Source: Nocardia sp. NBC_00565
GTDB taxonomy: Bacteria > Actinomycetota > Actinomycetes > Mycobacteriales > Mycobacteriaceae
Reading direction: 5' to 3'
Length of the DNA: 64,000 nucleotides
Assembly (NCBI RefSeq): GCF_036345915.1
Contig: NZ_CP107785.1
Coordinates: 558,001-622,000, forward strand
Both the position numbers and the translations under genes were made by a program. This document shows positions 1 through 64,000 of this stretch, piece after piece (position 1 is the first letter of the stretch; each line of letters opens with the position of its first letter). The notes under the pieces are model-generated. The model was not told the origin of the DNA. It ran no database searches and was given only the letters and a program-made list of their open reading frames with translations.

Positions 1-200
1 ATGAGCTTGCTCGAACGGCTCGAGGTGCCCGCCGCGAAGTCCCTGGCCTCGACCAGCGTGACGGTCAGGCCGCGGGCGGCGGCATCGAGGGCGGCGCCGG
101 CGCCGACTACGCCGCCGCCGATCACGAGTACGTCGATTTCATTGTCGCCCAGTGCGTTCAGCGCATTGGCGCGGTAGATCGGGTCCAAACGTGCGGACAC
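1..200 (-). CDS. glpD: Glycerol-3-phosphate dehydrogenase, N-terminal part (cut by window edge)
   Basis: FAD-dependent glycerol-3-phosphate dehydrogenase, which oxidises glycerol 3-phosphate to dihydroxyacetone phosphate at the membrane. Only the first 66 codons are in the window. They show the FAD-binding Rossmann motif GGGVVGAG at about residues 23-30, then the E-A-R end of the second strand and the GTSSRSSKL segment typical of GlpD. The start is GTG at 200, because a clear AAGGAG lies 7 nt upstream (208-214). It follows glpK on the same strand after 98 nt, which suggests a glpK-glpD transcription unit. The C-terminal part continues beyond base 1. Confidence 0.9.
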   Translation of the reverse strand, partial: MSARLDPIYRANALNALGDNEIDVLVIGGGVVGAGAALDAAARGLTVTLVEARDFAAGTSSRSSKL

Positions 201-298
201 GGGTTTGTCTCCTTGTTTCGGTGCAACTAAGTCTTCGTGGTTCGGGCCGAGAGGGTTTCGGATACCACTGGCGACTGCTTGCAGGTCGCTCGAAAGGG

Positions 299-1822
299 TC
301 AGTCGACGTCGATCCAGTCGAGGGTGTGCGAGACGGCCTTCTTCCAACGGGCGTAACCGCGCTCGCGCTGTTCCTCGGTCCAGGTGGGCGTCCAGCGTTT
401 GTCCTCGTGCCAGTTCTGCACGAGTTCGTCGGTGTCGCGCCAGAATCCGACCGCGAGACCGGCCGCGTAGGCGGCGCCGAGTGCGGTGGTCTCCGCGACC
501 ACCGGTCGCGATACCGGCACGTCGAGGAAGTCGGCCTGCAACTGCATGCACAGTTCGTTGGCGGTGACGCCACCGTCCACCCGCAAAGTGTCCAGGCGCA
601 CACCGGAATCGGCCTCCATGGCCTCGACCACATCGCGGGTCTGATAGCAGATCGACTCCAGCGTCGCCCGCGCGAGGTGGGCGTTGGTGCTGTAGCGGGA
701 CAGGCCGACGATGACGCCGCGCGCATCCGAACGCCAGTACGGCGCGAACAGTCCCGAGAACGCGGGCACGAAGTACACCCCGCCGTTGTCCTCGGCCTGC
801 CTGGCCAGCGATTCGCTTTGCGCCGCACCGGAAATGACGCCGAGCTGGTCGCGCAGCCACTGCACCGCCGATCCGGTCACCGCGATCGAACCCTCCAGCG
901 CGTACACCGGCTTCTCGTCGCCGAGTTGGTAGGCGACGGTGGTGAGCAGCCCATGCTGCGAGCGCACGATATCGGTTCCGGTGTTGAGCAGCAGGAAGTT
1001 TCCGGTGCCGTAGGTGTTCTTGGCCTCGCCCGGACGGAAGCACACCTGGCCGACGGTGGCCGCCTGCTGATCGCCGAGCACACCGGCGAGGGGCACCTCG
1101 CCGCCGAAGGGGCCGTCGGCCCGGGTCTTGCCGAACAGGTCCGGATTCGACGAGGGTGCGATGGCCGGCAGCATCGCGCGCGGAATTCCGAAGAGGGATA
1201 ACAGTTCTGCGTCCCAGTCGCAGGTCTCCAGATCCATCAGCATGGTGCGGCTGGCATTGGTCGGATCGGTGACGTGCACGCCGCCGTCGACGCCGCCGGT
1301 GAGATGCCACAGCAGCCAGGTGTCGGTGGTGCCGAAGATCGCCTCGCCGGTCTCGGCATCGGCGGCGACGCCGGGAACGTTGTCCAGGATCCACTGCAGC
1401 TTGCCGCCGGAGAAGTAGGTGGTGGGCGGCAAACCGGCCTTGCGACGAATTATTTCACCGTGCCCGGCGCGTTCCAGCTCGGCGGCGATCTTGTCGGTGC
1501 GGGTGTCCTGCCAGACGATCGCGTTGCAGTACGGCCGCCCGGTCCGGCGGTTCCACACCACGGTGGTTTCGCGCTGATTGGTGACGCCGACCGCGGCCAA
1601 GTCGCGCGCGACGAGATCGGCCTTGTTGAGGGTGGATTCGATGACGGAGCGGGTGCGCTCCCAGATCTCGGTCGGATTGTGCTCCACCCAGCCCGCGCGC
1701 GGCAGAATCTGCTCGTGTTCGAGCTGATGGCGGGCGATCTCGTTACCGCCGTGGTCGAACACCATGAAGCGCGTGCTCGTGGTGCCCTGATCGATGGCGC
1801 CGACGTACTGGCCGAAGTTCAC
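299..1822 (-). CDS. glpK: Glycerol kinase
   Basis: ATP-dependent glycerol kinase of the FGGY family, 507 aa, the normal length. The ATP/glycerol motif DQGTTSTR lies at the N-terminus, GTGNF in the middle and DGGVTAN near the C-terminus. The open frame extends to 2044, but GTG at 1822 is preferred: GGAGG lies 7 nt upstream and translation then begins directly before the family's first strand ([12 protein letters not shown]). It makes the glycerol 3-phosphate that the following glpD gene oxidises. It is transcribed divergently from an IclR regulator, and two palindromes lie in the shared promoter region. It is a paralogue of the kinase at 2910-4448. Confidence 0.95.
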
Positions 1823-1908
1823 CGTTGAGCCTCCGTCTACTGTCCTGCCGCGGGTGCGGCCGCTGAAGCCGACGTTACGGCCGGACTGCTGAACCGGACA
1901 TACCTCGC

Positions 1909-1925
1909 GTTCGACAATGCCGAAC
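1909..1925. promoter_or_regulatory. Candidate IclR operator, imperfect palindrome
   Basis: GTTCGAC-AAT-GCCGAAC is a 17-bp inverted repeat with one mismatch between the arms. It lies 87 bp upstream of the glpK start and has the same arm sequence as the perfect palindrome at 2036-2052. Two copies in the intergenic region of a divergent regulator/kinase pair fit an IclR-type operator. Binding is inferred. Confidence 0.6.
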
Positions 1926-2035
1926 GGTTGTGGTGGTGATTCGCCATCGGCCGCCAGTACTGTCCAGCGCTCGTGGAGATCGCTACGGCGCAGGTCACAT
2001 CGGGCAGCGGTGGTGATGCGCACTAGCTCCCGTGT

Positions 2036-2052
2036 GTTCGACATTGTCGAAC
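2036..2052. promoter_or_regulatory. Candidate IclR operator, perfect palindrome
   Basis: GTTCGAC-ATT-GTCGAAC is a perfect 7+3+7 inverted repeat ending 26 bp before the start of the IclR-family gene. Its place suggests autoregulation, together with control of glpK through the sister site at 1909-1925. No further copy was seen upstream of glpD or of the second glpK. Confidence 0.65.
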
Positions 2053-2078
2053 TAGGTACTTCCGGATAGGTTCCGCGT

Positions 2079-2840
2079 ATGCCGGGTCCGATTCAATCGA
2101 TCGAGCGAGCGGCGGCCGTGCTGCGTCTGCTCGCCCGCGGTTCCGGCCGCCTCGGGGTCGGCGAGATCGCGGGTGCCCTCGATCTGGCCAAGCCGACCGC
2201 GCACGGCATCCTGCGCACCCTGCAGGGTGTCGGCTTCGTCGAACAGGATCAGGCCAGCGGCAAGTACCAGCTCGGCGCGGCCATACTGCATCTGGGCACC
2301 AGTTATCTCGACAACAACGAACTGCGCTCGCGGGCGATCAACTGGGCCGACGCACTGGCCGCGCGCACGGGGGCGTCGGTGCGGATCGGCGCGGCCGCCG
2401 ACGGGAATGTGGTGGTCGTCCACCATGTCTTCCGGCCGGACAACACCGAACAGGCGCTCGAGGTCGGCGAACTGCTGCCGCCGCACGCGACCGCGCTGGG
2501 CAAGGTGCTGCTCGCCTACGATGCCGAGCTGGCCAACGTGGTTCGCAGTGGTGAGTTGGCACCGCTCACCCGCCGCACGATTGTCGACCGGGCGGTGCTC
2601 ACCCGGGCGCTGGCCGCGGTCCGGCAGGCCGGGTGGGCGGGGGAGACCGAGGAATTCCGATCCGGCGTCGCGGGCATCGCGGCACCGATCCGGGCGCACG
2701 GCGGACTCGTGGTCGGCGCCATCGGGATCAGCGGCCCGGTCGACCGGATCTGCGATCCGCAGCTGCGGCACCGGCCGTCGCTGGTCGGGCACGTCCGCGA
2801 CGCCGCGCACGCGGTATCGCGAGATCTCGCCGGACACTGA
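2079..2840 (+). CDS. IclR-family transcriptional regulator of glycerol genes
   Basis: 253-aa IclR-family protein. Residues 1-65 form the winged helix ([16 protein letters not shown], then [17 protein letters not shown] as recognition region). The rest is the GAF-like effector domain ending near [13 protein letters not shown]. It sits between two glycerol kinase genes, and GylR, an IclR-family protein, controls the glycerol operon of Streptomyces; regulation of glpK-glpD by glycerol or its phosphate is therefore the natural inference. The start is ATG 2079; the ribosome site is weak. The gene diverges from glpK and is followed after 69 nt by the second glpK, with which it may be cotranscribed. 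Confidence 0.88.
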
Positions 2841-2909
2841 TTTTCATCCAGCTCGACGCTGAGCACGCTCCATCGAACCGAATCACCGTCCGACAGGAAG
2901 CAGTCGCCG

Positions 2910-4448
2910 ATGTCGCAACGTTATGTGCTGGCGATCGACCAGGGCACCACCTCGACCAGGTGCATCCTGTTCGATCAGCGTGCGCGCCTGGTCGGGGTCG
3001 CGCAGCGCGAACACCAGCAGCACTATCCGCGTCCCGGCTGGGTCGAACAGGACGCGCTGGAGATCTGGCGCAATGTCGAGCGGATCGTGCCGCAAGCGCT
3101 GCGGGATTCCGGTATCGCCGCCGAACAGGTTGCGGCCCTTGGTATCGCCAATCAGCGCGAGACCACGGTGGTATGGGACCGGCGGACCGGTGTGCCGATT
3201 CGGCGGGCGATCGTATGGCAGGACGTGCGCACCGATGAGCTGGTGCGCGAATTCGAGAGCAAGCCCGGCGCGGAACGGATTCGCGAGCTGTGCGGCCTGC
3301 CGCTGGCGGGTTATTTCGCCGCGCCGCGACTGCGCTGGCTGCTGGATACCGTTGCGGGACTGCGTGATCGGGCCGAACGGGGCGAAGTGCTGTTCGGCAC
3401 CATGGAGACCTGGTTGATCTGGAATCTGACCGGCGGCGCGGACGGCGGGGTGCATCTGACCGATGTCACGAATGCCAGCCGCACGCTGCTGATGAACATC
3501 ACCACACTCGCCTGGGATCGGGAACTGTTGGAGTTCTTCGGAATTCCCGCGGCGATGCTGCCGAGCATTCAGCCGTCGACCGCGTCCTACGGGACGACCA
3601 GCCGGGTGGTGCCCGGTATCCGGATCGCTGCCGCGCTCGGCGACCAGCATGCCGCGCTGTTCGGCCAAACCTGTTTCGCCCGTGGGGAAACCAAATGCAC
3701 CTATGGCACCGGCGGCTTCCTGATGATGAACACGGGACGTGAGTTGGTGCAGTCCTCGCATGGTCTGCTCACCACCATCGGCTATCAGATCGAGGCCGAA
3801 CCGGTGTACGCGCTGGAGGGGCCGATCGCGGTCACCGGATCGCTGGTGCAGTGGGTGCGCGACAATATCGGTCTGGTGTCGAGTGCTCCGGAGATCGAAA
3901 CCCTCGCTCGCACTGTGGAAGACAACGGCGGCTGCTATATCGTGCCCGCCTTCTCCGGTCTGTACGCGCCGCATTGGCGCAGCGACGCAAGAGGTCTCGT
4001 CATCGGACTGACCTCCTACATCAACAAGGGGCACCTCGCGCGCGCCGTACTCGAGGCGACCGCATGGCAGACGCGCGAAGTCGTCGACGCGATGAACGCC
4101 GACTCCGGCCTGCAGGCCCGCACCTTGCGCGTCGACGGCGGCATGACTTCCGACAACCTGCTCATGCAGATCGTCGCCGACGTCCTCGATATCCCCGTCA
4201 TGCGCCCCTTCGTCGCCGAAACCGTCTCTCTCGGAGCCGCTTACGCCGCCGGACTCGCCGTCGGCTACTGGCCGGACCTGGAAGGTCTGCGCAGTAATTG
4301 GCGCTTGGCCGGACAGTGGGTGCCGCAGATGGACTCGGCGCACCGTGCGGACGAATACGACAACTGGAAGCGCGCGGTCGCACTGACCTTCGGTTGGTCG
4401 CGGTCGAAACGAGCGGCGGGTCCGCCCACCGAATCGAGGGGTTCGTAG
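2910..4448 (+). CDS. glpK: Second glycerol kinase
   Basis: 512-aa FGGY kinase with DQGTTSTR at the N-terminus, YGTGGF in the middle and DGGMTSDN near the C-terminus, so the catalytic frame looks intact. The otherwise similar FSGLFAPYW of the first kinase reads FSGLYAPHW here, and the two proteins differ throughout, so this is an old duplication or separate acquisition. The start is ATG 2910 behind ACAGGAAG. It follows the IclR gene in the same direction. Glycerol or a related polyol is the probable substrate; sequence alone does not separate them. No glycerol facilitator gene is visible beside it. Confidence 0.9.
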   Translation: MSQRYVLAIDQGTTSTRCILFDQRARLVGVAQREHQQHYPRPGWVEQDALEIWRNVERIVPQALRDSGIAAEQVAALGIANQRETTVVWDRRTGVPIRRAIVWQDVRTDELVREFESKPGAERIRELCGLPLAGYFAAPRLRWLLDTVAGLRDRAERGEVLFGTMETWLIWNLTGGADGGVHLTDVTNASRTLLMNITTLAWDRELLEFFGIPAAMLPSIQPSTASYGTTSRVVPGIRIAAALGDQHAALFGQTCFARGETKCTYGTGGFLMMNTGRELVQSSHGLLTTIGYQIEAEPVYALEGPIAVTGSLVQWVRDNIGLVSSAPEIETLARTVEDNGGCYIVPAFSGLYAPHWRSDARGLVIGLTSYINKGHLARAVLEATAWQTREVVDAMNADSGLQARTLRVDGGMTSDNLLMQIVADVLDIPVMRPFVAETVSLGAAYAAGLAVGYWPDLEGLRSNWRLAGQWVPQMDSAHRADEYDNWKRAVALTFGWSRSKRAAGPPTESRGS

Positions 4449-4705
4449 CGAATGGTTTTCGTGCAGGATGTACGGCATGGAGGGGAATTCGAAGAAGGCC
4501 GCGTCCCCGGCGTGGGTGGCCATCATGGCGATTAGATATCGCCGATATTGCCCTGACCCAACGTTTCGTCACGACCATCGGCGGCACCTGGAATGCGGAC
4601 AGCATCGAGTACGGCGACCGCGAATTCGTCGGATAGCCCCACTGCGAGATGGGCCGCAGCGCTTAGGCTGAACAGGTTGCCGGTCGGCAGGGCAGGAGAG
4701 TCACG
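4449..4705 (+). other. Intergenic stretch with a possible gene relic
   Basis: These 257 bases lie between glpK and the TerD-vWA gene. One frame starts at ATG 4474 and reads MEGNSKKAASPAWVAIMAI; a second frame continues with DIADIALTQRFVTTIGG and ends near 4636. Both pieces look protein-like, and joining them would need one frameshift. I do not recognise the protein. No other feature is visible. Confidence 0.3.
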
Positions 4706-5977
4706 GTGGGCACTTCACTCGTCAAGGGACAGAACGGCCCGCTGACGGTATCGAATGTCGTTGTCTCGGTGCGATCGACGGCCGCGGCCGATGTCAGCGC
4801 GCTATTGGTGACCGCGGCCGGCCGGGTGCGCACCGACGCCGACTTCGTCTTCTTCAATCAGCCGAATGCGCCCGGTGTCGAATTGCGGTCGGGAACGCCC
4901 GCGTCGCTGGCCGTTTCCTCGGTTGACGTGCCCGCGGAGATCGCGCAGATCCGCGTGGTCATCACCCTCGACGATGCCGCAGCGACCTTCGGGCAATTCG
5001 CGGCCCCCGTCGCGACCGTCGCCGACGGATCCGGAAATACGCTGTACGAGTACGTGCTCGGGGGGCTGGGCAGCGAGTCGGTTGTCATCGCGCTGGAGTT
5101 GTATCGGCGTGGTGCCGAGTGGAAGATCCGCGCGGTCGGGCAGGGTTATGCGGGTGGTTTCGCCGCGCTGGTGACCGACCACGGTGTCAGCGTCGATGAC
5201 GAGCCGGCGTCCGCCGCGCCGCAAGCCCCTGCCGCCCAGCCATCCCCTGAGGTCCGCACCGTCCCCGGCGAGGCAAAACTCTCCTTCGAAAAACGCGCGA
5301 AACTCGACCTCCGTAAACGCGAAGTCGCCAAGGTGCTGATCACCAAGAACGCCTTCGGAATTCGTGCCCGCGTCGTCCTGGTCATCGACAAGACCCTCAG
5401 CATGACCAGGCAGTACAGCAAACAGGTCGTGCACCGCGTCGTCCAGCGGATGATCCCGATCGCGACCCAGCTCGACGAGGACGGCACCTTGGAGGCCTAC
5501 CTCTACGCCCTGTCCTTCGCGAAACTGCCCGATATCACCGTCGAGCACGGTGACGAATGGGCGCAGACCTTCCTGCACCTCACCGGCACCCACCAGGGCA
5601 TCGACTACGCCGCGATCGGCGGCCGCAACGACGAACTGCCGATCATGCGCGACATCATCGCTTCGCTGCGCCCCGGCGATGCCCCGACCCTGGTGCTGTT
5701 CTTCACCGACGGCGGCTTCGCCAAGAAACGCGAGATCACCGCGCTCATGCGCGACGCGTCCCGCCTGCCCGCGTTCTGGCAGTTCGTCGGCCTCGGCAAA
5801 GCCAACTACGGCCTGCTGCGCACCCTCGACGAAATGTCGGATCGGGTCGTCGACAATGCCGGCTTCTTCGCCATCGACGACATCGACCAGGTCGACGACG
5901 CGCAGCTCTACGCCAGGCTGCTCGGCGAATTTCCGGACTGGCTGCACGCGGCGGGCCGAGCGGGCATCCTGCGCTGA
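4706..5977 (+). CDS. TerD-domain protein fused to a von Willebrand factor A domain
   Basis: 423 aa. Residues 1-160 form a TerD domain (SLVKGQNGPL start, F-V-F-F-N strand, E-L-Y-R-R-G-A-E-W-K-I-R-A-V-G-Q-G-Y near 131-148). A Pro/Ala-rich linker spans about 165-190. Residues 215-423 form a vWA domain like TerF, with metal-site motif D228-K-T230-L-S232 (D-x-T-x-S instead of D-x-S-x-S) and a later FFTDGGF. TerD domains bind calcium, and TerF-like vWA proteins occur in Ter stress-response loci. The start is GTG 4706 with CAGGAGAG 5 nt upstream. The usual TerZ/TerC/TelA partners are absent nearby. A second TerD protein is encoded at 12532-14271. Confidence 0.88.
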   Translation: MGTSLVKGQNGPLTVSNVVVSVRSTAAADVSALLVTAAGRVRTDADFVFFNQPNAPGVELRSGTPASLAVSSVDVPAEIAQIRVVITLDDAAATFGQFAAPVATVADGSGNTLYEYVLGGLGSESVVIALELYRRGAEWKIRAVGQGYAGGFAALVTDHGVSVDDEPASAAPQAPAAQPSPEVRTVPGEAKLSFEKRAKLDLRKREVAKVLITKNAFGIRARVVLVIDKTLSMTRQYSKQVVHRVVQRMIPIATQLDEDGTLEAYLYALSFAKLPDITVEHGDEWAQTFLHLTGTHQGIDYAAIGGRNDELPIMRDIIASLRPGDAPTLVLFFTDGGFAKKREITALMRDASRLPAFWQFVGLGKANYGLLRTLDEMSDRVVDNAGFFAIDDIDQVDDAQLYARLLGEFPDWLHAAGRAGILR

Positions 5978-6016
5978 ATCGCGCACGATCCCACGGCATC
6001 CCGCACCGATGTGCGC

Positions 6017-6295
6017 CTACGTGCCGATAACAGCGTTCATGATGGTCCCCGCACTGGTCGCGACCACGCCGCCGATCATGGCTCCGGCCACCATCTTCGG
6101 GGACTCCAGGCCGCCGCCGCTCCACTTCTCCCAGGCGAAGCGCCCGCCCGCGTAGATGATGGCGACGACGCCCGCGAGCAGCACGAACCAGGTCAGATAG
6201 CGGACCAGTTGGAGGAACTTATCGGCCACCGGCGGGGCCTCGGGGGTGGGGTTGCCGATCTGCGCCCAAGTGTCGTAAACGGTGGCCAGGATCAT
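6017..6295 (-). CDS. Small two-helix membrane protein, unknown function
   Basis: 92 aa from ATG 6295, or 102 aa if TTG 6325 is used; neither start has a strong ribosome site. The N-terminal 30 residues are polar and proline-rich. Two hydrophobic segments follow, around YLTWFVLLAGVVAIIYAGG and MVAGAMIGGVVATSAGTIM, separated by a short charged loop. The arrangement recalls VirB2/TrbC-like pilin subunits, but no conjugation gene is nearby and the likeness may be only architectural. It is convergent with the TerD-vWA gene. Confidence 0.6.
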   Translation of the reverse strand: MILATVYDTWAQIGNPTPEAPPVADKFLQLVRYLTWFVLLAGVVAIIYAGGRFAWEKWSGGGLESPKMVAGAMIGGVVATSAGTIMNAVIGT

Positions 6296-6516
6296 GTCGT
6301 GTTGCTCATTCTGGATGTGGGACAAGGATCTTATTCGCGCTCACCGAGGATGGTATCGGTTTCTCGGCGACCGCGCAGTCACCTCCGACCTTGCCGGTCC
6401 CGGTGTCGAGGGGATGATGAGCGGCCCGCCGCCTGCCCGATTTCCGGCAAATGTGTGGCTATACTCCGGCTGATCTCTCGAAGTTGTCCGACCTGATCGG
6501 AAGTAGGGAGAAAGGC

Positions 6517-7920
6517 ATGAGTGATGTGTCGCGGCGATCTTTGCTGATGGCCGGTGCCGCTGCGGGCACGGGGCTGGTCGCGTGTGGCAAATCGACGGAT
6601 TCCGATGGCTCGGCGAGTTCGAGCAGTACGCCGCCCAGTGATCCGCGTTCGATCGCGACCGACGCCTATATCTTCGGCTATCCGCTGGTACTGGTGGACG
6701 TTACGAGGGAGTCGAGTGCCGCGGCCCTGCCCGCCAACCAGATCGCGGCAATCGGCGCGATCGACCCGACGCTGAACGCGGTGGTGATGCCGAATATCGA
6801 TACCGTCTACGCCGGGGCCTGGCTGGATCTGCGGGCCGAGCCGGTGGTGCTGCAGGTCCCGGAGATGGACCCGGGCCGCTACTGGCTGATGCAGATCATG
6901 GACGCCTGGACCAACACCGCACACAATCCCAGCAGCGTCGCACCGCAGGTGAAGGCCGGCCAGAATCCGCCCTACGGCTATGCGATCACCGGCCCCAATT
7001 GGTCGGGCACGCTGCCGGACAATCTGACCCGATTGGCGATGCCCACCGCGACCGCGTGGCTGATCGGTCGCATCGAACTGCGGAATTCGGCCGATCTCGC
7101 GGCGGCCGATGGATTGCTGCGGCAGGTGCTGATGGCACCGCTGAGCGTCTGGCAGCGCGGTGAACGACCGCCTCCGATCATCGATCCGGAGACCGCCATC
7201 CCGATCTCGCCGCCCCAGCAGGTCGCGCGGATGGACGGGCGCACCTTCTTCGATCGGCTCTGTGCGCTGATGGTCACCAATCCGCCCGCCGCCGACGATG
7301 CTCCTGCCATGCACCGGTTTTCGAAGATCGGCATCGGGCCCGGCGGCAAGGTGGACGGCGTCGCGGTCGCTGATCTCAACGCCGCGGTGGCGGCGGGACA
7401 GCTGCACATCCCGGACTACGCCAATCCCGAGGCCAGGCGCGAGAACGGTTGGGACCTGGCGACCAATCTCGGCGCCTACGGCACCGATTACCTGTTGCGC
7501 GCCTCCACCGCGTGGACCGCGCTCGGCGCGAATCTGCCGCAAGATTCCGTCTACCCGGAGATCAGCGCGAACGCGGGGGAGCAGGGCGCGCCGCGCCGGT
7601 ACCGGTTGCGCTTCGAACCAGGGCAGTCACCACCCGCGCGGGCCTTCTGGTCACTGACGGCTTACACCGCCGAGCGCTACCTGGTGCCGAACGCGGCGGG
7701 CATCTACTCGGTCGGCCACCAGCGTCCCGTCGTGCCGCTACCGGATGGTGCGGTGGAGCTCGCCATCCAGGCCGATGATCCGGGACCTGATGTGCCACAA
7801 GGTAATTGGTTGCCGATTCCGGAATCTGGAACGTTCCGGCTCGCTCTGCGCCTGTATGTGCCCGAGGACCGGGCGCTGGACGGCAGTTGGAAACCGCCGA
7901 GTCTGGTCCGAGTCGGATGA
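6517..7920 (+). CDS. DUF1254/DUF1214 lipoprotein, full length
   Basis: 467 aa. Residues 1-23 form an export signal with a twin-arginine-like SRRSLLM and a lipobox ending LVAC, so the product is probably a lipid-anchored cell-envelope protein. DUF1254 follows (DAYIFGYPLVLVDVTRES, then DTVYAGAWLDL and PEMDPGRYWLMQIMDAW). DUF1214 forms the C-terminal third (RAFWSLTAYTAERYLVPN to FRLALRLYVPEDRALDGSW). The biochemical role of the family is not established. The frame is open from 6451, but ATG 6517 has GGGAGAAAGG just upstream and gives a proper signal. A paralogue follows after 12 nt, then a secreted serine hydrolase: probably one operon. Confidence 0.88.
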   Translation: MSDVSRRSLLMAGAAAGTGLVACGKSTDSDGSASSSSTPPSDPRSIATDAYIFGYPLVLVDVTRESSAAALPANQIAAIGAIDPTLNAVVMPNIDTVYAGAWLDLRAEPVVLQVPEMDPGRYWLMQIMDAWTNTAHNPSSVAPQVKAGQNPPYGYAITGPNWSGTLPDNLTRLAMPTATAWLIGRIELRNSADLAAADGLLRQVLMAPLSVWQRGERPPPIIDPETAIPISPPQQVARMDGRTFFDRLCALMVTNPPAADDAPAMHRFSKIGIGPGGKVDGVAVADLNAAVAAGQLHIPDYANPEARRENGWDLATNLGAYGTDYLLRASTAWTALGANLPQDSVYPEISANAGEQGAPRRYRLRFEPGQSPPARAFWSLTAYTAERYLVPNAAGIYSVGHQRPVVPLPDGAVELAIQADDPGPDVPQGNWLPIPESGTFRLALRLYVPEDRALDGSWKPPSLVRVG

Positions 7921-7932
7921 GCAGGGAGATTC

Positions 7933-9000
7933 ATGAACACCGAAGGTGATGCACCGCTACGCCCTCGCCCGTGGGTCTCGCGCCGTGCCGTCATCGGGCT
8001 CGGTGTCGCCGGTATCGCACTGGCCGCCTGTGGAAAATCGTCGGACCACACCTCCGAGTCGACCAGCACGGCATCCGACGAGGTCAAGGACATCGCCATG
8101 GACGCCTACGTCTTCGGCTATCCGCTGGTGCTGATGGACCTCACCCGGGTTGCGGCCGAGGCGATCACACCGGTCAACACCTTCCAGCACACCACGGCGC
8201 TGCCGACACCGCAACGCCGCGATCTCGTGCGGCTCAACCTGGACACCCTGTATTCGGCCGCATGGCTCGATGTTTCGGCGGAGCCGATGGTCTTGCAGGT
8301 GCCCGCCATGGATCCGGGCCGCTACTGGCTGATGCAGTTGCTCGACGCCTGGTCCAATACCGTGCACAATCCGAGTAGCGTTCGGCCGCAGGCGAACTCG
8401 CAGGCACAGCAGTTCAGCTACGTCGTCACCGGCCCGGAGTGGTCGGGCACCCTGCCCGCGGACCTGACCCAGCTGCCGGTGCCGACGCCGACGGTGTGGC
8501 TGTTCGGCCGGATCCAGGTCAATGGTCCCGAGGATATTCCGGCCGTCGCCGCGCTTCAGCAGCAGCTGAAACTGGTGCCGCTCAGCGCATGGACGGTGAA
8601 CAAGGACACGCCGACCCGGTCGGTCCCGACGCCGACGGATGCTGACGCGACACCGCCGCCGAAGCAGGTGCTGGAGATGGACGCGGCGACGTTTTTCCAG
8701 CGGATGTGCGCGGCGATGGCGGTGAACCCGTCGCGCCCCGAGGACGAACCGGCCATGAGACGCTTCGCCGCCATCGGTATTCGGCCGGGCGGCAGCGTGC
8801 ATGGCATCTCCGACGGCGATCTGACGGCGGCGGTCACCGCGGCGCAGAAGGAGATTCCCGCCTACGCGGACCCGAAGATGGTGAACGAGAACGGATGGAG
8901 CTTCAACCCGAATGTCGACCTGACCATGCGGCTGTACGCGCCGAAAGACGTTGCCATCGAAGGGCGTTGGCGACCGCCCGTACTGACGGTTGTGCCTTAG
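7933..9000 (+). CDS. DUF1254 lipoprotein with most of DUF1214 deleted
   Basis: 355 aa, about 110 residues shorter than the upstream paralogue. Signal with twin-arginine-like SRRAVIG and lipobox LAAC. DUF1254 is complete (DAYVFGYPLVLMDLTRV, PAMDPGRYWLMQLLDAW). The N-E-N-G-W segment then jumps straight to L-T-M-R-L-Y-A-P-K-D, which aligns with the last 25 residues of the paralogue. The segment between, the bulk of DUF1214, is missing while the frame and the C-terminal strand are kept. The start is ATG 7933 behind CAGGGAGATTC. Either this is a functional single-domain derivative or a deletion that happened to stay in frame. Confidence 0.85.
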   Translation: MNTEGDAPLRPRPWVSRRAVIGLGVAGIALAACGKSSDHTSESTSTASDEVKDIAMDAYVFGYPLVLMDLTRVAAEAITPVNTFQHTTALPTPQRRDLVRLNLDTLYSAAWLDVSAEPMVLQVPAMDPGRYWLMQLLDAWSNTVHNPSSVRPQANSQAQQFSYVVTGPEWSGTLPADLTQLPVPTPTVWLFGRIQVNGPEDIPAVAALQQQLKLVPLSAWTVNKDTPTRSVPTPTDADATPPPKQVLEMDAATFFQRMCAAMAVNPSRPEDEPAMRRFAAIGIRPGGSVHGISDGDLTAAVTAAQKEIPAYADPKMVNENGWSFNPNVDLTMRLYAPKDVAIEGRWRPPVLTVVP

Positions 9001-9013
9001 GAGGCGAGACACC

Positions 9014-9733
9014 ATGGGTCGCTTGGCTTTCCCTATCTCGGTCGCCGCTGCGGCGGTGCTGGTATTCGCCGCGCCCGTTGCCGCGGCGGATGTGGGTGAT
9101 GAGGACGGTGTGCCGTCGCGGACCGCGTTCTCCTTCCGGTCGGTGGTGCCCGGTGTCCAGTGGGGCACCAGCAACGAGTACGAGATGCGCACCGGATTGT
9201 CGCTGGTCAAGCTCTATATGGTCGACTACGCGCTGCATCGAGGTGATGGGTCGGCGACGGATCTGGCGTTGGCGGAGCGGATGATCCGCTATTCCGACGA
9301 CTCCGCGGCCGACGCACTCGGCGCGAAGTATCCGGAGGCGATCGACGCCATCGCCGCGGAGTACGGCCTGACCGGCACCAGATCGGGCCCGGCCTGGGGT
9401 AGTTCGTACACCAGCACCGCGGATGTGGCCACTTTCCTGGCGACCAAAAAGCGCACCGAACCCGGTTCGCCGATCTTTACCTGGATGGCCGCAGCGGGTG
9501 CGCAGGCGGCCGACGGCACGTCTCAGGATTGGGGGACCGCACGGCTGCCCGGCGTCCAGGGCAGCAAATGGGGCTGGTCCGATAGCGGTCCGCTCGAGGT
9601 GGCCTCGGCATCATTCGGAGCGGGTTTCGCGGTCGCGGCGCATACCCGCGGCACACCCGAGGATCAGACGGCTGATGTCACCGCCACCTTGCCGTGGTTG
9701 GTACTGGCTCTGGTCGAGCGCGTGACGGGATAG
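9014..9733 (+). CDS. Secreted serine beta-lactamase/PBP-fold hydrolase
   Basis: 239 aa with a Sec signal of about 25 residues (cleavage near V-A-A-A-D). The S-x-x-K motif is S63-L-V-K66, followed by a long helix; YSDDSAAD near residue 96 stands where class A enzymes have S-D-N. A K-x-G-like motif may be the KWGWSD segment. The protein resembles the short class-A-like hydrolases of actinobacteria that lack a proven substrate. The start is ATG 9014 with GGAGG 9 nt upstream, overlapping the stop of the preceding DUF1254 gene, so cotranscription is likely. Confidence 0.8.
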   Translation: MGRLAFPISVAAAAVLVFAAPVAAADVGDEDGVPSRTAFSFRSVVPGVQWGTSNEYEMRTGLSLVKLYMVDYALHRGDGSATDLALAERMIRYSDDSAADALGAKYPEAIDAIAAEYGLTGTRSGPAWGSSYTSTADVATFLATKKRTEPGSPIFTWMAAAGAQAADGTSQDWGTARLPGVQGSKWGWSDSGPLEVASASFGAGFAVAAHTRGTPEDQTADVTATLPWLVLALVERVTG

Positions 9734-9740
9734 GCGGCGG

Positions 9741-10181
9741 TCAGTCGTCGTTGCCGTCCCAGGTCCAGTGCGGCACGGCGCGGATCGGGTGCAGTTCGTC
9801 GTCGGTCTTGGCATGTGAATTCTGTTGTGCCACTTGGGCGCCGAATTCGGCATGCTCGCGCACCGCGGCGCGGAAGGCCGGATCGTCGAACAGCCCCGCC
9901 TCCTCGAACGCCTCCAGATACAGCTGGGCGAAGCGCTCTCGCTGTTCATCGGTGATCGCGAGACCGCGGTGCACGGCGATGATGTAGTCGAAGCCGAGGT
10001 CGCGGGTGAAACGGTCCGGCCCGCCGAAGGATTCGGCGGTGAACCAGGTGAGGTGGTCGACGTGCGTCGGGCGGCGTTCGGTGAACTGGGTTTTCAGCCG
10101 GAGCCGTGATGGCTGATCGCTATGTAAGTGGCGTGCGAATGCGCGGCAACCGCGATTCAGTAAACAGGTATTACTAAACAC
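9741..10181 (-). pseudogene. Truncated-haemoglobin-like gene lacking its 5' part
   Basis: From about residue 41 the frame matches a globin family well: HVDHLTWFTAESFGGPDRF (helix E region), then V-H-R-G-L with the likely proximal His, a central helix, and the C-terminal V-A-Q-Q-N-S-H-A segment. The first 40 residues are Cys/Arg-rich and do not resemble the A/B helices of the family. They are encoded by DNA that contains a 29-bp palindrome belonging to the divergent P450 promoter. The only start in frame is GTG 10181, inside that palindrome. I read this as a gene that lost its 5' end, though expression of a shortened protein cannot be excluded. Confidence 0.65.
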
Positions 10182-10188
10182 TGTTCAC
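10160..10188. promoter_or_regulatory. Candidate TetR-type operator upstream of the P450 gene
   Basis: An imperfect 29-bp palindrome has outer arms GTAAACAG and CTGTTCAC (one internal mismatch) and a central TTACTAA. It lies about 95 bp before the P450 start. The adjacent TetR gene at 11524 is a plausible binder. Binding is inferred. Confidence 0.45.
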
Positions 10189-10217
10189 AGACCCCTGTTG
10201 TGTGATTTCATCTCCTT

Positions 10218-10231
10218 CGGAACGTGTTCCA
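10218..10231. promoter_or_regulatory. KstR-like operator before the CYP125-like gene
   Basis: CGG-AAC-GT-GTT-CCA differs from the published mycobacterial KstR consensus TNNAACNNGTTNNA only in the first base. It lies 48 bp before the P450 start. A perfect match to the consensus precedes the alcohol dehydrogenase gene at 18353. Confidence 0.5.
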
Positions 10232-10279
10232 CACAACGTCGTGAGGTCTGCAGCCAAGTCAGACCGGTAGGAGATAGCC

Positions 10280-11515
10280 GTGACCGTGACCACGCCATCG
10301 ATTCCCGCGGGATTCGACTTCACCGACCCCGATCTGCTCGCCACCCGCCTGCCCATCCAAGAATTCGCCGAGCTGCGCCGGACCGCCCCGGTCTGGTGGT
10401 GTGCGCAATCCGGGCGGGCCAGCGGCTTCGATGACGGCGGCTACTGGGTCGTCTCCAAGCTCGAGCACATCAAGGAGATCTCGAAGAATCCGGAGGTGTT
10501 CTCCTCGCACGAGAACACCGCGATCATCCGGTTCAACGAGGAGACCACCCGCGAGCAGATCGACATGCTCGGCAACATGCTGATGCTGAACCTCGATCCG
10601 CCGCAGCACACCAAGATCCGCCGCATAATCTCCAAGGGCTTCACCCCGCGCGCGGTGGAGAGCCTGCGCGGCGCGCTCACCGAGCGTGCGGCCCGAATTG
10701 TGGACGAGGCCAAGAAAACCGGCCGCGGCGACTTCGTCGAACAGGTCGCCTGCGAGCTGCCGCTGCAGGCCATCGCCGAGCTCATCGGCGTCCCACAGGA
10801 CGACCGCAAGAAGCTCTTCGACTGGACCAACCAGATGATCTCCTACGACGATCCCGAGTTCGACGGCAACCACCACACCGCGACCGCCGAAGTCATGGGC
10901 TACGCCTGGAGTATGGCCGAGGAGCGGCGCAAATGCCCGGCCGACGATATCGTCACCCAGTTGATCAACGCCGATATCAACGGCGAGAACCTGGGTTCGG
11001 ACGAGTTCGCTTTCTTCGTGATCCTGCTGTCGGTCGCGGGCAATGAGACCACCCGCAATTCGATCACGCACGGCATGAAGGCCTTCGTCGACAACCCGGA
11101 GCAGTGGGAGCTCTACAAAGAGCAGCGCCCGCGCACCGCACCCGACGAGATCGTGCGCTGGGCCACCCCGGTGACCGCCTTCCAGCGCACCGCCACCCAG
11201 GACACCGAGATCGGCGGCCAGCAGATCAAGAAGGGCCAGCGGATCGGCCTGTTCTACAGCTCGGCCAACTTCGACGAGGACGGTTTCGAGGATCCGTTCA
11301 CGTTCGACGTGCTGCGCAACCCCAACCCGCACGTGGGTTTCGGTGGCACCGGCACGCACTATTGCGTCGGCGCCAACCTGGCCCGGCTGCAGATCGACCT
11401 GATGTTCAACGCCATCGCCGATGTGATGCCCAATCTGCGGCAGGTCTCCGATCCGGTGCGGCTGCGCTCGGGGTGGTTGAACGGCATCAAGCGCTGGGAA
11501 GTCGAATACGCTTGA
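10280..11515 (+). CDS. Cytochrome P450, CYP125-like (probable steroid side-chain hydroxylase)
   Basis: 411-aa soluble bacterial P450. I-helix A253-G-N-E-T-T-R, K-helix E290-x-x-R293, and haem loop FGGTGTHYC with Cys362 as thiolate ligand. The N-terminus (PAGFDFTDPDLLATRLP), the NPNPHVGFGGTG stretch and the RSGWLNGIK end resemble CYP125A1 of M. tuberculosis, which hydroxylates C26/C27 of cholesterol and cholestenone. The substrate here is therefore probably a steroid side chain; other CYP families share part of the pattern. The start is GTG 10280 behind GTAGGAGATAG. The TetR gene begins 8 nt after the stop, so the two are cotranscribed. Confidence 0.87.
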   Translation: MTVTTPSIPAGFDFTDPDLLATRLPIQEFAELRRTAPVWWCAQSGRASGFDDGGYWVVSKLEHIKEISKNPEVFSSHENTAIIRFNEETTREQIDMLGNMLMLNLDPPQHTKIRRIISKGFTPRAVESLRGALTERAARIVDEAKKTGRGDFVEQVACELPLQAIAELIGVPQDDRKKLFDWTNQMISYDDPEFDGNHHTATAEVMGYAWSMAEERRKCPADDIVTQLINADINGENLGSDEFAFFVILLSVAGNETTRNSITHGMKAFVDNPEQWELYKEQRPRTAPDEIVRWATPVTAFQRTATQDTEIGGQQIKKGQRIGLFYSSANFDEDGFEDPFTFDVLRNPNPHVGFGGTGTHYCVGANLARLQIDLMFNAIADVMPNLRQVSDPVRLRSGWLNGIKRWEVEYA

Positions 11516-11523
11516 ATTCCCTC

Positions 11524-12249
11524 ATGAACAGGTCCAAGCCGCGGGGGCGGGCGCCGGTGCTCTCCGATGCGGATATCCGCCGGGTGGCGCGCGCACTGCT
11601 GGTCGAGTACGGTCCCGACGCGGTCACGCTGCGGGCGATCGCCCGCGAACTCGGCATCACCGCGCCCGCGCTGTACCGGTACTACAATTCGCGCGAGGAC
11701 CTGTTGGAGAGTCTGCGCCTGGAGTTCTGCGAGGACCTCGCCGCGGATTTGTCCGAGCAGATCGCCTCCCTGCCCGATGACGGCGCGGTGCAGTTCTTCG
11801 CCATCTGCAAGGGGTTCCGGCGCTGGGCGCTGGCGCACACCAGGGAATTCACCCTGGTGTTCGCCTCGCCGGGCGCGGGCCGCGCGCGTTTGCTGCGGCG
11901 CTTCGACGAACCGTTCGGGCGGATCTTCCTGGCGGCCGCCGGTCGGCTTCTGGCCACCTATGACGTGGTGACGCCGCCGACCGATGTGATTCCGGCGGAG
12001 CTGCGCGATGATCTCGTGCTGTTCCAAACCGAGTTGCTGGCAGCGCTTTCCGAATCCGGGCAGAAGTTCCCCGCCGAAAAGCTCGACCTCGGCGTGACGT
12101 ATCTGATGATCCAGATCTGGGCCCGGCTCTACGGGCACGTCACCCTCGAGGTATTCGGGAATTATCCGATTCCGCTATCGAATCCGGAGATTCTCTTCGA
12201 TGCGATGCTGGCGGATCTCGGGCGCACCGCCGGGTTGATCAGCGAGTGA
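11524..12249 (+). CDS. TetR-family regulator
   Basis: 241 aa. The N-terminal helix-turn-helix is at about residues 17-60 (VTLRAIARELGITAPALYRYY, then NSREDLLESL). The C-terminal ligand domain is of the type with a WALAHTREFTLVFASPG segment. The start is ATG 11524, 8 nt after the P450 stop; the upstream open frame is a shadow of the P450. Likely controls its own operon through the palindrome at 10160-10188 or the site at 10218. It is not recognisable as KstR itself. Confidence 0.85.
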   Translation: MNRSKPRGRAPVLSDADIRRVARALLVEYGPDAVTLRAIARELGITAPALYRYYNSREDLLESLRLEFCEDLAADLSEQIASLPDDGAVQFFAICKGFRRWALAHTREFTLVFASPGAGRARLLRRFDEPFGRIFLAAAGRLLATYDVVTPPTDVIPAELRDDLVLFQTELLAALSESGQKFPAEKLDLGVTYLMIQIWARLYGHVTLEVFGNYPIPLSNPEILFDAMLADLGRTAGLISE

Positions 12250-12465
12250 GCCGGGACAGCCATTCGGCGTAGCCGATGCCGATCGCCTCGCCCTGCTCGC
12301 CCAGATTGGCTGGCGCGCAACAGCGTCCACGGAATCTCGCCCGCGGTGACCACTCGTTCCTGGTCCACCTTCGTCCGGTAGTAGGCGATGGGCACGAGAT
12401 CGCAGCCGACGATGGAGATTTCGACGGTACGCGGCTCAACGTGGGCCATCGCATATGCCTGATTC
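12239..12465 (-). pseudogene. Relic of an NmrA-like NAD(P)-binding oxidoreductase
   Basis: Two frames carry consecutive pieces of one protein. The upstream piece reads VEISIVGCDLVPIAYYRTKV and then QERVVTAGEIPWTLLRA, the conserved stretch of NmrA-like SDR proteins. The downstream piece, in the next frame, reads EAIGIGYAEWLSRLTR and stops. Around 100 residues that normally lie between are missing, and the Rossmann N-terminus is absent. The relic is squeezed between the TetR gene and the TerD-HNH gene, overlapping the last bases of the former. Confidence 0.65.
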
Positions 12466-12531
12466 GCCACATCGGTGTTCCGGTGCGCGGATGCGTGCGG
12501 TATCGGACAGGTGACCGGTCGTGTGGTTACG

Positions 12532-14271
12532 TCAGATCCGCGCGCCTTTGGCCCGGTTACAGGCACGGCAGAGGATCTGCAGATTGGTCGCGCTCGTCGC
12601 GCCACCGCGGCTGAGCGGAATGATGTGGTCGAATTCGAGGTAGTGGCCGTCGCCGCATTCGACACATTTGCCGCCGTCGCGTTGCCACACTTCGGCTTTG
12701 ACCTCCTGGGGGATGCTGCGGGTGTCGCGCTGGCCCGGGGTGAGGATCAGGCGTTTGGCGACACGCAGCGCGCCCTCCATGGCGGCCGCGACGTAATCGG
12801 GGTCCTCGACATCGAAGGTGGCGCCGCCGCGCGCCGAGGTCGCCGCGATGACCACCGTGCGTTGCTCGACCCGCACCGAAACCACCCGGTTCCACGGCAA
12901 TTCGGTGCCGGTGTCGATTCCGACGAAGCGCAGCTTCTTATTGCTGGCGATCAGCCTGCCGTCGGTGTGTTTCGGGCCGCGCGCCAACTGCCGGATATGC
13001 ACCGCGGCCAGGTCCAGGTGCACCTTCTCCTCGGGATCCAGATGCAGTCCGGGCGTCCGGACCAGCGGCAGATCACCGCCGCGCAGCCGGGACAGCAGGT
13101 GGCCGCGGTGCATTCGCCTGCGCAGATCCTCGACCAGCGGCCCGGTCAGACCCAGCTCATGGATCGCCTGCTCGAACGCCTCGAACTCCGGCTGCTCGAT
13201 CTCCCCGTCCGCGAACGCGAAGGTGACCAGTCGCTCAACATAGCTCAGCGCCACCGCACGCAACGCATCCCGGCCCAGGTTCTCGTCGATCCGCTGATAC
13301 CGCAACGACGCCCACAACGCGTCCCAATCCGCGCCGCGCGGCCCCGACGTGGTGAGCACCCGCCAAGCCTGGGTGTGCCAGTGCGTCAGGTACTCCTCGA
13401 TCTCGGCCGCACAGTACAGACACGCCGCAAGACCACCGAACAGCTTGCGCCGCCTGAGATGTCCGCAACGCGCACACTCGCGTGCGCGCGGGGGTCGGGG
13501 CGGATACCCGGCGCCGGTCCACTGCGTCCCATCCCACCACCGCAACCTCGACGGATCCTCGGGATCCGCATACCAGTCGGCGCGTTGGGAATTCGGCGGC
13601 GGTGCGAGCGGACCGGGTTCAACCGCCTGTCGACGTCGGTCGAGATCGATCGGCCTGGTCGGCTGGGATGGCATCGGGGTGTTATCCGCTCGCGAAGCGG
13701 TCGGCTCATGGTCGGCGCCGGTCGGTTCGCGCTGCGATCGGTGCGTTGCGCCCGACGCTCGCGCGTCGGGTTCGTCGACGTTGACGCCGAATTCGGTGAC
13801 GAGTCCGGGCAGTCCGCTCGACCAGCCCTGGCCGATGGCGCGGAACCGCCACTGGTCCTCGCGGCGATAGAACTCGCCGAACATCATGGCGGACACCGAA
13901 TCGGCGTCGGTGATCTCGAATCGCGCGATCGGGCCGTGAGCGGCTTCGATGGTGAGGGTCAAACCCGTGATATCGCCGAAGGTTCCCGCGTCGACCGAGC
14001 CCGCGACGACGATCCGTGCCACATCCGATTCGGTGCGCGGTAGCGAGACACTCAGTCGCGCGGTGCCCGGCGCGGGCTCCTGATCGAGCGTCACCGCCTG
14101 CGACATATGCCGGGGCGCGTTGAAGAACACCAGATCCCGATCGGTGCGCACCGATCCCGCCGCCGCCAACAACAACGCATGCGCATCCACCGCATGCTCC
14201 GACCGCCACGAAACAACCACGGCAAGAAGGGAAGTCGGTACCGCCGTATTGGCCCCTTTACTGAGTTTCAT
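12532..14271 (-). CDS. TerD - DUF2510 - zinc ribbon - PH-like - HNH nuclease protein
   Basis: 579 aa with a rare architecture. Residues 1-165: TerD domain (KLSKGANTAV, D-L-V-F-F-N, F-G-E-F-Y-R-R, R-A-I-G-Q-G-W). 166-230: polar Pro-rich linker. 233-257: DUF2510 (WYADPEDPSRLRWWDGTQWT). 266-287: zinc ribbon C-x2-C-x14-C-x2-C. 340-380: helical TerB-like patch with a D-G-E-I acidic motif. 405-508: GRAM/PH-like beta domain. 518-579: HNH endonuclease with C536/C539, the D548-H549 pair, N563 and C568/C571. All HNH residues needed for metal binding appear present. The start ATG 14271 is chosen because it begins the TerD fold. TerD proteins belong to stress and predicted anti-phage networks; a sensor-nuclease role is inference. 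Confidence 0.85.
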   Translation of the reverse strand: MKLSKGANTAVPTSLLAVVVSWRSEHAVDAHALLLAAAGSVRTDRDLVFFNAPRHMSQAVTLDQEPAPGTARLSVSLPRTESDVARIVVAGSVDAGTFGDITGLTLTIEAAHGPIARFEITDADSVSAMMFGEFYRREDQWRFRAIGQGWSSGLPGLVTEFGVNVDEPDARASGATHRSQREPTGADHEPTASRADNTPMPSQPTRPIDLDRRRQAVEPGPLAPPPNSQRADWYADPEDPSRLRWWDGTQWTGAGYPPRPPRARECARCGHLRRRKLFGGLAACLYCAAEIEEYLTHWHTQAWRVLTTSGPRGADWDALWASLRYQRIDENLGRDALRAVALSYVERLVTFAFADGEIEQPEFEAFEQAIHELGLTGPLVEDLRRRMHRGHLLSRLRGGDLPLVRTPGLHLDPEEKVHLDLAAVHIRQLARGPKHTDGRLIASNKKLRFVGIDTGTELPWNRVVSVRVEQRTVVIAATSARGGATFDVEDPDYVAAAMEGALRVAKRLILTPGQRDTRSIPQEVKAEVWQRDGGKCVECGDGHYLEFDHIIPLSRGGATSATNLQILCRACNRAKGARI

Positions 14272-14452
14272 CGCCACGGAACTATGCCACGACCCTCCGA
14301 CACGCCGACCCGGTCGGTCCCGATATTCGGCGATGCGCGCGAACCGCAGTCCCAGCCCGGCAGGCACGGCACAAACCGGCCGCGTCGTTCATGCCCGGAT
14401 CTGGGGCACCCACAAGGATGCGAAGGAGCGGTGGGGTTGGGACGCGCGGGGC

Positions 14453-16534
<2,082 letters not shown>

Positions 16535-16623
16535 CGTGCTCCGAACCCTACGCCGCACCGGTCGCGGCAAACTGTTGTCATGCGCCTTCAGTTTGGTCCG
16601 CCGTGTGGTGCACAATGTGGGAC

Positions 16624-17679
16624 ATGTCTGTTGCGCAACCGGTCGATGTGGATCGAGATGTCGTCGACTTCGCTGTCGTCGGTAAATGGATGGATGAGCA
16701 GGGTTTGCCGGCCGGCGAGTTCGAGGATGTGACCTCTCTCGGCGGTGGCACGCAGAACATCATGCTGCGCTTCGCCCGCGGCGGCCGGGACTACGTGCTG
16801 CGGCGCGGGCCGAAGCATCTGCGCGCCAAGAGTAATGACGTCATCCGTCGCGAGGCCCGGCTGCTCGGCGCGCTCGACGGCACCGGTGTGCGCGCCCCGC
16901 GAGTGATCGCCGCATGCCCCGACGAATCGGTCCTCGGCGCGGTCTTCTACCTGATGGAGCCCATTACCGGCTTCAACCCGCAGAACGAATTGCCCGAACT
17001 GCATGCGGGCGATCCGGAGGTGCGGCGGCAGATGGGCCTGTCCGCCGTGGAGGCTATCGCCCGCCTCGGCGCCCTCGACTATCAGGCGCTCGGACTCCAG
17101 GACTACGGCAAGCCGGACGGCTTCCTGGAGCGCCAGGTGCCGCGCTGGCTCGGCGAGCTCGAGTCCTATTCGGCCAATGAGGGCTACGCGGGTCCGGAGA
17201 TTCCCGGCGTGCGGCAGGTCGGGGAGTGGCTGGATCGGAATCGTCCCGCACAGTGGACTCCCGGCATCCTGCACGGCGACTGTCACCTGGCCAACATGAT
17301 GTTCTCCTATGACGGCCCGGAGGTGGCCGCGATGGTGGACTGGGAGATGTCGACCATTGGCGACCCGCTGCTCGACCTCGGCTGGCAGATCGCGACCCGC
17401 CCGGAACCCGGCACCACCGGCGCGGCGCTGATCGGCAAGCTCGGTGCCGTCGGCGGCCTGCCGACGCCGGCTGAGATGATCGCGCACTACGGCAAGTTCT
17501 CCGACCGCGACCTGAGCAACGTCACCTGGTACACAGTGCTCGCCTGCTTCAAGCTCGGCATCGTGCTGGAAGGTACGCACGCCCGGGCCTTCGCGGGCAA
17601 GGCGCCCAAGCAGGTCGGCGACTTCCTGCACGCCATCACCCTCGAACTCTTCGAGCGCGCACATCGCCTGATGGAGTGA
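16624..17679 (+). CDS. Phosphotransferase-family protein (APH fold, ACAD10-like)
   Basis: 351 aa. Aminoglycoside-phosphotransferase-fold kinase of the group found with fatty-acid catabolic genes. A glycine loop region lies at LGGGTQNIMLRF. The catalytic loop is HGDCHLANMMF with the catalytic Asp, and the metal-binding DWEMSTIGDPLLDLGW follows. The substrate is unknown; family members are often near acyl-CoA dehydrogenases, which are absent here. ATG 16624 is preferred, ATG 16615 being an alternative. Its stop overlaps an old GTG start (GTGA) of the following DinB-type gene. Confidence 0.82.
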   Translation: MSVAQPVDVDRDVVDFAVVGKWMDEQGLPAGEFEDVTSLGGGTQNIMLRFARGGRDYVLRRGPKHLRAKSNDVIRREARLLGALDGTGVRAPRVIAACPDESVLGAVFYLMEPITGFNPQNELPELHAGDPEVRRQMGLSAVEAIARLGALDYQALGLQDYGKPDGFLERQVPRWLGELESYSANEGYAGPEIPGVRQVGEWLDRNRPAQWTPGILHGDCHLANMMFSYDGPEVAAMVDWEMSTIGDPLLDLGWQIATRPEPGTTGAALIGKLGAVGGLPTPAEMIAHYGKFSDRDLSNVTWYTVLACFKLGIVLEGTHARAFAGKAPKQVGDFLHAITLELFERAHRLME

Positions 17680-17716
17680 TCGCAGCTCTGGGCGAGAGGC
17701 TGTCGGAATCTTGCCG

Positions 17717-18178
17717 ATGACTGGCTGGATATGTTCCGAGCGGCCCGACGCCGCAATCCGCCCGGACGACTCGACCTGGTCGGCGCTCGAGTACGCCGCC
17801 CATGTTCGCGACGTCTGCCGAATCTTCACCTATCGCGCGGCTGTGACGGCCCGCGCCAGCGCGGTCGATCCGCGGGTCACCGGCTTCGATGCGAAAGGTC
17901 TCGACGCCGGCGAGACGGCTGATGGCATCCCGGTGTTCTCGAACTGGGATCAGGACCTCACGGCCATCGCTGATCGATACGGTGAGCAGGACCCCGGCAA
18001 GGTGGCCGCGGAGCTGACCGAGGCGGCCGATGCGACCGCGCGTGCCTTCGAATCGGTCCCCACCGCCGACCTCGCCCGGCAGGCGCGGCGCAGCGACGGT
18101 TCGATCTTCACCGTCGAATCCCTGGCGTCCTACTTCGTGCACGACGTAATCCACCATGTGCACGACGTGCGCGGCTGA
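17717..18178 (+). CDS. DinB/MDMPI-fold protein with disrupted 5' end
   Basis: 153 aa from ATG 17717. The core is a four-helix metal-binding DinB-type fold: DSTWSALEYAAHVRDVCR with the first His, FSNWDQDLTA in the middle, YFVHDVIHHVHDV at the end with further His ligands. Members use mycothiol or other thiols, or are of unknown function. The N-terminal helix is missing from this frame. It can be read as VIAALGERLSES from GTG 17676, which overlaps the previous stop, and ADDWLDMF in a second frame, before the long frame takes over. Two frameshifts therefore seem to have damaged the gene; a shortened product may still be made. Confidence 0.6.
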   Translation: MTGWICSERPDAAIRPDDSTWSALEYAAHVRDVCRIFTYRAAVTARASAVDPRVTGFDAKGLDAGETADGIPVFSNWDQDLTAIADRYGEQDPGKVAAELTEAADATARAFESVPTADLARQARRSDGSIFTVESLASYFVHDVIHHVHDVRG

Positions 18179-18278
18179 AGTCGGGCAATATCGGATCCGA
18201 GCGGGTGCTTCGCGGGGGCGAACTGGAACTCGTTCGGGGGTCTGGTCAATCCCTGTCGGCGAATTTTCGACCCAGTAC

Positions 18279-18292
18279 TAGAACGCGTTCCA
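18279..18292. promoter_or_regulatory. KstR-like operator before the alcohol dehydrogenase
   Basis: T-AG-AAC-GC-GTT-CC-A fits the KstR consensus TNNAACNNGTTNNA exactly, within the 16-bp near-palindrome CTAGAACGCGTTCCAG. It lies 60 bp before the start of the gene at 18353. KstR represses cholesterol-catabolic genes in mycobacteria and rhodococci; its operation here is inferred. Confidence 0.6.
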
Positions 18293-18352
18293 GTTTTCTC
18301 GTACTGTGGGTGCAGTCACATTGAAGCCCGTGCATGCGAGAGGTCGACAGGA

Positions 18353-19483
18353 ATGAAGACGAAAGGCGCGATCCTGTGGGGGATCGACCAACCGTGGTCG
18401 GTGGAGGAGATCGAGGTCGGCGATCCAGTCGCCGGTGAAGTCCAGATCCGGATGGAAACCGCCGGAATGTGCCACTCGGACCACCACATCGTGACCGGTG
18501 CGACACCGATGCCCGCATTCCCCGTCATGGGTGGCCACGAGGGCGCGGGCGTGATCACCAAGCTCGGGCCGAACTGCCCCGCCGACCTGCAGGTCGGCGA
18601 CCACGTGATCCTGTCGTTCATCCCCGCTTGCGGTCGCTGTCCGGCCTGCGTGAGCGGCAATATGGCGCTGTGCGACCTGGGCGCCGGACTGTTGATGGGT
18701 CAGGCCATCAGCGACGGCACCTACCGCATCCAGGCGCGTGGCGAGAATGTCATCCCGATGTGCCTGCTCGGCACCTTCGCGCCGTATATGACGGTGCACC
18801 ACACCTCGGTGGTCAAGATCGATCCGAGTATCCCGTTCGAGGTCGCCTGCCTCGTCGGCTGCGGCGTGCCCACCGGCTTCGGCTCCTCCACCCATGTCGC
18901 CCAGGTACAGCCGGGCGAGACCGTGGTGATCGCCGGCATCGGCGGCGTCGGTATGAGCGCGCTGCAGGGCGCGGTGCTCTCCGGCGCGTCCAAAGTGGTC
19001 GCGATCGATCCGAATCCGTGGAAGCGCGAGCAGGCGCAGAAGTTCGGTGCGACGCACACCTACGAGAGCATGGCCGCCGCGATCATGCCGCTGATCGAGG
19101 CCACCGAGGGTCGGATGGCCGAGAATGTCATCCTCACCATGGGTGAGATGCACGGCGAATACATCGAGGAGGGGCTGATCCTCACCGGCAAGGCGGGGAC
19201 CCTGGTCGTCACCTCGATGGGCCGGATGGACGAGAGCGACGTCAAGCTCAACAGCTTCCTGCTGTCCATGCTGCAGAAGACGGTGAAGGGCTGCATCTTC
19301 GGTGGTGGCAATGCCCGCCAGGACGCGCCGCGCCTGCTCGCGCTGTACAAGGCGGGTCAGCTGAACCTCGACGATATGATCACCCGCCAATACTCCCTGG
19401 AGCAGATCAACCAGGGCTACCAGGACATGCTGGACGGCAAGAACATTCGCGGCATCATCAAGTACACCGAGGCCGACTGGTAG
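18353..19483 (+). CDS. NDMA-dependent-type zinc alcohol dehydrogenase
   Basis: 376 aa, medium-chain zinc dehydrogenase. Catalytic zinc: C40-H-S-D-H-H and G-H-E at about 61-63. Structural zinc: ACGRCPACVSGNMALC. NAD-binding loop GIGGVGMSALQGA. The sequence follows the actinobacterial group that keeps its cofactor tightly bound and is assayed with the artificial acceptor NDMA; MSMEG and Rv homologues act on alcohols in lipid and sterol breakdown. The start is ATG 18353 behind GACAGGA. The KstR-like operator suggests a place in steroid or alcohol catabolism, possibly oxidising the alcohol made by the CYP125-like enzyme. Confidence 0.88.
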   Translation: MKTKGAILWGIDQPWSVEEIEVGDPVAGEVQIRMETAGMCHSDHHIVTGATPMPAFPVMGGHEGAGVITKLGPNCPADLQVGDHVILSFIPACGRCPACVSGNMALCDLGAGLLMGQAISDGTYRIQARGENVIPMCLLGTFAPYMTVHHTSVVKIDPSIPFEVACLVGCGVPTGFGSSTHVAQVQPGETVVIAGIGGVGMSALQGAVLSGASKVVAIDPNPWKREQAQKFGATHTYESMAAAIMPLIEATEGRMAENVILTMGEMHGEYIEEGLILTGKAGTLVVTSMGRMDESDVKLNSFLLSMLQKTVKGCIFGGGNARQDAPRLLALYKAGQLNLDDMITRQYSLEQINQGYQDMLDGKNIRGIIKYTEADW

Positions 19484-19489
19484 ATCACG

Positions 19490-19610
19490 TCACCGCTCGG
19501 CGAGTTCGGTGGCGATCCGCGTGATCAGGTCATACGGAACCGGCTTGCCGAGCGGGAATTTCAACATGCCCTTCCCGGCCCGGTACGGCTCGACGGTCGA
19601 AGCCTCCGCC
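19490..19610 (-). pseudogene. C-terminal relic of a DUF1801-family protein
   Basis: The last 40 codons before the stop at 19490 read ASTVEPYRAGKGMLKFPLGK and then PVPYDLITRIATELAER. This is the conserved end of DUF1801 (YdhG-like, frataxin-like fold) proteins. The N-terminal two thirds are gone: upstream the frame runs into the start of the divergent beta-lactamase gene and carries no family residues or start codon. A 5'-truncated relic. Confidence 0.6.
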
Positions 19611-19646
19611 TGGGCCCGCGTTCTCTGCGTCTCGTACGCTCGTTTC

Positions 19647-20477
19647 GTGCGTTCACTCGAGCAGATCAGGGACTGGCCGGTTCGGCACGCGGCGGCAGGG
19701 GTGGTGACCCGCGACGGCGCGCGGACGGCGGGCGATGTCGAGCGTGTATTCCCCCTCGCCTCGGTGACCAAGCCGCTGGTCGCTTATGCGGTGCTGGTCG
19801 CGGTGGAGGAGGGCGCGGTCGAACTCGAGCAACCCGCGGGCCCGCCGGGAGCTACCGTCCGGCATCTGCTCGCGCACACCTCCGGCATCGCCTTCGATAC
19901 CACCGAGGAACTCGCCGCCCCGGGCACGCGACGGATCTACTCCAGCGCGGGCTTCGAGATACTCGCGGCCTTTGTCGCGGAGCAGACGGGCTTCGCGTTC
20001 CCGGACTACTTGCGGGAGGCCGTATTCGAGCCGCTCGGCATGACGGCCTCGGTGCTCGCCGGTCCGGCCGGGCACGCCGGCCGGTCCACCGCGGCGGATC
20101 TGGTGCGTTTCGCCGCCGAACTGCTGAACCCCCAGTTGATTTCGGCGCAGACCCACGCCGAGGCCACCTCGGTCCAGTTTCCCGGGCTCAATGGTGTGCT
20201 GCCCGGTTACGGATCGCAGCGTCCCAATGACTGGGGGCTGGGCTTTGAGATTCGTGACGGAAAATCGCCGCATTGGACCGGCGCGGCAAATTCCGCAGGT
20301 ACCTATGGCCATTTCGGTCAGTCCGGCACATTTCTGTGGGTGGATCCCGAAATTGGGGTGGCGAGTATCGCTTTGAGCGACGAGAATTTCGGCGACTGGG
20401 CGCGGGAGGCTTGGCCCGTCTTCTCCGATGCGGTGATCGCGGAGTCGACCCTCGCACCGAACTCGGGTCCGAAGTAA
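19647..20477 (+). CDS. Beta-lactamase-fold serine hydrolase (class C type)
   Basis: 276 aa. S39-V-T-K42 is the nucleophile motif, followed by LLAHTSGIAF, YSSAGFEILAAFV in the place of the Y-x-N motif, and GTYGHFGQSGTFLWVDP, the H-x-G-like third motif. No signal peptide, so cytoplasmic. Likely an esterase or DD-peptidase-like enzyme rather than an antibiotic-resistance lactamase. The frame is open from 19509, but the part before GTG 19647 is antisense to the DUF1801 relic and has no family similarity. The ribosome site is weak. Confidence 0.8.
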   Translation: MRSLEQIRDWPVRHAAAGVVTRDGARTAGDVERVFPLASVTKPLVAYAVLVAVEEGAVELEQPAGPPGATVRHLLAHTSGIAFDTTEELAAPGTRRIYSSAGFEILAAFVAEQTGFAFPDYLREAVFEPLGMTASVLAGPAGHAGRSTAADLVRFAAELLNPQLISAQTHAEATSVQFPGLNGVLPGYGSQRPNDWGLGFEIRDGKSPHWTGAANSAGTYGHFGQSGTFLWVDPEIGVASIALSDENFGDWAREAWPVFSDAVIAESTLAPNSGPK

Positions 20478-20493
20478 CAGCTCGGACACGCAT

Positions 20494-20517
20494 CCGAAGT
20501 AACACGTGTAACTTCGG
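20494..20517. promoter_or_regulatory. 24-bp near-perfect palindrome upstream of the DUF3145 gene
   Basis: Arms CCGAAGT and ACTTCGG enclose a perfect ACACGTGT core, with A on both sides as the only asymmetry. The left arm repeats a copy of TCCGAAGTAACA at 20468-20479 that spans the preceding stop codon. It lies about 80 bp before the DUF3145 start. It could be an operator; without a T-run it is an unlikely terminator. Confidence 0.45.
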
Positions 20518-20598
20518 GCACTCCAGTACACTCGGGCAACGCCAGGTTCGACAGGTCGTTGGGGAAGACGTTCCTCGTCGAAGCTGGAGGTGTTAGTG

Positions 20599-21132
20599 GT
20601 GCGCGCATCGAGTCAGTTCGCGGACGCGACGGCGGGTGTGGTCTACATCCACTCGTCGCCCGCTGCGCTGTGCCCGCACATCGAGTGGGCGCTCACCTCG
20701 GCCCTCGGCGCGCCCGCGAAGTTGCGCTGGACCGCGCAACCCGCCGACGGTCAGCTGCGCGCGACCACCGACTGGATCGGTCCCGTCGGTACCGCCTCCC
20801 GGATTGCCCAGTCGTTGCGCTCCTGGCCCGTGCTGCGCTTCGAGGTCACCGAGGACCCCAGTGACGGCGTGGACGGCGAACGCTACAGCTTCGTCCCCAC
20901 CCTCGGCCTCTGGCACGGCTCCACCTCCGCCAACGGCGATGTGACCATCGGCGAAATGCGCCTGCGCGCCATGCTGCAAGCCAACCGCGAACTCGGCAAC
21001 TACACCGGCTACGACCTGGCCACCGAACTCGACCGCGCCCTCGGCACGCCCTGGGACGAAGACCTCGAGGTTTACCGCTACGGCATCGAATCCGGCGCCG
21101 AAGTCACCTGGCTGCGCCGCGACGTCGGTTAG
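20599..21132 (+). CDS. DUF3145 protein, conserved in actinobacteria
   Basis: 177 aa. Conserved across actinobacteria under the name DUF3145; no function is known. Typical features are GVVYIHSSPAALCPHIEWAL near the N-terminus, LRWTAQPA, and GEMRLRAMLQANRELG and GTPWDEDLEVYRYG near the end. It appears soluble and has no signal or membrane segment. GTG 20599 is chosen because GGAGG ends 8 nt upstream; GTG 20596 is an alternative. It stands alone between the palindrome at 20494 and the permease. Confidence 0.85.
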   Translation: MRASSQFADATAGVVYIHSSPAALCPHIEWALTSALGAPAKLRWTAQPADGQLRATTDWIGPVGTASRIAQSLRSWPVLRFEVTEDPSDGVDGERYSFVPTLGLWHGSTSANGDVTIGEMRLRAMLQANRELGNYTGYDLATELDRALGTPWDEDLEVYRYGIESGAEVTWLRRDVG

Positions 21133-21260
21133 TCCCCAATAACCAGCACAGGCGATGGTTTTTTCTTCAACAAACCGTTATCGAATGCACCGTTAAATAG
21201 CGGTACAATCCTTGCGGATATGATTTCGATCACCATGGGGCACCGCGGGAAGGCCTGTTC

Positions 21261-22817
21261 ATGATCGCAGTCGGGCGGCCTGTGGAGCTATCGGCGCTTT
21301 CGGATGCGTTGCACGCCGAAGACATCGGCTATCGAAGATCGCTGCGCACACGCCAAGTTCAGATGATCGCGATCGGCGGCGTGATCGGCACCGGGCTGTT
21401 CCTCGGTGCGGGCGGGCGCCTAGCGGGCGCCGGTCCCGGATTGTTCCTGCTATACGCCGTCTGTGGCGTATTCGTCTTCTTTATTCTGCGGGCGCTCGGC
21501 GAACTGGTGCTGCATCGTCCGTCCGCCGGATCGTTCGTCTCCTACTCGCGTGAGTTCTACGGTGAGAAGCTCGCTTTCGCCGTCGGCTGGATGTACTTCT
21601 TCCACTGGTGCATGACCGGCATCGTCGATATCACCGCCATCGCCATATATGTCCGCTACTGGGGCATGTTCGAGGCCGTCCCGCAGTGGGTGATCGCGCT
21701 CATCGCCCTGATCGTGGTCGTGAGCACCAATCTGATCTCGGTGCGCTGGTTCGGGGAACTGGAATTCTGGGTCGCGCTGATCAAGGTTGTCGCGCTGGCC
21801 GGATTCCTGATTATCGGCACGGTGTTCCTGGGCTGCCGCTTCCGGGTGCACGGTGAAACCACCGGAATTTCGGTGATCACCCAGCACGGCGGATTGTTCC
21901 CGACCGGGCTACTGCCGCTGGTCACGGTTACCACCGGCGTCGTATTCGCCTATGCCGCAGTCGAACTGGTCGGCATCGCGGCGGGGGAGGCAGAGCAACC
22001 GGAGCAGATCATGCCGCGGGCGATCAATTCGGTGATCACCCGCATCGCCCTGTTCTACGTCGGGTCACTGATACTGCTCGGATTGTTGTTGCCCTACACC
22101 GCCTTCCGGGCGGGCGAGAGTCCGTTCGTCACCTTCTTCTCGCGCATCGGAGTTCCCGCGGCCGGATCGATCATGAATCTGATCGTGCTCACCGCCGCCT
22201 TCTCCAGTCTCAACGCAGGCCTCTACTCGACCGGCCGAATTCTGCGCTCGATGTCGCGTAACGGCAGCGCCCCCGCTGCCGCCTCACGCATGTCGCGCAC
22301 CGGTGTGCCCTATATCGGTATCCTCGCGGCCGGTTCGATCGCCCTGATCGGGGTCGGGCTCGACATGGTGGTGCCGGACAAAGCATTCGAGATCGTCTTG
22401 AACGTCTCGGCGCTCGGCACCATCATGTCGTGGACCGCCGTCATGCTCTGTCAACTGCGGCTATGGCACCTGTGGCGCCGAGGCGTGGCGCACCGTCCGG
22501 CCTTCCGGCTCGTCGGGACCCCCTACACGAGTGTGGCGACGCTGATTTTCCTCGCGGCCGTAGTCATCCTGATGGCCTGCGGTGACGACCCGGTACAGCG
22601 CGCCGCCGTGCTCGTCATGGTCGTGTTCGCGGCCCCCGCCATGGTCTGCGGCTGGTTCCTGGTCCGCCGAAGGGTTCTGCGCATAGCGGCAATCCGCCAC
22701 GATCACACCGGCCAGTTCCCCGTCGTAGCCGAACGCCCCTGGCCCGGCCACCCGGAAGAGCCGGACGTGATCGTCGAGGAGCCAGGGCATCGATTCCGAG
22801 ACCAGAGCGGTCTCTAG
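21261..22817 (+). CDS. Amino acid permease (APC superfamily)
   Basis: 518 aa with about 12 hydrophobic helices. The first membrane motif [17 protein letters not shown] is the substrate-binding signature of the amino acid transporter family; [16 protein letters not shown] and [20 protein letters not shown] also match. It most resembles the L-asparagine, GABA and aromatic amino acid permeases (AnsP/GabP group); the substrate cannot be fixed from sequence. The 30-residue N-terminus and the 60-residue C-terminus are cytoplasmic. The start is ATG 21261 behind GGGAAGG. The upstream 128 bp is unusually AT-rich, with two ACCGTTA repeats (about 21165-21200) that may be regulatory. Confidence 0.87.
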
Positions 22818-22882
22818 CGCCGCGCGTTGTCGCCTGTTGCGCGACCGCTACCGATCCGCCCCGTGTGCAGCGTCGAGTCCGT

Positions 22883-23851
22883 CTATCGCCCGCCGGACCC
22901 GCGTGCCTGTTTCGCCTCTGCTCCCTTCCGTCTGAACGCGGCGTTCAGCAGATACGGCCGGGTGAATGCCGTATTCAGACGGCTCAATAGGGGAGCGAGG
23001 GGGCGTGGATCGATCTCGTGGAGTGCCTCGGTGAGCAGGCGGATGGGTTCGGCGCACGAGGCGTAGCGACCATCGGGGTCCTTCGCGAGCGACCGGTGCA
23101 GGATCGCGTCGAGCTCAGGCGGGATCCAACGGTTGCGCCCGGAGATTTCGGGGGGTGGGTCGTGCAGGTGGGCTTGCGCGGTGGCCATGAGGTTCCCGCG
23201 GGCGAACGGCGGGCGGCCGGTGAGCAGTTCGATGGCCGAGCAGGCCAGCGCGTACTGGTCCGTCGCCGGCGACACCGTGCCCGCCTGCAGCAGTTCCGGC
23301 GCGGCGTAGGGCACCGATACGACGACGAAACCGTTTGTGGCCAGGGGCGGTTCGGGCCGGTTCAGCCACCGGGCCTGATCGAAGTCCGAGATCTTCACCG
23401 CCGCCGGCTCATCCACACCGACCAACACGTTCGCCGGTTTCACGTCGAGATGGACCACATTGTTGGCGTGCGCGAAATCCAATCCCGCCGCGACATGCGT
23501 CAGCACATGCAGCACCCGCCGCAGATCGGGACGTTGATGCGGCATCCGCACGAGCGTCGCCGCTGTCGCACCTGCGATGTACTCGTGCGCCGACCAGAGC
23601 CTCCCGTCGGATTCACCATGCGTATACATCCGCACGATATCCGGGTGCCGCAGCGTGGACAGGATGTCGAACTCGTGCACGAACCGCGCACGCGCCTGCG
23701 CCGACCGGCTGTCGTTGGGTCCCAAAATCTTCAGCGATACCGACCGCGATCCCTCCGGATCCTCGGCCAGGTACACGTCGCTGCCACCGCCGTGACCGAG
23801 CCGGGCCCGCACAACAAATCCCGCAAACTGGTCACCTGGTTCTAGCGCCAC
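22883..23851 (-). CDS. Soluble Ser/Thr protein kinase with variant activation motif
   Basis: 322 aa. Bacterial Hanks-type kinase domain at 9-270: glycine loop LGHGGGSDVYLA, catalytic K41 (V-S-L-K), alpha-C E60, catalytic loop HLDVKPANVL (HLD in place of HRD; D136, K138 and N141 kept), and DFD (156-158) in place of DFG. The APE region reads PYAAPEL. No transmembrane or PASTA segment follows; the last 50 residues are basic. The essential Lys and both Asp are present, so activity is possible. Next to the accessory region at 23.9 kb; convergent with the permease gene. Confidence 0.87.
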   Translation of the reverse strand: MALEPGDQFAGFVVRARLGHGGGSDVYLAEDPEGSRSVSLKILGPNDSRSAQARARFVHEFDILSTLRHPDIVRMYTHGESDGRLWSAHEYIAGATAATLVRMPHQRPDLRRVLHVLTHVAAGLDFAHANNVVHLDVKPANVLVGVDEPAAVKISDFDQARWLNRPEPPLATNGFVVVSVPYAAPELLQAGTVSPATDQYALACSAIELLTGRPPFARGNLMATAQAHLHDPPPEISGRNRWIPPELDAILHRSLAKDPDGRYASCAEPIRLLTEALHEIDPRPLAPLLSRLNTAFTRPYLLNAAFRRKGAEAKQARGSGGR

Positions 23852-23904
23852 GGCCCCACCCTAGTGCGCCAGTGACACAATTCCCCGCCCCTGTTGGGAA
23901 GCGG

Positions 23905-23939
23905 TGGGCGCAGACGGGTTCGAGCCCCGACCGCTGGTG
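23905..23939 (-). repeat. Degenerate copy of the tRNA-Val 3' half (old attachment site)
   Basis: 35 bases read as the anticodon 3' stem, variable loop, T-arm and acceptor 3' strand of tRNA-Val, in the same orientation as the intact gene at 31901-31972. It differs by a few substitutions and a one-base loss in the T-arm. No 5' half is present, so it is not a gene. It marks the outer edge of the accessory region and probably an older integration event. Confidence 0.65.
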
Positions 23940-24024
23940 CATCACGACACAATCCGTCGACGAGTGCTCGACCACCTCGACGTCGGCGCGGACCACGTCG
24001 CGATCCAGCCCAACAGTGTTGCAT

Positions 24025-25023
24025 CTAATCCGATATCGGCGCTTTGATCTCGCTTGCGTCCTTGTCGCTGCGCAGGCCGCGCCAGCTCGGGTGGCGCAGG
24101 CCGTCGCCGGTGTACTCGCGGTACTCGATATCGCCGACCAGCTCCGGGCGTACCCAGTGCACGCCGCCGATGCCGCCGTGACCGGTGACGGGGGTATCGA
24201 ACGGGCTCCGGTCCGTGGCGAGCGCGTCGAGGTGGGCACGCAGCTTGCGGCGGGTGGCCATCGTGAACCCGGTGCCCACGTTGCCGATGTAGACCAGGCG
24301 CCCATCCGGGGCGTGCGCCGCGAGGACGAGAGAACCGAACGTCGAACTCAGCATTCTCGTGCCGGTGGTCCATCCGGCCACGATCGCCTCGGTGGTAGTG
24401 CGCAGCGGCGTTTTGATCCATGACGGTGACCGATACCCGGGGTGGTAGGCGGACTCGACTTGTTTGGACATGATCCCTTCCAGGTGATGCTCGAGCGCCA
24501 GCTCGAGCATCCGATCCGCCGCCACTCCCAGCCAATTCGGCGGGACGCTCACCAGCTGGCTGGGCAGTTCCAGCTCATCGAGACGGGCACGGCGGGCTGA
24601 ATAGGGCAGTGCGGTGGTCGGTTCGCCGTTGATGTCGAGCACGTCGAAGCCGTAGAACTGGACCGGTATTGATCGGATCAGCTCCGGAGATGGCCGCGCG
24701 ACGTGCATTCGGCGTTGCAGCAAACCGAAAGACGGCGCGCCGGAGGCGGTTTGCGCGAGCACCTCGCCGTCGAGGATCAACGCCCGCCTCCGCGCCGACG
24801 CGGCCAGCGCCGCCGCGAGCTCAGGATATGAACCGGTCATATCTCGGCGATTCCTGCTGTACAAGCGAGCATATGTGCCATAGCAGACGGCGATGGTGCG
24901 GACGCCGTCCCACTTCATCTCGATCGCCCAGGCAGCGTTATCCGGCGGCCGCCCTGGGACGGCAAGCATCGGCGCTGGCACTGCTACCACAGGATCAGCG
25001 TATCGCCAGCTATCGATCCGCAT
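24025..25023 (-). CDS. ATP-dependent DNA ligase (LigC/LigD type)
   Basis: 332 aa. Nucleotidyltransferase domain with lysine motif I E-M-K-W-D-G-V-R (about 35-42), motif III-like YGFDVL, motif IV E-G-I-M-S-K and motif V W-I-K, then an OB-fold ending with the HPSWRGLRSDK stretch typical of the ligase domain of LigD and of stand-alone LigC. It seals DNA nicks using ATP; family members act in non-homologous end joining and base excision repair. No Ku or polymerase domain gene is adjacent. The start is ATG 25023. Lying between tRNA-derived repeats, it may be cargo of an old element. Confidence 0.9.
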   Translation of the reverse strand: MRIDSWRYADPVVAVPAPMLAVPGRPPDNAAWAIEMKWDGVRTIAVCYGTYARLYSRNRRDMTGSYPELAAALAASARRRALILDGEVLAQTASGAPSFGLLQRRMHVARPSPELIRSIPVQFYGFDVLDINGEPTTALPYSARRARLDELELPSQLVSVPPNWLGVAADRMLELALEHHLEGIMSKQVESAYHPGYRSPSWIKTPLRTTTEAIVAGWTTGTRMLSSTFGSLVLAAHAPDGRLVYIGNVGTGFTMATRRKLRAHLDALATDRSPFDTPVTGHGGIGGVHWVRPELVGDIEYREYTGDGLRHPSWRGLRSDKDASEIKAPISD

Positions 25024-25522
25024 CCACTATCGACGTCGGGCAGAAGATATGTCATGAGGCGAAAGTATGTTCGAGATCCTGGATGAAGCCCTCGGCGAGG
25101 GGCTGAAGGGCCGCTGGTCGCGGTGGATCGCGCCGCGTAGCCGGACGATTTGCGGGCTCGGATGGCGGCGATTCCGGGCCGGGTCGGTGCCGAGGCCCCG
25201 CACGCCCAGGTCGGCCGCGGATGTCATCGCGGTCGGCGGCGGGTTGGGGGAGGTGCTGCCTGACGGCGGTCTGGCCCGGGGCAGCGTGGCCGGCTGTACC
25301 GGTGGTGGCTATGCGCTGTTGGGTCTTCTTGCGGTGGCGACCGGTGCCGGGCAGTCGGCGGCGGTAATCGGGGCGCCGCGGTTGGGGTGCTCACATTCGA
25401 GCAGATGGGTGGTGACCTCGCGCGGCTCGCATATCCCCGATCGGGGACCGGATCCGCTGTCGATCGTCGCACGGGTGCATAGCCGATCCCCGCACTGCAT
25501 CCCCAGCACCAGGACCATCGCC
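25024..25522. other. Intergenic, no convincing gene
   Basis: 499 bases between the DNA ligase and the SDR relic. A plus-strand frame opens at ATG 25067 and runs through antisense SDR sequence to 26062, which argues against it being real. Minus-strand frames are short and low in complexity. No domain, RNA or repeat was recognised; the stretch is probably decayed DNA. Confidence 0.5.
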
Positions 25523-26154
25523 CTAGTGCTGGGCGTGTTGCACCCGATGGCCCCGGGGTGTGACGGCGGTGGCTCCCTTCGGGTAGTGGCGGCGCAGGTT
25601 GGCGGCGATGACGCGGTCGAGGGTGCGGTCGGACAGCATCCGGGTCAGGCGAGTGACCAGGGCGGCATCCAGGCCGATGGTGTAGCGGGTGCGCGGTCTG
25701 CGGGTCGTCACGGCCTTCGCGATGACCCGGGCGGCGGCGTCGGCGGTCACGCCCGATGCGGTGCCCGAGGCCATGAACTTGTTGTTCGCCTGGACCAGGC
25801 TGCCGTAGCGCTCGTCCTGTTCCGGCGTCATTTGGGCGGCCAAGGCGTTCGCTGTCTCGATCCCGCGGGCGGCCATCTCCGTGCGGACGCCGCCGGGCTC
25901 GACCACGACCACCTGCACGCCCAGCGGCGCGACCTCCCGGCGGAGCGAGTCGCTGACCGCCTCCAGGGCGAACTTCGTGCCCGCGTACGCGCCGTATGTG
26001 GCCATGGCGACCTTGCCGCCGACCGAGCTGATGTTGATCACGCGACCCTCGCTGCGCAGTAGCGCGGGTAGCAGCGCCTGGGTGACGGCGATGTGGCCGA
26101 ACAGGTTGACTTCGAACACGCGCCGCCACTCCCTGGCTCGTGCCCGACGATTGA
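25523..26154 (-). pseudogene. Short-chain dehydrogenase missing its Rossmann N-terminus
   Basis: The frame begins in mid-family with R-E-W-R-R-V-F-E-V-N-L-F-G. It continues with VINISSVGGK (catalytic Ser), YAGTKFALEAVSDSLR (Y-x-x-x-K) and VVVVEPGGVRTEMA. The preceding 85-90 residues with the T-G-x-x-x-G-x-G cofactor site are absent, and family similarity stops abruptly near 26150. An ATG at 26119 could give a 198-aa fragment, but it could not bind NAD(P). The break lies about 110 bp from the attachment repeat at 26260, so it may be a scar of element insertion or rearrangement. Confidence 0.75.
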
Positions 26155-26259
26155 CGCGACATCGAGATCCTGCCGGGTGGCTCGAGTGTGTGCCTGCTCC
26201 ACGTTTGCTCCATGGAAGGGATATGGTGCAGGTGTGGCGAGGCGGTGAAACCGTTGTCT

Positions 26260-26318
26260 ACCTGCATCTTCAGTTGTGGGCGCAGAGGGTTCGAACCCCC
26301 GACCGCTGGTGTGTAAAA
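26260..26318 (-). repeat. Left attachment site (attL), copy of the tRNA-Val 3' half plus flank
   Basis: 59 bases nearly identical to 31884-31943: one substitution (C for A at 26268) and one missing G in the T-arm run. The copy covers the anticodon loop to the 3' end of tRNA-Val and 17 bp of downstream flank, then diverges on both sides. This is the expected product of site-specific integration into the 3' part of a tRNA gene. Confidence 0.85.
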
Positions 26319-26421
26319 GCGCGCCACATCGTCCAGCAGGTACCGCCGCGTCCATCCCGTCCAGGTCAGAGGCATGGGAACGTTCAGCCAGTACGGCTGT
26401 GTCCGGCTCGTATCTGCCTGT

Positions 26422-26441
26422 CTTGGCAAGGTCTTGGCAAG
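26422..26441 (+). repeat. Left arm-type integrase repeats
   Basis: CTTGGCAAG occurs twice, starting at 26422 and 26433, that is one helical turn (11 bp) apart, about 105 bp inside attL. The same pair with the same spacing lies at 31809-31828 by attR. This is the pattern of tyrosine-integrase arm-binding sites. Confidence 0.6.
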
Positions 26442-26571
26442 TTCGGGGGTACGCCGATCATGCCTATGACCTGCGCGGCGGGTGATCCGTTCGGCAACAT
26501 CACGGTGCGCTGCCAGTACCGCCTCCGCGACCGTGATGGCCTGACCTGGGCTCGGAGCAGCCCAGAGCCTG

Positions 26572-26910
26572 CTACGTATCCATAGGGTCATCCTTCGCGA
26601 CCTGCCAAGCTGTTGCGATCTCGATATCGCCGGTAGCGGCATCACAGATGCGTTTCCAGCTGTCGATCTGCCGCACACCCCAATCACCGGTTTGGTCGTC
26701 ATCTCGTGTGGCCGTGGTGTACCAGCGATATGCCGGGTCGGAGTCTCTGATGTGCACGGCCGAGAACAGGTAGTTGTCAACGCGAAAGCGGATAACCGAT
26801 CCGGGCGGCGGCTCGGGAAGATCTCGGTGCTCCGATATGCCCAGCTGCTCCGTTTCGGGCGGTGGTTGCTGCTGAACAGCTTTCGGCTGCTTGACGTAGT
26901 TGATCGCCAT
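26572..26910 (-). CDS. Hypothetical protein of the tRNA-Val element
   Basis: 112 aa from ATG 26910, with GGAAGG 6 nt upstream. The first 40 residues are rich in Q, P and E. The rest (VIRFRVDNYLFSAVHIRDS, then YRWYTTATRDDD and WGVRQIDSWKRICDAATGDIEIA) looks like a compact soluble domain, possibly a small beta-rich fold. No family is recognised. It is the gene nearest attL and is transcribed in the same direction as the XRE cassette, 90 nt downstream of it. The preceding 253 bases to attL carry only the arm repeats. Confidence 0.6.
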   Translation of the reverse strand: MAINYVKQPKAVQQQPPPETEQLGISEHRDLPEPPPGSVIRFRVDNYLFSAVHIRDSDPAYRWYTTATRDDDQTGDWGVRQIDSWKRICDAATGDIEIATAWQVAKDDPMDT

Positions 26911-27000
26911 CCGAAACCTTCCACTGTGTGGTGCACCATCGGTCGCAGCGTAGATAAGCCACAGCATCCGGGACGTGGATTCGTCCGATCGCTTGCTGCG

Positions 27001-27834
27001 TCAACCTGCCCGCCGCTCCAACTCGGCCGTGATCAGTTCGCGCGTCGCGTCTCCGTAGACGGCCTGCTCCGCCAGCCGCGCGAATACCTTCTCGTACAGG
27101 GCGATCTCGCGGGGCTGGGTGATGGCGGACTCGGCGGTGATCGTCTCCACGAGCACCTTGCGCGGCCCGTAGAGCACGAAGTCGGTGAGGCGGCGGAAGT
27201 ACGGACTTTCCCCCGGCACGATGCCGAACACCAGCCGAGGCAGTGTCATCAGGTCGAGCACATGCCGAAGTTGCTCGGCCATAACCTCATCGCTGCCGAC
27301 CGTCGTTCTGAGTGCCTGCTCACCGACCAGCAGGCAGAACCGGTGCCGACCCTCACGGAGCACCCGTTGCCGTTCCATCCGCGCCGCTACCGCCGCATCG
27401 AGATCGCGTTCCGTGCCCAGGAACTCCATACCCGCTGCCAGTAGCGCCCGCGCATAGACGGCGGTCTGCAATAGGCCGTGGAACACCTGCGGGTCGAATC
27501 CGCGCAGCAGTTCAGCATGGTCCTCCATCTCACCGATGCGCCGTTGGTGGGAGGCGTATCCGTGGCCGACGATGCGCCGCCACTCCATCCAGGCGGCGGA
27601 GATATTGCGCACCGTGGCGAGCAGGTCGGGCAATTCGGCATCGGCCCCAGTAAACCGGCACCACGCGGCCAAGTCGTCCTCGGTCATCGACTGCGTACCG
27701 TGCTCGATGCGTGAGACCTTCGCAGGGTGCCAGCCCGCCTGTTCGGCGAGCTGATATCCACGCAGGCGCGCCGCTACCCGAAGAGCACGGAGACGGGCTC
27801 CCAGGTCGCGGCGTGCCTCACCGACATTGGTCAC
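27001..27834 (-). CDS. XRE-family regulator of the Scr1/DUF5753 type
   Basis: 277 aa. N-terminal helix-turn-helix at about 8-60 (LGARLRALRVAARLRGYQLA, then AGWHPAKVSRIEHGTQ). The remainder (about 95-270) is the DUF5753 effector domain with FDPQVFHGLLQTAVYARALL and LVGEQALR. This protein type is expanded in actinomycetes, usually beside a small DUF397 or DUF6879 protein. The start is GTG 27834, overlapping the DUF6879 stop (GTGA), so the pair is translationally coupled. Probably controls element gene expression; the operator is not identified. Confidence 0.88.
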   Translation of the reverse strand: MTNVGEARRDLGARLRALRVAARLRGYQLAEQAGWHPAKVSRIEHGTQSMTEDDLAAWCRFTGADAELPDLLATVRNISAAWMEWRRIVGHGYASHQRRIGEMEDHAELLRGFDPQVFHGLLQTAVYARALLAAGMEFLGTERDLDAAVAARMERQRVLREGRHRFCLLVGEQALRTTVGSDEVMAEQLRHVLDLMTLPRLVFGIVPGESPYFRRLTDFVLYGPRKVLVETITAESAITQPREIALYEKVFARLAEQAVYGDATRELITAELERRAG

Positions 27835-28346
27835 TTGGCGTATTCGTTGTGCGGAATGGCCTTTGCCCACAGCTCGTCTCGGCGTTGGGCGTATTGCGCG
27901 ACGATTGCCGGATCGGTGATCGCTACCCAGCCCGGCAGCGCCGCCCCGTCACTGGTGAACACCGTGTACGCGGCAAGTTCGCCATCGAACAGCCACCAGT
28001 CATCGTCTGGAAGATGGGCTGGGGCATCCTGTCGCGGTAGCCACCGGATGTCTTCGCCCACTTCGATATTGGCGGCAGTGGTGCCGACCGAGAAGTGGGT
28101 GTAGTCCCCGTGCGGCTCCGTTATGACCCGGACCCGTTGCACCTCGGTGCCGTTGGCCGTGACCTCTCGCATGAGGGCGTGCCACCGCGCGCTTGCCCCT
28201 GGATCCTGCTGCTCACCGTTCATGAACCGCCGCACCCGGTCCGCCTCCCCGGCTACGCCGCTGTAGTCGTCGCGGACCTCCAGATGGAAGGCGCGGCGGT
28301 GGGTGCGCATGGCCTCGGCTAGGTCATCGAACGAAAGGTGCCGCAT
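27831..28346 (-). CDS. DUF6879-family protein
   Basis: 171 aa from ATG 28346 (GGAGC 10 nt upstream). The pattern RAFHLEVRDDY, then EDIRWLPRQDAP and D-D-D-W-W-L-F-D-G near the end is that of DUF6879, a family usually encoded with an XRE/DUF5753 regulator. No enzyme motif is visible and no function is established. It overlaps the upstream small gene by 23 bp and the XRE gene by 4 bp, so the three form one tight operon. Confidence 0.8.
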   Translation of the reverse strand: MRHLSFDDLAEAMRTHRRAFHLEVRDDYSGVAGEADRVRRFMNGEQQDPGASARWHALMREVTANGTEVQRVRVITEPHGDYTHFSVGTTAANIEVGEDIRWLPRQDAPAHLPDDDWWLFDGELAAYTVFTSDGAALPGWVAITDPAIVAQYAQRRDELWAKAIPHNEYAK

Positions 28347-28653
28347 CGCGCCGCTGCTCCGTTCCGATCGCAACTTCTACCGCCGACTCGTGGCCGGGCA
28401 GCCGGATCTGTTCCAGGGCTTCGGGATCCGTGACCGGTTCGCCCGAGAGCAAGAACGTGCCGTGTCCGGTGTCGCGCAGCAATGCGCCGAGACACGTCCC
28501 GGGCTTTAGGAAACGGATCAAACGCTGAGGAATTTCGATGGTGTCGGGTCTGTCGGTGCTCCAGCCCTGCGTGACGTATGTCTCCCTATCACTGAGGAAG
28601 AGGGTGGGTGATTGTCCGTCTGTGCTGTCTCCGCCGAGTCGTTCGAGCTTCAT
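28324..28653 (-). CDS. Small conserved partner of the XRE/DUF6879 cassette
   Basis: 109 aa from ATG 28653. The beginning (MKLERLGGDSTDGQSPTLFL, then S-D-R-E-T-Y-V-T-Q-G-W) is a pattern I associate with small actinomycete proteins encoded just upstream of DUF6879 genes. Soluble; no catalytic motif seen. First gene of the three-gene operon; the ribosome site is weak. Function unknown. Confidence 0.7.
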   Translation of the reverse strand: MKLERLGGDSTDGQSPTLFLSDRETYVTQGWSTDRPDTIEIPQRLIRFLKPGTCLGALLRDTGHGTFLLSGEPVTDPEALEQIRLPGHESAVEVAIGTEQRRDAAPFVR

Positions 28654-28861
28654 GATTGGTCTCGTTTCTCGTGGTGAATGGGTGACGCACTCTCATCATC
28701 GGCGGATTGTCCGTGTCGCGCAGCCGACTTCGTCGCAATATGGCGCAATTTCCTGTTGTCAGCCAATTTCGCACGCCTAGCGTCTTTTTCAGCCCCGCCG
28801 CCGGGTTGCCTTGCCTCGGCGGTGGGTGCACACCAACACGGACGACCGAAGGGGGCGGGAG

Positions 28862-29101
28862 ATGCATCTCCCCGCGCGATTCGATGACGAAGATCTCCGC
28901 AAGCTGGCGATAGCCCCGGACGACGAAGAGGGGTACAGCTATCGCCAACGCGATGACGGGTCATGGTCGCTGGTCGATAACGAGGGATGGGAAGTCGAGT
29001 TCGCCGAACCTAACGCCGATGTGATTTCGGCGATTGCGTCAGCGATGACCGCGCCGATCGACATAGAGCCGATTTCGTTGCGGGACAACGAGATTCGATG
29101 A
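28862..29101 (+). CDS. Small acidic hypothetical protein
   Basis: 79 aa from ATG 28862 behind GGGGGCGGGAG. Strongly acidic, with a central YSYRQRDDGSWSLVDNEGWE that looks like a small WW-like or beta-hairpin segment, and a C-terminal helix. No family recognised. It diverges from the XRE/DUF6879 operon, and its last codons overlap the next tiny gene (ATGA), so the two are coupled. Confidence 0.6.
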   Translation: MHLPARFDDEDLRKLAIAPDDEEGYSYRQRDDGSWSLVDNEGWEVEFAEPNADVISAIASAMTAPIDIEPISLRDNEIR

Positions 29102-29193
29102 TTGGCGACGGGTGGATCATGCTCGGGTGGGTGGTCGTGTTCGGCCTGCCGCTGATCGTGTTCATCGCGGTGATCTTCTGGCCATCGAACTGA
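29098..29193 (+). CDS. 31-residue single-helix membrane peptide
   Basis: ATG 29098 overlaps the previous TGA stop (ATGA). The 31-aa product starts M-I-G-D-G-W and continues as one uninterrupted hydrophobic helix (MLGWVVVFGLPLIVFIAVIF) ending W-P-S-N. The start-stop overlap and the clean membrane helix support a real gene. Role unknown; a small membrane effector or regulator is possible. Confidence 0.5.
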   Translation: MIGDGWIMLGWVVVFGLPLIVFIAVIFWPSN

Positions 29194-29248
29194 GGGTTGG
29201 TCCTCATTGCTGCGATGCTGAGATCACCTGCGCTGTACGTTCTTCCCC

Positions 29249-30340
29249 GTGTCCGAAGGGGAAAAGGCAGTAGCCGAGGCGTCCAGTAGTGATGTAGCCG
29301 GAGGGTGGGTCCGCCGAGTACGCACGTGGTGGCGTCAATCGCTCTGGGCCAATCTGGCGTTCATGGTGGTCGGCGCTCTGGTGGCGGGGTACGGTGCTGC
29401 CCTGTTCTTCGGGGTTCCCGCCGGGTTCTCTCAGCCCCTGGCAACATTCCTAGCCGGTGCGGGCGCGCTGTCCGCTGGTGTCCTGGCCTATCTCAACGGC
29501 GAACGCGCTCGCGATCTCTCCAGGGGCCAGCACGAAGCCGACACGAAGCGCGAACTACAACGGCACGAAGCCGACTCTCGCCGCGCAGAGGTATCGACTC
29601 TGCGGGAACGCTATAGCGCCATTGCTGCGCAGATCGGCCACGAGTCCGCTGCCATCCGGCAAGCGGGCGTCTATGCGCTGACCGCGCTCGCCGACGACTG
29701 GCACGCATTCGGCGAGGACGACGAACGCCAGGTCTGCATCGACCTTCTCCAGTGGTATCTGCGTGTCCCGTTTCCCGAGAGCGACGACCCCAATGAGCCG
29801 AACCTGCCCGAACGTGAAATCCGACAGACCATCGTCGGCATCCTCATACGACGCCGACGACGACCAGCCAGTGATCCGAAGTCCTGGGAAAAGGCTGTCA
29901 TCAGCCTGGAGCACGCATCATTGCCCGGATGCGTTCTCGGGGGACTCGATTTCGTCGGGCTTGATTTGATCGGGGCGAACCTGAAAAGCGCGTACCTGGT
30001 TAACGCGAAGCTGTCTAGCGTGGATCTGCGTGATGCGAATTTGACCGACGCGAAGCTGTCTTACGCGAACATGACCAAGGCGGTACTGAAGGACGCGGAT
30101 CTGACCAAGGCCTCCCTATTCCACGCGGTTCTAAACGACGCCATCCTGACTGATGCGATCCTCTTGAATGCCGATCTGGGGGACGCAAAACTGATTCGCG
30201 CAGATTTATCCGGGGCCTATCTGCACGGTGCGGATCTGACCGACATGGATCGGACCGACGCGATAACCGATAGGTACACGGTGTGGAGGGACAAGACCAG
30301 GCAGGAGACAGAAGACCCGGTAGACCCTCTAGCTGTCTGA
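29249..30340 (+). CDS. Membrane-anchored pentapeptide-repeat protein
   Basis: 363 aa from GTG 29249. Two hydrophobic helices at about 33-56 and 63-83 form a hairpin. A charged, probably coiled-coil helix follows (about 84-125), then a helical region, and from about 220 to 330 runs of A(D/N/K)LxxA-type pentapeptide repeats (ANLKSAYLVNAKL, ADLTKASLFHAVL, ADLSGAYLHGADL). Repeats of this kind fold into a right-handed square helix and occur in DNA-mimic gyrase protectors and in membrane sensors or effectors. Chief cargo of the element; the role is open, defence or superinfection control being guesses. Confidence 0.85.
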   Translation: MSEGEKAVAEASSSDVAGGWVRRVRTWWRQSLWANLAFMVVGALVAGYGAALFFGVPAGFSQPLATFLAGAGALSAGVLAYLNGERARDLSRGQHEADTKRELQRHEADSRRAEVSTLRERYSAIAAQIGHESAAIRQAGVYALTALADDWHAFGEDDERQVCIDLLQWYLRVPFPESDDPNEPNLPEREIRQTIVGILIRRRRRPASDPKSWEKAVISLEHASLPGCVLGGLDFVGLDLIGANLKSAYLVNAKLSSVDLRDANLTDAKLSYANMTKAVLKDADLTKASLFHAVLNDAILTDAILLNADLGDAKLIRADLSGAYLHGADLTDMDRTDAITDRYTVWRDKTRQETEDPVDPLAV

Positions 30341-30346
30341 TTCCTA

Positions 30347-30368
30347 ACCGCCGATAATTATCGGCGGT
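30347..30368. terminator. Perfect 22-bp palindrome after the pentapeptide-repeat gene
   Basis: ACCGCCGATAA is followed directly by its reverse complement, seven bases after the stop codon of the pentapeptide-repeat gene and 41 bases from the stop of the opposing gene at 30409. As a convergent-gene hairpin it could terminate in both directions, though there is no T-run and the centre AATT would leave a small loop. Confidence 0.5.
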
Positions 30369-30408
30369 CAGAATTGCCCGTTTCCGAGGGTCGGAAACGC
30401 AGCCCGCG

Positions 30409-30759
30409 TCAGACATCCGCCCACGGTTCGGTGTCCTTCTCGAGCGGCGGTTCGAGCATGGCCGCCGTGATTCCCAGCGCGGCAAGATCTTCGGCCACGC
30501 GGGGCATGAAGGTCTCGTCCGACATTCCGGGAAGCTGCGCGAGGATAAGACGCTCGGGCATCGGCAAGCCGTGCAGTTTGGCCCGCCGGTCGTGGATGCG
30601 GAGCACCAACTCCGCTGCCTTCAGATCATCACCGTTGATGGCAGCGGGCCAGTACTTCCGAAACAGCGCCGCAGTCGCATGTCCTCCACCTTGCGCAGCT
30701 CCCGTGGCTGCATGGGATTCCACACGCTGGAGCAGTGATTCCACGGCTCGGATCGGCAC
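30409..30759 (-). CDS. Hypothetical helical protein, possibly phage-derived
   Basis: 116 aa from GTG 30759. Predicted mostly helical: V-E-S-L-L-Q-R-V-E-S-H near the start, then LKAAELVLRIHDRRAKLHGL. The last phrase recalls small terminase subunits and other phage DNA-packaging or helix-turn-helix proteins, but the match is too short to name it. The N-terminus may be incomplete. It lies between the pentapeptide-repeat gene and the integrase on the opposite strand to both. Confidence 0.5.
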   Translation of the reverse strand: MPIRAVESLLQRVESHAATGAAQGGGHATAALFRKYWPAAINGDDLKAAELVLRIHDRRAKLHGLPMPERLILAQLPGMSDETFMPRVAEDLAALGITAAMLEPPLEKDTEPWADV

Positions 30760-30849
30760 GGCCCGCCGTATCGGCCGGGCGCATCATGGCCACTCCGGGC
30801 GAGCCGAATGGGCGGCGCGCTGCGCGGGGGCCGATGTGGTGATTCTTGA

Positions 30850-31797
30850 TTGCCTGCGCCCGATCCTGGACCTGTCTTGGCCTTCGTCTGCCAGCACGCC
30901 GAAGGGGTGCGGTACGCGGAGGTGACCGCGAAGTTCGGCGACAAGGCGGGTCGGTACCTCGATCGACTGCGCGCCTCTGGCCGAGTCGTCCGGCCGAAGC
31001 GCGGCGTGTACGTCGCGGCCCCCGACACCGCGCAGCCGCTCGAGCCTCAGGGCGTGAAGGAACGGACCGTCACCACCATGCTGATTCAACTCTCGGCCGC
31101 GCTCGATGACGCGATGGAACAGGGACTCGTCACGCGCAATGTGGCTCGGTTGGTGAAGCGACCCGATATCGCCGATACCGAGATGCAGGTGTGGACGCGG
31201 GAGCAGAGTCGGGCATTCCGTGAGCACGTTCGCGGGCACCGCCTGTACGCCCTGTTCATGCTGTCGCTGTGTGGTCTGCGTCGTTCGGAAATCATGGGGC
31301 TGCGCTGGTCCCGTATCGAGGACGCGACGTTGAATGTGCGCCGGGGTCGTGTCGCGGTCGGCAAGGACGTAGAAGAGGACGATCCGAAGTCGCGACGCAG
31401 CAAGCGCAGCCTGCCGCTACCGGCCGATGTAGTTGCCGCGCTAAACCGGTTGAAGATCACCCAGAAGGCCGAAGCGCTGGCGATGGGGGAGTCGTGGTCA
31501 GACGACCGCCTGATCTCCGTCCACGAGGACGGCTCTCCAATTCGGCCCGAGTGGTATACCGATGAATTCCAGCGTCAGGCGAAGGCGGCGGGCTTGCCCG
31601 TGATCCGTCTGCACGATGCGCGCCACACTGCCGCGACGATCCTGCTCGACTCCGGCGCTGCCGTGTCGGCGGTGGCGAAGTGGCTCGGTCACGATCCGGC
31701 CGTGTTGTTGCGGGTCTATGGGCACGTGTACCCCGAGGCGCTGGAGGCGGCGGGCGCGGCCCTGTTCGGCGACGAAACCGACGAGACCGGAACCTAG
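30850..31797 (+). CDS. Tyrosine recombinase (integrase) with replaced N-terminus
   Basis: 315 aa. The catalytic domain at about 110-300 is complete: R144 (GLRRSE), K185 in the basic hairpin, H255-x-x-R258 (HDARHT), H281 (WLGHD) and nucleophile Y290 (VYGHVY). Only the second half of the core-binding domain remains (KERTVTTMLIQLSAALDDAM, then Q-G-L-V-T-R-N). The first 55 residues instead resemble a winged-helix segment ending RPKRGVYVA. Usual actinophage integrases run 370-400 aa. The start is uncertain (TTG 30850). It ends 104 bp from the tRNA and should recombine the tRNA-Val att sites; activity is doubtful if the arm-binding domain is truly lost. Confidence 0.85.
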   Translation: MPAPDPGPVLAFVCQHAEGVRYAEVTAKFGDKAGRYLDRLRASGRVVRPKRGVYVAAPDTAQPLEPQGVKERTVTTMLIQLSAALDDAMEQGLVTRNVARLVKRPDIADTEMQVWTREQSRAFREHVRGHRLYALFMLSLCGLRRSEIMGLRWSRIEDATLNVRRGRVAVGKDVEEDDPKSRRSKRSLPLPADVVAALNRLKITQKAEALAMGESWSDDRLISVHEDGSPIRPEWYTDEFQRQAKAAGLPVIRLHDARHTAATILLDSGAAVSAVAKWLGHDPAVLLRVYGHVYPEALEAAGAALFGDETDETGT

Positions 31798-31808
31798 CTC
31801 GCCGACCC

Positions 31809-31828
31809 GTTGGCAAGTTCTAGGCAAG
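31809..31828 (+). repeat. Right arm-type integrase repeats
   Basis: GTTGGCAAG at 31809 and CTAGGCAAG at 31820 are 11 bp apart, 56 bp before attR, and mirror the pair at 26422-26441 near attL. Same orientation and spacing at both ends supports arm-type binding sites for the element's integrase. Confidence 0.55.
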
Positions 31829-31883
31829 ATCAGCTTGCGCGGCGGGTGTTATGCGGGGACGGGGTGGACGGAAACAGGCAATG

Positions 31884-31943
31884 ACCTGCATATTCAGTTG
31901 TGGGCGCAGAGGGGTTCGAACCCCCGACCGCTGGTGTGTAAAA
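31884..31943 (-). repeat. Right attachment site (attR) inside tRNA-Val
   Basis: 60 bases shared with 26260-26318, comprising the 3' half of the intact tRNA-Val gene from its anticodon loop and 17 bp beyond its 3' end. The element lies on the 3' side of the tRNA, as expected for integration that leaves the gene functional. Confidence 0.85.
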
Positions 31944-31972
31944 CCAGAGCTCTACCACTGAGCTATACGCCC
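31901..31972 (-). tRNA. tRNA-Val (anticodon TAC)
   Basis: 72 nt on the minus strand. Acceptor stem GGGCGTA pairs with TGCGCCC (one G-T), D-arm GCTC/GAGC, anticodon stem CTGGT/ACCAG with loop TTTACAC (anticodon TAC, reads GTA), T-arm GGGGG/CCCTC around TTCGAAC, discriminator A. No CCA is encoded. Its 3' half is the integration target of the neighbouring element. Confidence 0.95.
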
Positions 31973-31976
31973 GGTT

Positions 31977-31998
31977 CGCCGTCGGGTATCCGACGGCG
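31977..31998 (-). terminator. Hairpin between ahpE and tRNA-Val
   Basis: CGCCGTCGG and CCGACGGCG form a perfect 9-bp stem with a four-base loop, 5 bases downstream of the ahpE stop and 5 upstream of the tRNA. It would separate ahpE transcription from the tRNA, although no T-run follows. Confidence 0.6.
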
Positions 31999-32003
31999 AC
32001 GGT

Positions 32004-32483
32004 TTATGAATCTAGCGCGGCGAGCGCGTTCTCCCAAGCCGCCTGGTCACGGGCCTCTCCGGGGCCGTTCATTTCGGCGAAACGGATGTGGCCGGACTTG
32101 TCGACGACGAAGGTGCCGCGGTTGGGGTAGCCGGATTTCTTGTTGAAGACGCCGTAGGACTGGGCGACGGCGCCGTGTGGCCAGAAGTCGGACAGCAACG
32201 GGAAGACGTAGCCCTGTTCGGCCGCCCAGATCTTGTGGGTGGGCGGCGGGCCGACCGAGATGGCGAGGATCTCCGCGTCATCGTTTTGGAACTTGGGCAG
32301 TTCGTCACGCACCTTGCACAGCTCGCCCTGGCAGATCCCGGTGAAGGCGAGCGGATAGAACACGATCAGCACGTTCTTCTTGCCGCGATAGTCCGAGAGC
32401 GTGACGTCCTGGTTGTTCTGGTCCTTCAGCGTGAAATCCGGCGCAACAGTGCCGACTTCCAGCGGGCCAACCTCGAGCGGCAT
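32004..32483 (-). CDS. ahpE: Peroxiredoxin AhpE
   Basis: 159 aa, close to the 153 aa of M. tuberculosis AhpE (Rv2238c). Thioredoxin fold with peroxidatic C51 in FTGICQGELC; the V-F-Y-P-L-A-F-T stretch precedes it, and R-G-T-F-V-V-D-K-S-G follows. It reduces peroxides and peroxynitrite in the cytosol, recycled through mycothiol or mycoredoxin in actinobacteria. The start is ATG 32483 with GGAGG 8 nt upstream; the frame open to 32528 is an extension. Gene order ahpE, DUF3052, lipoprotein, then divergent aceE equals the M. tuberculosis Rv2238c-Rv2241 order. Confidence 0.93.
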   Translation of the reverse strand: MPLEVGPLEVGTVAPDFTLKDQNNQDVTLSDYRGKKNVLIVFYPLAFTGICQGELCKVRDELPKFQNDDAEILAISVGPPPTHKIWAAEQGYVFPLLSDFWPHGAVAQSYGVFNKKSGYPNRGTFVVDKSGHIRFAEMNGPGEARDQAAWENALAALDS

Positions 32484-32555
32484 CACTGATCCTCCATCGT
32501 GTCGGGCTACACCGGGCGGTGGGAACACCGCCCGGCGAAACCATAGCGAAAGCGG

Positions 32556-32978
32556 TCAGCGTTGCTTCGAGGGTGCCTTGGGCTGCACGAGGCGGCTTCC
32601 GGACCAGGCACCGAGGCTGATCGCCGAGGTTTGCGTCAGACCCGCGGTGGGCGCCGCTTCGGCGATATCGCTCGGATCGACATGGCCAGGTTGCCCGGTC
32701 TTGGGGGTGAGTACCCAGATGAAGCCTTCGTCGGCCAGCGGGCTGATGACTTCCATCAGCTCATCCGCCAAGTCGCCGTCGCCTTCTCGCCACCACAGCA
32801 GTACGGCGTCGACGACCTCGTCAGAGTCTTCGTCGACCATCTCCCCGCCGCTGGCCTCTTCGACATCGGCCCGCAGGTCGTCGTCGGTGTCCTCGTCCCA
32901 GCCCAGCTCCTGGACAACCATGCCGTGTGTAATGCCAAGCTTCTGAGCGTAGTTCTGCGCGTCCGCCGCGGCGACCAC
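32556..32978 (-). CDS. DUF3052 protein (Rv2239c-like)
   Basis: 140 aa. Conserved actinobacterial protein of unknown function: VVAAADAQNYAQKLGITHGM at the start, then QELGWDEDTDDDLRADVEEA, W-W-R-E-G-D-G-D-L, FIWVLTPKTGQPGHVDPSDI and a C-terminal SRLVQPKAPSK. Very acidic. The start is GTG 32978 because GAGGAGG lies 8 nt upstream and the family begins here; the upstream open frame is not conserved-looking. 72 nt upstream of ahpE. Confidence 0.9.
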   Translation of the reverse strand: MVAAADAQNYAQKLGITHGMVVQELGWDEDTDDDLRADVEEASGGEMVDEDSDEVVDAVLLWWREGDGDLADELMEVISPLADEGFIWVLTPKTGQPGHVDPSDIAEAAPTAGLTQTSAISLGAWSGSRLVQPKAPSKQR

Positions 32979-33171
32979 GGTGGTGTCCTCCTCAACTCCA
33001 GACAATAGGTAGTTGCAAGCGAACATGGTTATCGCCTCGAGCGCAAGCTGATCGGACGAAATACCCACGGAATGTCGCATGACAACCTCGTCTCGTCGGC
33101 CGATTTTCGCTGACCGGGCATGGTTCTGGCCCGAATCCTCGTGATGTGGTTTTCGCGGCGAGTCGCTCGGC

Positions 33172-33729
33172 TCAGCGTTTCGGGCAGGCGTCCTTGACCG
33201 CGTTGCGCGCGTCGTTGACCCGCTTGCTCGCATCGTTGAGCCCGCCGACCGGTGCGGTGTAGGTCATCTTGCGGGTCTCCGCGGCCAGCTGCCGCGCGGC
33301 CGCGACGTACTCGGCGAATTTCGCTTGCAGTTCCGTGGGTAGCGCGCCGTTGGCGTTGTTCACGCCGGTCTCGACCTTGGTGGCGGCGTCCTCGAGCGTC
33401 TTGGCCGCGGTGTCGCGCTTGGCGTTGTAGTCCGGCGCGTTCGCGTCGTGCGCATCTACGAATTCGTTGTACTTCGAAACACCGACACCTGTAGTTGTGG
33501 GGAATTGACCACAGTTGTCGCCGATCGCCTGCGCCTGTGCGGCGGCCTTGCGCGAAGAAGTGGCCGCAGCGGAGGATGAGGCCGCCTCGGTCTTGTACGC
33601 GGCAAGCTCCGAGGCATTCGGATTGGCAACTCCGTCAACGTGTTTCGCGCATCCCGCGACAGTCAGCCCGAATACGACCGCCACTGTCGCGCACACCGCT
33701 CCGAACCCGCGTGGGTCCAGCACCTTCAT
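33172..33729 (-). CDS. Lipoprotein, Rv2240c-like
   Basis: 185 aa. Signal peptide with lipobox L-T-V-A-G-C at about 24-29, so anchored on the outer face of the membrane. The mature part is helical and Ala-rich (ELAAYKTEAASSSAAATSSR, then KYNEFVDAHDANAPDYNAKR and LQAKFAEYVAAARQLAAETR), consistent with a coiled-coil or four-helix bundle. The start is ATG 33729 behind CGGAGGACG. Function unknown; the position between DUF3052 and aceE matches Rv2240c. Confidence 0.85.
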   Translation of the reverse strand: MKVLDPRGFGAVCATVAVVFGLTVAGCAKHVDGVANPNASELAAYKTEAASSSAAATSSRKAAAQAQAIGDNCGQFPTTTGVGVSKYNEFVDAHDANAPDYNAKRDTAAKTLEDAATKVETGVNNANGALPTELQAKFAEYVAAARQLAAETRKMTYTAPVGGLNDASKRVNDARNAVKDACPKR

Positions 33730-33945
33730 CGTCCTCCGCGCTCCTGTTCGTCTCGGCGGTCCTCGACTCACGTTCCCTGCGGAACGGTAACGCAGATGCC
33801 CCTGACATGATGACCTGGGCCACAACTTCCGCAAGGATGGAGGTGCGCCCGAACCTAACGCAGACGGACGGTCCGCCAACCACGCGTGCCCGCCCGGGGA
33901 AACAGACGCCCATCAGCATGTCCACCCCCTGTACGAGGAGCAGAT

Positions 33946-36858
<2,913 letters not shown>

Positions 36859-36869
36859 CGGACGATTGG

Positions 36870-38204
36870 ATGGTGGAACGTAAACCGCCGCGGCCGCGAC
36901 GGATCTCCGAAGGCTCCTCCGAGCACGAGGTGTATCTGCCGACGGGCGCGCTCTCCCCGAACCGGCAAAACCGCGATCCGCTCCCGGATACGCTGCTCAA
37001 ACGCGTGAAGCAGTTCTCCGGGCGTCTCTCTACCGAGGCGGTCGGATCGATGCAGGATCGGTTGCCGTTCTTCGCCGATCTGGACGCCGCGCAGCGCGCG
37101 GGCGTCCAGATGCTGGTGCAGACCGCGGTGGTGAACTTCCTCGAATGGCTACAGGACCCGGATAGCGATATCCGGTTCAGCCTGGACGCCTTCCAAGTGA
37201 TTCCACAGGACCTGGCGCGGCGGCTGACGCTGCGCCAGACCGTGGACATGGTCCGCGTCGCCATGGAGTTCTTCGAACAGTGGCTGCCCGCGCTCGCGCG
37301 CAACGACCGGCAGCTGGTCGCACTCACCGAGGCGGTGCTGCGCTACGGGCGTGAGCTCGGATTCGCCGCCGCCTCGGTGTACGCGAGCGCCGCGGAATCC
37401 CGCGGTGCGTGGGATACCCGCCTCGAGGCGCTCGTCGTGGACGCCGTGGTCCGTGGCGATACCGGCCCGGACATGCTGTCGCGGGCCGCGACCCTCAACT
37501 GGGATGCCACCGCACCGGCGACGGTGCTGGTCGGTACGCCGCCGGGAGACCAGGGCGTTTCGATGGTCGGCTCGGTGCACACCATCGCCGCGCGGCACGG
37601 TCGCGCGGCACTGGCCGTCGTCCAGGGCGCCCGGCTGGTCATGGTGGTCAGCGGAAATCTCGGTGAGTCCTCTTTTATATCGCCGTTCCTCGCGGACCTG
37701 CTCGCCGAGGTGTTCTCGGACGGGCCGGTGGTGATCGGCCCGACCACGCGCACCCTTGGCGCCGCGCATGCCAGCGCGGTGGAGGCGCTGGCCGGAATGG
37801 AGGCCGTGGTGGGCTGGCGCGGCGCGCCACGCCCGGTGCACGCAACGGAATTATTGCCCGAACGCGCTTTGTTGGGTGACCGAGCTGCGATCGACGCGTT
37901 GAACGAGTATCTTGTCCTTCCGTTGGCCGCTGCGGGTTCCTCGCTGGCCGACACTCTCGAGGCCTATCTGGATTGCGGTGGCGCGGTCGAGACGTGCGCG
38001 CGTCAGCTGTACGTTCATCCAAATACCGTTCGGTACCGCCTCAAGCGGATAGCCGAGATCACCGGGCGTGATCCGATGAATCCGAGGGACGCGTATGTGC
38101 TCCGGATCGCCGCCACGGTAGGTCGTTTGACACGAACCCGTAACGAATCGTCAACATCTACCCCAGAGGTCACTCAATTCTCGATGGGTCACGACGGCGT
38201 GTAA
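36870..38204 (+). CDS. mabR: PucR-type regulator of fatty-acid synthesis (MabR/FasR)
   Basis: 444 aa. Helical N-terminal region, a CdaR/GGDEF-like middle, and a C-terminal PucR helix-turn-helix (ETCARQLYVHPNTVRYRLKR, then I-A-E-I-T-G-R-D). Orthologous position to Rv2242 (MabR) of M. tuberculosis and to FasR of Streptomyces coelicolor, both encoded just upstream of fabD and both controlling the FAS-II genes. The start is ATG 36870. Downstream, a perfect palindrome at 38246-38266 is the likely binding site. It may be partly cotranscribed with aceE. Confidence 0.88.
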   Translation: MVERKPPRPRRISEGSSEHEVYLPTGALSPNRQNRDPLPDTLLKRVKQFSGRLSTEAVGSMQDRLPFFADLDAAQRAGVQMLVQTAVVNFLEWLQDPDSDIRFSLDAFQVIPQDLARRLTLRQTVDMVRVAMEFFEQWLPALARNDRQLVALTEAVLRYGRELGFAAASVYASAAESRGAWDTRLEALVVDAVVRGDTGPDMLSRAATLNWDATAPATVLVGTPPGDQGVSMVGSVHTIAARHGRAALAVVQGARLVMVVSGNLGESSFISPFLADLLAEVFSDGPVVIGPTTRTLGAAHASAVEALAGMEAVVGWRGAPRPVHATELLPERALLGDRAAIDALNEYLVLPLAAAGSSLADTLEAYLDCGGAVETCARQLYVHPNTVRYRLKRIAEITGRDPMNPRDAYVLRIAATVGRLTRTRNESSTSTPEVTQFSMGHDGV

Positions 38205-38245
38205 CGGCGGCAGCGGATCAGTCGATCGGGACAACTCACGTGGCC

Positions 38246-38266
38246 TTTTGTGGGACCCCCACAAAA
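38246..38266. promoter_or_regulatory. Candidate MabR/FasR operator upstream of fabD
   Basis: A perfect inverted repeat, TTTTGTGGG and CCCACAAAA separated by ACC, lies 66 bp before the fabD start and 41 bp after the mabR stop. It is the only striking symmetry in this intergenic region and stands where the regulator of the FAS-II operon would be expected to bind. Binding is inferred. Confidence 0.65.
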
Positions 38267-38332
38267 CCACTCGGCAAGGTTCATTCGCGTCGACATCTCG
38301 TGCGGCCCACCTCACAGTGTTGTCTTAGAGGT

Positions 38333-39247
38333 GTGATCGCGTTGTTCGCCCCAGGACAGGGGTCCCAGACACCCGGCATGCTCGCGCCTTGGCTCGACCT
38401 TCCCGGCGCGACCGATCGGCTCGCTCTCTGGTCCAAGGCCTCCGGCCTGGATCTGGTCCGCCTCGGCACCACCGCGACGGCCGAAGAGATCACCGATACT
38501 GCCGTTACCCAACCGCTCGTGGTTGCCGCGGCGCTGCTGGCATTTTCGGAAGTAGAGCCGGATTCACTTCCGGCCGCTACCATCATCGCTGGACATTCGG
38601 TCGGTGAGCTCGCTGCCGCCGCGGTCGCCGGAGTCATCTCCGCCGACGACGCGGTCGCGTTGGCCGCCATCCGCGGTGCGGAGATGGCCAAGGCGTGCGC
38701 GCTGGAGCCGACCGGTATGTCCGCGGTGCTCGGTGGCGATGAGGCCACCGTGCTCGCGCGGCTCGAAGAGCTCGACCTCGTCCCGGCCAACCGCAACGCA
38801 GCGGGTCAGATCGTGGCCGCTGGACGAATGGCTGCCCTGGCGGAACTCGCCGCGAACCCACCCGAGAAGGCTCGGGTGCGTGCGCTGCCCGTCGCGGGTG
38901 CCTTCCACACCGCGTTCATGGCCCCGGCTCAGGACGCTGTGACGGAAGCCATAGCCAAGATCACGCCGAAGGAGCCGACCCGGATCCTGCTTTCGAACTT
39001 CGACGGCAAGGTGGTCGCCTCCGGCGCTGATGCGGTCGCTAAGCTCGCGGCGCAGGTCACCCGGCCCGTCCGTTGGGACCTGTGCACCGAGACCGTCCGG
39101 CAAGCGGGGGTTTCGGCAGTGGCGGAGCTGCCGCCGGCGGGCACCCTCGTCGGCATCGCGAAACGGGAGATGAAGGGCACGCCCACGCTTGCCCTGAAGA
39201 CCCCCGAAGACCTCCCCGCGTTGGCCGGGCTCACCATCTCCGGCTAG
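38333..39247 (+). CDS. fabD: Malonyl-CoA:ACP transacylase
   Basis: 304 aa. Catalytic GHSVGELAAAAV with S89, the N-terminal A-P-G-Q-G-S-Q loop, and the catalytic His in G-A-F-H-T-A-F-M. It loads malonyl groups on the ACP encoded next. The start is GTG 38333 (V-I-A-L-F-A-P-G-Q-G), matching the family N-terminus; the frame open from 38240 would run through the operator palindrome. First gene of the FAS-II operon. Confidence 0.95.
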   Translation: MIALFAPGQGSQTPGMLAPWLDLPGATDRLALWSKASGLDLVRLGTTATAEEITDTAVTQPLVVAAALLAFSEVEPDSLPAATIIAGHSVGELAAAAVAGVISADDAVALAAIRGAEMAKACALEPTGMSAVLGGDEATVLARLEELDLVPANRNAAGQIVAAGRMAALAELAANPPEKARVRALPVAGAFHTAFMAPAQDAVTEAIAKITPKEPTRILLSNFDGKVVASGADAVAKLAAQVTRPVRWDLCTETVRQAGVSAVAELPPAGTLVGIAKREMKGTPTLALKTPEDLPALAGLTISG

Positions 39248-39372
39248 CTTTCCCTCCGCGGCCGTGCAACGAAAACGCACGATCGTGACCGAGCAGACGG
39301 TAACCATCGCCTGACTCGATTCGAAAAACAACAGTAGAAGCCCTGCAAAGTAGATAAGAAGGGAGCCACGAA

Positions 39373-39672
39373 GTGGCCGCTCTGACCCAGGAACAAATCG
39401 TCGAGGAACTCGGCAAGATCATCGAAGAGGTAACGGGTATCGAGCCCGCTGAGGTGACGATCGAGAAGTCCTTCGTCGATGACCTGGACATCGACTCGCT
39501 GTCCATGGTCGAAATCGCAGTGCAGACCGAGGACAAGTACGGCGTGAAGATCCCTGACGAGGATCTGGCCAGCCTGAAGACGGTCGGCGACGCTGTCGGC
39601 TACATCCAGAAGCTCGAGGCCGAGAACGCTGACGCGGCCGCGGAGCTCAAGGCCAAGTTCGACGCCGAGTAG
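39373..39672 (+). CDS. acpP: Acyl carrier protein, AcpM type
   Basis: 99 aa. Phosphopantetheine site D-S-L-S with S42 ([14 protein letters not shown]). Acidic four-helix ACP with a C-terminal extension ([16 protein letters not shown]) beyond the usual 80 residues, as in mycobacterial AcpM. It carries growing chains for FabD, KasA and the FAS-II reductases and dehydratases. The start is GTG 39373 behind GAAGGGAGCC; the 125 bp after fabD may hold an extra promoter. Ten bases separate it from kasA. Confidence 0.95.
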
Positions 39673-39682
39673 GGCCGACACT

Positions 39683-40933
39683 GTGACCACTCCTTCCACT
39701 TTGAACGGGAACTTCCCCAACGTCGTCGTCACGAGTATGGCGGCGACCACGTCGATCGCTGGTGATGTCGATGCGACGTGGAAGGGACTCCTCAACGGCG
39801 AGAGCGGCATCGACGTTCTCGAGGATTCCTTCGTCGAGGAGTACGACCTGCCGGTCCGCATCGGCGGTCACCTGAAGGTTCGGCCCGACACCCTGCTGTC
39901 CCGTGTCGAGTGCCGCCGGATGGCCTACGTTGAGCAGCTCGCGACCGTGCTCGGTCGCGAGGTCTGGCGCAACGCGGGCAGTCCGGAGGTCGACCCGGAG
40001 CGGCTGGGGGTGGCGATCGGCACCGGACTCGGTGGCGGTGACGCCCTCATCGACTCGGTCGACAAGCTGAAGAACGGTGGCTATCGCAAGATTTCGCCAC
40101 TGGCTGTTCAGATGGTCATGCCGAATGGCCCGTCGGCTGTTGTCGGTCTCGAATTGAAGGCCAGGGCAGGAGTGGTCACTCCGGTCTCGGCGTGCTCATC
40201 GGGCTCCGAGGCCATCGCCAATGCTTGGCGGATGATCGTCATGGGTGACGCCGATATCGTCGTCACCGGTGGCGTGGAGGGTTTCATCGACGCGGTGCCG
40301 ATCGCGGCGTTCACCATGATGCGCGCGATGAGCACCCGTAATGACGACCCGAAGGGCGCATCGCGCCCGTTCGACAAAGACCGGGACGGTTTCGTCTTCG
40401 GTGAGGCCGGTGCGCTGATGGTCATCGAGACCGAGGAGCACGCCAAGGCACGCGGAGCCACCATTCACGCTCGCCTGCTGGGCGCCGGAATCACCTCCGA
40501 CGGTTACCACTTGGTCGCGCCCGACCCCACGGGTGACGGCGCCGCGCGGGCGATGACCCGGGCGATGCAGACCGCTGGTCTGACCAAGAAGGACATCACC
40601 CACATCAATGCCCATGCGACCGCGACCCCGATCGGCGATACCGCCGAGGCGAACGCGATCAACAAGGCCGTGGGTAACCACGCTTCGGTGTACGCGCCGA
40701 AGTCGGCACTGGGTCACTCGATCGGCGCCGTGGGCGCGCTGGAATCGATTTTGACCGTGCTCAGCATTCGCGACGGCATCGTCCCGCCGACGCTGAACCT
40801 GGAGAACCAGGATCCGGAGATCGATCTGGATGTGGTGCACGGCGAGGCTCGCCGTCAGGAGATCGCGTACGCGATCAACAACTCATTCGGTTTCGGTGGG
40901 CACAATGTCGCGCTCACCTTCGGTCGGGCATAG
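39683..40933 (+). CDS. kasA: Beta-ketoacyl-ACP synthase, KasA type
   Basis: 416 aa, the same length as M. tuberculosis KasA. Catalytic triad C171 (V-S-A-C-S-S-G-S), H311 (INAHATATP) and H345 (GHSIG), with K340. It condenses malonyl-ACP with acyl-ACP during FAS-II elongation, feeding mycolic-type lipids. The start is GTG 39683. No kasB follows; accD6 starts 200 bp later, after a large hairpin. Confidence 0.94.
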
Positions 40934-40950
40934 CCGCTCGGTAACCGATT

Positions 40951-41016
40951 CAGTCTGTGCGGAGCCCCTACATGGTTACGCAAGCTGCCGCCTCCGGGGC
41001 TTGACCGCACAGACTG
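40951..41016 (+). other. Large inverted repeat between kasA and accD6
   Basis: CAGTCTGTGCGG (40951-40962) pairs perfectly with CCGCACAGACTG (41005-41016). Directly inside, AGCCCC pairs with GGGGCT (40996-41001), with a three-base bulge. The RNA would form an 18-bp imperfect stem with a loop of about 27 nt. It may attenuate or separate accD6 expression, or be the scar of a lost gene. No T-run follows. Confidence 0.6.
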
Positions 41017-41133
41017 GCTGACTGCACAGCGATCCCCGGTGGGGTCGGCAACTCCACAGTTGTCCGACCTCACCGGAGTTCGACATACGCAGCCGCGGTA
41101 GCGGCGCACTTCCTGAGGTGAGGAGAAAACGCG

Positions 41134-42567
41134 ATGACAATTATTGCTCCCGCGTTTCAACCAGAGACTGCGACCGATCCGCGTGATCCGCTCGGTCGAC
41201 TCCAACGCTTCTTCGATCCTGGGACCGTTCTACCGCTACACCCGCGGGACAAGTCCGGTGTGCTCGCCGCGATCGGCGAGGTGGACGGTGTCCGTACGGT
41301 CGCCTACTGCTCCGACGCCACCGTCATGGGCGGCGCGATGGGCGTCGAGGGCTGCAAGCACATCGTCGACGCGATCGACACCGCCATCGAATCCGCCGTC
41401 CCGGTGGTCGGCATCTGGCACTCCGGCGGGGCACGCCTGGCCGAGGGCGTCGAGGCGCTGCACGCGGTCGGCCTGGTCTTCGAGGCCATGGTCCGCGCGT
41501 CGGGCCTGGTGCCGCAGATCTCGGTGGTGCTCGGCTTCGCGGCCGGTGGCGCCGCCTACGGTCCCGCGCTGACCGATATCGTGATCATGGCGCCCGAGGG
41601 CCGGATCTTCGTGACCGGTCCCGATGTGGTGCGCAGCGTCACCGGTGAGCAGGTCGATATGGCCACCCTGGGTGGTCCCGAGACGCACGGCAAGAAGTCC
41701 GGTGTCACCCATATCGTGGCCAACGACGAGGCCGACGCGCTGCACCGCGGGCGTCGTCTGGTGTCGATGTTTTCCGAGCAGGGCGAATTCGATCTGGTCG
41801 CCGCCGCGCACGGTGATGTCGACCTGAAGGCGATGATGCCCGAGTCGGCCAAGCGCGCCTACGACGTGAAGCCGATCATCCACGAGCTGCTCGACAACGT
41901 CGACGGTGAGTCGTCGTTCGAAGAGCTGCAGGGTGGTTACGCGCGCAGCATTATCACCGGTCTCGGACGGCTCGGTGGCCGCACCGTTGGTGTGCTGGCC
42001 AACAACCCGATCCGGCTCGGTGGCTGCCTGAACTCCGAAAGCGCCGAGAAGGCCGCGCGTTTCGTGCGGTTGTGCGATGCCTTCGGCATTCCGATCGTGG
42101 TGCTCACCGATGTGCCCGGATACCTGCCCGGTGTCAGCATGGAGTGGGAAGGGGTCGTGCGCCGCGGCGCGAAGCTGCTGCACGCGTTCGCCGAGGCGCG
42201 GGTGCCGCGGGTCACGTTGGTCACCCGCAAGATCTACGGTGGCGCCTACATCGCGATGAACGCCCGTTCGCTCGGCGCGACCGCGGTGTACGCGTGGCCC
42301 GGTTCCGAGGTCGCCGTGATGGGCGCCAAGGCCGCGGTCGGGATCCTGCACAAGAAGGCACTGGCCGCCGCGCCCGCGGACGAGCGTGAGGCGCTGCACG
42401 AGCGTCTGACGGTCGAGCACGAGCGCATCGCCGGTGGGGTGGAGCGGGCCATCGCGATCGGTGTCGTCGACGAGGTCATCGACCCGGCCAAGACGCGTAG
42501 CACGCTGGCCGCCGCACTGGCCGCCGCGCCGGCTCGAAAGAGCCACCACAAGAACATTCCGCTGTAG
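41134..42567 (+). CDS. accD6: Acyl-CoA carboxylase carboxyltransferase beta subunit AccD6
   Basis: 477 aa. Carboxyltransferase with the two crotonase-like halves: I-W-H-S-G-G-A-R-L and A-A-G-G-A-A-Y-G-P-A in the first, D-V-P-G-Y-L-P-G and R-K-I-Y-G-G-A-Y in the second. Together with an AccA3-type biotin subunit it makes malonyl-CoA from acetyl-CoA, the extender unit for FAS-I and FAS-II. The position after kasA and the length match AccD6 of mycobacteria. The start is ATG 41134 behind GAGGTGAGGAG. Last gene of the operon; a strong hairpin follows. Confidence 0.94.
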   Translation: MTIIAPAFQPETATDPRDPLGRLQRFFDPGTVLPLHPRDKSGVLAAIGEVDGVRTVAYCSDATVMGGAMGVEGCKHIVDAIDTAIESAVPVVGIWHSGGARLAEGVEALHAVGLVFEAMVRASGLVPQISVVLGFAAGGAAYGPALTDIVIMAPEGRIFVTGPDVVRSVTGEQVDMATLGGPETHGKKSGVTHIVANDEADALHRGRRLVSMFSEQGEFDLVAAAHGDVDLKAMMPESAKRAYDVKPIIHELLDNVDGESSFEELQGGYARSIITGLGRLGGRTVGVLANNPIRLGGCLNSESAEKAARFVRLCDAFGIPIVVLTDVPGYLPGVSMEWEGVVRRGAKLLHAFAEARVPRVTLVTRKIYGGAYIAMNARSLGATAVYAWPGSEVAVMGAKAAVGILHKKALAAAPADEREALHERLTVEHERIAGGVERAIAIGVVDEVIDPAKTRSTLAAALAAAPARKSHHKNIPL

Positions 42568-42580
42568 ACCCAGTTCCGGA

Positions 42581-42612
42581 AGCGGGCCTCGGGATTTCCC
42601 GGGCCCGCTTTT
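42581..42612 (+). terminator. Rho-independent terminator after accD6
   Basis: AGCGGGCC-T-CGGG pairs with CCCGGGCCCGCT over an ATTT loop (one bulged T) and is followed by TTTT. It starts 13 bases after the accD6 stop, closing the FAS-II operon. Confidence 0.85.
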
Positions 42613-42802
42613 CGTTCGTATTGTTCTGGTCGGCGGACCTGGGGCGACGGGCATATATCGATCGGGTTTCCGAGCAGCAATATCGACGAAACATCGGTGA
42701 TACGCATTGCTCGTACGTTGCCGCCATGAGTGTGCGGAGCGAACGAATCATGTGCCAGCGCGCATCGCGCATGCCGGAGCCGAGCGCCAGCGAGGTGCAG
42801 GC

Positions 42803-44215
42803 ATGAGCGTGACGATCGAATCTGGCGCCGAGCCGACTGTGGTGCGCAAACCACCGTGGTATCGGTCGCTCTTCATGCAACTGCTGGTGGCGATTGTCGC
42901 CGGAATTCTGGTCGGCAAGCTGTGGCCGGGCTTCGGTGCCGATCTCAAGCCGCTGGCCGATGGGTTCATCAAGCTGATCAAAATGGTTATCGCGCCGATC
43001 ATCTTCTGCACGGTGGTGCTCGGCATCGCCCATGTGGGGGATATGAAGGCGGTGGGGCGGATCGGTGTGAAGGCGCTGATCTACTTCGAGGTGATCACCA
43101 CCTTCGCGCTGTTGTTCGGGCTGCTGGTCGGCAATCTGGTGAAGCCGGGTGCCGGATTTCATGTCGACGCGCAGACATTGGCGACCGGTGCGGAGAAGAT
43201 CGCTAAGACGACGAAGAACGGTGAGCTGCCGCATACCGTCGACTTTCTGCTGAATATCATTCCGGCGTCGGTGATTTCGGCGTTCGCGGAGAATGCGCTG
43301 CTGCAGGTGTTGTTCTTCGCGGTGCTGTTCGGATTGGCGTTGGCGAAGTTCAGGGAGCGCTCGGGGACGGCAGTCGGCGGAGCCGACGGGGTGGGTAAGC
43401 AAGCGCCGCCGGTGATTCTGGAGGCCGTCGATCACATCGGGAAGATCTTCTTCACGATTATCGGCTGGATCATGAAGTTGGCGCCACTCGGTGCGTTCGG
43501 TGCGATGGCCTACATCGTCGGGCAGTACGGACTTTCCTCGTTGCAGAGTTACGGCAAGCTGATCGCCTGTTGTTATGTGGCGGCGGTGTTGTTCCTGCTG
43601 GTGCTCGCGGTGGTGGTGCGGGTGTTCGCGGGCGTGAGTCTGTGGAAGTTGATCAGGTACATCAAAGATGAGCTGTTCCTGGCGCTCGGCACCGCGTCTA
43701 CCGAGGTGGTGTTGCCGCGGATCATGATCAAGTTGACCGAGGCGGGGTGCTCGCGGGCGACCACGGGGCTGGTGGTGCCGACCGGGTATTCGTTCAATCT
43801 CGACGGCGCGACGCTGTATCTGTCGATCTGCGTGCTGTTCCTGGCGCAGGCGCTCGGGGTGGATCTGAGTCTCGGGGAACAGATCACCGCGGTCGGCGTG
43901 CTGATGCTGACCTCGAAAGGGATGGCGGGCGTACCGGGTTCGTCGTTCCTGGCGCTGTCGGCGACGATCACCGCGATCGGGCACGGGTCGATTCCGGTGG
44001 CGGCGGTGGCGCTGCTGCTCGGGGCCGATCGGCTGATGGATTCGATGCGGGTCACGGTGAATCTGCTGGGCAATTGCGTCGCGACGTTCGTGGTGGCGAA
44101 GTGGGAGGGGCAGTTGGATTCGGAACGGATGCGCAAGGTGCTCGACGGGCAAGCGGTGCCGCCGTTGCAGGAGGATGCCGATCCGATGGTCGCGTACTCG
44201 TCGGAGGTGGCCTGA
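42803..44215 (+). CDS. dctA: Dicarboxylate/amino acid:cation symporter (DctA type)
   Basis: 470 aa, glutamate/dicarboxylate transporter family. Eight helices and two re-entrant loops are expected; the serine-rich loop reads LGTASTEVVLPRIMIKL, the second loop V-P-T-G-Y-S-F-N-L-D-G, and the third T-S-K-G-M-A-G-V-P-G. It imports C4-dicarboxylates (succinate, fumarate, malate) or possibly glutamate with protons or sodium. The start is ATG 42803 (AGGTG 8 nt upstream); the frame open from 42707 is an extension. The codons between 42570 and 42800 contain no gene. Confidence 0.9.
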   Translation: MSVTIESGAEPTVVRKPPWYRSLFMQLLVAIVAGILVGKLWPGFGADLKPLADGFIKLIKMVIAPIIFCTVVLGIAHVGDMKAVGRIGVKALIYFEVITTFALLFGLLVGNLVKPGAGFHVDAQTLATGAEKIAKTTKNGELPHTVDFLLNIIPASVISAFAENALLQVLFFAVLFGLALAKFRERSGTAVGGADGVGKQAPPVILEAVDHIGKIFFTIIGWIMKLAPLGAFGAMAYIVGQYGLSSLQSYGKLIACCYVAAVLFLLVLAVVVRVFAGVSLWKLIRYIKDELFLALGTASTEVVLPRIMIKLTEAGCSRATTGLVVPTGYSFNLDGATLYLSICVLFLAQALGVDLSLGEQITAVGVLMLTSKGMAGVPGSSFLALSATITAIGHGSIPVAAVALLLGADRLMDSMRVTVNLLGNCVATFVVAKWEGQLDSERMRKVLDGQAVPPLQEDADPMVAYSSEVA

Positions 44216-44261
44216 GCGCCAAATGGGCGCTGAGCGCATGGCGCCTCGGTAGCATCGACAG

Positions 44262-44735
44262 GTGCGCTACGAGGAACTTGCCGATGAGCCGTGTTCGATC
44301 ACGCGGCCGCTGGTGGTTCTCGGCGATCGGTGGACCCTGGTGATCCTGAAGTACTCGTTCGCGGGCGTCCGACGCTTCAACGCGTTCCAGAGCGCGCTCG
44401 GCATCTCCCGGAGCCGATTGCAGGATCGGCTCGACCGGCTGATCGAACACGGGATCCTGGTCAAGCAGAAGGCGGCCGTCGGTGTGCACGAGGAGTATCG
44501 GCTGACGCCGAAGGGGCACGATATCTACCCAATCCTGATGGCGATCCGAGACTGGGGCGATACGTACATGGCGCCCGATGGGCCACCGGTGGCCTACCGG
44601 CATCGGGACTGCGCAGGTGAGGGACACATCACCTTCGAATGTGACGCGTGCGGAACCGAACTCACGGCGCGGGATATCGAGGCCGGGCCGGGGCTGCAGT
44701 CGGAGGCTTCCGAAGCCGGACGTCAGGCTGGGTGA
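44262..44735 (+). CDS. HxlR-family regulator
   Basis: 157 aa. Winged helix at about 10-105: C11-S-I-T-R-P-L-V-V-L-G-D-R-W, then ISRSRLQDRLDRLIEHGIL and YRLTPKGHDIYPIL. The N-terminal Cys is the redox-sensing position of many members. The C-terminal tail has H-R-D-C and C-D-A-C, which may bind zinc. The start is GTG 44262, 46 bp after dctA. The nearest typical target is the nitroreductase gene on the opposite strand at 44995-45690, but the promoter is not shared. Confidence 0.87.
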   Translation: MRYEELADEPCSITRPLVVLGDRWTLVILKYSFAGVRRFNAFQSALGISRSRLQDRLDRLIEHGILVKQKAAVGVHEEYRLTPKGHDIYPILMAIRDWGDTYMAPDGPPVAYRHRDCAGEGHITFECDACGTELTARDIEAGPGLQSEASEAGRQAG

Positions 44736-44746
44736 CCTCGCGGTCG

Positions 44747-44982
44747 CTAGCTCGATTGCGAGCTGAGGCAAGCCTTTTCGGCGCGGCTGACGCACTCCTG
44801 GTAGGGGTTCGGGTTGCCGATGAGTTCTTGGCCGTCCCAGGTGCTGGCGCCGACGGTGACCGGATGACGACACCGCGGTCCCACAGCTCCGATTGGAAGC
44901 CATAGGCATTCGTGACAGTTGCAGTTGCGTGCCACGGCGGCCCGATGCATCGGGATGGACCACGACCGGGTCCTGCCGACAA
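44747..44982 (-). pseudogene. Possible frameshifted relic of a small secreted protein
   Basis: Two minus-strand frames hold consecutive protein-like pieces: W-H-A-T-A-T-V-T-N-A-Y-G-F-Q-S-E-L-W-D-R first, then VTVGASTWDGQELIGNPNPY and Q-E-C-V-S-R-A-E-K-A-C to a stop near 44747. One frameshift near 44865 would join them. No signal peptide or start remains upstream, where the nitroreductase gene ends. I cannot name the family. Confidence 0.35.
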
Positions 44983-44994
44983 CGGCAGGTGGAT

Positions 44995-45690
44995 TCAGTC
45001 GGTGTGCCAGGTGGCGACTCGGTCGAGGTCTGCTCGGGAGGTGCGGAAGGTGTTGACCGCGTGGTCGGTGTCCGGGTGGCCGAAGGAGATCGCGGCGATT
45101 ACGCGGCGGTTGTCCGGGAGGTCGAAGTAGGTGCGCAGGAAAGGGGAGTAGGAGGCGAGCGCGGCTTGGGGAGCGGCGCCGAGGCCGAGGCTCTGGGCGG
45201 CGAGTAGGAAGGTGCCGATATAGAGGCCGCAGTCGATGGCGCCGTAGACGCCGAGGTCGGCCTCGGTGGTGACGATCGCGACGTGCGGTGCGTCGAACAG
45301 TTCGAAGTTGCGCAGGGCCTGGCGCATGGTGCCTTGGTGATCGCCCTTCACGATGCCGACGCTGTCATAGAGGCGCAGGCCGCATTCGCGTCGGCGGTCC
45401 CGGTAGACACCGGCGTACTGCGCGGGAAAGACGAAATCCGGTTCCGGTGTCGCGGTCGCGACGTGCTGGACCAGCGCCTCGCGGAATCGGTCGGTGCCCG
45501 CGCCCTCGGTGATCACGACCTGCCAGGGCTGGGTATTGCACCAGGACGGGGTGCGCTGGGCCAGTTGTAGCAGGGCCTCGATGGTGTCGCGGGGGATCTG
45601 GTCGGGGGTGAACTGACGGCAGGTCCACCGGTCGTCGAGGATGCGGCGCAATGCCGTGAACTCGTCGGTCTGCAGGCTGGTCGGGTTCAT
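44995..45690 (-). CDS. Nitroreductase-family protein
   Basis: 231 aa FMN-dependent nitroreductase fold. FMN-binding R-W-T-C-R-Q-F near residue 21, R-T-P-S-W-C-N-T-Q-P-W-Q at 47-58, and the G-L-G-A-A-P-Q region with D-L-P-D-N-R-R-V-I-A-A-I-S-F-G near the C-terminus. These enzymes reduce nitroaromatics, quinones or enones with NAD(P)H; the physiological substrate is unknown. The start is ATG 45690 behind GAGAGGGTGGG. Confidence 0.88.
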   Translation of the reverse strand: MNPTSLQTDEFTALRRILDDRWTCRQFTPDQIPRDTIEALLQLAQRTPSWCNTQPWQVVITEGAGTDRFREALVQHVATATPEPDFVFPAQYAGVYRDRRRECGLRLYDSVGIVKGDHQGTMRQALRNFELFDAPHVAIVTTEADLGVYGAIDCGLYIGTFLLAAQSLGLGAAPQAALASYSPFLRTYFDLPDNRRVIAAISFGHPDTDHAVNTFRTSRADLDRVATWHTD

Positions 45691-46033
45691 GGGCCCACCC
45701 TCTCGAATTTGGTCTTGTTTCGAGACTGAACGCTAGCATTTGTGGTCTCGTTTCGGAACTGGTGAGCTATGGGCGATTCCGCTGTACGGGGTCCGGGTGG
45801 CGGGTAGGTGGCATGGGGGCTATGCTCGCCGACGCGGCACCGTCGCGCGCTGCCTGGTCGGGCGTCGAGATGAAAATGATTGACTCGCAGCGAGATACGC
45901 AGTGCGGTAGCCGCCGAAAGTCGGGGCTCGGAAGCTGGAGTAATTCGGCGAAAGATGCCAGGAGAGCCCGAGCCGACTTGTAGTCTCCCGGCTGGACTGA
46001 ATACAACTGCTCCTGATAGCTAGAACGGGGAAT
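45691..46033. other. Intergenic, no gene recognised
   Basis: 343 bases between the divergent nitroreductase and lipoprotein genes. Short frames on both strands lack protein character. The left part must hold the nitroreductase promoter, where GTTTCGAGACTGAAC and TCGTTTCGGAACTGG form a loose GTTTCGRRACTG direct repeat (about 45716-45762) that might be the HxlR operator. Confidence 0.4.
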
Positions 46034-46390
46034 GTGTTGAAGGTTTGTCTCGCAACTGTGTTCGCCTGCGGTGTGGTGCTGCTCGGCGCCATCGGCTGCA
46101 GTAGCGGGACGGAGTCGCATGGCGACCACACCCCGACCAGCACGCCTGTTCCGACTACGGCACCGGCGCCGACGAGCGCGGTGGCGCAGTCGAGCCAGGC
46201 TCCCGCCCCACAAGCGGAACCGGTACCGGAAGCGGTACCCGTCGAGCCGCCGGCGCCCGCGGCAGTGCCACAACCGCAGGCGACCACGGAAACGCAAGCG
46301 CCACCGGCCGTCCCGGCGCCGCAGCCCGAACCGGCCAAGCCCGCGCCCACGTTGACCGCACCCGGATTCGAGCCGCGCGCCGGCTACTGA
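46034..46390 (+). CDS. Proline-rich lipoprotein
   Basis: 118 aa from GTG 46034 (ACGGGGA upstream). Signal peptide with lipobox L-G-A-I-G-C at about 17-22. The remaining 95 residues are almost entirely P, A, T, V, Q and E, with P-A-P-Q and P-E-P repeats, a disordered cell-wall-spanning linker that ends with F-E-P-R-A-G-Y. No catalytic domain. The next gene, eight bases downstream, is a secreted SGNH hydrolase, so the lipoprotein may serve as its envelope anchor or partner. Confidence 0.75.
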   Translation: MLKVCLATVFACGVVLLGAIGCSSGTESHGDHTPTSTPVPTTAPAPTSAVAQSSQAPAPQAEPVPEAVPVEPPAPAAVPQPQATTETQAPPAVPAPQPEPAKPAPTLTAPGFEPRAGY

Positions 46391-46397
46391 CAGCGGA

Positions 46398-47324
46398 GTG
46401 ATCACCTTGACCAGCAAGCTCTCTCGTCGTTGTGCCCAATGGCTGGGGGCGGTGACGGCGACCGTGGCGGCCGCGGCCGGTGCGCCCGCGGCGGCGCAGG
46501 CGGCCCCGGCCCCGGGCAGCGCTCTGGTGGTGCTCGGGGATTCCTTCGCGGCCAATGGTCTCCGGTGGGAGACGGATGCGAAGGAATGTCTGCGCGGACC
46601 CGCCTCGTGGCCGACGCAGTTGAGCCAACTGATGGGTGTCGCGGGCAGCTCCGACTTCGTCGACCGGTCGTGCTCCGGTGCGGCGATCCAGACCGAAAAG
46701 GGCTACTCGCTGGTCCAAGAGGCGATCGACGCCGATAAGGCGGGCGCGTTCGGTCCGCGAACCAAGCTGGTCGCGTTGCAGTTCGGGCTCAACGACACCT
46801 GGGGTGCGAACACGGCGACGCTGTGGACCTCGTTGGTGCCGTGCGTATTCAATGTCGCCGACGGATGTGGGCTGGAGGCAGCCGCGCAAGGCCGGATCAC
46901 CGACTATCGCGGCGTTACCGGTGCGGACTATGCCCAGCGTATCCGCGAGGTGGTCGAGTACCTGCGCTACTACGCGCCGCAGGCGAAGATCGTGCTGGTC
47001 GGCTACCCCGAATTGTTCCCGGCCGGACAGCAGTTCGCCTGTCTCGATGTGCTCGGCGTCGGGCAGTATGTGCAGCCGAAGGGCGCGGGGGTGGTGGAAT
47101 ACCTCGATCGCGTCGACGCCGCGCAGCGGGTGGCGGCGGCGCAACTCGGGATCGAATTCTTCGACGCCAGGGCGGTGACCACCGGGCACGGATTGTGCAC
47201 GGCGCAGCCGTGGTTGAACGGTGCGCTGGATCCGCGCGCGGATCTGGTCGGGATCCCGTTCCATCCATCGGCACACGGTGATTCGGTGCTGGCGGGAGCG
47301 TTGTACGAGCGGTACGGCAAGTGA
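46398..47324 (+). CDS. Secreted SGNH/GDSL-type hydrolase
   Basis: 308 aa with an Ala-rich Sec signal (cleavage near A-Q-A-A-P at about 36). Block I V-V-L-G-D-S-F holds the catalytic Ser, F-G-L-N-D is block III with the Asn, and H-P-S-A-H-G-D holds the catalytic Asp/His region. Four further Cys suggest disulfides, fitting an extracellular esterase of carbohydrate or lipid acyl groups. The start is GTG 46398. Its stop overlaps the start of the acyltransferase by 4 bp (GTGA). Confidence 0.85.
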   Translation: MITLTSKLSRRCAQWLGAVTATVAAAAGAPAAAQAAPAPGSALVVLGDSFAANGLRWETDAKECLRGPASWPTQLSQLMGVAGSSDFVDRSCSGAAIQTEKGYSLVQEAIDADKAGAFGPRTKLVALQFGLNDTWGANTATLWTSLVPCVFNVADGCGLEAAAQGRITDYRGVTGADYAQRIREVVEYLRYYAPQAKIVLVGYPELFPAGQQFACLDVLGVGQYVQPKGAGVVEYLDRVDAAQRVAAAQLGIEFFDARAVTTGHGLCTAQPWLNGALDPRADLVGIPFHPSAHGDSVLAGALYERYGK

Positions 47325-48610
47325 CGGCGGCGCCGGGCAGACGCGCGAACCCGGAGAGCCCGGCGCGGTCGGTGGAGTCGGCGCGGCCTGCGCTGCCGTC
47401 GTTGACCGGGGCGCGGTGGTGGGCGGCGTTTGCGGTATTCCTGTTGCACGCGTTGGTGTTTCTGCCGGTTTATCCGTTTCAGAAGTCCGAGCTGTTCCGG
47501 CATATCCATCAGGTGATGCCGATGCAGCTGGGGGCGGCGGGGGTCACGTTCTTCTTCGTACTGTCCGGGTTCATCATCTATTGGTCGTTCCGGCCGGGGA
47601 ATTCGGTGCCGCGGTTCTACTGGCGGCGGGTACTGAAGATCTATCCGACGCATCTGGTGGCGACGGCGGCGTTCATCCTGATCGCGAGCGTGCCGCTATC
47701 GCGACTGGTGGTCTGGGCGCCGAATGTGCTGCTGATCCACACCTGGGTGCCGAAGTGGTCGACGGTCGGCGGGCTCAATGTGCCGTCCTGGTCATTGGGT
47801 GCGGAAATGCTGTTCTACCTGAGCTTTCCGCTCGCTTTGCCGCTGGTGCGCCGCATTCGCGGGGATCGAGTGCTCTGGGTGCTGGCGGGGCTGCTCGTCC
47901 TGATCCTGGCGCCGCACACCGCGTACTACCTGTGGGTGCCCGGTCCGAAGGGCATCGAGAATGCCTTTGCGCCACGGCTGGTTCCGGGGGATGCGTCGCC
48001 GTTCTTCGAGCTGCACGCCTCACCGGCGTGGTTCGCGCAGCCGGATATCCCGGTGGCCCCGTCCTATTGGCTCAGCTACACCTTCCCGGCATCGCGGCTG
48101 CCCGAGTTCTTCCTCGGGGTGCTCGCGGCGCGGCTGGTGCTGGAGGGGCGTTGGCGCAATACGCGGTTGACCTGGCCGCTGCTGGCACTGGCGATCGCCT
48201 TCGCGGCGACGTGGGTGGTTCCGGTGAACTACAAGATGTCGGCGCTGCTGCTGGCGCCGATGACCGCGGTGGTCGCCACCCTCGCGGCGCGGGATCTGGC
48301 CGGTATCCGCGGACTGAACTCCTCGCCGCGAATGGTGTGGTTCGGCAATATCTCCTTCGCCTTCTATCTGATCCAATTCCCGGTGATGGTGCTGATCACC
48401 CGGCTGTTCATCGGCGGCAGGCAGTTCGGTCTGCTCGGCTGGCTCGGATTCGCCGGATTGAGTCTGGTCGTCGCGACGGCGGCGGCCGCCGCGATCTACC
48501 GATGGGTGGACGAACCGCTCATGCGCCGGTTCTCCGGCCGCCGCGCGACGCGCCCGCCCGTGGCACCGCGGGAACCGGTCGACCGCGTTACCACCGTGGT
48601 CGGGCCGTGA
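47321..48610 (+). CDS. Acyltransferase-3 family membrane protein (OafA-like)
   Basis: 429 aa with about ten membrane helices. N-terminal L-T-G-A-R-W-W-A-A-F-A-V-F-L-L-H holds the conserved His of the family; F-F-V-L-S-G-F-I-I-Y and F-Y-W-R-R-V-L-K-I-Y-P are the next hallmark segments, and P-S-W-S-L-G-A-E-M follows. It moves acyl groups from the cytoplasm onto extracytoplasmic glycans or lipids. Many homologues carry a fused SGNH domain; here the SGNH domain is the preceding, translationally coupled gene. The start is GTG 47321. Confidence 0.88.
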   Translation: MTAAPGRRANPESPARSVESARPALPSLTGARWWAAFAVFLLHALVFLPVYPFQKSELFRHIHQVMPMQLGAAGVTFFFVLSGFIIYWSFRPGNSVPRFYWRRVLKIYPTHLVATAAFILIASVPLSRLVVWAPNVLLIHTWVPKWSTVGGLNVPSWSLGAEMLFYLSFPLALPLVRRIRGDRVLWVLAGLLVLILAPHTAYYLWVPGPKGIENAFAPRLVPGDASPFFELHASPAWFAQPDIPVAPSYWLSYTFPASRLPEFFLGVLAARLVLEGRWRNTRLTWPLLALAIAFAATWVVPVNYKMSALLLAPMTAVVATLAARDLAGIRGLNSSPRMVWFGNISFAFYLIQFPVMVLITRLFIGGRQFGLLGWLGFAGLSLVVATAAAAAIYRWVDEPLMRRFSGRRATRPPVAPREPVDRVTTVVGP

Positions 48611-48628
48611 CGAGGCAGAATCCCTGGC

Positions 48629-50380
48629 ATGGATTCCGGGGAACCGGCCGCGCGCGACCGCAAACGGCACGGTAGGCACTACACGCCCCCCGCCCTGGCG
48701 CGTTTCCTCGCCCAGCGGCTGCTGCACCATGTGCCGCGCTCCGGTGCTGCCGGTTTACGGGTGCTCGATCCGGCCTGTGGAGACGGTGAGCTCCTGCTCG
48801 CGCTGCACCGGGAGGCCGGTGTGTTGCTGCCGGGGGTTCGAGTGGAGCTGGTGGGGTACGACCTGGATGCGGCGGGGGTGGCGGTGGCCCGGGAACGGGC
48901 GCGGGCCGCGGGGATCGCGGTCGAATGGCATGTCGGGGACTTCTTGACCGCGTCGGCGGGAATCGCGGCGGGGGCGTTCGATGCGATCATCACCAATCCG
49001 CCGTATGTGCGGACCCAGCAGTTGGGTGGTCCGACCGCGCAGTTGCTGAGTAAGCGGTTCGGGTTGCAGGGGCGGATCGATCTCACCCATCCCTTCGTCG
49101 CGGTCGCGGCGCGGCTGCTGCGGTCGGATGGGGTGCTCGGGTTGTTGTGCGCCAACCGGTTTCTCACCACCAAGGCGGGTTCGAATGTCCGGAGCCTGCT
49201 GCTCACCGAGTTGGCTCCGGTCGAGCTGTATGACCTCGGCGATACGAAGCTGTTCGAGGCGGCGGTGCTGCCCGCGGTCACCATCGCCACCCGTAGCGCA
49301 TCCCGCGACGTGTGCCGATATGTCTCGGCCTACGAGGTCGACACGCCCGAAACCATCAGTGGAACAGATCTTTTCGAGGCGCTGACGGCCGAAGACAGTC
49401 ATTGCGTTACGCATGGCGGCCGCACGTTCGCGGTCGAGGTCGGCACCTTGGCAACGGGAGATCAGGTGGAGTCGGCGGTCTCCGTGGCGCTTCCGGTCGC
49501 CGTCGGTGCCGCCGATCATCGAAGGGGTGCGGCGGTCGAAGCGCGTGCGGCGTGGCGGATGTCGCGGCCGGGAGTGGATGGGTGGTTGGCCGAGATCGAG
49601 GCGGGAACGTGGCGGACGTTCGGGGAGGTGGCGCGAATTCGAGTGGGGATCAAGACGACCGCTGATCGGGTGTTCATTTCGGATCGGTGGGGGGAGATGC
49701 GGCCGCAACCGGAGGCGGAGCTGTTGTTCGATCTGATCACGCATCACGATGTCGAGCCGTGGCGGATTTCGCGGGCGCGCGATACTCGGGTGCTATATCC
49801 GTATGACACGTCCGAGTCCGCCCGAACACCGGTGGATCTACGGGAATTTCCCGGTGCCGCAGCGTATTTGCGGGAGCATCGGGAGGCGTTGGCCGGTCGG
49901 AAGTACCTGACCGACAGCGGCCGGGAGTGGTTCGAGATCTGGGTGCCACAGCGACCGCAGCTGTGGCGGGTGCCGAAGTTGGTGTTTCCCGATATCAGTG
50001 AACGGCCGCGGTTCGCATTGGATCGGTCGGGGGCGGTGGTGAACGGGGACTGCTATTGGATGTCGCTGGCCGATTTCGGGGTGGACGGTGCGGCACAGCG
50101 GCTCGCGTACTTGCTGATGGGCGTGGCGAATTCGGCGCTGGGGCTGCGGTTCTACGATGCGGTGTGCGGGAATCGGCTGTATTCGGGCCGGCGGCGGTGG
50201 ATCACGCAGTATGTGTCGCGGCTGCCGCTGCCGGATCCGACGACGATGCGTGCGGGCGGAGTCGTCGAGCTGGTACGGGATTTCGTGGACGGCGGTCGGG
50301 TGCCCGATGCGAATGCGCTGCGGCTGCTCGATGAGTGGGTGGCGGCCGCGTTCGGCATGCGGATGTTCGAAGTTCGCTAG
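48629..50380 (+). CDS. Orphan Eco57I-type N6-adenine DNA methyltransferase
   Basis: 583 aa. SAM motif I V-L-D-P-A-C-G-D-G (46-53) and catalytic motif IV N123-P-P-Y126 (NPPYVRTQ), followed by an alpha-helical region and a TaqI-C/specificity-like target domain in the second half (F-G-E-V-A-R-I-R-V-G-I-K-T, then YLTDSGREWFEIWVPQ). The length and order match the methylase-specificity part of Eco57I/BREX-PglX-like enzymes, but no nuclease motif or restriction partner gene is visible in either neighbour. Role could be epigenetic marking or a solitary anti-restriction methylase. The start is ATG 48629, 18 bp after the acyltransferase. Confidence 0.85.
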   Translation: MDSGEPAARDRKRHGRHYTPPALARFLAQRLLHHVPRSGAAGLRVLDPACGDGELLLALHREAGVLLPGVRVELVGYDLDAAGVAVARERARAAGIAVEWHVGDFLTASAGIAAGAFDAIITNPPYVRTQQLGGPTAQLLSKRFGLQGRIDLTHPFVAVAARLLRSDGVLGLLCANRFLTTKAGSNVRSLLLTELAPVELYDLGDTKLFEAAVLPAVTIATRSASRDVCRYVSAYEVDTPETISGTDLFEALTAEDSHCVTHGGRTFAVEVGTLATGDQVESAVSVALPVAVGAADHRRGAAVEARAAWRMSRPGVDGWLAEIEAGTWRTFGEVARIRVGIKTTADRVFISDRWGEMRPQPEAELLFDLITHHDVEPWRISRARDTRVLYPYDTSESARTPVDLREFPGAAAYLREHREALAGRKYLTDSGREWFEIWVPQRPQLWRVPKLVFPDISERPRFALDRSGAVVNGDCYWMSLADFGVDGAAQRLAYLLMGVANSALGLRFYDAVCGNRLYSGRRRWITQYVSRLPLPDPTTMRAGGVVELVRDFVDGGRVPDANALRLLDEWVAAAFGMRMFEVR

Positions 50381-50391
50381 GCGCGAACCGA

Positions 50392-51012
50392 TCATGCGGT
50401 GGTGCGGACACCGACCATCGGCAGCAGGGTGCGGCGCGCGAAATCGCGGCCCGCCTCGACATCGTCGATCGGAATGAGCCCATCGGGCGTCAGTGCCAGC
50501 GAGAGTGCCAGTCGGGCCATGATCTCGGCGACCAGATCGGCGTCGAAGTCGTCGTCGGCACCACTGCGCAGTTCCCGCAGCTTCTCGGCCAGATAGGTGC
50601 GCCCGACGGCGATGATCGGTCCGGCCTCGGTGGTGAGCCGGGGCAGGATGAGGTCGGGTTCGGTGCGCAGCAGCCGGCGCAGCAGTTCGTTGCCCGCGAT
50701 CGCGGTGATGACCGCGACGAAGATCTCCACCAGTTGTTCCTCGACGCCGTCGACCTTCTGCACCCGCTTGTCGATTTCGGCGACGAAGCGCTGTGCCTCG
50801 CGCACGCTCACCGCCTCGACCAACTCGTTCTTCGATTCGAATCGGCGATACAGGGTGGCCGGGCTGATCCCGGCGCGTCGGGCGATCTCGCCCATGCTGG
50901 TGCGCTTGATGCCGAAGTCCAGGAAGGCCGACAGCGCGCTCTCCAGGAGCTTCTCGCCGTCGCTGACGGGCTTTTCCAGGATGCGCTGGAGGATGGGCGG
51001 GACGGTCGGCAT
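50392..51012 (-). CDS. TetR-family regulator
   Basis: 206 aa. Helix-turn-helix at about 17-65: LLESALSAFLDFGIKRTSMG, EIARRAGISPATLYRRFESK, N-E-L-V-E-A-V. The C-terminal domain contains E-P-D-L-I-L-P-R-L-T-T-E-A-G and ends with A-R-R-T-L-L-P, as in a lipid-associated TetR subgroup of actinobacteria. ATG 51012 is chosen as the last Met before the conserved fold; the frame is open to 51321. Convergent with the methyltransferase gene, 11 bp apart. Target unknown. Confidence 0.85.
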   Translation of the reverse strand: MPTVPPILQRILEKPVSDGEKLLESALSAFLDFGIKRTSMGEIARRAGISPATLYRRFESKNELVEAVSVREAQRFVAEIDKRVQKVDGVEEQLVEIFVAVITAIAGNELLRRLLRTEPDLILPRLTTEAGPIIAVGRTYLAEKLRELRSGADDDFDADLVAEIMARLALSLALTPDGLIPIDDVEAGRDFARRTLLPMVGVRTTA

Positions 51013-51181
51013 CGAGTCTCCAGTCGAATCGGCTCGGACGCCGATGGTGGCCGGGCGTCGCGACGGTGCGGGTGATGGGGGTTTCATTATTTCACCGGGT
51101 CGCAGCGGTTCGGCCGGGGATCGGCGTCGCAGATCGTGCGGACTCGCGTCGTCCGAGGGTTCGAGGGGAGCGGTGGCGCGG

Positions 51182-51367
51182 TTACTGGCGCGGTAGGTCC
51201 AGTTCCGCCATCTCTTGTTCGATCGCATTGGCGGCGAAATCCACTCCACTGGAGCGCAATTCGTGCACCCGTCGTTGTAGCGCCTCGACACCGCCCGGCT
51301 GGGCCGCGATATCGGCCACACTGATCCGCCCCAACGGCCGGTGCATACTCTGCTGCACGTACGTCAC
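51182..51367 (-). CDS. Small conserved-looking hypothetical protein
   Basis: 61 aa. GTG 51367 has a textbook GGAGG 7 nt upstream, which is the main argument that this is real. The product (T-Y-V-Q-Q-S-M-H-R-P-L-G-R-I-S-V-A-D-I-A start, then V-E-A-L-Q-R-R-V-H-E-L-R) is soluble with a C-terminal amphipathic helix. It might be cotranscribed with the TetR gene 170 bp further on. Function unknown. Confidence 0.6.
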   Translation of the reverse strand: MTYVQQSMHRPLGRISVADIAAQPGGVEALQRRVHELRSSGVDFAANAIEQEMAELDLPRQ

Positions 51368-51533
51368 CGTGATACCTCCTACCTGCACGCAACGCAGCCA
51401 CTATCCCGGTGGGCTCACCCTCCGCGCTACAGGCCACTCGACAGCTGTGTCGGCGGGAGATCCCGGGACACCGGGCACGCTGGCAAAAGGTTATCAGCGA
51501 TTTATCATGGTCGATTGACCAGTGTGCCCTGTC

Positions 51534-52049
51534 TCACAGTTGCTTCGCGGTCCGGTGGTTGGCCATGTTGTGTAGGTAGACAGCGCTATTCAGCCGAATG
51601 CCGTCCTGCTGGGCCTCACTCAACTCCCGGCGCACCTTCCCGGGCACGCCCGCGACCAGCGAGCCGGGCGGAATTTGCGCGCCCTCCGGAATCAGCGCAT
51701 TGGCGGCGATCAGACTGCCCGCGCCGATCACCGCGCCGTTGAGCACCGTCGCGCCCATGCCGACGAGCACATCGTCGCCGACGGTGCAGCCGTGCAGGAT
51801 CGCGTTGTGCCCCACCGAAACTCCGGTGCCGACGGTGAGCGGGAAGCCGGGATCGGCGTGCAGGACGCAGCCGTCCTGGATGTTGGTGCGCGCGCCGACG
51901 CTGATCGCCTCGAGATCGCCGCGCAGCACCGCGCTGTACCAAATGCTCACCTCGGCGGCGAGTCGGACGCGTCCGATCACGGTCGCGTTCGGTGCGATCC
52001 ACGCGGTGTCGTCGATATCGGGCGTATGTCCGTTTACCTCGATCCTCAT
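51534..52049 (-). CDS. Gamma-class carbonic anhydrase-like protein
   Basis: 171 aa left-handed beta-helix with hexapeptide repeats (I-G-R-V-R-L, V-G-A-R-T-N, V-G-T-G-V-S, I-G-A-G-S-L). The metal ligands expected for the gamma carbonic anhydrase family are present as H in V-L-H-A-D and the H-N-A-I-L-H pair; D-G-C-V-L-H and V-A-G-V-P-G-K-V-R are also characteristic. Zinc- or iron-dependent CO2 hydration is likely but many homologues are only structural. The start is ATG 52049; 47 bp downstream of the GlxA-type gene. Confidence 0.87.
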
Positions 52050-52096
52050 GCCGAAAACCTAGACGACTCGGTCGGCCGTTCCGCAATCTGTGCCGG

Positions 52097-53047
52097 TTAC
52101 CCGAGCTGACCGGAGAACGTGGCTCGGTGGGCGGCGGGACTGGTGCCGAGGATGCGGTGGAAGTGATGGCGCAGGCTGACCGCGGTGCCGAAGCCGGTCT
52201 CGGCGGCGATGCGGTCCATCGTGGCGGTGGTTGATTCCAGCAGCAGCCTGGCCCGGTCGGTGCGCTGGTGCAGCAGCCATTGTTGCGGGCTGTTGCCGGT
52301 GCGGTCGCGGAAGCGGCGGGTGAAGGTGCGCCGGGACATGAGGGCGACGCGGGCCCAGCTGTCCAGATCGATCGGTTCGCCGAGATTGGTTCGTGCCCAG
52401 ACCATCGCGTATTCGATCGGATCGTCATCGGCGGCTTCGGGCACGGCCACCGGGATGTACTGGGCCTGGGATCCGCTGCGGTGTGGGGCGGTGACCAAGG
52501 CTCTGGCGAGTTCGGTGGCGGCCCGGCTGCCCAGGTCGCCGCGCACCAGGTGCAGGCAGCAGTCGAGGGCGGCGGCGACGCCCGCGGAGGTGACGATGTC
52601 GCCGAGATCGGACCAGAGCGTGTCGGCGCGGACCCGGACCGCGGGATGGGCCGCGGCCAGGTCGGCGGCCGCGGCCCAGTGGGTGGTGACTTCCCGGCCG
52701 TCCGCCAAGCCGCTGGCCGCCACCGCGAACGAGCCGAGGCACAGGCCGACGATTCGAGCGCCCCTGGCGTGGGCACGATGCAGGGCCGCGCGCAGTTCGT
52801 CCGAGATGTCCATGCCGCGCTCCCAGCTCGGGATCACCACCAGGTCGGCGCGCTCGAAGGCGTCGAGTCCATGCTCGACGATGATGTCGAACCCGGCCGG
52901 GGTGCGCAGGGTGCCGGGATGTTCGGCGCAGACCTCGACGCGGTAGTCCGGACGGCCGCCGACGCCGACTCGGCCGAAAACCAGCGTCGGCACAGATAGA
53001 TGGAACGGGATGACGCCATCGAAGGCGAGTACGGCGACACGTCGCAT
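52097..53047 (-). CDS. GlxA-type regulator (DJ-1/PfpI + AraC domains)
   Basis: 316 aa. Residues 1-180 form a DJ-1/PfpI-like amidotransferase fold with V-G-L-C-L-G-S-F at the nucleophile elbow (Cys kept, but GxLG instead of typical protease context). Residues 210-316 are an AraC helix-turn-helix pair (VALMSRRTFTRRFRDRTGNS, then RIAAETGFGTAVSLRHHFHR). Such proteins bind small ligands through the first domain and regulate adjacent catabolic genes. The divergent metallo-beta-lactamase-fold gene, 71 bp away, is the natural candidate target. The start is ATG 53047. Confidence 0.88.
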   Translation of the reverse strand: MRRVAVLAFDGVIPFHLSVPTLVFGRVGVGGRPDYRVEVCAEHPGTLRTPAGFDIIVEHGLDAFERADLVVIPSWERGMDISDELRAALHRAHARGARIVGLCLGSFAVAASGLADGREVTTHWAAAADLAAAHPAVRVRADTLWSDLGDIVTSAGVAAALDCCLHLVRGDLGSRAATELARALVTAPHRSGSQAQYIPVAVPEAADDDPIEYAMVWARTNLGEPIDLDSWARVALMSRRTFTRRFRDRTGNSPQQWLLHQRTDRARLLLESTTATMDRIAAETGFGTAVSLRHHFHRILGTSPAAHRATFSGQLG

Positions 53048-53118
53048 GGCCCGATCTTATCGGTAGGCGGCTCACGGGCCACTTTTGCGCTGTGGTCGCG
53101 GCCCGCAAGATTGGTCGC

Positions 53119-53886
53119 ATGACCGAGACAATCGAACGCACCACTGTCGAAGCACTGCACATCGGCGGGCCGACCCTGCGCTTCCGGTACGGCGGCCTGA
53201 CCTGGCTGACCGATCCCACCTTCGATGGGCCGGGCGACTATCCCGGACCGATCACGCTGCACAAGCTCACCGGGCCCGCGGTGTCGCGGGAACAGGTGGG
53301 GCCGGTGGATGTGGTGCTGCTGTCGCATGATCAGCACGCGGATAATCTCGACAACTCCGGTCGCGAATTCTTGGCCACCGTGGTGACCGTGCTCTCGACG
53401 CCGGATGCGGCCGGTCGCATCAATGGTGTTCGGGGACTGGAGAACTGGGAGACCGTCACGGTGGGTGATGTGCGCGTGACGGGTGTGCCCGCGCTGCACG
53501 GGCCGGTGGGATGCGAGCCGCTGACCGGTGTTGTCACCGGGTTCGTATTGCAGGCCGATGGTCTGCCGACGGTGTACGTATCGGGTGACAATGCCTCGGT
53601 CGATCTGGTCGAGCAGATCGTGGCGCGGTTCGGGCGGATCGATATCGCGATCCTGAATGTCGGGGCGGCGAATGTCGGCCGGTTCGGCGATAGCGATCTC
53701 ACATTGAACGGGCGTACCGCCGTGCAGGCCGCTGAACTGCTCGGTGACGCCGTCATCGTTGCGGTCCACGCCGAGGGGTGGGCGCATTTCAGCGAGCACC
53801 TCGACTACCTGACGCGCAACTTCGGCTACGCCGGACGTTCCGGCCAACTGCGCGTCCCGCGGTCGGGGCAGCCGTTCGCGGTGTGA
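53119..53886 (+). CDS. Metallo-beta-lactamase-fold hydrolase (UlaG-like)
   Basis: 255 aa. Metal motif S-H-D-Q-H-A-D-N (H-x-x-x-x-D-N variant of HxHxDH, as in UlaG-type and L-ascorbate-6-phosphate lactonase-like proteins), with further His in A-L-H-G-P-V-G and V-H-A-E-G-W. Cytoplasmic. The substrate is unknown. The frame opens at 53092, but ATG 53119 is used. Divergent from the GlxA-type regulator. Confidence 0.82.
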   Translation: MTETIERTTVEALHIGGPTLRFRYGGLTWLTDPTFDGPGDYPGPITLHKLTGPAVSREQVGPVDVVLLSHDQHADNLDNSGREFLATVVTVLSTPDAAGRINGVRGLENWETVTVGDVRVTGVPALHGPVGCEPLTGVVTGFVLQADGLPTVYVSGDNASVDLVEQIVARFGRIDIAILNVGAANVGRFGDSDLTLNGRTAVQAAELLGDAVIVAVHAEGWAHFSEHLDYLTRNFGYAGRSGQLRVPRSGQPFAV

Positions 53887-53961
53887 GCGCTTCCGGAAAC
53901 CACAGGCAGCGTCCGCGCGGCGGTCGTGGCGTAGACACTCGCGGTGGTCCACGATGGCGAT

Positions 53962-55077
53962 ATGAGGATCGCAGTTCCACGGGAGGTCAAGGAACAGGAG
54001 TTTCGGGTGGCGCTGACCCCGGCGGGCGCCGGGGAACTGATGCGCCACGGGCACGAGGTGCTGATCCAAGCCGGTGCGGGGGTGGGGTCCGGATTCGCGG
54101 ACGCGGATTATGTCAGCGCGGGTGCGCGGCTGGTACCTGCCGCCGATCAGGTCTGGCGGGAGGGCGAGCTGGTGCTGAAGGTCAAGGAACCGATCGCCGA
54201 GGAATATCCGCGGTTGCGGCGGGAGCAGGTGCTGTTCACTTACCTGCATCTGGCCGCGTCACGGGAATGCACCGATGCGATTCTGCGGTCGGGTATCACC
54301 GCGATCGCATATGAGACGGTACGGGCGGCGGATGGGTCGCTGCCGCTGCTCGCGCCGATGAGCGAGGTTGCGGGCAGGCTCGGTACGCAGGTCGGCGCGT
54401 ATCACCTGATGGCGCCGCTCGGTGGCGCCGGGGTGCTGCTCGGTGGGGTGCCCGGGGTGCGTCCGGCCGATGTAGTGGTGCTCGGTGGCGGGGTCGCCGG
54501 GACGAACGCGGCCACCGTCGCGGCCGGGATGGGGGCGAAAGTTACTGTCCTGGATACGAATTTGACTCGGCTGCGGGAGCTCGACGCGCGGTTCCACGGG
54601 CGGGTTGCGACGTTGGCTTCGAATGCGGTCGAGATCGAACGGGCGGTGCGGGCGGCGGATCTGGTCATCGGCTCGGTGCTGGTGCCCGGTGCGCGGGCGC
54701 CGAAATTGGTGTCCGAGGAGTTGGTCGCGGGTATGCGGCCGGGTTCGGTATTGGTGGATATCGCGATCGACCAAGGCGGGTGTTTCGCCGATTCGCATCC
54801 GACCACGCATGCGAATCCGACCTTCCGCGTGGCGAATGCGCTGTTCTACTGCGTGGCGAATATGCCGGGTGCGGTACCGCATACCGCGACAGTGGCGCTC
54901 ACCAACGCCACGCTGCCGTATGTGCGGGCCATCGCCGAGCATGGGTGGCGGGAGGCGTGCCGCGCGAATGCCGAGCTGGCGCGAGGGCTCGCCGCGGACA
55001 AGGGGCGGTTGCTTTCGGTGGAGGTCGCGGCGGCGCACGGGTATTCGGCGCCGAAGCCGGTGGGGCTCGCCGGTTGA
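53962..55077 (+). CDS. ald: Alanine dehydrogenase
   Basis: 371 aa. N-terminal MRIAVPREVKEQEFRVALTP with the pyruvate-binding Arg, L-K-V-K-E-P (catalytic Lys), Y-L-H-L-A-A (catalytic His) and Rossmann motif V-L-G-G-G-V-A-G-T-N-A-A at about 174-185. D-I-A-I-D-Q-G-G-C is the family signature near the C-terminus. It interconverts L-alanine and pyruvate plus ammonia with NAD; in mycobacteria it supports nitrogen use and hypoxic NAD recycling. The start is ATG 53962. No AldR-type regulator adjoins. Confidence 0.94.
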   Translation: MRIAVPREVKEQEFRVALTPAGAGELMRHGHEVLIQAGAGVGSGFADADYVSAGARLVPAADQVWREGELVLKVKEPIAEEYPRLRREQVLFTYLHLAASRECTDAILRSGITAIAYETVRAADGSLPLLAPMSEVAGRLGTQVGAYHLMAPLGGAGVLLGGVPGVRPADVVVLGGGVAGTNAATVAAGMGAKVTVLDTNLTRLRELDARFHGRVATLASNAVEIERAVRAADLVIGSVLVPGARAPKLVSEELVAGMRPGSVLVDIAIDQGGCFADSHPTTHANPTFRVANALFYCVANMPGAVPHTATVALTNATLPYVRAIAEHGWREACRANAELARGLAADKGRLLSVEVAAAHGYSAPKPVGLAG

Positions 55078-55120
55078 GAGTATGCGGCCGTAGCCTGTGG
55101 CGTGGGCGGGAGAGAGGGTA

Positions 55121-56641
55121 GTGGTGGTAGGAGGTTTCGGGCGCTGGGGCGGCGTGATCGTTGTCGCGCTGCTGTGTTTTCTGCTGGTGCCGTCGTCGGT
55201 CGGCGTTGCCGCGCCGGTGGTCGGTCCGGCGGCGGTGGATCGGTTCATGTCCGAATACCTCGCGCGCACGCGGTTGCCGGGGGCTTCGATCGCTATTACA
55301 CACGGGGATCAGGTGGTTTATGCCGCGGGATACGGGCACGATTCCACGGGTGCGGCGATCACCCCGACGACCAGAATGCCGATCGCTTCGGTGAGTAAGT
55401 CCATGACCGCTATGGCGGTCATGCAGTTGGTCGATGCGGGGAAAGTGCAATTGGATGCACCGGTTCACCAGTATCTGACGGACTTTCGGCTGGCCGATTC
55501 ACGCGGTGATCGGATCACGGTGCGGCAGTTGTTGAATCAGACGTCGGGGATGTCGGATACCGCGTTTCCCGATCTGCGGCGGCCGCAGGCGGATTCGTTG
55601 GCCGGTGCGGTCGAGCGACTACGAACGGCTCGGCTGGCCGCTGATCCCGGGACGCGATTCAACTATCACAACCCGAATTATCAGGTGGCGGCTCGGTTGG
55701 TCGAGGTGGTCAGCGGGGAGCCGTTCGCGGATTATCTTCAACGAAATGTATTCGGGCCCATCGGGATGCGGGACAGCATGACGGTGGATACGGCGCGCGA
55801 TGCCGACAATGTGTCGCACGGATACATTCGGGCATACGGCTTTGCCGTACCGGTGCGGGAGCCGGATTGGTTCGTCGGCGGTAGTCACGGCGTGATCACC
55901 ACGGCCGCGGATCTGGCCGGATGGCTGATCACCCAGAACAACGGTGGTAGGGCGCCGGACGGACACCAAGTCGTGTCCGCCGCGGCGGTGGCCGAGATGC
56001 ACACGTCGTCCGGGGTCGGCGACGACGACTACGGAATGGGTTGGTGGCGTGTGCAATCCGATGACGGGGTGCGGATTTCACACAATGGCGACTGGTTCAC
56101 CTACACCGCCCACCAAGTGTTGTTGCCAGACACCGGTTATGGCATCGCGGTGATCGCCGATACCGGCATGTCGCTGGCGGACGATCCGGAGATCATCGCA
56201 CGGGGGTTGATCGAGCTGACCCGGGGCGAGACGCCCGATGTGCACCGCCCATGGGCAATCTACGCCGACTGGGGAATGGCGCTGTTGACGGTCGGCGTGA
56301 TCGGGCTCGGCGGGTTCTGTGTGCTGCGATCGCGGCGTTGGGCAGACCGGCAGTCCAACCGACCCGCATGGTTGATCGTGCTCCGGCAGTTGCCCTATCT
56401 GGCTCCGATCGTGGTCCTGGCCGTGCTACCGCAACTCGCGAGCCTCGTCTTCGGTGGGCGAGCGGGAACCTTCGCCCAGGTGACTTATGTGTGGCTCGCC
56501 CTCGTGGTGTTCTTGTGCGTCGCCGCGGCGGCGGGCCTGAGCGTTCTCCTGGCCCGCGCGGTTCGACTCATTATGTTGCGGCGCAGTCGATTTGGTGGAG
56601 ATGCCCAATCCGAAGAGCCTGTCGCCGAAGTATCGGCCTGA
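55121..56641 (+). CDS. Membrane-anchored beta-lactamase-fold serine hydrolase
   Basis: 506 aa. An N-terminal signal helix (I-V-V-A-L-L-C-F-L-L) leads to a class-C-like domain: S90-V-S-K93, L-L-N-Q-T-S-G-M, Y-H-N-P-N-Y as the Y-x-N motif, and I-S-H-N-G-D as the third motif. The last 120 residues have three membrane helices (MALLTVGVIGLGGFCVL, then YLAPIVVLAVLPQLASLVF and VTYVWLALVVFLCVAAAAG) and a short cytoplasmic tail. This is the extracellular esterase/PBP4*-like type. The start is taken at GTG 55121 behind GGGAGAGAGG; GTG 55097 is possible. Confidence 0.83.
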   Translation: MVVGGFGRWGGVIVVALLCFLLVPSSVGVAAPVVGPAAVDRFMSEYLARTRLPGASIAITHGDQVVYAAGYGHDSTGAAITPTTRMPIASVSKSMTAMAVMQLVDAGKVQLDAPVHQYLTDFRLADSRGDRITVRQLLNQTSGMSDTAFPDLRRPQADSLAGAVERLRTARLAADPGTRFNYHNPNYQVAARLVEVVSGEPFADYLQRNVFGPIGMRDSMTVDTARDADNVSHGYIRAYGFAVPVREPDWFVGGSHGVITTAADLAGWLITQNNGGRAPDGHQVVSAAAVAEMHTSSGVGDDDYGMGWWRVQSDDGVRISHNGDWFTYTAHQVLLPDTGYGIAVIADTGMSLADDPEIIARGLIELTRGETPDVHRPWAIYADWGMALLTVGVIGLGGFCVLRSRRWADRQSNRPAWLIVLRQLPYLAPIVVLAVLPQLASLVFGGRAGTFAQVTYVWLALVVFLCVAAAAGLSVLLARAVRLIMLRRSRFGGDAQSEEPVAEVSA

Positions 56642-56798
56642 GCGCGTCTGACCGGCCTGGACGTCCCGATGGTTCGGGCATCTCGGGAGCGTGATCGTGT
56701 GCACCCCCTTTGTCGAAGCCGCACACCGATTACACGAGGTGCGCAGCTGCGGCAACGGGTGTGGCGATGCGACCGGGGTGTGCGGCGCGCGATCGGCG

Positions 56799-56829
56799 GC
56801 GGCCCGCACATGTGAGATGTGCGGGCCGC
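56799..56829. terminator. 13-bp perfect hairpin between convergent genes
   Basis: GCGGCCCGCACAT and ATGTGCGGGCCGC form a perfect stem over GTGAG. It lies 13 bases after the ECF sigma stop (minus strand) and in the 200-bp gap after the serine hydrolase (plus strand), so it can end transcription from either side. Confidence 0.75.
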
Positions 56830-56841
56830 GTGGTTGGTTGG

Positions 56842-57792
56842 TTAGTCGGCGTTCGGGCCGAGGTACCAGTCGGGGGCGCCTTCGGTGGGGAGGTCGTGCA
56901 GTTTGTCGGGGTTGCGGACGACGTTGATGGCGACGATGCGGCCGTCGTCGATGGTGAAGGAGAAGACGCCGGTGTGGGTGCCGTCGAAGACGACGAGGCC
57001 GGGGGCGCCGTTGACCAGGACCGCGCGGCCCCAGGCGCCCGCCGCGGACGGTGCGTGGTACCAACCGAGCAGCATCTTCGCGATGAGTTCGGCGCCGCGC
57101 ACCGGCTGGCGGATAGCGGGGACCTTGCCGCCGCCGTCGGCGGTGAGACTGACGTTGGCGTCGAGCACGCCGAGCAGTGCGCTGAGATCACCGGAGCGCC
57201 AGGCGACCGCGAAGGCCGAGACGACCTTCTCCTGTTCGTCGGGCGAGGCCGGGAACCGGGGTGTGCCGTCCTCGACGCGCTTGCGGGCGCGGGAGGCGAG
57301 CTGCCGCACGGCCGCGGGGGTGCGGCCGACGACCTCGGCGACCTCGGGGCCGCTCATGCCGAAAACATCCTGCAGTACGAAGGCGGTGCGCTCGGCGGGG
57401 GACAGGGATTCCAGGACGACCAACAGTGCCGTGGTGACGCGCTCGTCCTGGGTGATCCGGTCGGCCGGATCGTCCCAGGTAGTGACCTCCGGCTCCGGAA
57501 GCCATTCGCCGACGTACTGCTCGCGGCGGGCGCGGGCCGAGCCGAGCTGATCGAGGGCGAGGCGGCCGGTCACGGTGGACAGCCAGGCGCGCAGGTTCTC
57601 GATCTTGCCCGCGGTCCCGGCCTCGTGCTGGCGCTGCAGCCGCAGCCAGGCCTCCTGCACCACGTCGTCGGCGTCGGTGAGACTGCCGAGTGTGCTGTAG
57701 GCAAGCCTGCGCAGATACGGCCGGTGCTCCTCGAAACGCCGGGCCAGCTCGGCCTGGTCGATGGGTTCGGGGGAGGGCTGCTCTGCTGTCAC
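56842..57792 (-). CDS. sigJ: ECF sigma factor with SnoaL-like C-terminal domain (ECF41/SigJ type)
   Basis: 316 aa. Region 2 at about 20-90 (Y-L-R-R-L-A-Y-S-T-L-G-S, then D-A-D-D-V-V-Q-E-A-W-L-R), region 4 at about 130-185. A C-terminal SnoaL-like domain of about 120 residues follows, with the motifs W-L-P-E-P, D-G-G-G-K and N-P-D-K-L that mark ECF41-type factors, where the C-terminal domain replaces an anti-sigma factor. Related to SigJ of mycobacteria. The start is GTG 57792. The usual linked carboxymuconolactone-decarboxylase/oxidoreductase gene is absent. Confidence 0.9.
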   Translation of the reverse strand: MTAEQPSPEPIDQAELARRFEEHRPYLRRLAYSTLGSLTDADDVVQEAWLRLQRQHEAGTAGKIENLRAWLSTVTGRLALDQLGSARARREQYVGEWLPEPEVTTWDDPADRITQDERVTTALLVVLESLSPAERTAFVLQDVFGMSGPEVAEVVGRTPAAVRQLASRARKRVEDGTPRFPASPDEQEKVVSAFAVAWRSGDLSALLGVLDANVSLTADGGGKVPAIRQPVRGAELIAKMLLGWYHAPSAAGAWGRAVLVNGAPGLVVFDGTHTGVFSFTIDDGRIVAINVVRNPDKLHDLPTEGAPDWYLGPNAD

Positions 57793-57932
57793 TGATCTCG
57801 CCGTTCGGTCGTACGGCCCCCTCTCGGGGGCGAGTTTATGAGTGCGTCACCATGGAGACGACGCAGGGGTTGGCGAGTGTGACATCTGGGCGGGCGACGG
57901 TGTGCTGGGCGGGCACCCGCTACCCTCGCCGG

Positions 57933-58853
57933 GTGCGAACGGGGACATCGACTGCTGCCGGACTGCTGCTCGGCTTCGCGCTGGATCGGGTCTTCGGTGA
58001 CCCGCGTCGGTGGCATCCGGTGGCCGGATTCGGTTCGGCGGCCGGTGCGTTGGAGCGGGTGACCTATGCCGATCGGCGGTCGGCGGGCGTGGTGCACGAG
58101 GTGCTGCTGGTCGGTGCGGTGACGGTGTTCGGGGTCGGACTGCGGCGCGGCGGCGTGGTGGCTTTCGCGTTGGCGACATGGACGGTGCTCGGCGGGCGGA
58201 GTCTGGCGCGCGCCGGGCGGGAGATGGCCGATCGGCTCGAATCCGGTGATCTGGCGGGGGCTCGGGCGCTACTGCCTTCGCTGTGCGGGCGCGATCCCGA
58301 AGTGCTCGACGCGGACGGATTGGCCAGGGCCGCCTTGGAATCCATTGCCGAGAACACCTCCGACGCCACGGTCGCGCCGCTGGTATGGGGTGCCGTCGCG
58401 GGGACGCCGGGGCTGCTCGGGTACCGCGCGATCAACACGTTGGACGCGATGGTCGGTTATCGCGACGACCGCTACCTGCGTTTCGGCTGGGCCGCCGCCC
58501 GGGTGGACGATCTCGCCAATCTGTTGCCCGCCCGCATCACCGGAATGCTCACCGCCGCCTTGGCTCCCGTAGTGGGCGGGCATCCCGCCGACGCACTGCG
58601 CGCCTGGCGGCGAGACGCGTCCAAACACCCCAGTCCCAATGCGGGCGTCGTCGAGGCGTCCATGGCGGGTGCGCTCGGCGTCCGGCTCGGCGGGCGCACC
58701 CAATACCGCTACGGCACCGAACTGCGCCCCACTCTGGGCGATGGGCCCGCACCTCGAGTAGCGGATCTGCGTCGCGCCGTGCGCATGTCGGAAGCAGTCC
58801 AGTTGGGCGCGGTCGTGACAACCGCACTCTGGTCGATCCTGCGCCGTCGCTGA
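57933..58853 (+). CDS. cobD: Adenosylcobinamide-phosphate synthase
   Basis: 306 aa, CobD/CbiB membrane family. A-L-D-R-V-F-G-D-P-R-R-W-H-P-V near the N-terminus, S-I-A-E-N-T-S-D-A at about 130, and K-H-P-S-P-N-A-G with E-A-S-M-A-G-A-L-G are signature segments. It joins adenosylcobyric acid to the aminopropanol linker in cobalamin synthesis. GTG 57933 is the family N-terminus; the longer open frame overlaps the sigma factor gene. Divergent from sigJ. cobC lies 1.7 kb on. Confidence 0.93.
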   Translation: MRTGTSTAAGLLLGFALDRVFGDPRRWHPVAGFGSAAGALERVTYADRRSAGVVHEVLLVGAVTVFGVGLRRGGVVAFALATWTVLGGRSLARAGREMADRLESGDLAGARALLPSLCGRDPEVLDADGLARAALESIAENTSDATVAPLVWGAVAGTPGLLGYRAINTLDAMVGYRDDRYLRFGWAAARVDDLANLLPARITGMLTAALAPVVGGHPADALRAWRRDASKHPSPNAGVVEASMAGALGVRLGGRTQYRYGTELRPTLGDGPAPRVADLRRAVRMSEAVQLGAVVTTALWSILRRR

Positions 58854-59062
58854 CCCGACGGATCGACCCGGTCCGGGCGTGCGCTTTTCGCAAGAGTGTG
58901 GCCGAAACGGGCTGTTCCAGCATGCGCCAAAAGGGCGATAGTGACGTCACACCGGGGGTCCGAATAACCTCTCGGCGAGCACGATGCGGTGGCCGCGGTG
59001 CCGGAGTCGGTGCCGGCCGAACTGCGGCGCGACGTACGCAGTGTGCTGGCGGATGTATCGGG
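58854..59062. other. Intergenic, nothing recognised
   Basis: 209 bases between the convergent cobD and SURF1 genes. No hairpin with a T-run, no start-supported frame. Confidence 0.4.
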
Positions 59063-59911
59063 TCAGCGGTTGCCGCCGTAGCGGTCGGCGAGGCGTTGCT
59101 CGTTGGTGGAAGTTGGTGCGGGGGTTTCGGTGGGGGTGGGTTTCGGGATGGCCTTTTCTTTGCGGCGTTCGCGGATTTCGGCGTAGACGAAGTAGCCGAG
59201 GCCGAGCGGGGCCATGATGCCGAAGGCGAGCCATTGGAGGCCGTAGGAGAGGTAGGGGCCCGCGTCCAGTTGTGGGAGGGGGGTGGGGGTGAAGACGCCG
59301 GGCTGATTTTCGCTGAGTTGCAGGTAGCCGCCGCGTTCGCCGGTGGGGATGACGGTCAGTGGTTCTTGCAGGACGGCCATTTCCTGGGTGGTGTCCACCG
59401 AATAGACCTGGCGGTAGCCGTCCTGGACCATCGGGTCCTTGCCGGGGGTGACGCCCTCGGACATTCGGATCCGAGCTTCGACCTTCTGCGGTCCAGTGGG
59501 TGGGTCGGGAATCTGCGGTGGGCGCGATCCGTCGACGGCCGCGACCAGGCCACGGTCGACGAGCAGGATGCGGCCGTCATCGAGTTTGAAGGTGGCCAGC
59601 ACCGAATAGCCGGGTGCGCCGTCGAGGTGGCGCAGGCGGACCAGTGCCGTCGAATTCGGCATATAGCTGCCGGTCGCCGTGACCCGACGCCATTCGGTGT
59701 GCGAGTCACCGCTCTGGTCGTCCAGGACGGTGGTGATGTCGATCGGTGCGGCGTCCACCGAATCGGCGATCAGCTGGTTGCGGTGCGAGGTGGTGGTGTT
59801 CTTACCGAGCTGCCACGGTGCGAGCACGGTGAAGCACAGGTAAGCGAAGGCTGCCACCAGTACAGCCAGGATCAGCCAGCTCGGGCGCAGGAGGAACGTC
59901 AGGCGGCGCAT
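59063..59911 (-). CDS. SURF1-family cytochrome oxidase assembly protein
   Basis: 282 aa. N-terminal membrane helix (W-L-I-L-A-V-L-V-A-A-F-A-Y-L-C-F) followed by W-Q-L-G and R-N-Q; a periplasmic domain with G-S-Y-M-P and V-D-R-G-L-V; and a C-terminal helix (Y-L-S-Y-G-L-Q-W-L-A-F-G-I). SURF1 helps insert haem a into cytochrome aa3 oxidase. The C-terminal 45 residues are cytoplasmic, basic and Pro/Thr-rich. The start ATG 59911 overlaps the stop of the upstream phosphatase gene (TGATG). Matches the Rv2234-Rv2235 gene pair. Confidence 0.9.
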   Translation of the reverse strand: MRRLTFLLRPSWLILAVLVAAFAYLCFTVLAPWQLGKNTTTSHRNQLIADSVDAAPIDITTVLDDQSGDSHTEWRRVTATGSYMPNSTALVRLRHLDGAPGYSVLATFKLDDGRILLVDRGLVAAVDGSRPPQIPDPPTGPQKVEARIRMSEGVTPGKDPMVQDGYRQVYSVDTTQEMAVLQEPLTVIPTGERGGYLQLSENQPGVFTPTPLPQLDAGPYLSYGLQWLAFGIMAPLGLGYFVYAEIRERRKEKAIPKPTPTETPAPTSTNEQRLADRYGGNR

Positions 59912-60519
59912 CAGCGGTGTCCGTCGGGGACGGGTTCGGTGAACCGGTCGGTCGTGCCCGGTCCGCCGTCCGCGTCGAGGGTTTGTTCCGCATCGGTAGG
60001 GCGGTCGTGATCGGGGCTATCGGAAGTGGGGCTGCCGTTGCGGGCGGCGAGGGTGGTTCGCACCCAGTCCAACAGACCGGGGATGGCGGCGGCGATCTGA
60101 TCGTGGACCAGTTCGAAGTCGGTGGTGTCGCCGTAGTAGGGATCGGGGACGTCGCGGGTGTCGGCGGCGGGGTCGAAGCTGCGCAGTAGGCGGCGGCGGT
60201 CCGCTGGGATGCCGAGGGTGGCGAGGCGGCGTTCGTGCCCGGAGTCGAGGGCGACGAGGAGGTCGGCGGCGCGGTGGTCGTTGCCGAGCTTCGCGGCGAC
60301 GTGACCGGTCGGGTAGCCGTGGCGGCGAAGGGTCGCGCTGGTGCGGGCGTCGGCGTCCTGCCCGGCGTGCCAGCCGTCGGTGCCGGCGCTGCTGACTCGC
60401 ACGTAGTCGGCGAGCCCCTCGCGGTACAGGTGTACCGCGAACATCTTCTCCGCCATCGGCGATCGACAGATGTTTCCGGTACAGACGAACGACACGTGCA
60501 GCGCACCCACGACAGCCAT
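59911..60519 (-). CDS. ptpA: Low-molecular-weight protein-tyrosine phosphatase
   Basis: 202 aa. Active-site loop C13-T-G-N-I-C-R19-S, general acid D in D-V-P-D-P-Y-Y-G, the LMW-PTP hallmarks. The catalytic fold ends near 160; a 40-residue polar Asp/Pro-rich tail follows that M. tuberculosis PtpA (163 aa) lacks. It dephosphorylates tyrosine on protein substrates. In M. tuberculosis the PtkA kinase gene stands upstream; it is absent here and cobC is divergent instead. The start is taken as ATG 60519; the ribosome site is poor. Confidence 0.9.
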   Translation of the reverse strand: MAVVGALHVSFVCTGNICRSPMAEKMFAVHLYREGLADYVRVSSAGTDGWHAGQDADARTSATLRRHGYPTGHVAAKLGNDHRAADLLVALDSGHERRLATLGIPADRRRLLRSFDPAADTRDVPDPYYGDTTDFELVHDQIAAAIPGLLDWVRTTLAARNGSPTSDSPDHDRPTDAEQTLDADGGPGTTDRFTEPVPDGHR

Positions 60520-60563
60520 TCTGGCCGGTCGCTCCGATGGGCCGCCACGTAGGGTGTTTTCTC

Positions 60564-61601
60564 GTGTCCGAGAAGAGCGTCGATCACGCGAAACTGCGTC
60601 ACCACGGTGACGTCGACGCGCGTCCCGGCATGCTCGATTTCGCGGTGAACGTGCAGGGCAGCGCGCCGCCGGACTGGCTGCGTGACCGACTGGCCGCACG
60701 GCTGGCCGACCTCGGCCGGTATCCGAGCGCGACCGACGAGCTCGCCGCGCGCACGGCGGTCGCGGCTCGACACGGCCGCAGCCCGGCGGAGGTGCTGCTG
60801 CTCGCCGGTGCGGCCGAGGGTTTTGCGATGCTGCCCCGGCTCGCACCGCGACTCGCCGCGGTGCTGCACCCCTCGTTCACCGAGCCCGAGCTGGCGTTGC
60901 GTGAGGCCGGTATTCCGGTGGTCCGGGTCGTGCTCGACCCGCCGTACGCGCTCGACCCGGCGCTGGTGCCCGCCGCGGCCGATCTGGTGGTGCTCGGCAA
61001 CCCGACCAACCCGACCTCGGTCCTACACCCCGTCGACACCATCCGCGCATTGCGCAGACCGGGCCGGATCATCCTGGTCGACGAGGCCTTCGCTGATGCG
61101 GTGGTCGGCGAACCACAATCGCTGGCGGATTCCGCCGCGCCCGACATCCTCGTCCTGCGCAGCCTCACCAAAACCTGGGCCTTGGCGGGGCTGCGCTGCG
61201 GTTACTTCCTCGGCACACTCGAACTGCTGGCCCGACTGAATCACGGTCGCGCGCATTGGCCGCTCGGGACACTGCAACTCGAGGCGATCATCGCGACCGC
61301 CGAGCCGAGTGCGGTCGCCGCGGCGCAGGAGCGAGCGCAGGCGATTGCCGCCGAACGCCGGTCGATGATCGAGCGATTGACCGCACTAGGTGTCCAAGTC
61401 CACGCACCAGCCGATGGACCGTTCCTACTGCTGCGCGTCCCCGACGGCGAACTTCTGCGAAAGCACTTGGCGGACCAGGGAATCGCTGTTCGACGCGCGG
61501 ATACATTTCCTGGGCTCGGTCCCGACTACCTGCGTGTTGCCGTCCGAGGTCCCGCCGAGGTTGATCGGTTGGTTGCCGCTATGCGTGCGGCAGGAGTCTG
61601 A
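60564..61601 (+). CDS. cobC: CobC-like aminotransferase (threonine-phosphate decarboxylase family)
   Basis: 345 aa fold-type I PLP enzyme related to histidinol-phosphate aminotransferase and CobC/CobD(Salmonella). HHGDVDARPGMLDFAVNVQG is the typical N-terminus; L-G-N-P-T-N-P-T-S holds the Asn, V-D-E-A-F-A-D-A the Asp, and R-S-L-T-K-T-W-A-L-A-G-L the PLP lysine. It provides the aminopropanol arm of cobalamin, acting one step before the CobD product is formed. The start is GTG 60564. Equivalent to Rv2231c by neighbourhood. Confidence 0.88.
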   Translation: MSEKSVDHAKLRHHGDVDARPGMLDFAVNVQGSAPPDWLRDRLAARLADLGRYPSATDELAARTAVAARHGRSPAEVLLLAGAAEGFAMLPRLAPRLAAVLHPSFTEPELALREAGIPVVRVVLDPPYALDPALVPAAADLVVLGNPTNPTSVLHPVDTIRALRRPGRIILVDEAFADAVVGEPQSLADSAAPDILVLRSLTKTWALAGLRCGYFLGTLELLARLNHGRAHWPLGTLQLEAIIATAEPSAVAAAQERAQAIAAERRSMIERLTALGVQVHAPADGPFLLLRVPDGELLRKHLADQGIAVRRADTFPGLGPDYLRVAVRGPAEVDRLVAAMRAAGV

Positions 61602-61920
61602 TGTTGGCCCAGATGGGCGGTCGCCGCGCCGAGCGGGTGTGCTTGCCTTCGATTGCGTGGTGCGGCGTCAACGCGCGTTGTGCACCGGCCGGACGTGTGG
61701 CGCGGGCAGAACGTCGAGGTTGGCCGTGGCGTTGGGCGAGCAATGCTCGCTGGTGGGGGCCGGTCACGGTGGGTGGATTCGAAGCGATGTGCCGCGGATT
61801 CGCGGGGTGCGGACCCGATCCGGCCGGGGCGCAGGTCGATTCACGGCCGAGCGTGTGCGGGACGAGTGACTGCGGTGGGGGCGGAAGTGGTCGGGACATG
61901 GATGGAGTGGAGGTAGGCGG
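61602..61920 (+). other. 319-bp stretch, weak ORF only
   Basis: A frame beginning at ATG 61601, overlapping the cobC stop (TGATG), runs to 61927 and would give 108 residues rich in Cys, Gly, Arg and Trp. Its composition does not look like a folded protein, and no homologue family came to mind. Otherwise nothing is seen except the ribosome site of the next gene. If real it would be coupled to cobC. Confidence 0.3.
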
Positions 61921-63039
61921 ATGGTGACGACGTTGGCGGATCTCGTCGGGGTGCTGGACGCGGCTTATCCGCCGAAGTTGGCGGAGGGGTGGGATTCGGT
62001 GGGGTTGGTGTGCGGGGATCCGGGGGACGAGGTGACTCGGGTTCTGTTCGCGGTTGACGCCACTGCGGCTGTGGTCGATGAGGCGATCGATTGGCGGGCA
62101 CAGGCTTTGGTGGTGCATCATCCGTTGCTGTTGCGCGGGGTCGATACCGTTGCCGCCGATACGCCCAAAGGTGCGCTGCTGCATCGGCTTATCCGGTCGG
62201 GGTGTGCGCTGTTCGCGGCGCACACCAACGCGGATTCCGCCGATCCGGGGGTTTCCGATGCGTTGGCCGCGGCGCTCGGGCTAACTGTGACCGGGCCGTT
62301 GGATTCGAAACCACAAGCTGCCGTGGACAATTGGGTGGTACAGGTGCCGCGTTCGCACGCCGATGCGGTGTTGGCGGCGTTGTTCGCGGCCGGTGCCGGC
62401 GGTAGTGGTACTTATCGCGACTGTGCGCTGCGGGTGCCGGGGGTCGGGCAGTTCCGTCCGGTCGCGGGGGCGAATCCGGCGGTCGGTTCGATCGGGGAAC
62501 TGCAGCTGGTCGACGAGGATCGCCTCGAGGTGATCGCGCCGCCCTCGGCGCGGGCGGCGGTGCTGGCGGCACTGCGGGCCGCGCATCCCTACGAAGATCC
62601 CGCCTACCACGTCACCGAGCGGGCGGCGTTGCCGTCGGGACTCGGTATCGGTCGGGTCGGCACGCTGCCGGAACCGGAGTCCTTGCGCGAGTTCACCTCT
62701 CGGGTCGCCGCCGCCCTACCCGCGACGACCTGGGGCGTTCGCGCCGCCGGTGATCCGGACCGGATGATCCGGACCGTCGCCGTTTGTGGCGGCGCGGGCG
62801 ACTCCTATCTGTCCACCGTGGCGCGCCTCGGCGTGGACGCCTACGTCACCTCCGACCTGCGCCATCACCCGGTCGACGAACATCTGCGCAGCGGCGGCCC
62901 CGCCGTGATCGATGCCGCCCACTGGGCAACCGAATTCCCTTGGTGCGCACAGGCGCAGACGGTAGTGCAGACCGCCCTGCCCGACCTTGAAACCCACGTC
63001 TGCACGCTGCGCACCGATCCCTGGACGATCAGCGTATGA
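61921..63039 (+). CDS. NIF3-like dinuclear metal-centre protein
   Basis: 372 aa, the three-part bacterial type with a central PII-like insertion. N-terminal A-E-G-W-D-S-V-G-L, metal motif V-V-H-H-P-L-L, A-A-H-T-N-A-D, and C-terminal G-G-A-G-D-S-Y and V-T-S-D-L-R-H-H with D-A-A-H-W-A-T-E. These His, Asp and Glu bind two metals. Annotated elsewhere as GTP cyclohydrolase I type 2, though the activity is debated. The start is ATG 61921 behind GGAGGTAGGCGG. Order cobC-NIF3 equals Rv2231c-Rv2230c. Confidence 0.92.
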
Positions 63040-63336
63040 GCACGCACATCGCGCTCGCGCCGATCAACGGCATGTCGTACGGGTGGGCCGTGCCTTCGGT
63101 GCGAGTCGCGCAACCTATGCGTGAGCGGCACATCGTGGACTGAGTGCGCGTTCACACGGCGTTGTGCGGCGCGGGTTATCGACGACCACAGCGCCTTTGG
63201 CCATTGGTGGGACCATATTCGGATCGTGGCGCGATCCGCAGTTGCGGCGGCGTGTTCAGGGCGTGTCGTGATCGGTTCGGGGGAATGCCATTTCGTTTAC
63301 CTGAGTTGACACCCTCGCACGGGGTACAACTACCCC
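63040..63336. other. Intergenic, nothing recognised
   Basis: 297 bases with only short, unconvincing frames. A TTGACA at 63306 lies close before the next gene, but no well-spaced -10 follows it. Confidence 0.4.
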
Positions 63337-63981
63337 ATGAACTTCCCGGTGGACTTCGGGATCGTGCAGATCGGGTTGATGCTGATCATCCTGGTGGCGG
63401 TCGCGTTGCTGATATCGGCGCTCGTGATGGTGCGCAAAGTTGGGCTGCGGGTTTTGATCGGGCGCGGCGCGGGTGGATTAGGGCTGCTCGTCGTCGCCGT
63501 GGTGCTGCTGTGGCTGGTGACGCTCATGCAGACGTTCCTCGGGCTGAGCGGGGAGATCAAGGCTGCGCACGTGGTGGTGAGTCAGGTTGCGGGCCAGGAT
63601 CATCGGCTCGAGGTCGACCTCACGCTCTATGGCGACAAGGACCATCCGGACAAGCACGAGAAGTATCAGGTCGAGGGTGATCTGTGGGTGCTGCAGGCCA
63701 ATATCGTCGAACTGGAGCCCTGGGTGAACGCCCTCGGCTTCCACTCCGGCTACAAGGTGACCCGCCTCTACGGCCAGCGCCTCGACGGTGTGGCCACCAC
63801 CCAGAACCAGATCTTCGTCAACGGCGAAGACCAAGACTTCTTCAACGATATGCGCACCCACAAATGGTGGACCGACCCCTTCGTCCGCTCCGCCTATGGC
63901 AACGCCGTAATCGCCACCCCCGGCACCTACGACGTCTTCATCTCCCGCGACGCCATCAAAACCCGCGCGCCCGGAAGCTGA
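63337..63981 (+). CDS. Membrane protein with extracytoplasmic domain, unknown function
   Basis: 214 aa. Two membrane helices near the N-terminus (IGLMLIILVAVALLISALVM and GLGLLVVAVVLLWLVTLMQ). A domain of about 140 residues follows, with EVDLTLYGDKDHPDKHEKYQ, a D-L-W-V-L-Q-A-N-I-V-E-L-E-P-W segment and a C-terminal Y-D-V-F-I-S-R-D. Homologues occur as hypothetical membrane proteins in several bacterial groups. The start is ATG 63337 without an obvious ribosome site, so a leaderless message is possible. Confidence 0.75.
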   Translation: MNFPVDFGIVQIGLMLIILVAVALLISALVMVRKVGLRVLIGRGAGGLGLLVVAVVLLWLVTLMQTFLGLSGEIKAAHVVVSQVAGQDHRLEVDLTLYGDKDHPDKHEKYQVEGDLWVLQANIVELEPWVNALGFHSGYKVTRLYGQRLDGVATTQNQIFVNGEDQDFFNDMRTHKWWTDPFVRSAYGNAVIATPGTYDVFISRDAIKTRAPGS

Positions 63982-64000
63982 CGCAGACCTGTTGGGCGCC

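Follow-up and report, generated by a model that had tools for sequence, protein, structure and literature searches.

What would a single polypeptide do that bears a TerD domain at one end and a predicted nuclease at the other? Such a protein, of 579 aa counted from an ATG, is encoded on the minus strand at positions 12532..14271 of a 64,000-nucleotide stretch of the Nocardia sp. NBC_00565 genome (this whole stretch is referred to as the window). To our knowledge, the effect of the Ter response on DNA and the action of Ter genes against phages are open questions, and a chain that combines TerD with a predicted nuclease makes the ligand, membrane and DNA steps approachable in one purifiable protein.

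Three Pfam families were detected above their curated cut-offs in the 579-aa protein: TerD (residues 2–161), DUF2510 (233–262) and HNH (536–578). Structure prediction, which the first-pass annotation had proposed as a check, was made with AlphaFold from 39 aligned sequences (model m7521eb927a28; mean pLDDT 86.7, pTM 0.55); the pTM is low, and the relative placement of domains therefore carries no information. The model contains a TerD sandwich, a disordered linker (approximately residues 173–215), short DUF2510 strands, the zinc ribbon region, a five-helix bundle (285–397), a seven-strand-plus-helix domain (417–505) and the strands and helix of HNH.

The TerD domain (13789..14268, minus strand, like all parts of the gene) belongs to PF02342, as it passes the curated cut-off and has the TerD fold. 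It had been described as being of the calcium-binding type, and this description was not supported. The calcium role of TerD domains lies in an anionic loop, GDNxTGxGxGDDE, which is visible in structures 2kxt and 3ibz; it is present in none of the 39 rows of our alignment A3, whereas of five further TerD proteins from this genome two have it and three lack it. Three further parts were borne out as first annotated. The DUF2510 segment (PF10708; 13486..13575) scored 28.8 bits against a cut-off of 24 (Pfam, 9.8e-07). The CxxC-CxxC zinc ribbon (13411..13476) has four cysteines that are invariant across A3, of which C266 and C269 were found in 79/80 and C284 and C287 in 80/80 of the loci examined. 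The GRAM/PH-like domain (12751..13065, approximately residues 403–507) adopts a PH fold in the model. What had been called a TerB-like acidic patch lies in a helical bundle (13081..13419, approximately residues 285–397) with invariant D355 and E362; helices in predicted models, a profile match and TerB matches in relatives argue for a TerB-like bundle, but a PDB fold search with it gave no structural confirmation of the TerB fold (PF05099).

The predicted HNH nuclease domain (12535..12666, residues 536–579) scored 49.3 bits against a cut-off of 21.4 (Pfam, 5.3e-13) and has the metal and catalytic-type residues that had been noticed in it, namely Cys 536/539/568/571 together with D548, H549, N563 and N572. 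C536, C539, D548 and H549 are kept in all 80 loci, and N563, C568, C571 and N572 in 79; the locus in which the latter do not align is probably L067, where the HNH frame is cut. We estimated dN/dS between the window gene and six orthologues (seven loci were entered, and L090, which yielded no reading frame, was left out). For residues 518–579 the six comparisons gave 0.000, 0.000, 0.000, 0.019, 0.010 and 0.009; elsewhere the values were 0.10–0.28 for TerD, 0.17–0.34 for DUF2510 plus zinc ribbon, 0.14–0.31 for the TerB-like part, 0.11–0.24 for PH and 0.13–0.63 for the linker. HNH is the part under the strongest purifying selection, as an active enzyme would be.

The segment from zinc ribbon to HNH forms a core that occurs behind different front ends. 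A profile search with it (E 1e-3) gave 151 proteins, of which the best 120 of 151 were examined. Among the matches listed, a short form of approximately 320–340 aa has no TerD, and TerD forms occur both with and without DUF2510. One core carries an FHA front end (P0221), other forms have extra TerB-like helices, and one of the latter, P0220, has two likely transmembrane stretches (judged by eye). Acidobacteriota, Armatimonadota, Dactylosporangium and Gordonia are among the taxa named for core relatives. As a side observation, the helical TerB part of P0220 and of L149:9338-10702 matches the PADLOC candidate family PDC-S48 (3e-20 and 3.9e-14, respectively). Separately, a gene for a DUF2510 protein (L064:11040-11705) adjoins a short-form gene; DUF2510 is fused in the Nocardia protein, so the two may be a functional pair.

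All 118 genus genomes have a match at E 1e-3, owing to TerD paralogues. A strong match (2.4e-109 or better) was found in 114/118, all except G006, G086, G092 and G106, a count that includes G096, whose listed core match ends at residue 443, and in which orthologue and paralogue were not separated in every genome. A second paralogue is present in some Nocardia genomes (e.g. L050, L052). The upstream, co-oriented and conserved neighbour of the Nocardia gene is of pabAB type (14453..16615, minus strand), presumably an aminodeoxychorismate synthase. It is found in 57/80 loci, in the same orientation as the HNH gene in 56 of the 57; 70 of the 80 loci are named Nocardia, and of the 13 Nocardia loci without pabAB six have <3 kb upstream of the match. 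The chromosomal position of the gene beside pabAB is thus stable in Nocardia. About 6.6 kb from the HNH gene, the window contains a gene for a TerD-vWA (TerF-like) protein (4706..5977, plus strand; Pfam vWA-TerF-like 1.4e-76, TerD 5.1e-26), which in full length flanks 32 of the 54 pabAB-bearing loci with >9 kb downstream. The first-pass annotation had seen in the chain a one-protein sensor-effector: the constraint on HNH and the varied N-terminal modules ahead of the core fit this view, whereas a fixed, near-universal Nocardia locus beside pabAB does not.

We compared these genes with Ter genes. On plasmid pRadio2 of Deinococcus radiophilus the gene heads a ter cluster, being followed by TerD, vWA, TerD, TerD and DUF475; the divergent genes there are ATP-grasp, PRTase, HAD, AIM24, StiP and CitE-type. 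In the Nocardia locus L050, the paralogue has a TerD gene directly upstream. The genes adjoining the TerD-HNH gene of D. radiodurans (L155) are not ter, ten more actinobacterial regions (nine TerD-length matches and one short form, L181) have no Ter neighbour, and none was found by tblastn (1e-8, Deinococcus ter protein queries) in L044-L049, L126, L129, L130 and L132. The genome from which the window comes contains a cluster of Ter biosynthesis type at approximately 7.97–7.99 Mb, unlinked to the HNH gene. The Ter marker PF15609 is above cut-off in 93/118 genus genomes, in counts that here and below ignore kinship, and all four genomes lacking a strong match belong to the 25 without it. Outside the genus it was found in 87/186 family genomes; it is present in all three family genomes with TerD forms (G144, G290 and G134) and in G265 and G293, which have short forms; G161 and G974, also with short forms, are negative, so that two of four short-form genomes lack it. 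In one family, f92, the marker was positive in 15/15 genomes checked out of 18, a figure that covers gene-bearing genomes only. This co-occurrence weakly backs a Ter link. The gene is retained in 21 of the 25 marker-negative genus genomes and therefore does not require the Ter operon. The connection with Ter stress suggested at first is supported by the D. radiophilus cluster, the L050 TerD gene and the weak co-occurrence, but not by those 21 genomes.

Given the intact and constrained HNH, the D. radiophilus ter cluster, the L050 TerD gene, the marker co-occurrence, the variety of front ends and the carriage by prophages described below, we read the protein as an endonuclease (or nickase) that would act on DNA as a single chain and serve the Ter stress response as a DNA-processing effector, and we give this reading an even chance of being correct. 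A role as the DNA-cutting arm of that response is the most likely one. TerD and the TerB-like bundle would read the Ter signal, either a ligand or partner proteins of a Ter complex; the GRAM/PH domain may hold or recruit the chain to a membrane lipid or a partner; and the signal would cause HNH, aided by the zinc ribbon, to cut DNA. Candidate substrates are DNA that enters the cell and the cell's own DNA, the latter either when damaged or as a brake on growth; carriage by prophages and the Deinococcus relatives lead us to guess at incoming or damaged DNA.

Prophages carry relatives of the zinc ribbon-to-HNH core. In L150:9019-10780, a cassette of an Arc-type repressor and TerD-HNH lies on the strand opposite the phage late genes. 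The viral contig L151 has a HATPase gene (L151:3751-5559) with a weak MzaB match and also a short-form gene whose product probably begins with a membrane segment at its N terminus. An antiphage use is plausible for the prophage-borne relatives. The Nocardia protein could be viewed as a dedicated anti-phage effector, sensor and nuclease in one, which would cleave phage DNA or bring about the death of the infected cell and which prophages would have spread before its domestication in Nocardia; we consider this rather unlikely, as the Nocardia locus is fixed and near-universal, HNH evolves almost unchanged, and the PADLOC matches are weak and nearly all HNH-only. PADLOC gave 15 weak matches to the 579-aa protein, 14 of them confined to C-terminal residues 514–579 and the remaining one to PDC-S48 (E 0.028, residues 329–401). 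A catalogued anti-phage system was rejected, as no PADLOC match extends beyond HNH except this weak one. The anti-phage link that had been suggested is supported by relatives in prophages, but the Nocardia gene is in no defence island. The neighbours of homologues, which the first-pass annotation had proposed to inspect, include a ter cluster and prophage contexts; Nocardia copies sit beside pabAB.

Less probable still is a core DNA-maintenance nuclease of Nocardia, acting in repair or recombination, whose relation to Ter would be ancestral only. Its presence in 114/118 genomes, fixed beside pabAB, its retention in 21/25 genomes without the Ter marker, the constraint that is strongest on HNH, and the radiation-resistant hosts of the Deinococcus relatives would all suit such an enzyme, but it is absent in 4/118, and outside the genus it is sporadic (6/186 family genomes, with HNH broken in one). 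Across the class sample, a match at 1e-20 was found in 25/394 genomes; f92 accounts for 18 of the 25, and in three (G707, G773, G825) only the HNH end is matched. The matches listed outside the genus for the phylum sample (396 genomes) are short, mostly of HNH and a few of DUF2510. Nor would a repair enzyme be expected to have such varied front ends or to be carried by prophages. It is very improbable that HNH remains merely to bind DNA or for structural reasons, with the chain acting as a scaffold in the Ter complex: HNH cleavage is so far predicted from sequence, but the metal and catalytic-type residues are kept and dN/dS is near 0 for HNH alone.

Returning to the DNA-processing effector, we conclude that the predicted nuclease family is real, widespread and modular, and that the protein may well be a DNA cutter set off by stress or phage, for which it makes a good candidate. 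More tentatively, and with some doubt, we suggest that the zinc ribbon/TerB-like/GRAM-PH/HNH core may define a nuclease family not yet catalogued, whose members would work as single chains, be recruited to the membrane and differ in an exchangeable sensor (TerD, FHA, extra TerB-like helices, transmembrane segments); they would be DNA cutters triggered by stress or phage that serve as a prophage defence cassette and have been domesticated as a Nocardia core gene. The TerD-nuclease chain is notable for being near-universal in one genus and also present in a Deinococcus ter cluster; the natural short form without TerD and the prophage forms serve as comparisons.

The protein L155:8407-10038 of D. 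radiodurans is probably DRA0057 (the number that we assume for this locus), to judge by its domains and by how close its gene lies to bphP. It has the same order of TerD, zinc ribbon, TerB-like part and HNH, and its PH-type region aligns; it differs in having no DUF2510 match and a more recognisable TerB, and in lying on a 412-kb replicon without adjoining pabAB. PMC10614293 (citing Makarova 2001) describes DRA0057 as a fusion of TerDEXZ/CABP with an endonuclease domain, and PMC1978522 tabulates D. radiodurans genes of the terB and TerZ/TerD kinds. A TerD-endonuclease fusion is thus already on record (PMC10614293), and the initial statement that the arrangement has no described function needs restriction. 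The zinc ribbon/TerB/PH/HNH core is not named in the titles and abstract openings of the papers listed by our searches, and a mention in Anantharaman et al. 2012 is possible. HNH domains of McrA, IscB, Cas9 and ZRANB3 type have the same CxxC...DH...N...CxxC pattern; the match (sequence matches are 6ghc, 9k2z, 8d2k and 5mkw) is limited to HNH, and Pfam detects neither SRA nor RuvC nor a helicase domain in the chain. A McrA-type restriction enzyme for modified DNA was rejected, since Pfam finds no modified-base reader such as SRA beside HNH. TerB is listed for Shango and Bunzi (PMC10952713) and for Dionysus (PMC12926258), systems with which the Nocardia protein would share its putative TerB-like module; none of the three is among the PADLOC matches of the 579-aa protein (2023 library, which may not include Dionysus). 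A TerD-dependent anti-phage system is mentioned in PMC3710099, and PMC7159879 suggests that TerD might recognise nucleotide derivatives. In the Ter-dependent stress response (Anantharaman et al. 2012), TerB and TerD are possible readers of a nucleoside-like signal, according to PMC7824862. The Nocardia protein would share these presumed readers through its TerD domain and TerB-like bundle, and its D. radiophilus relative heads a ter cluster; it differs in that its gene lies apart from the genome's Ter cluster and in uniting reader and predicted effector on one chain.
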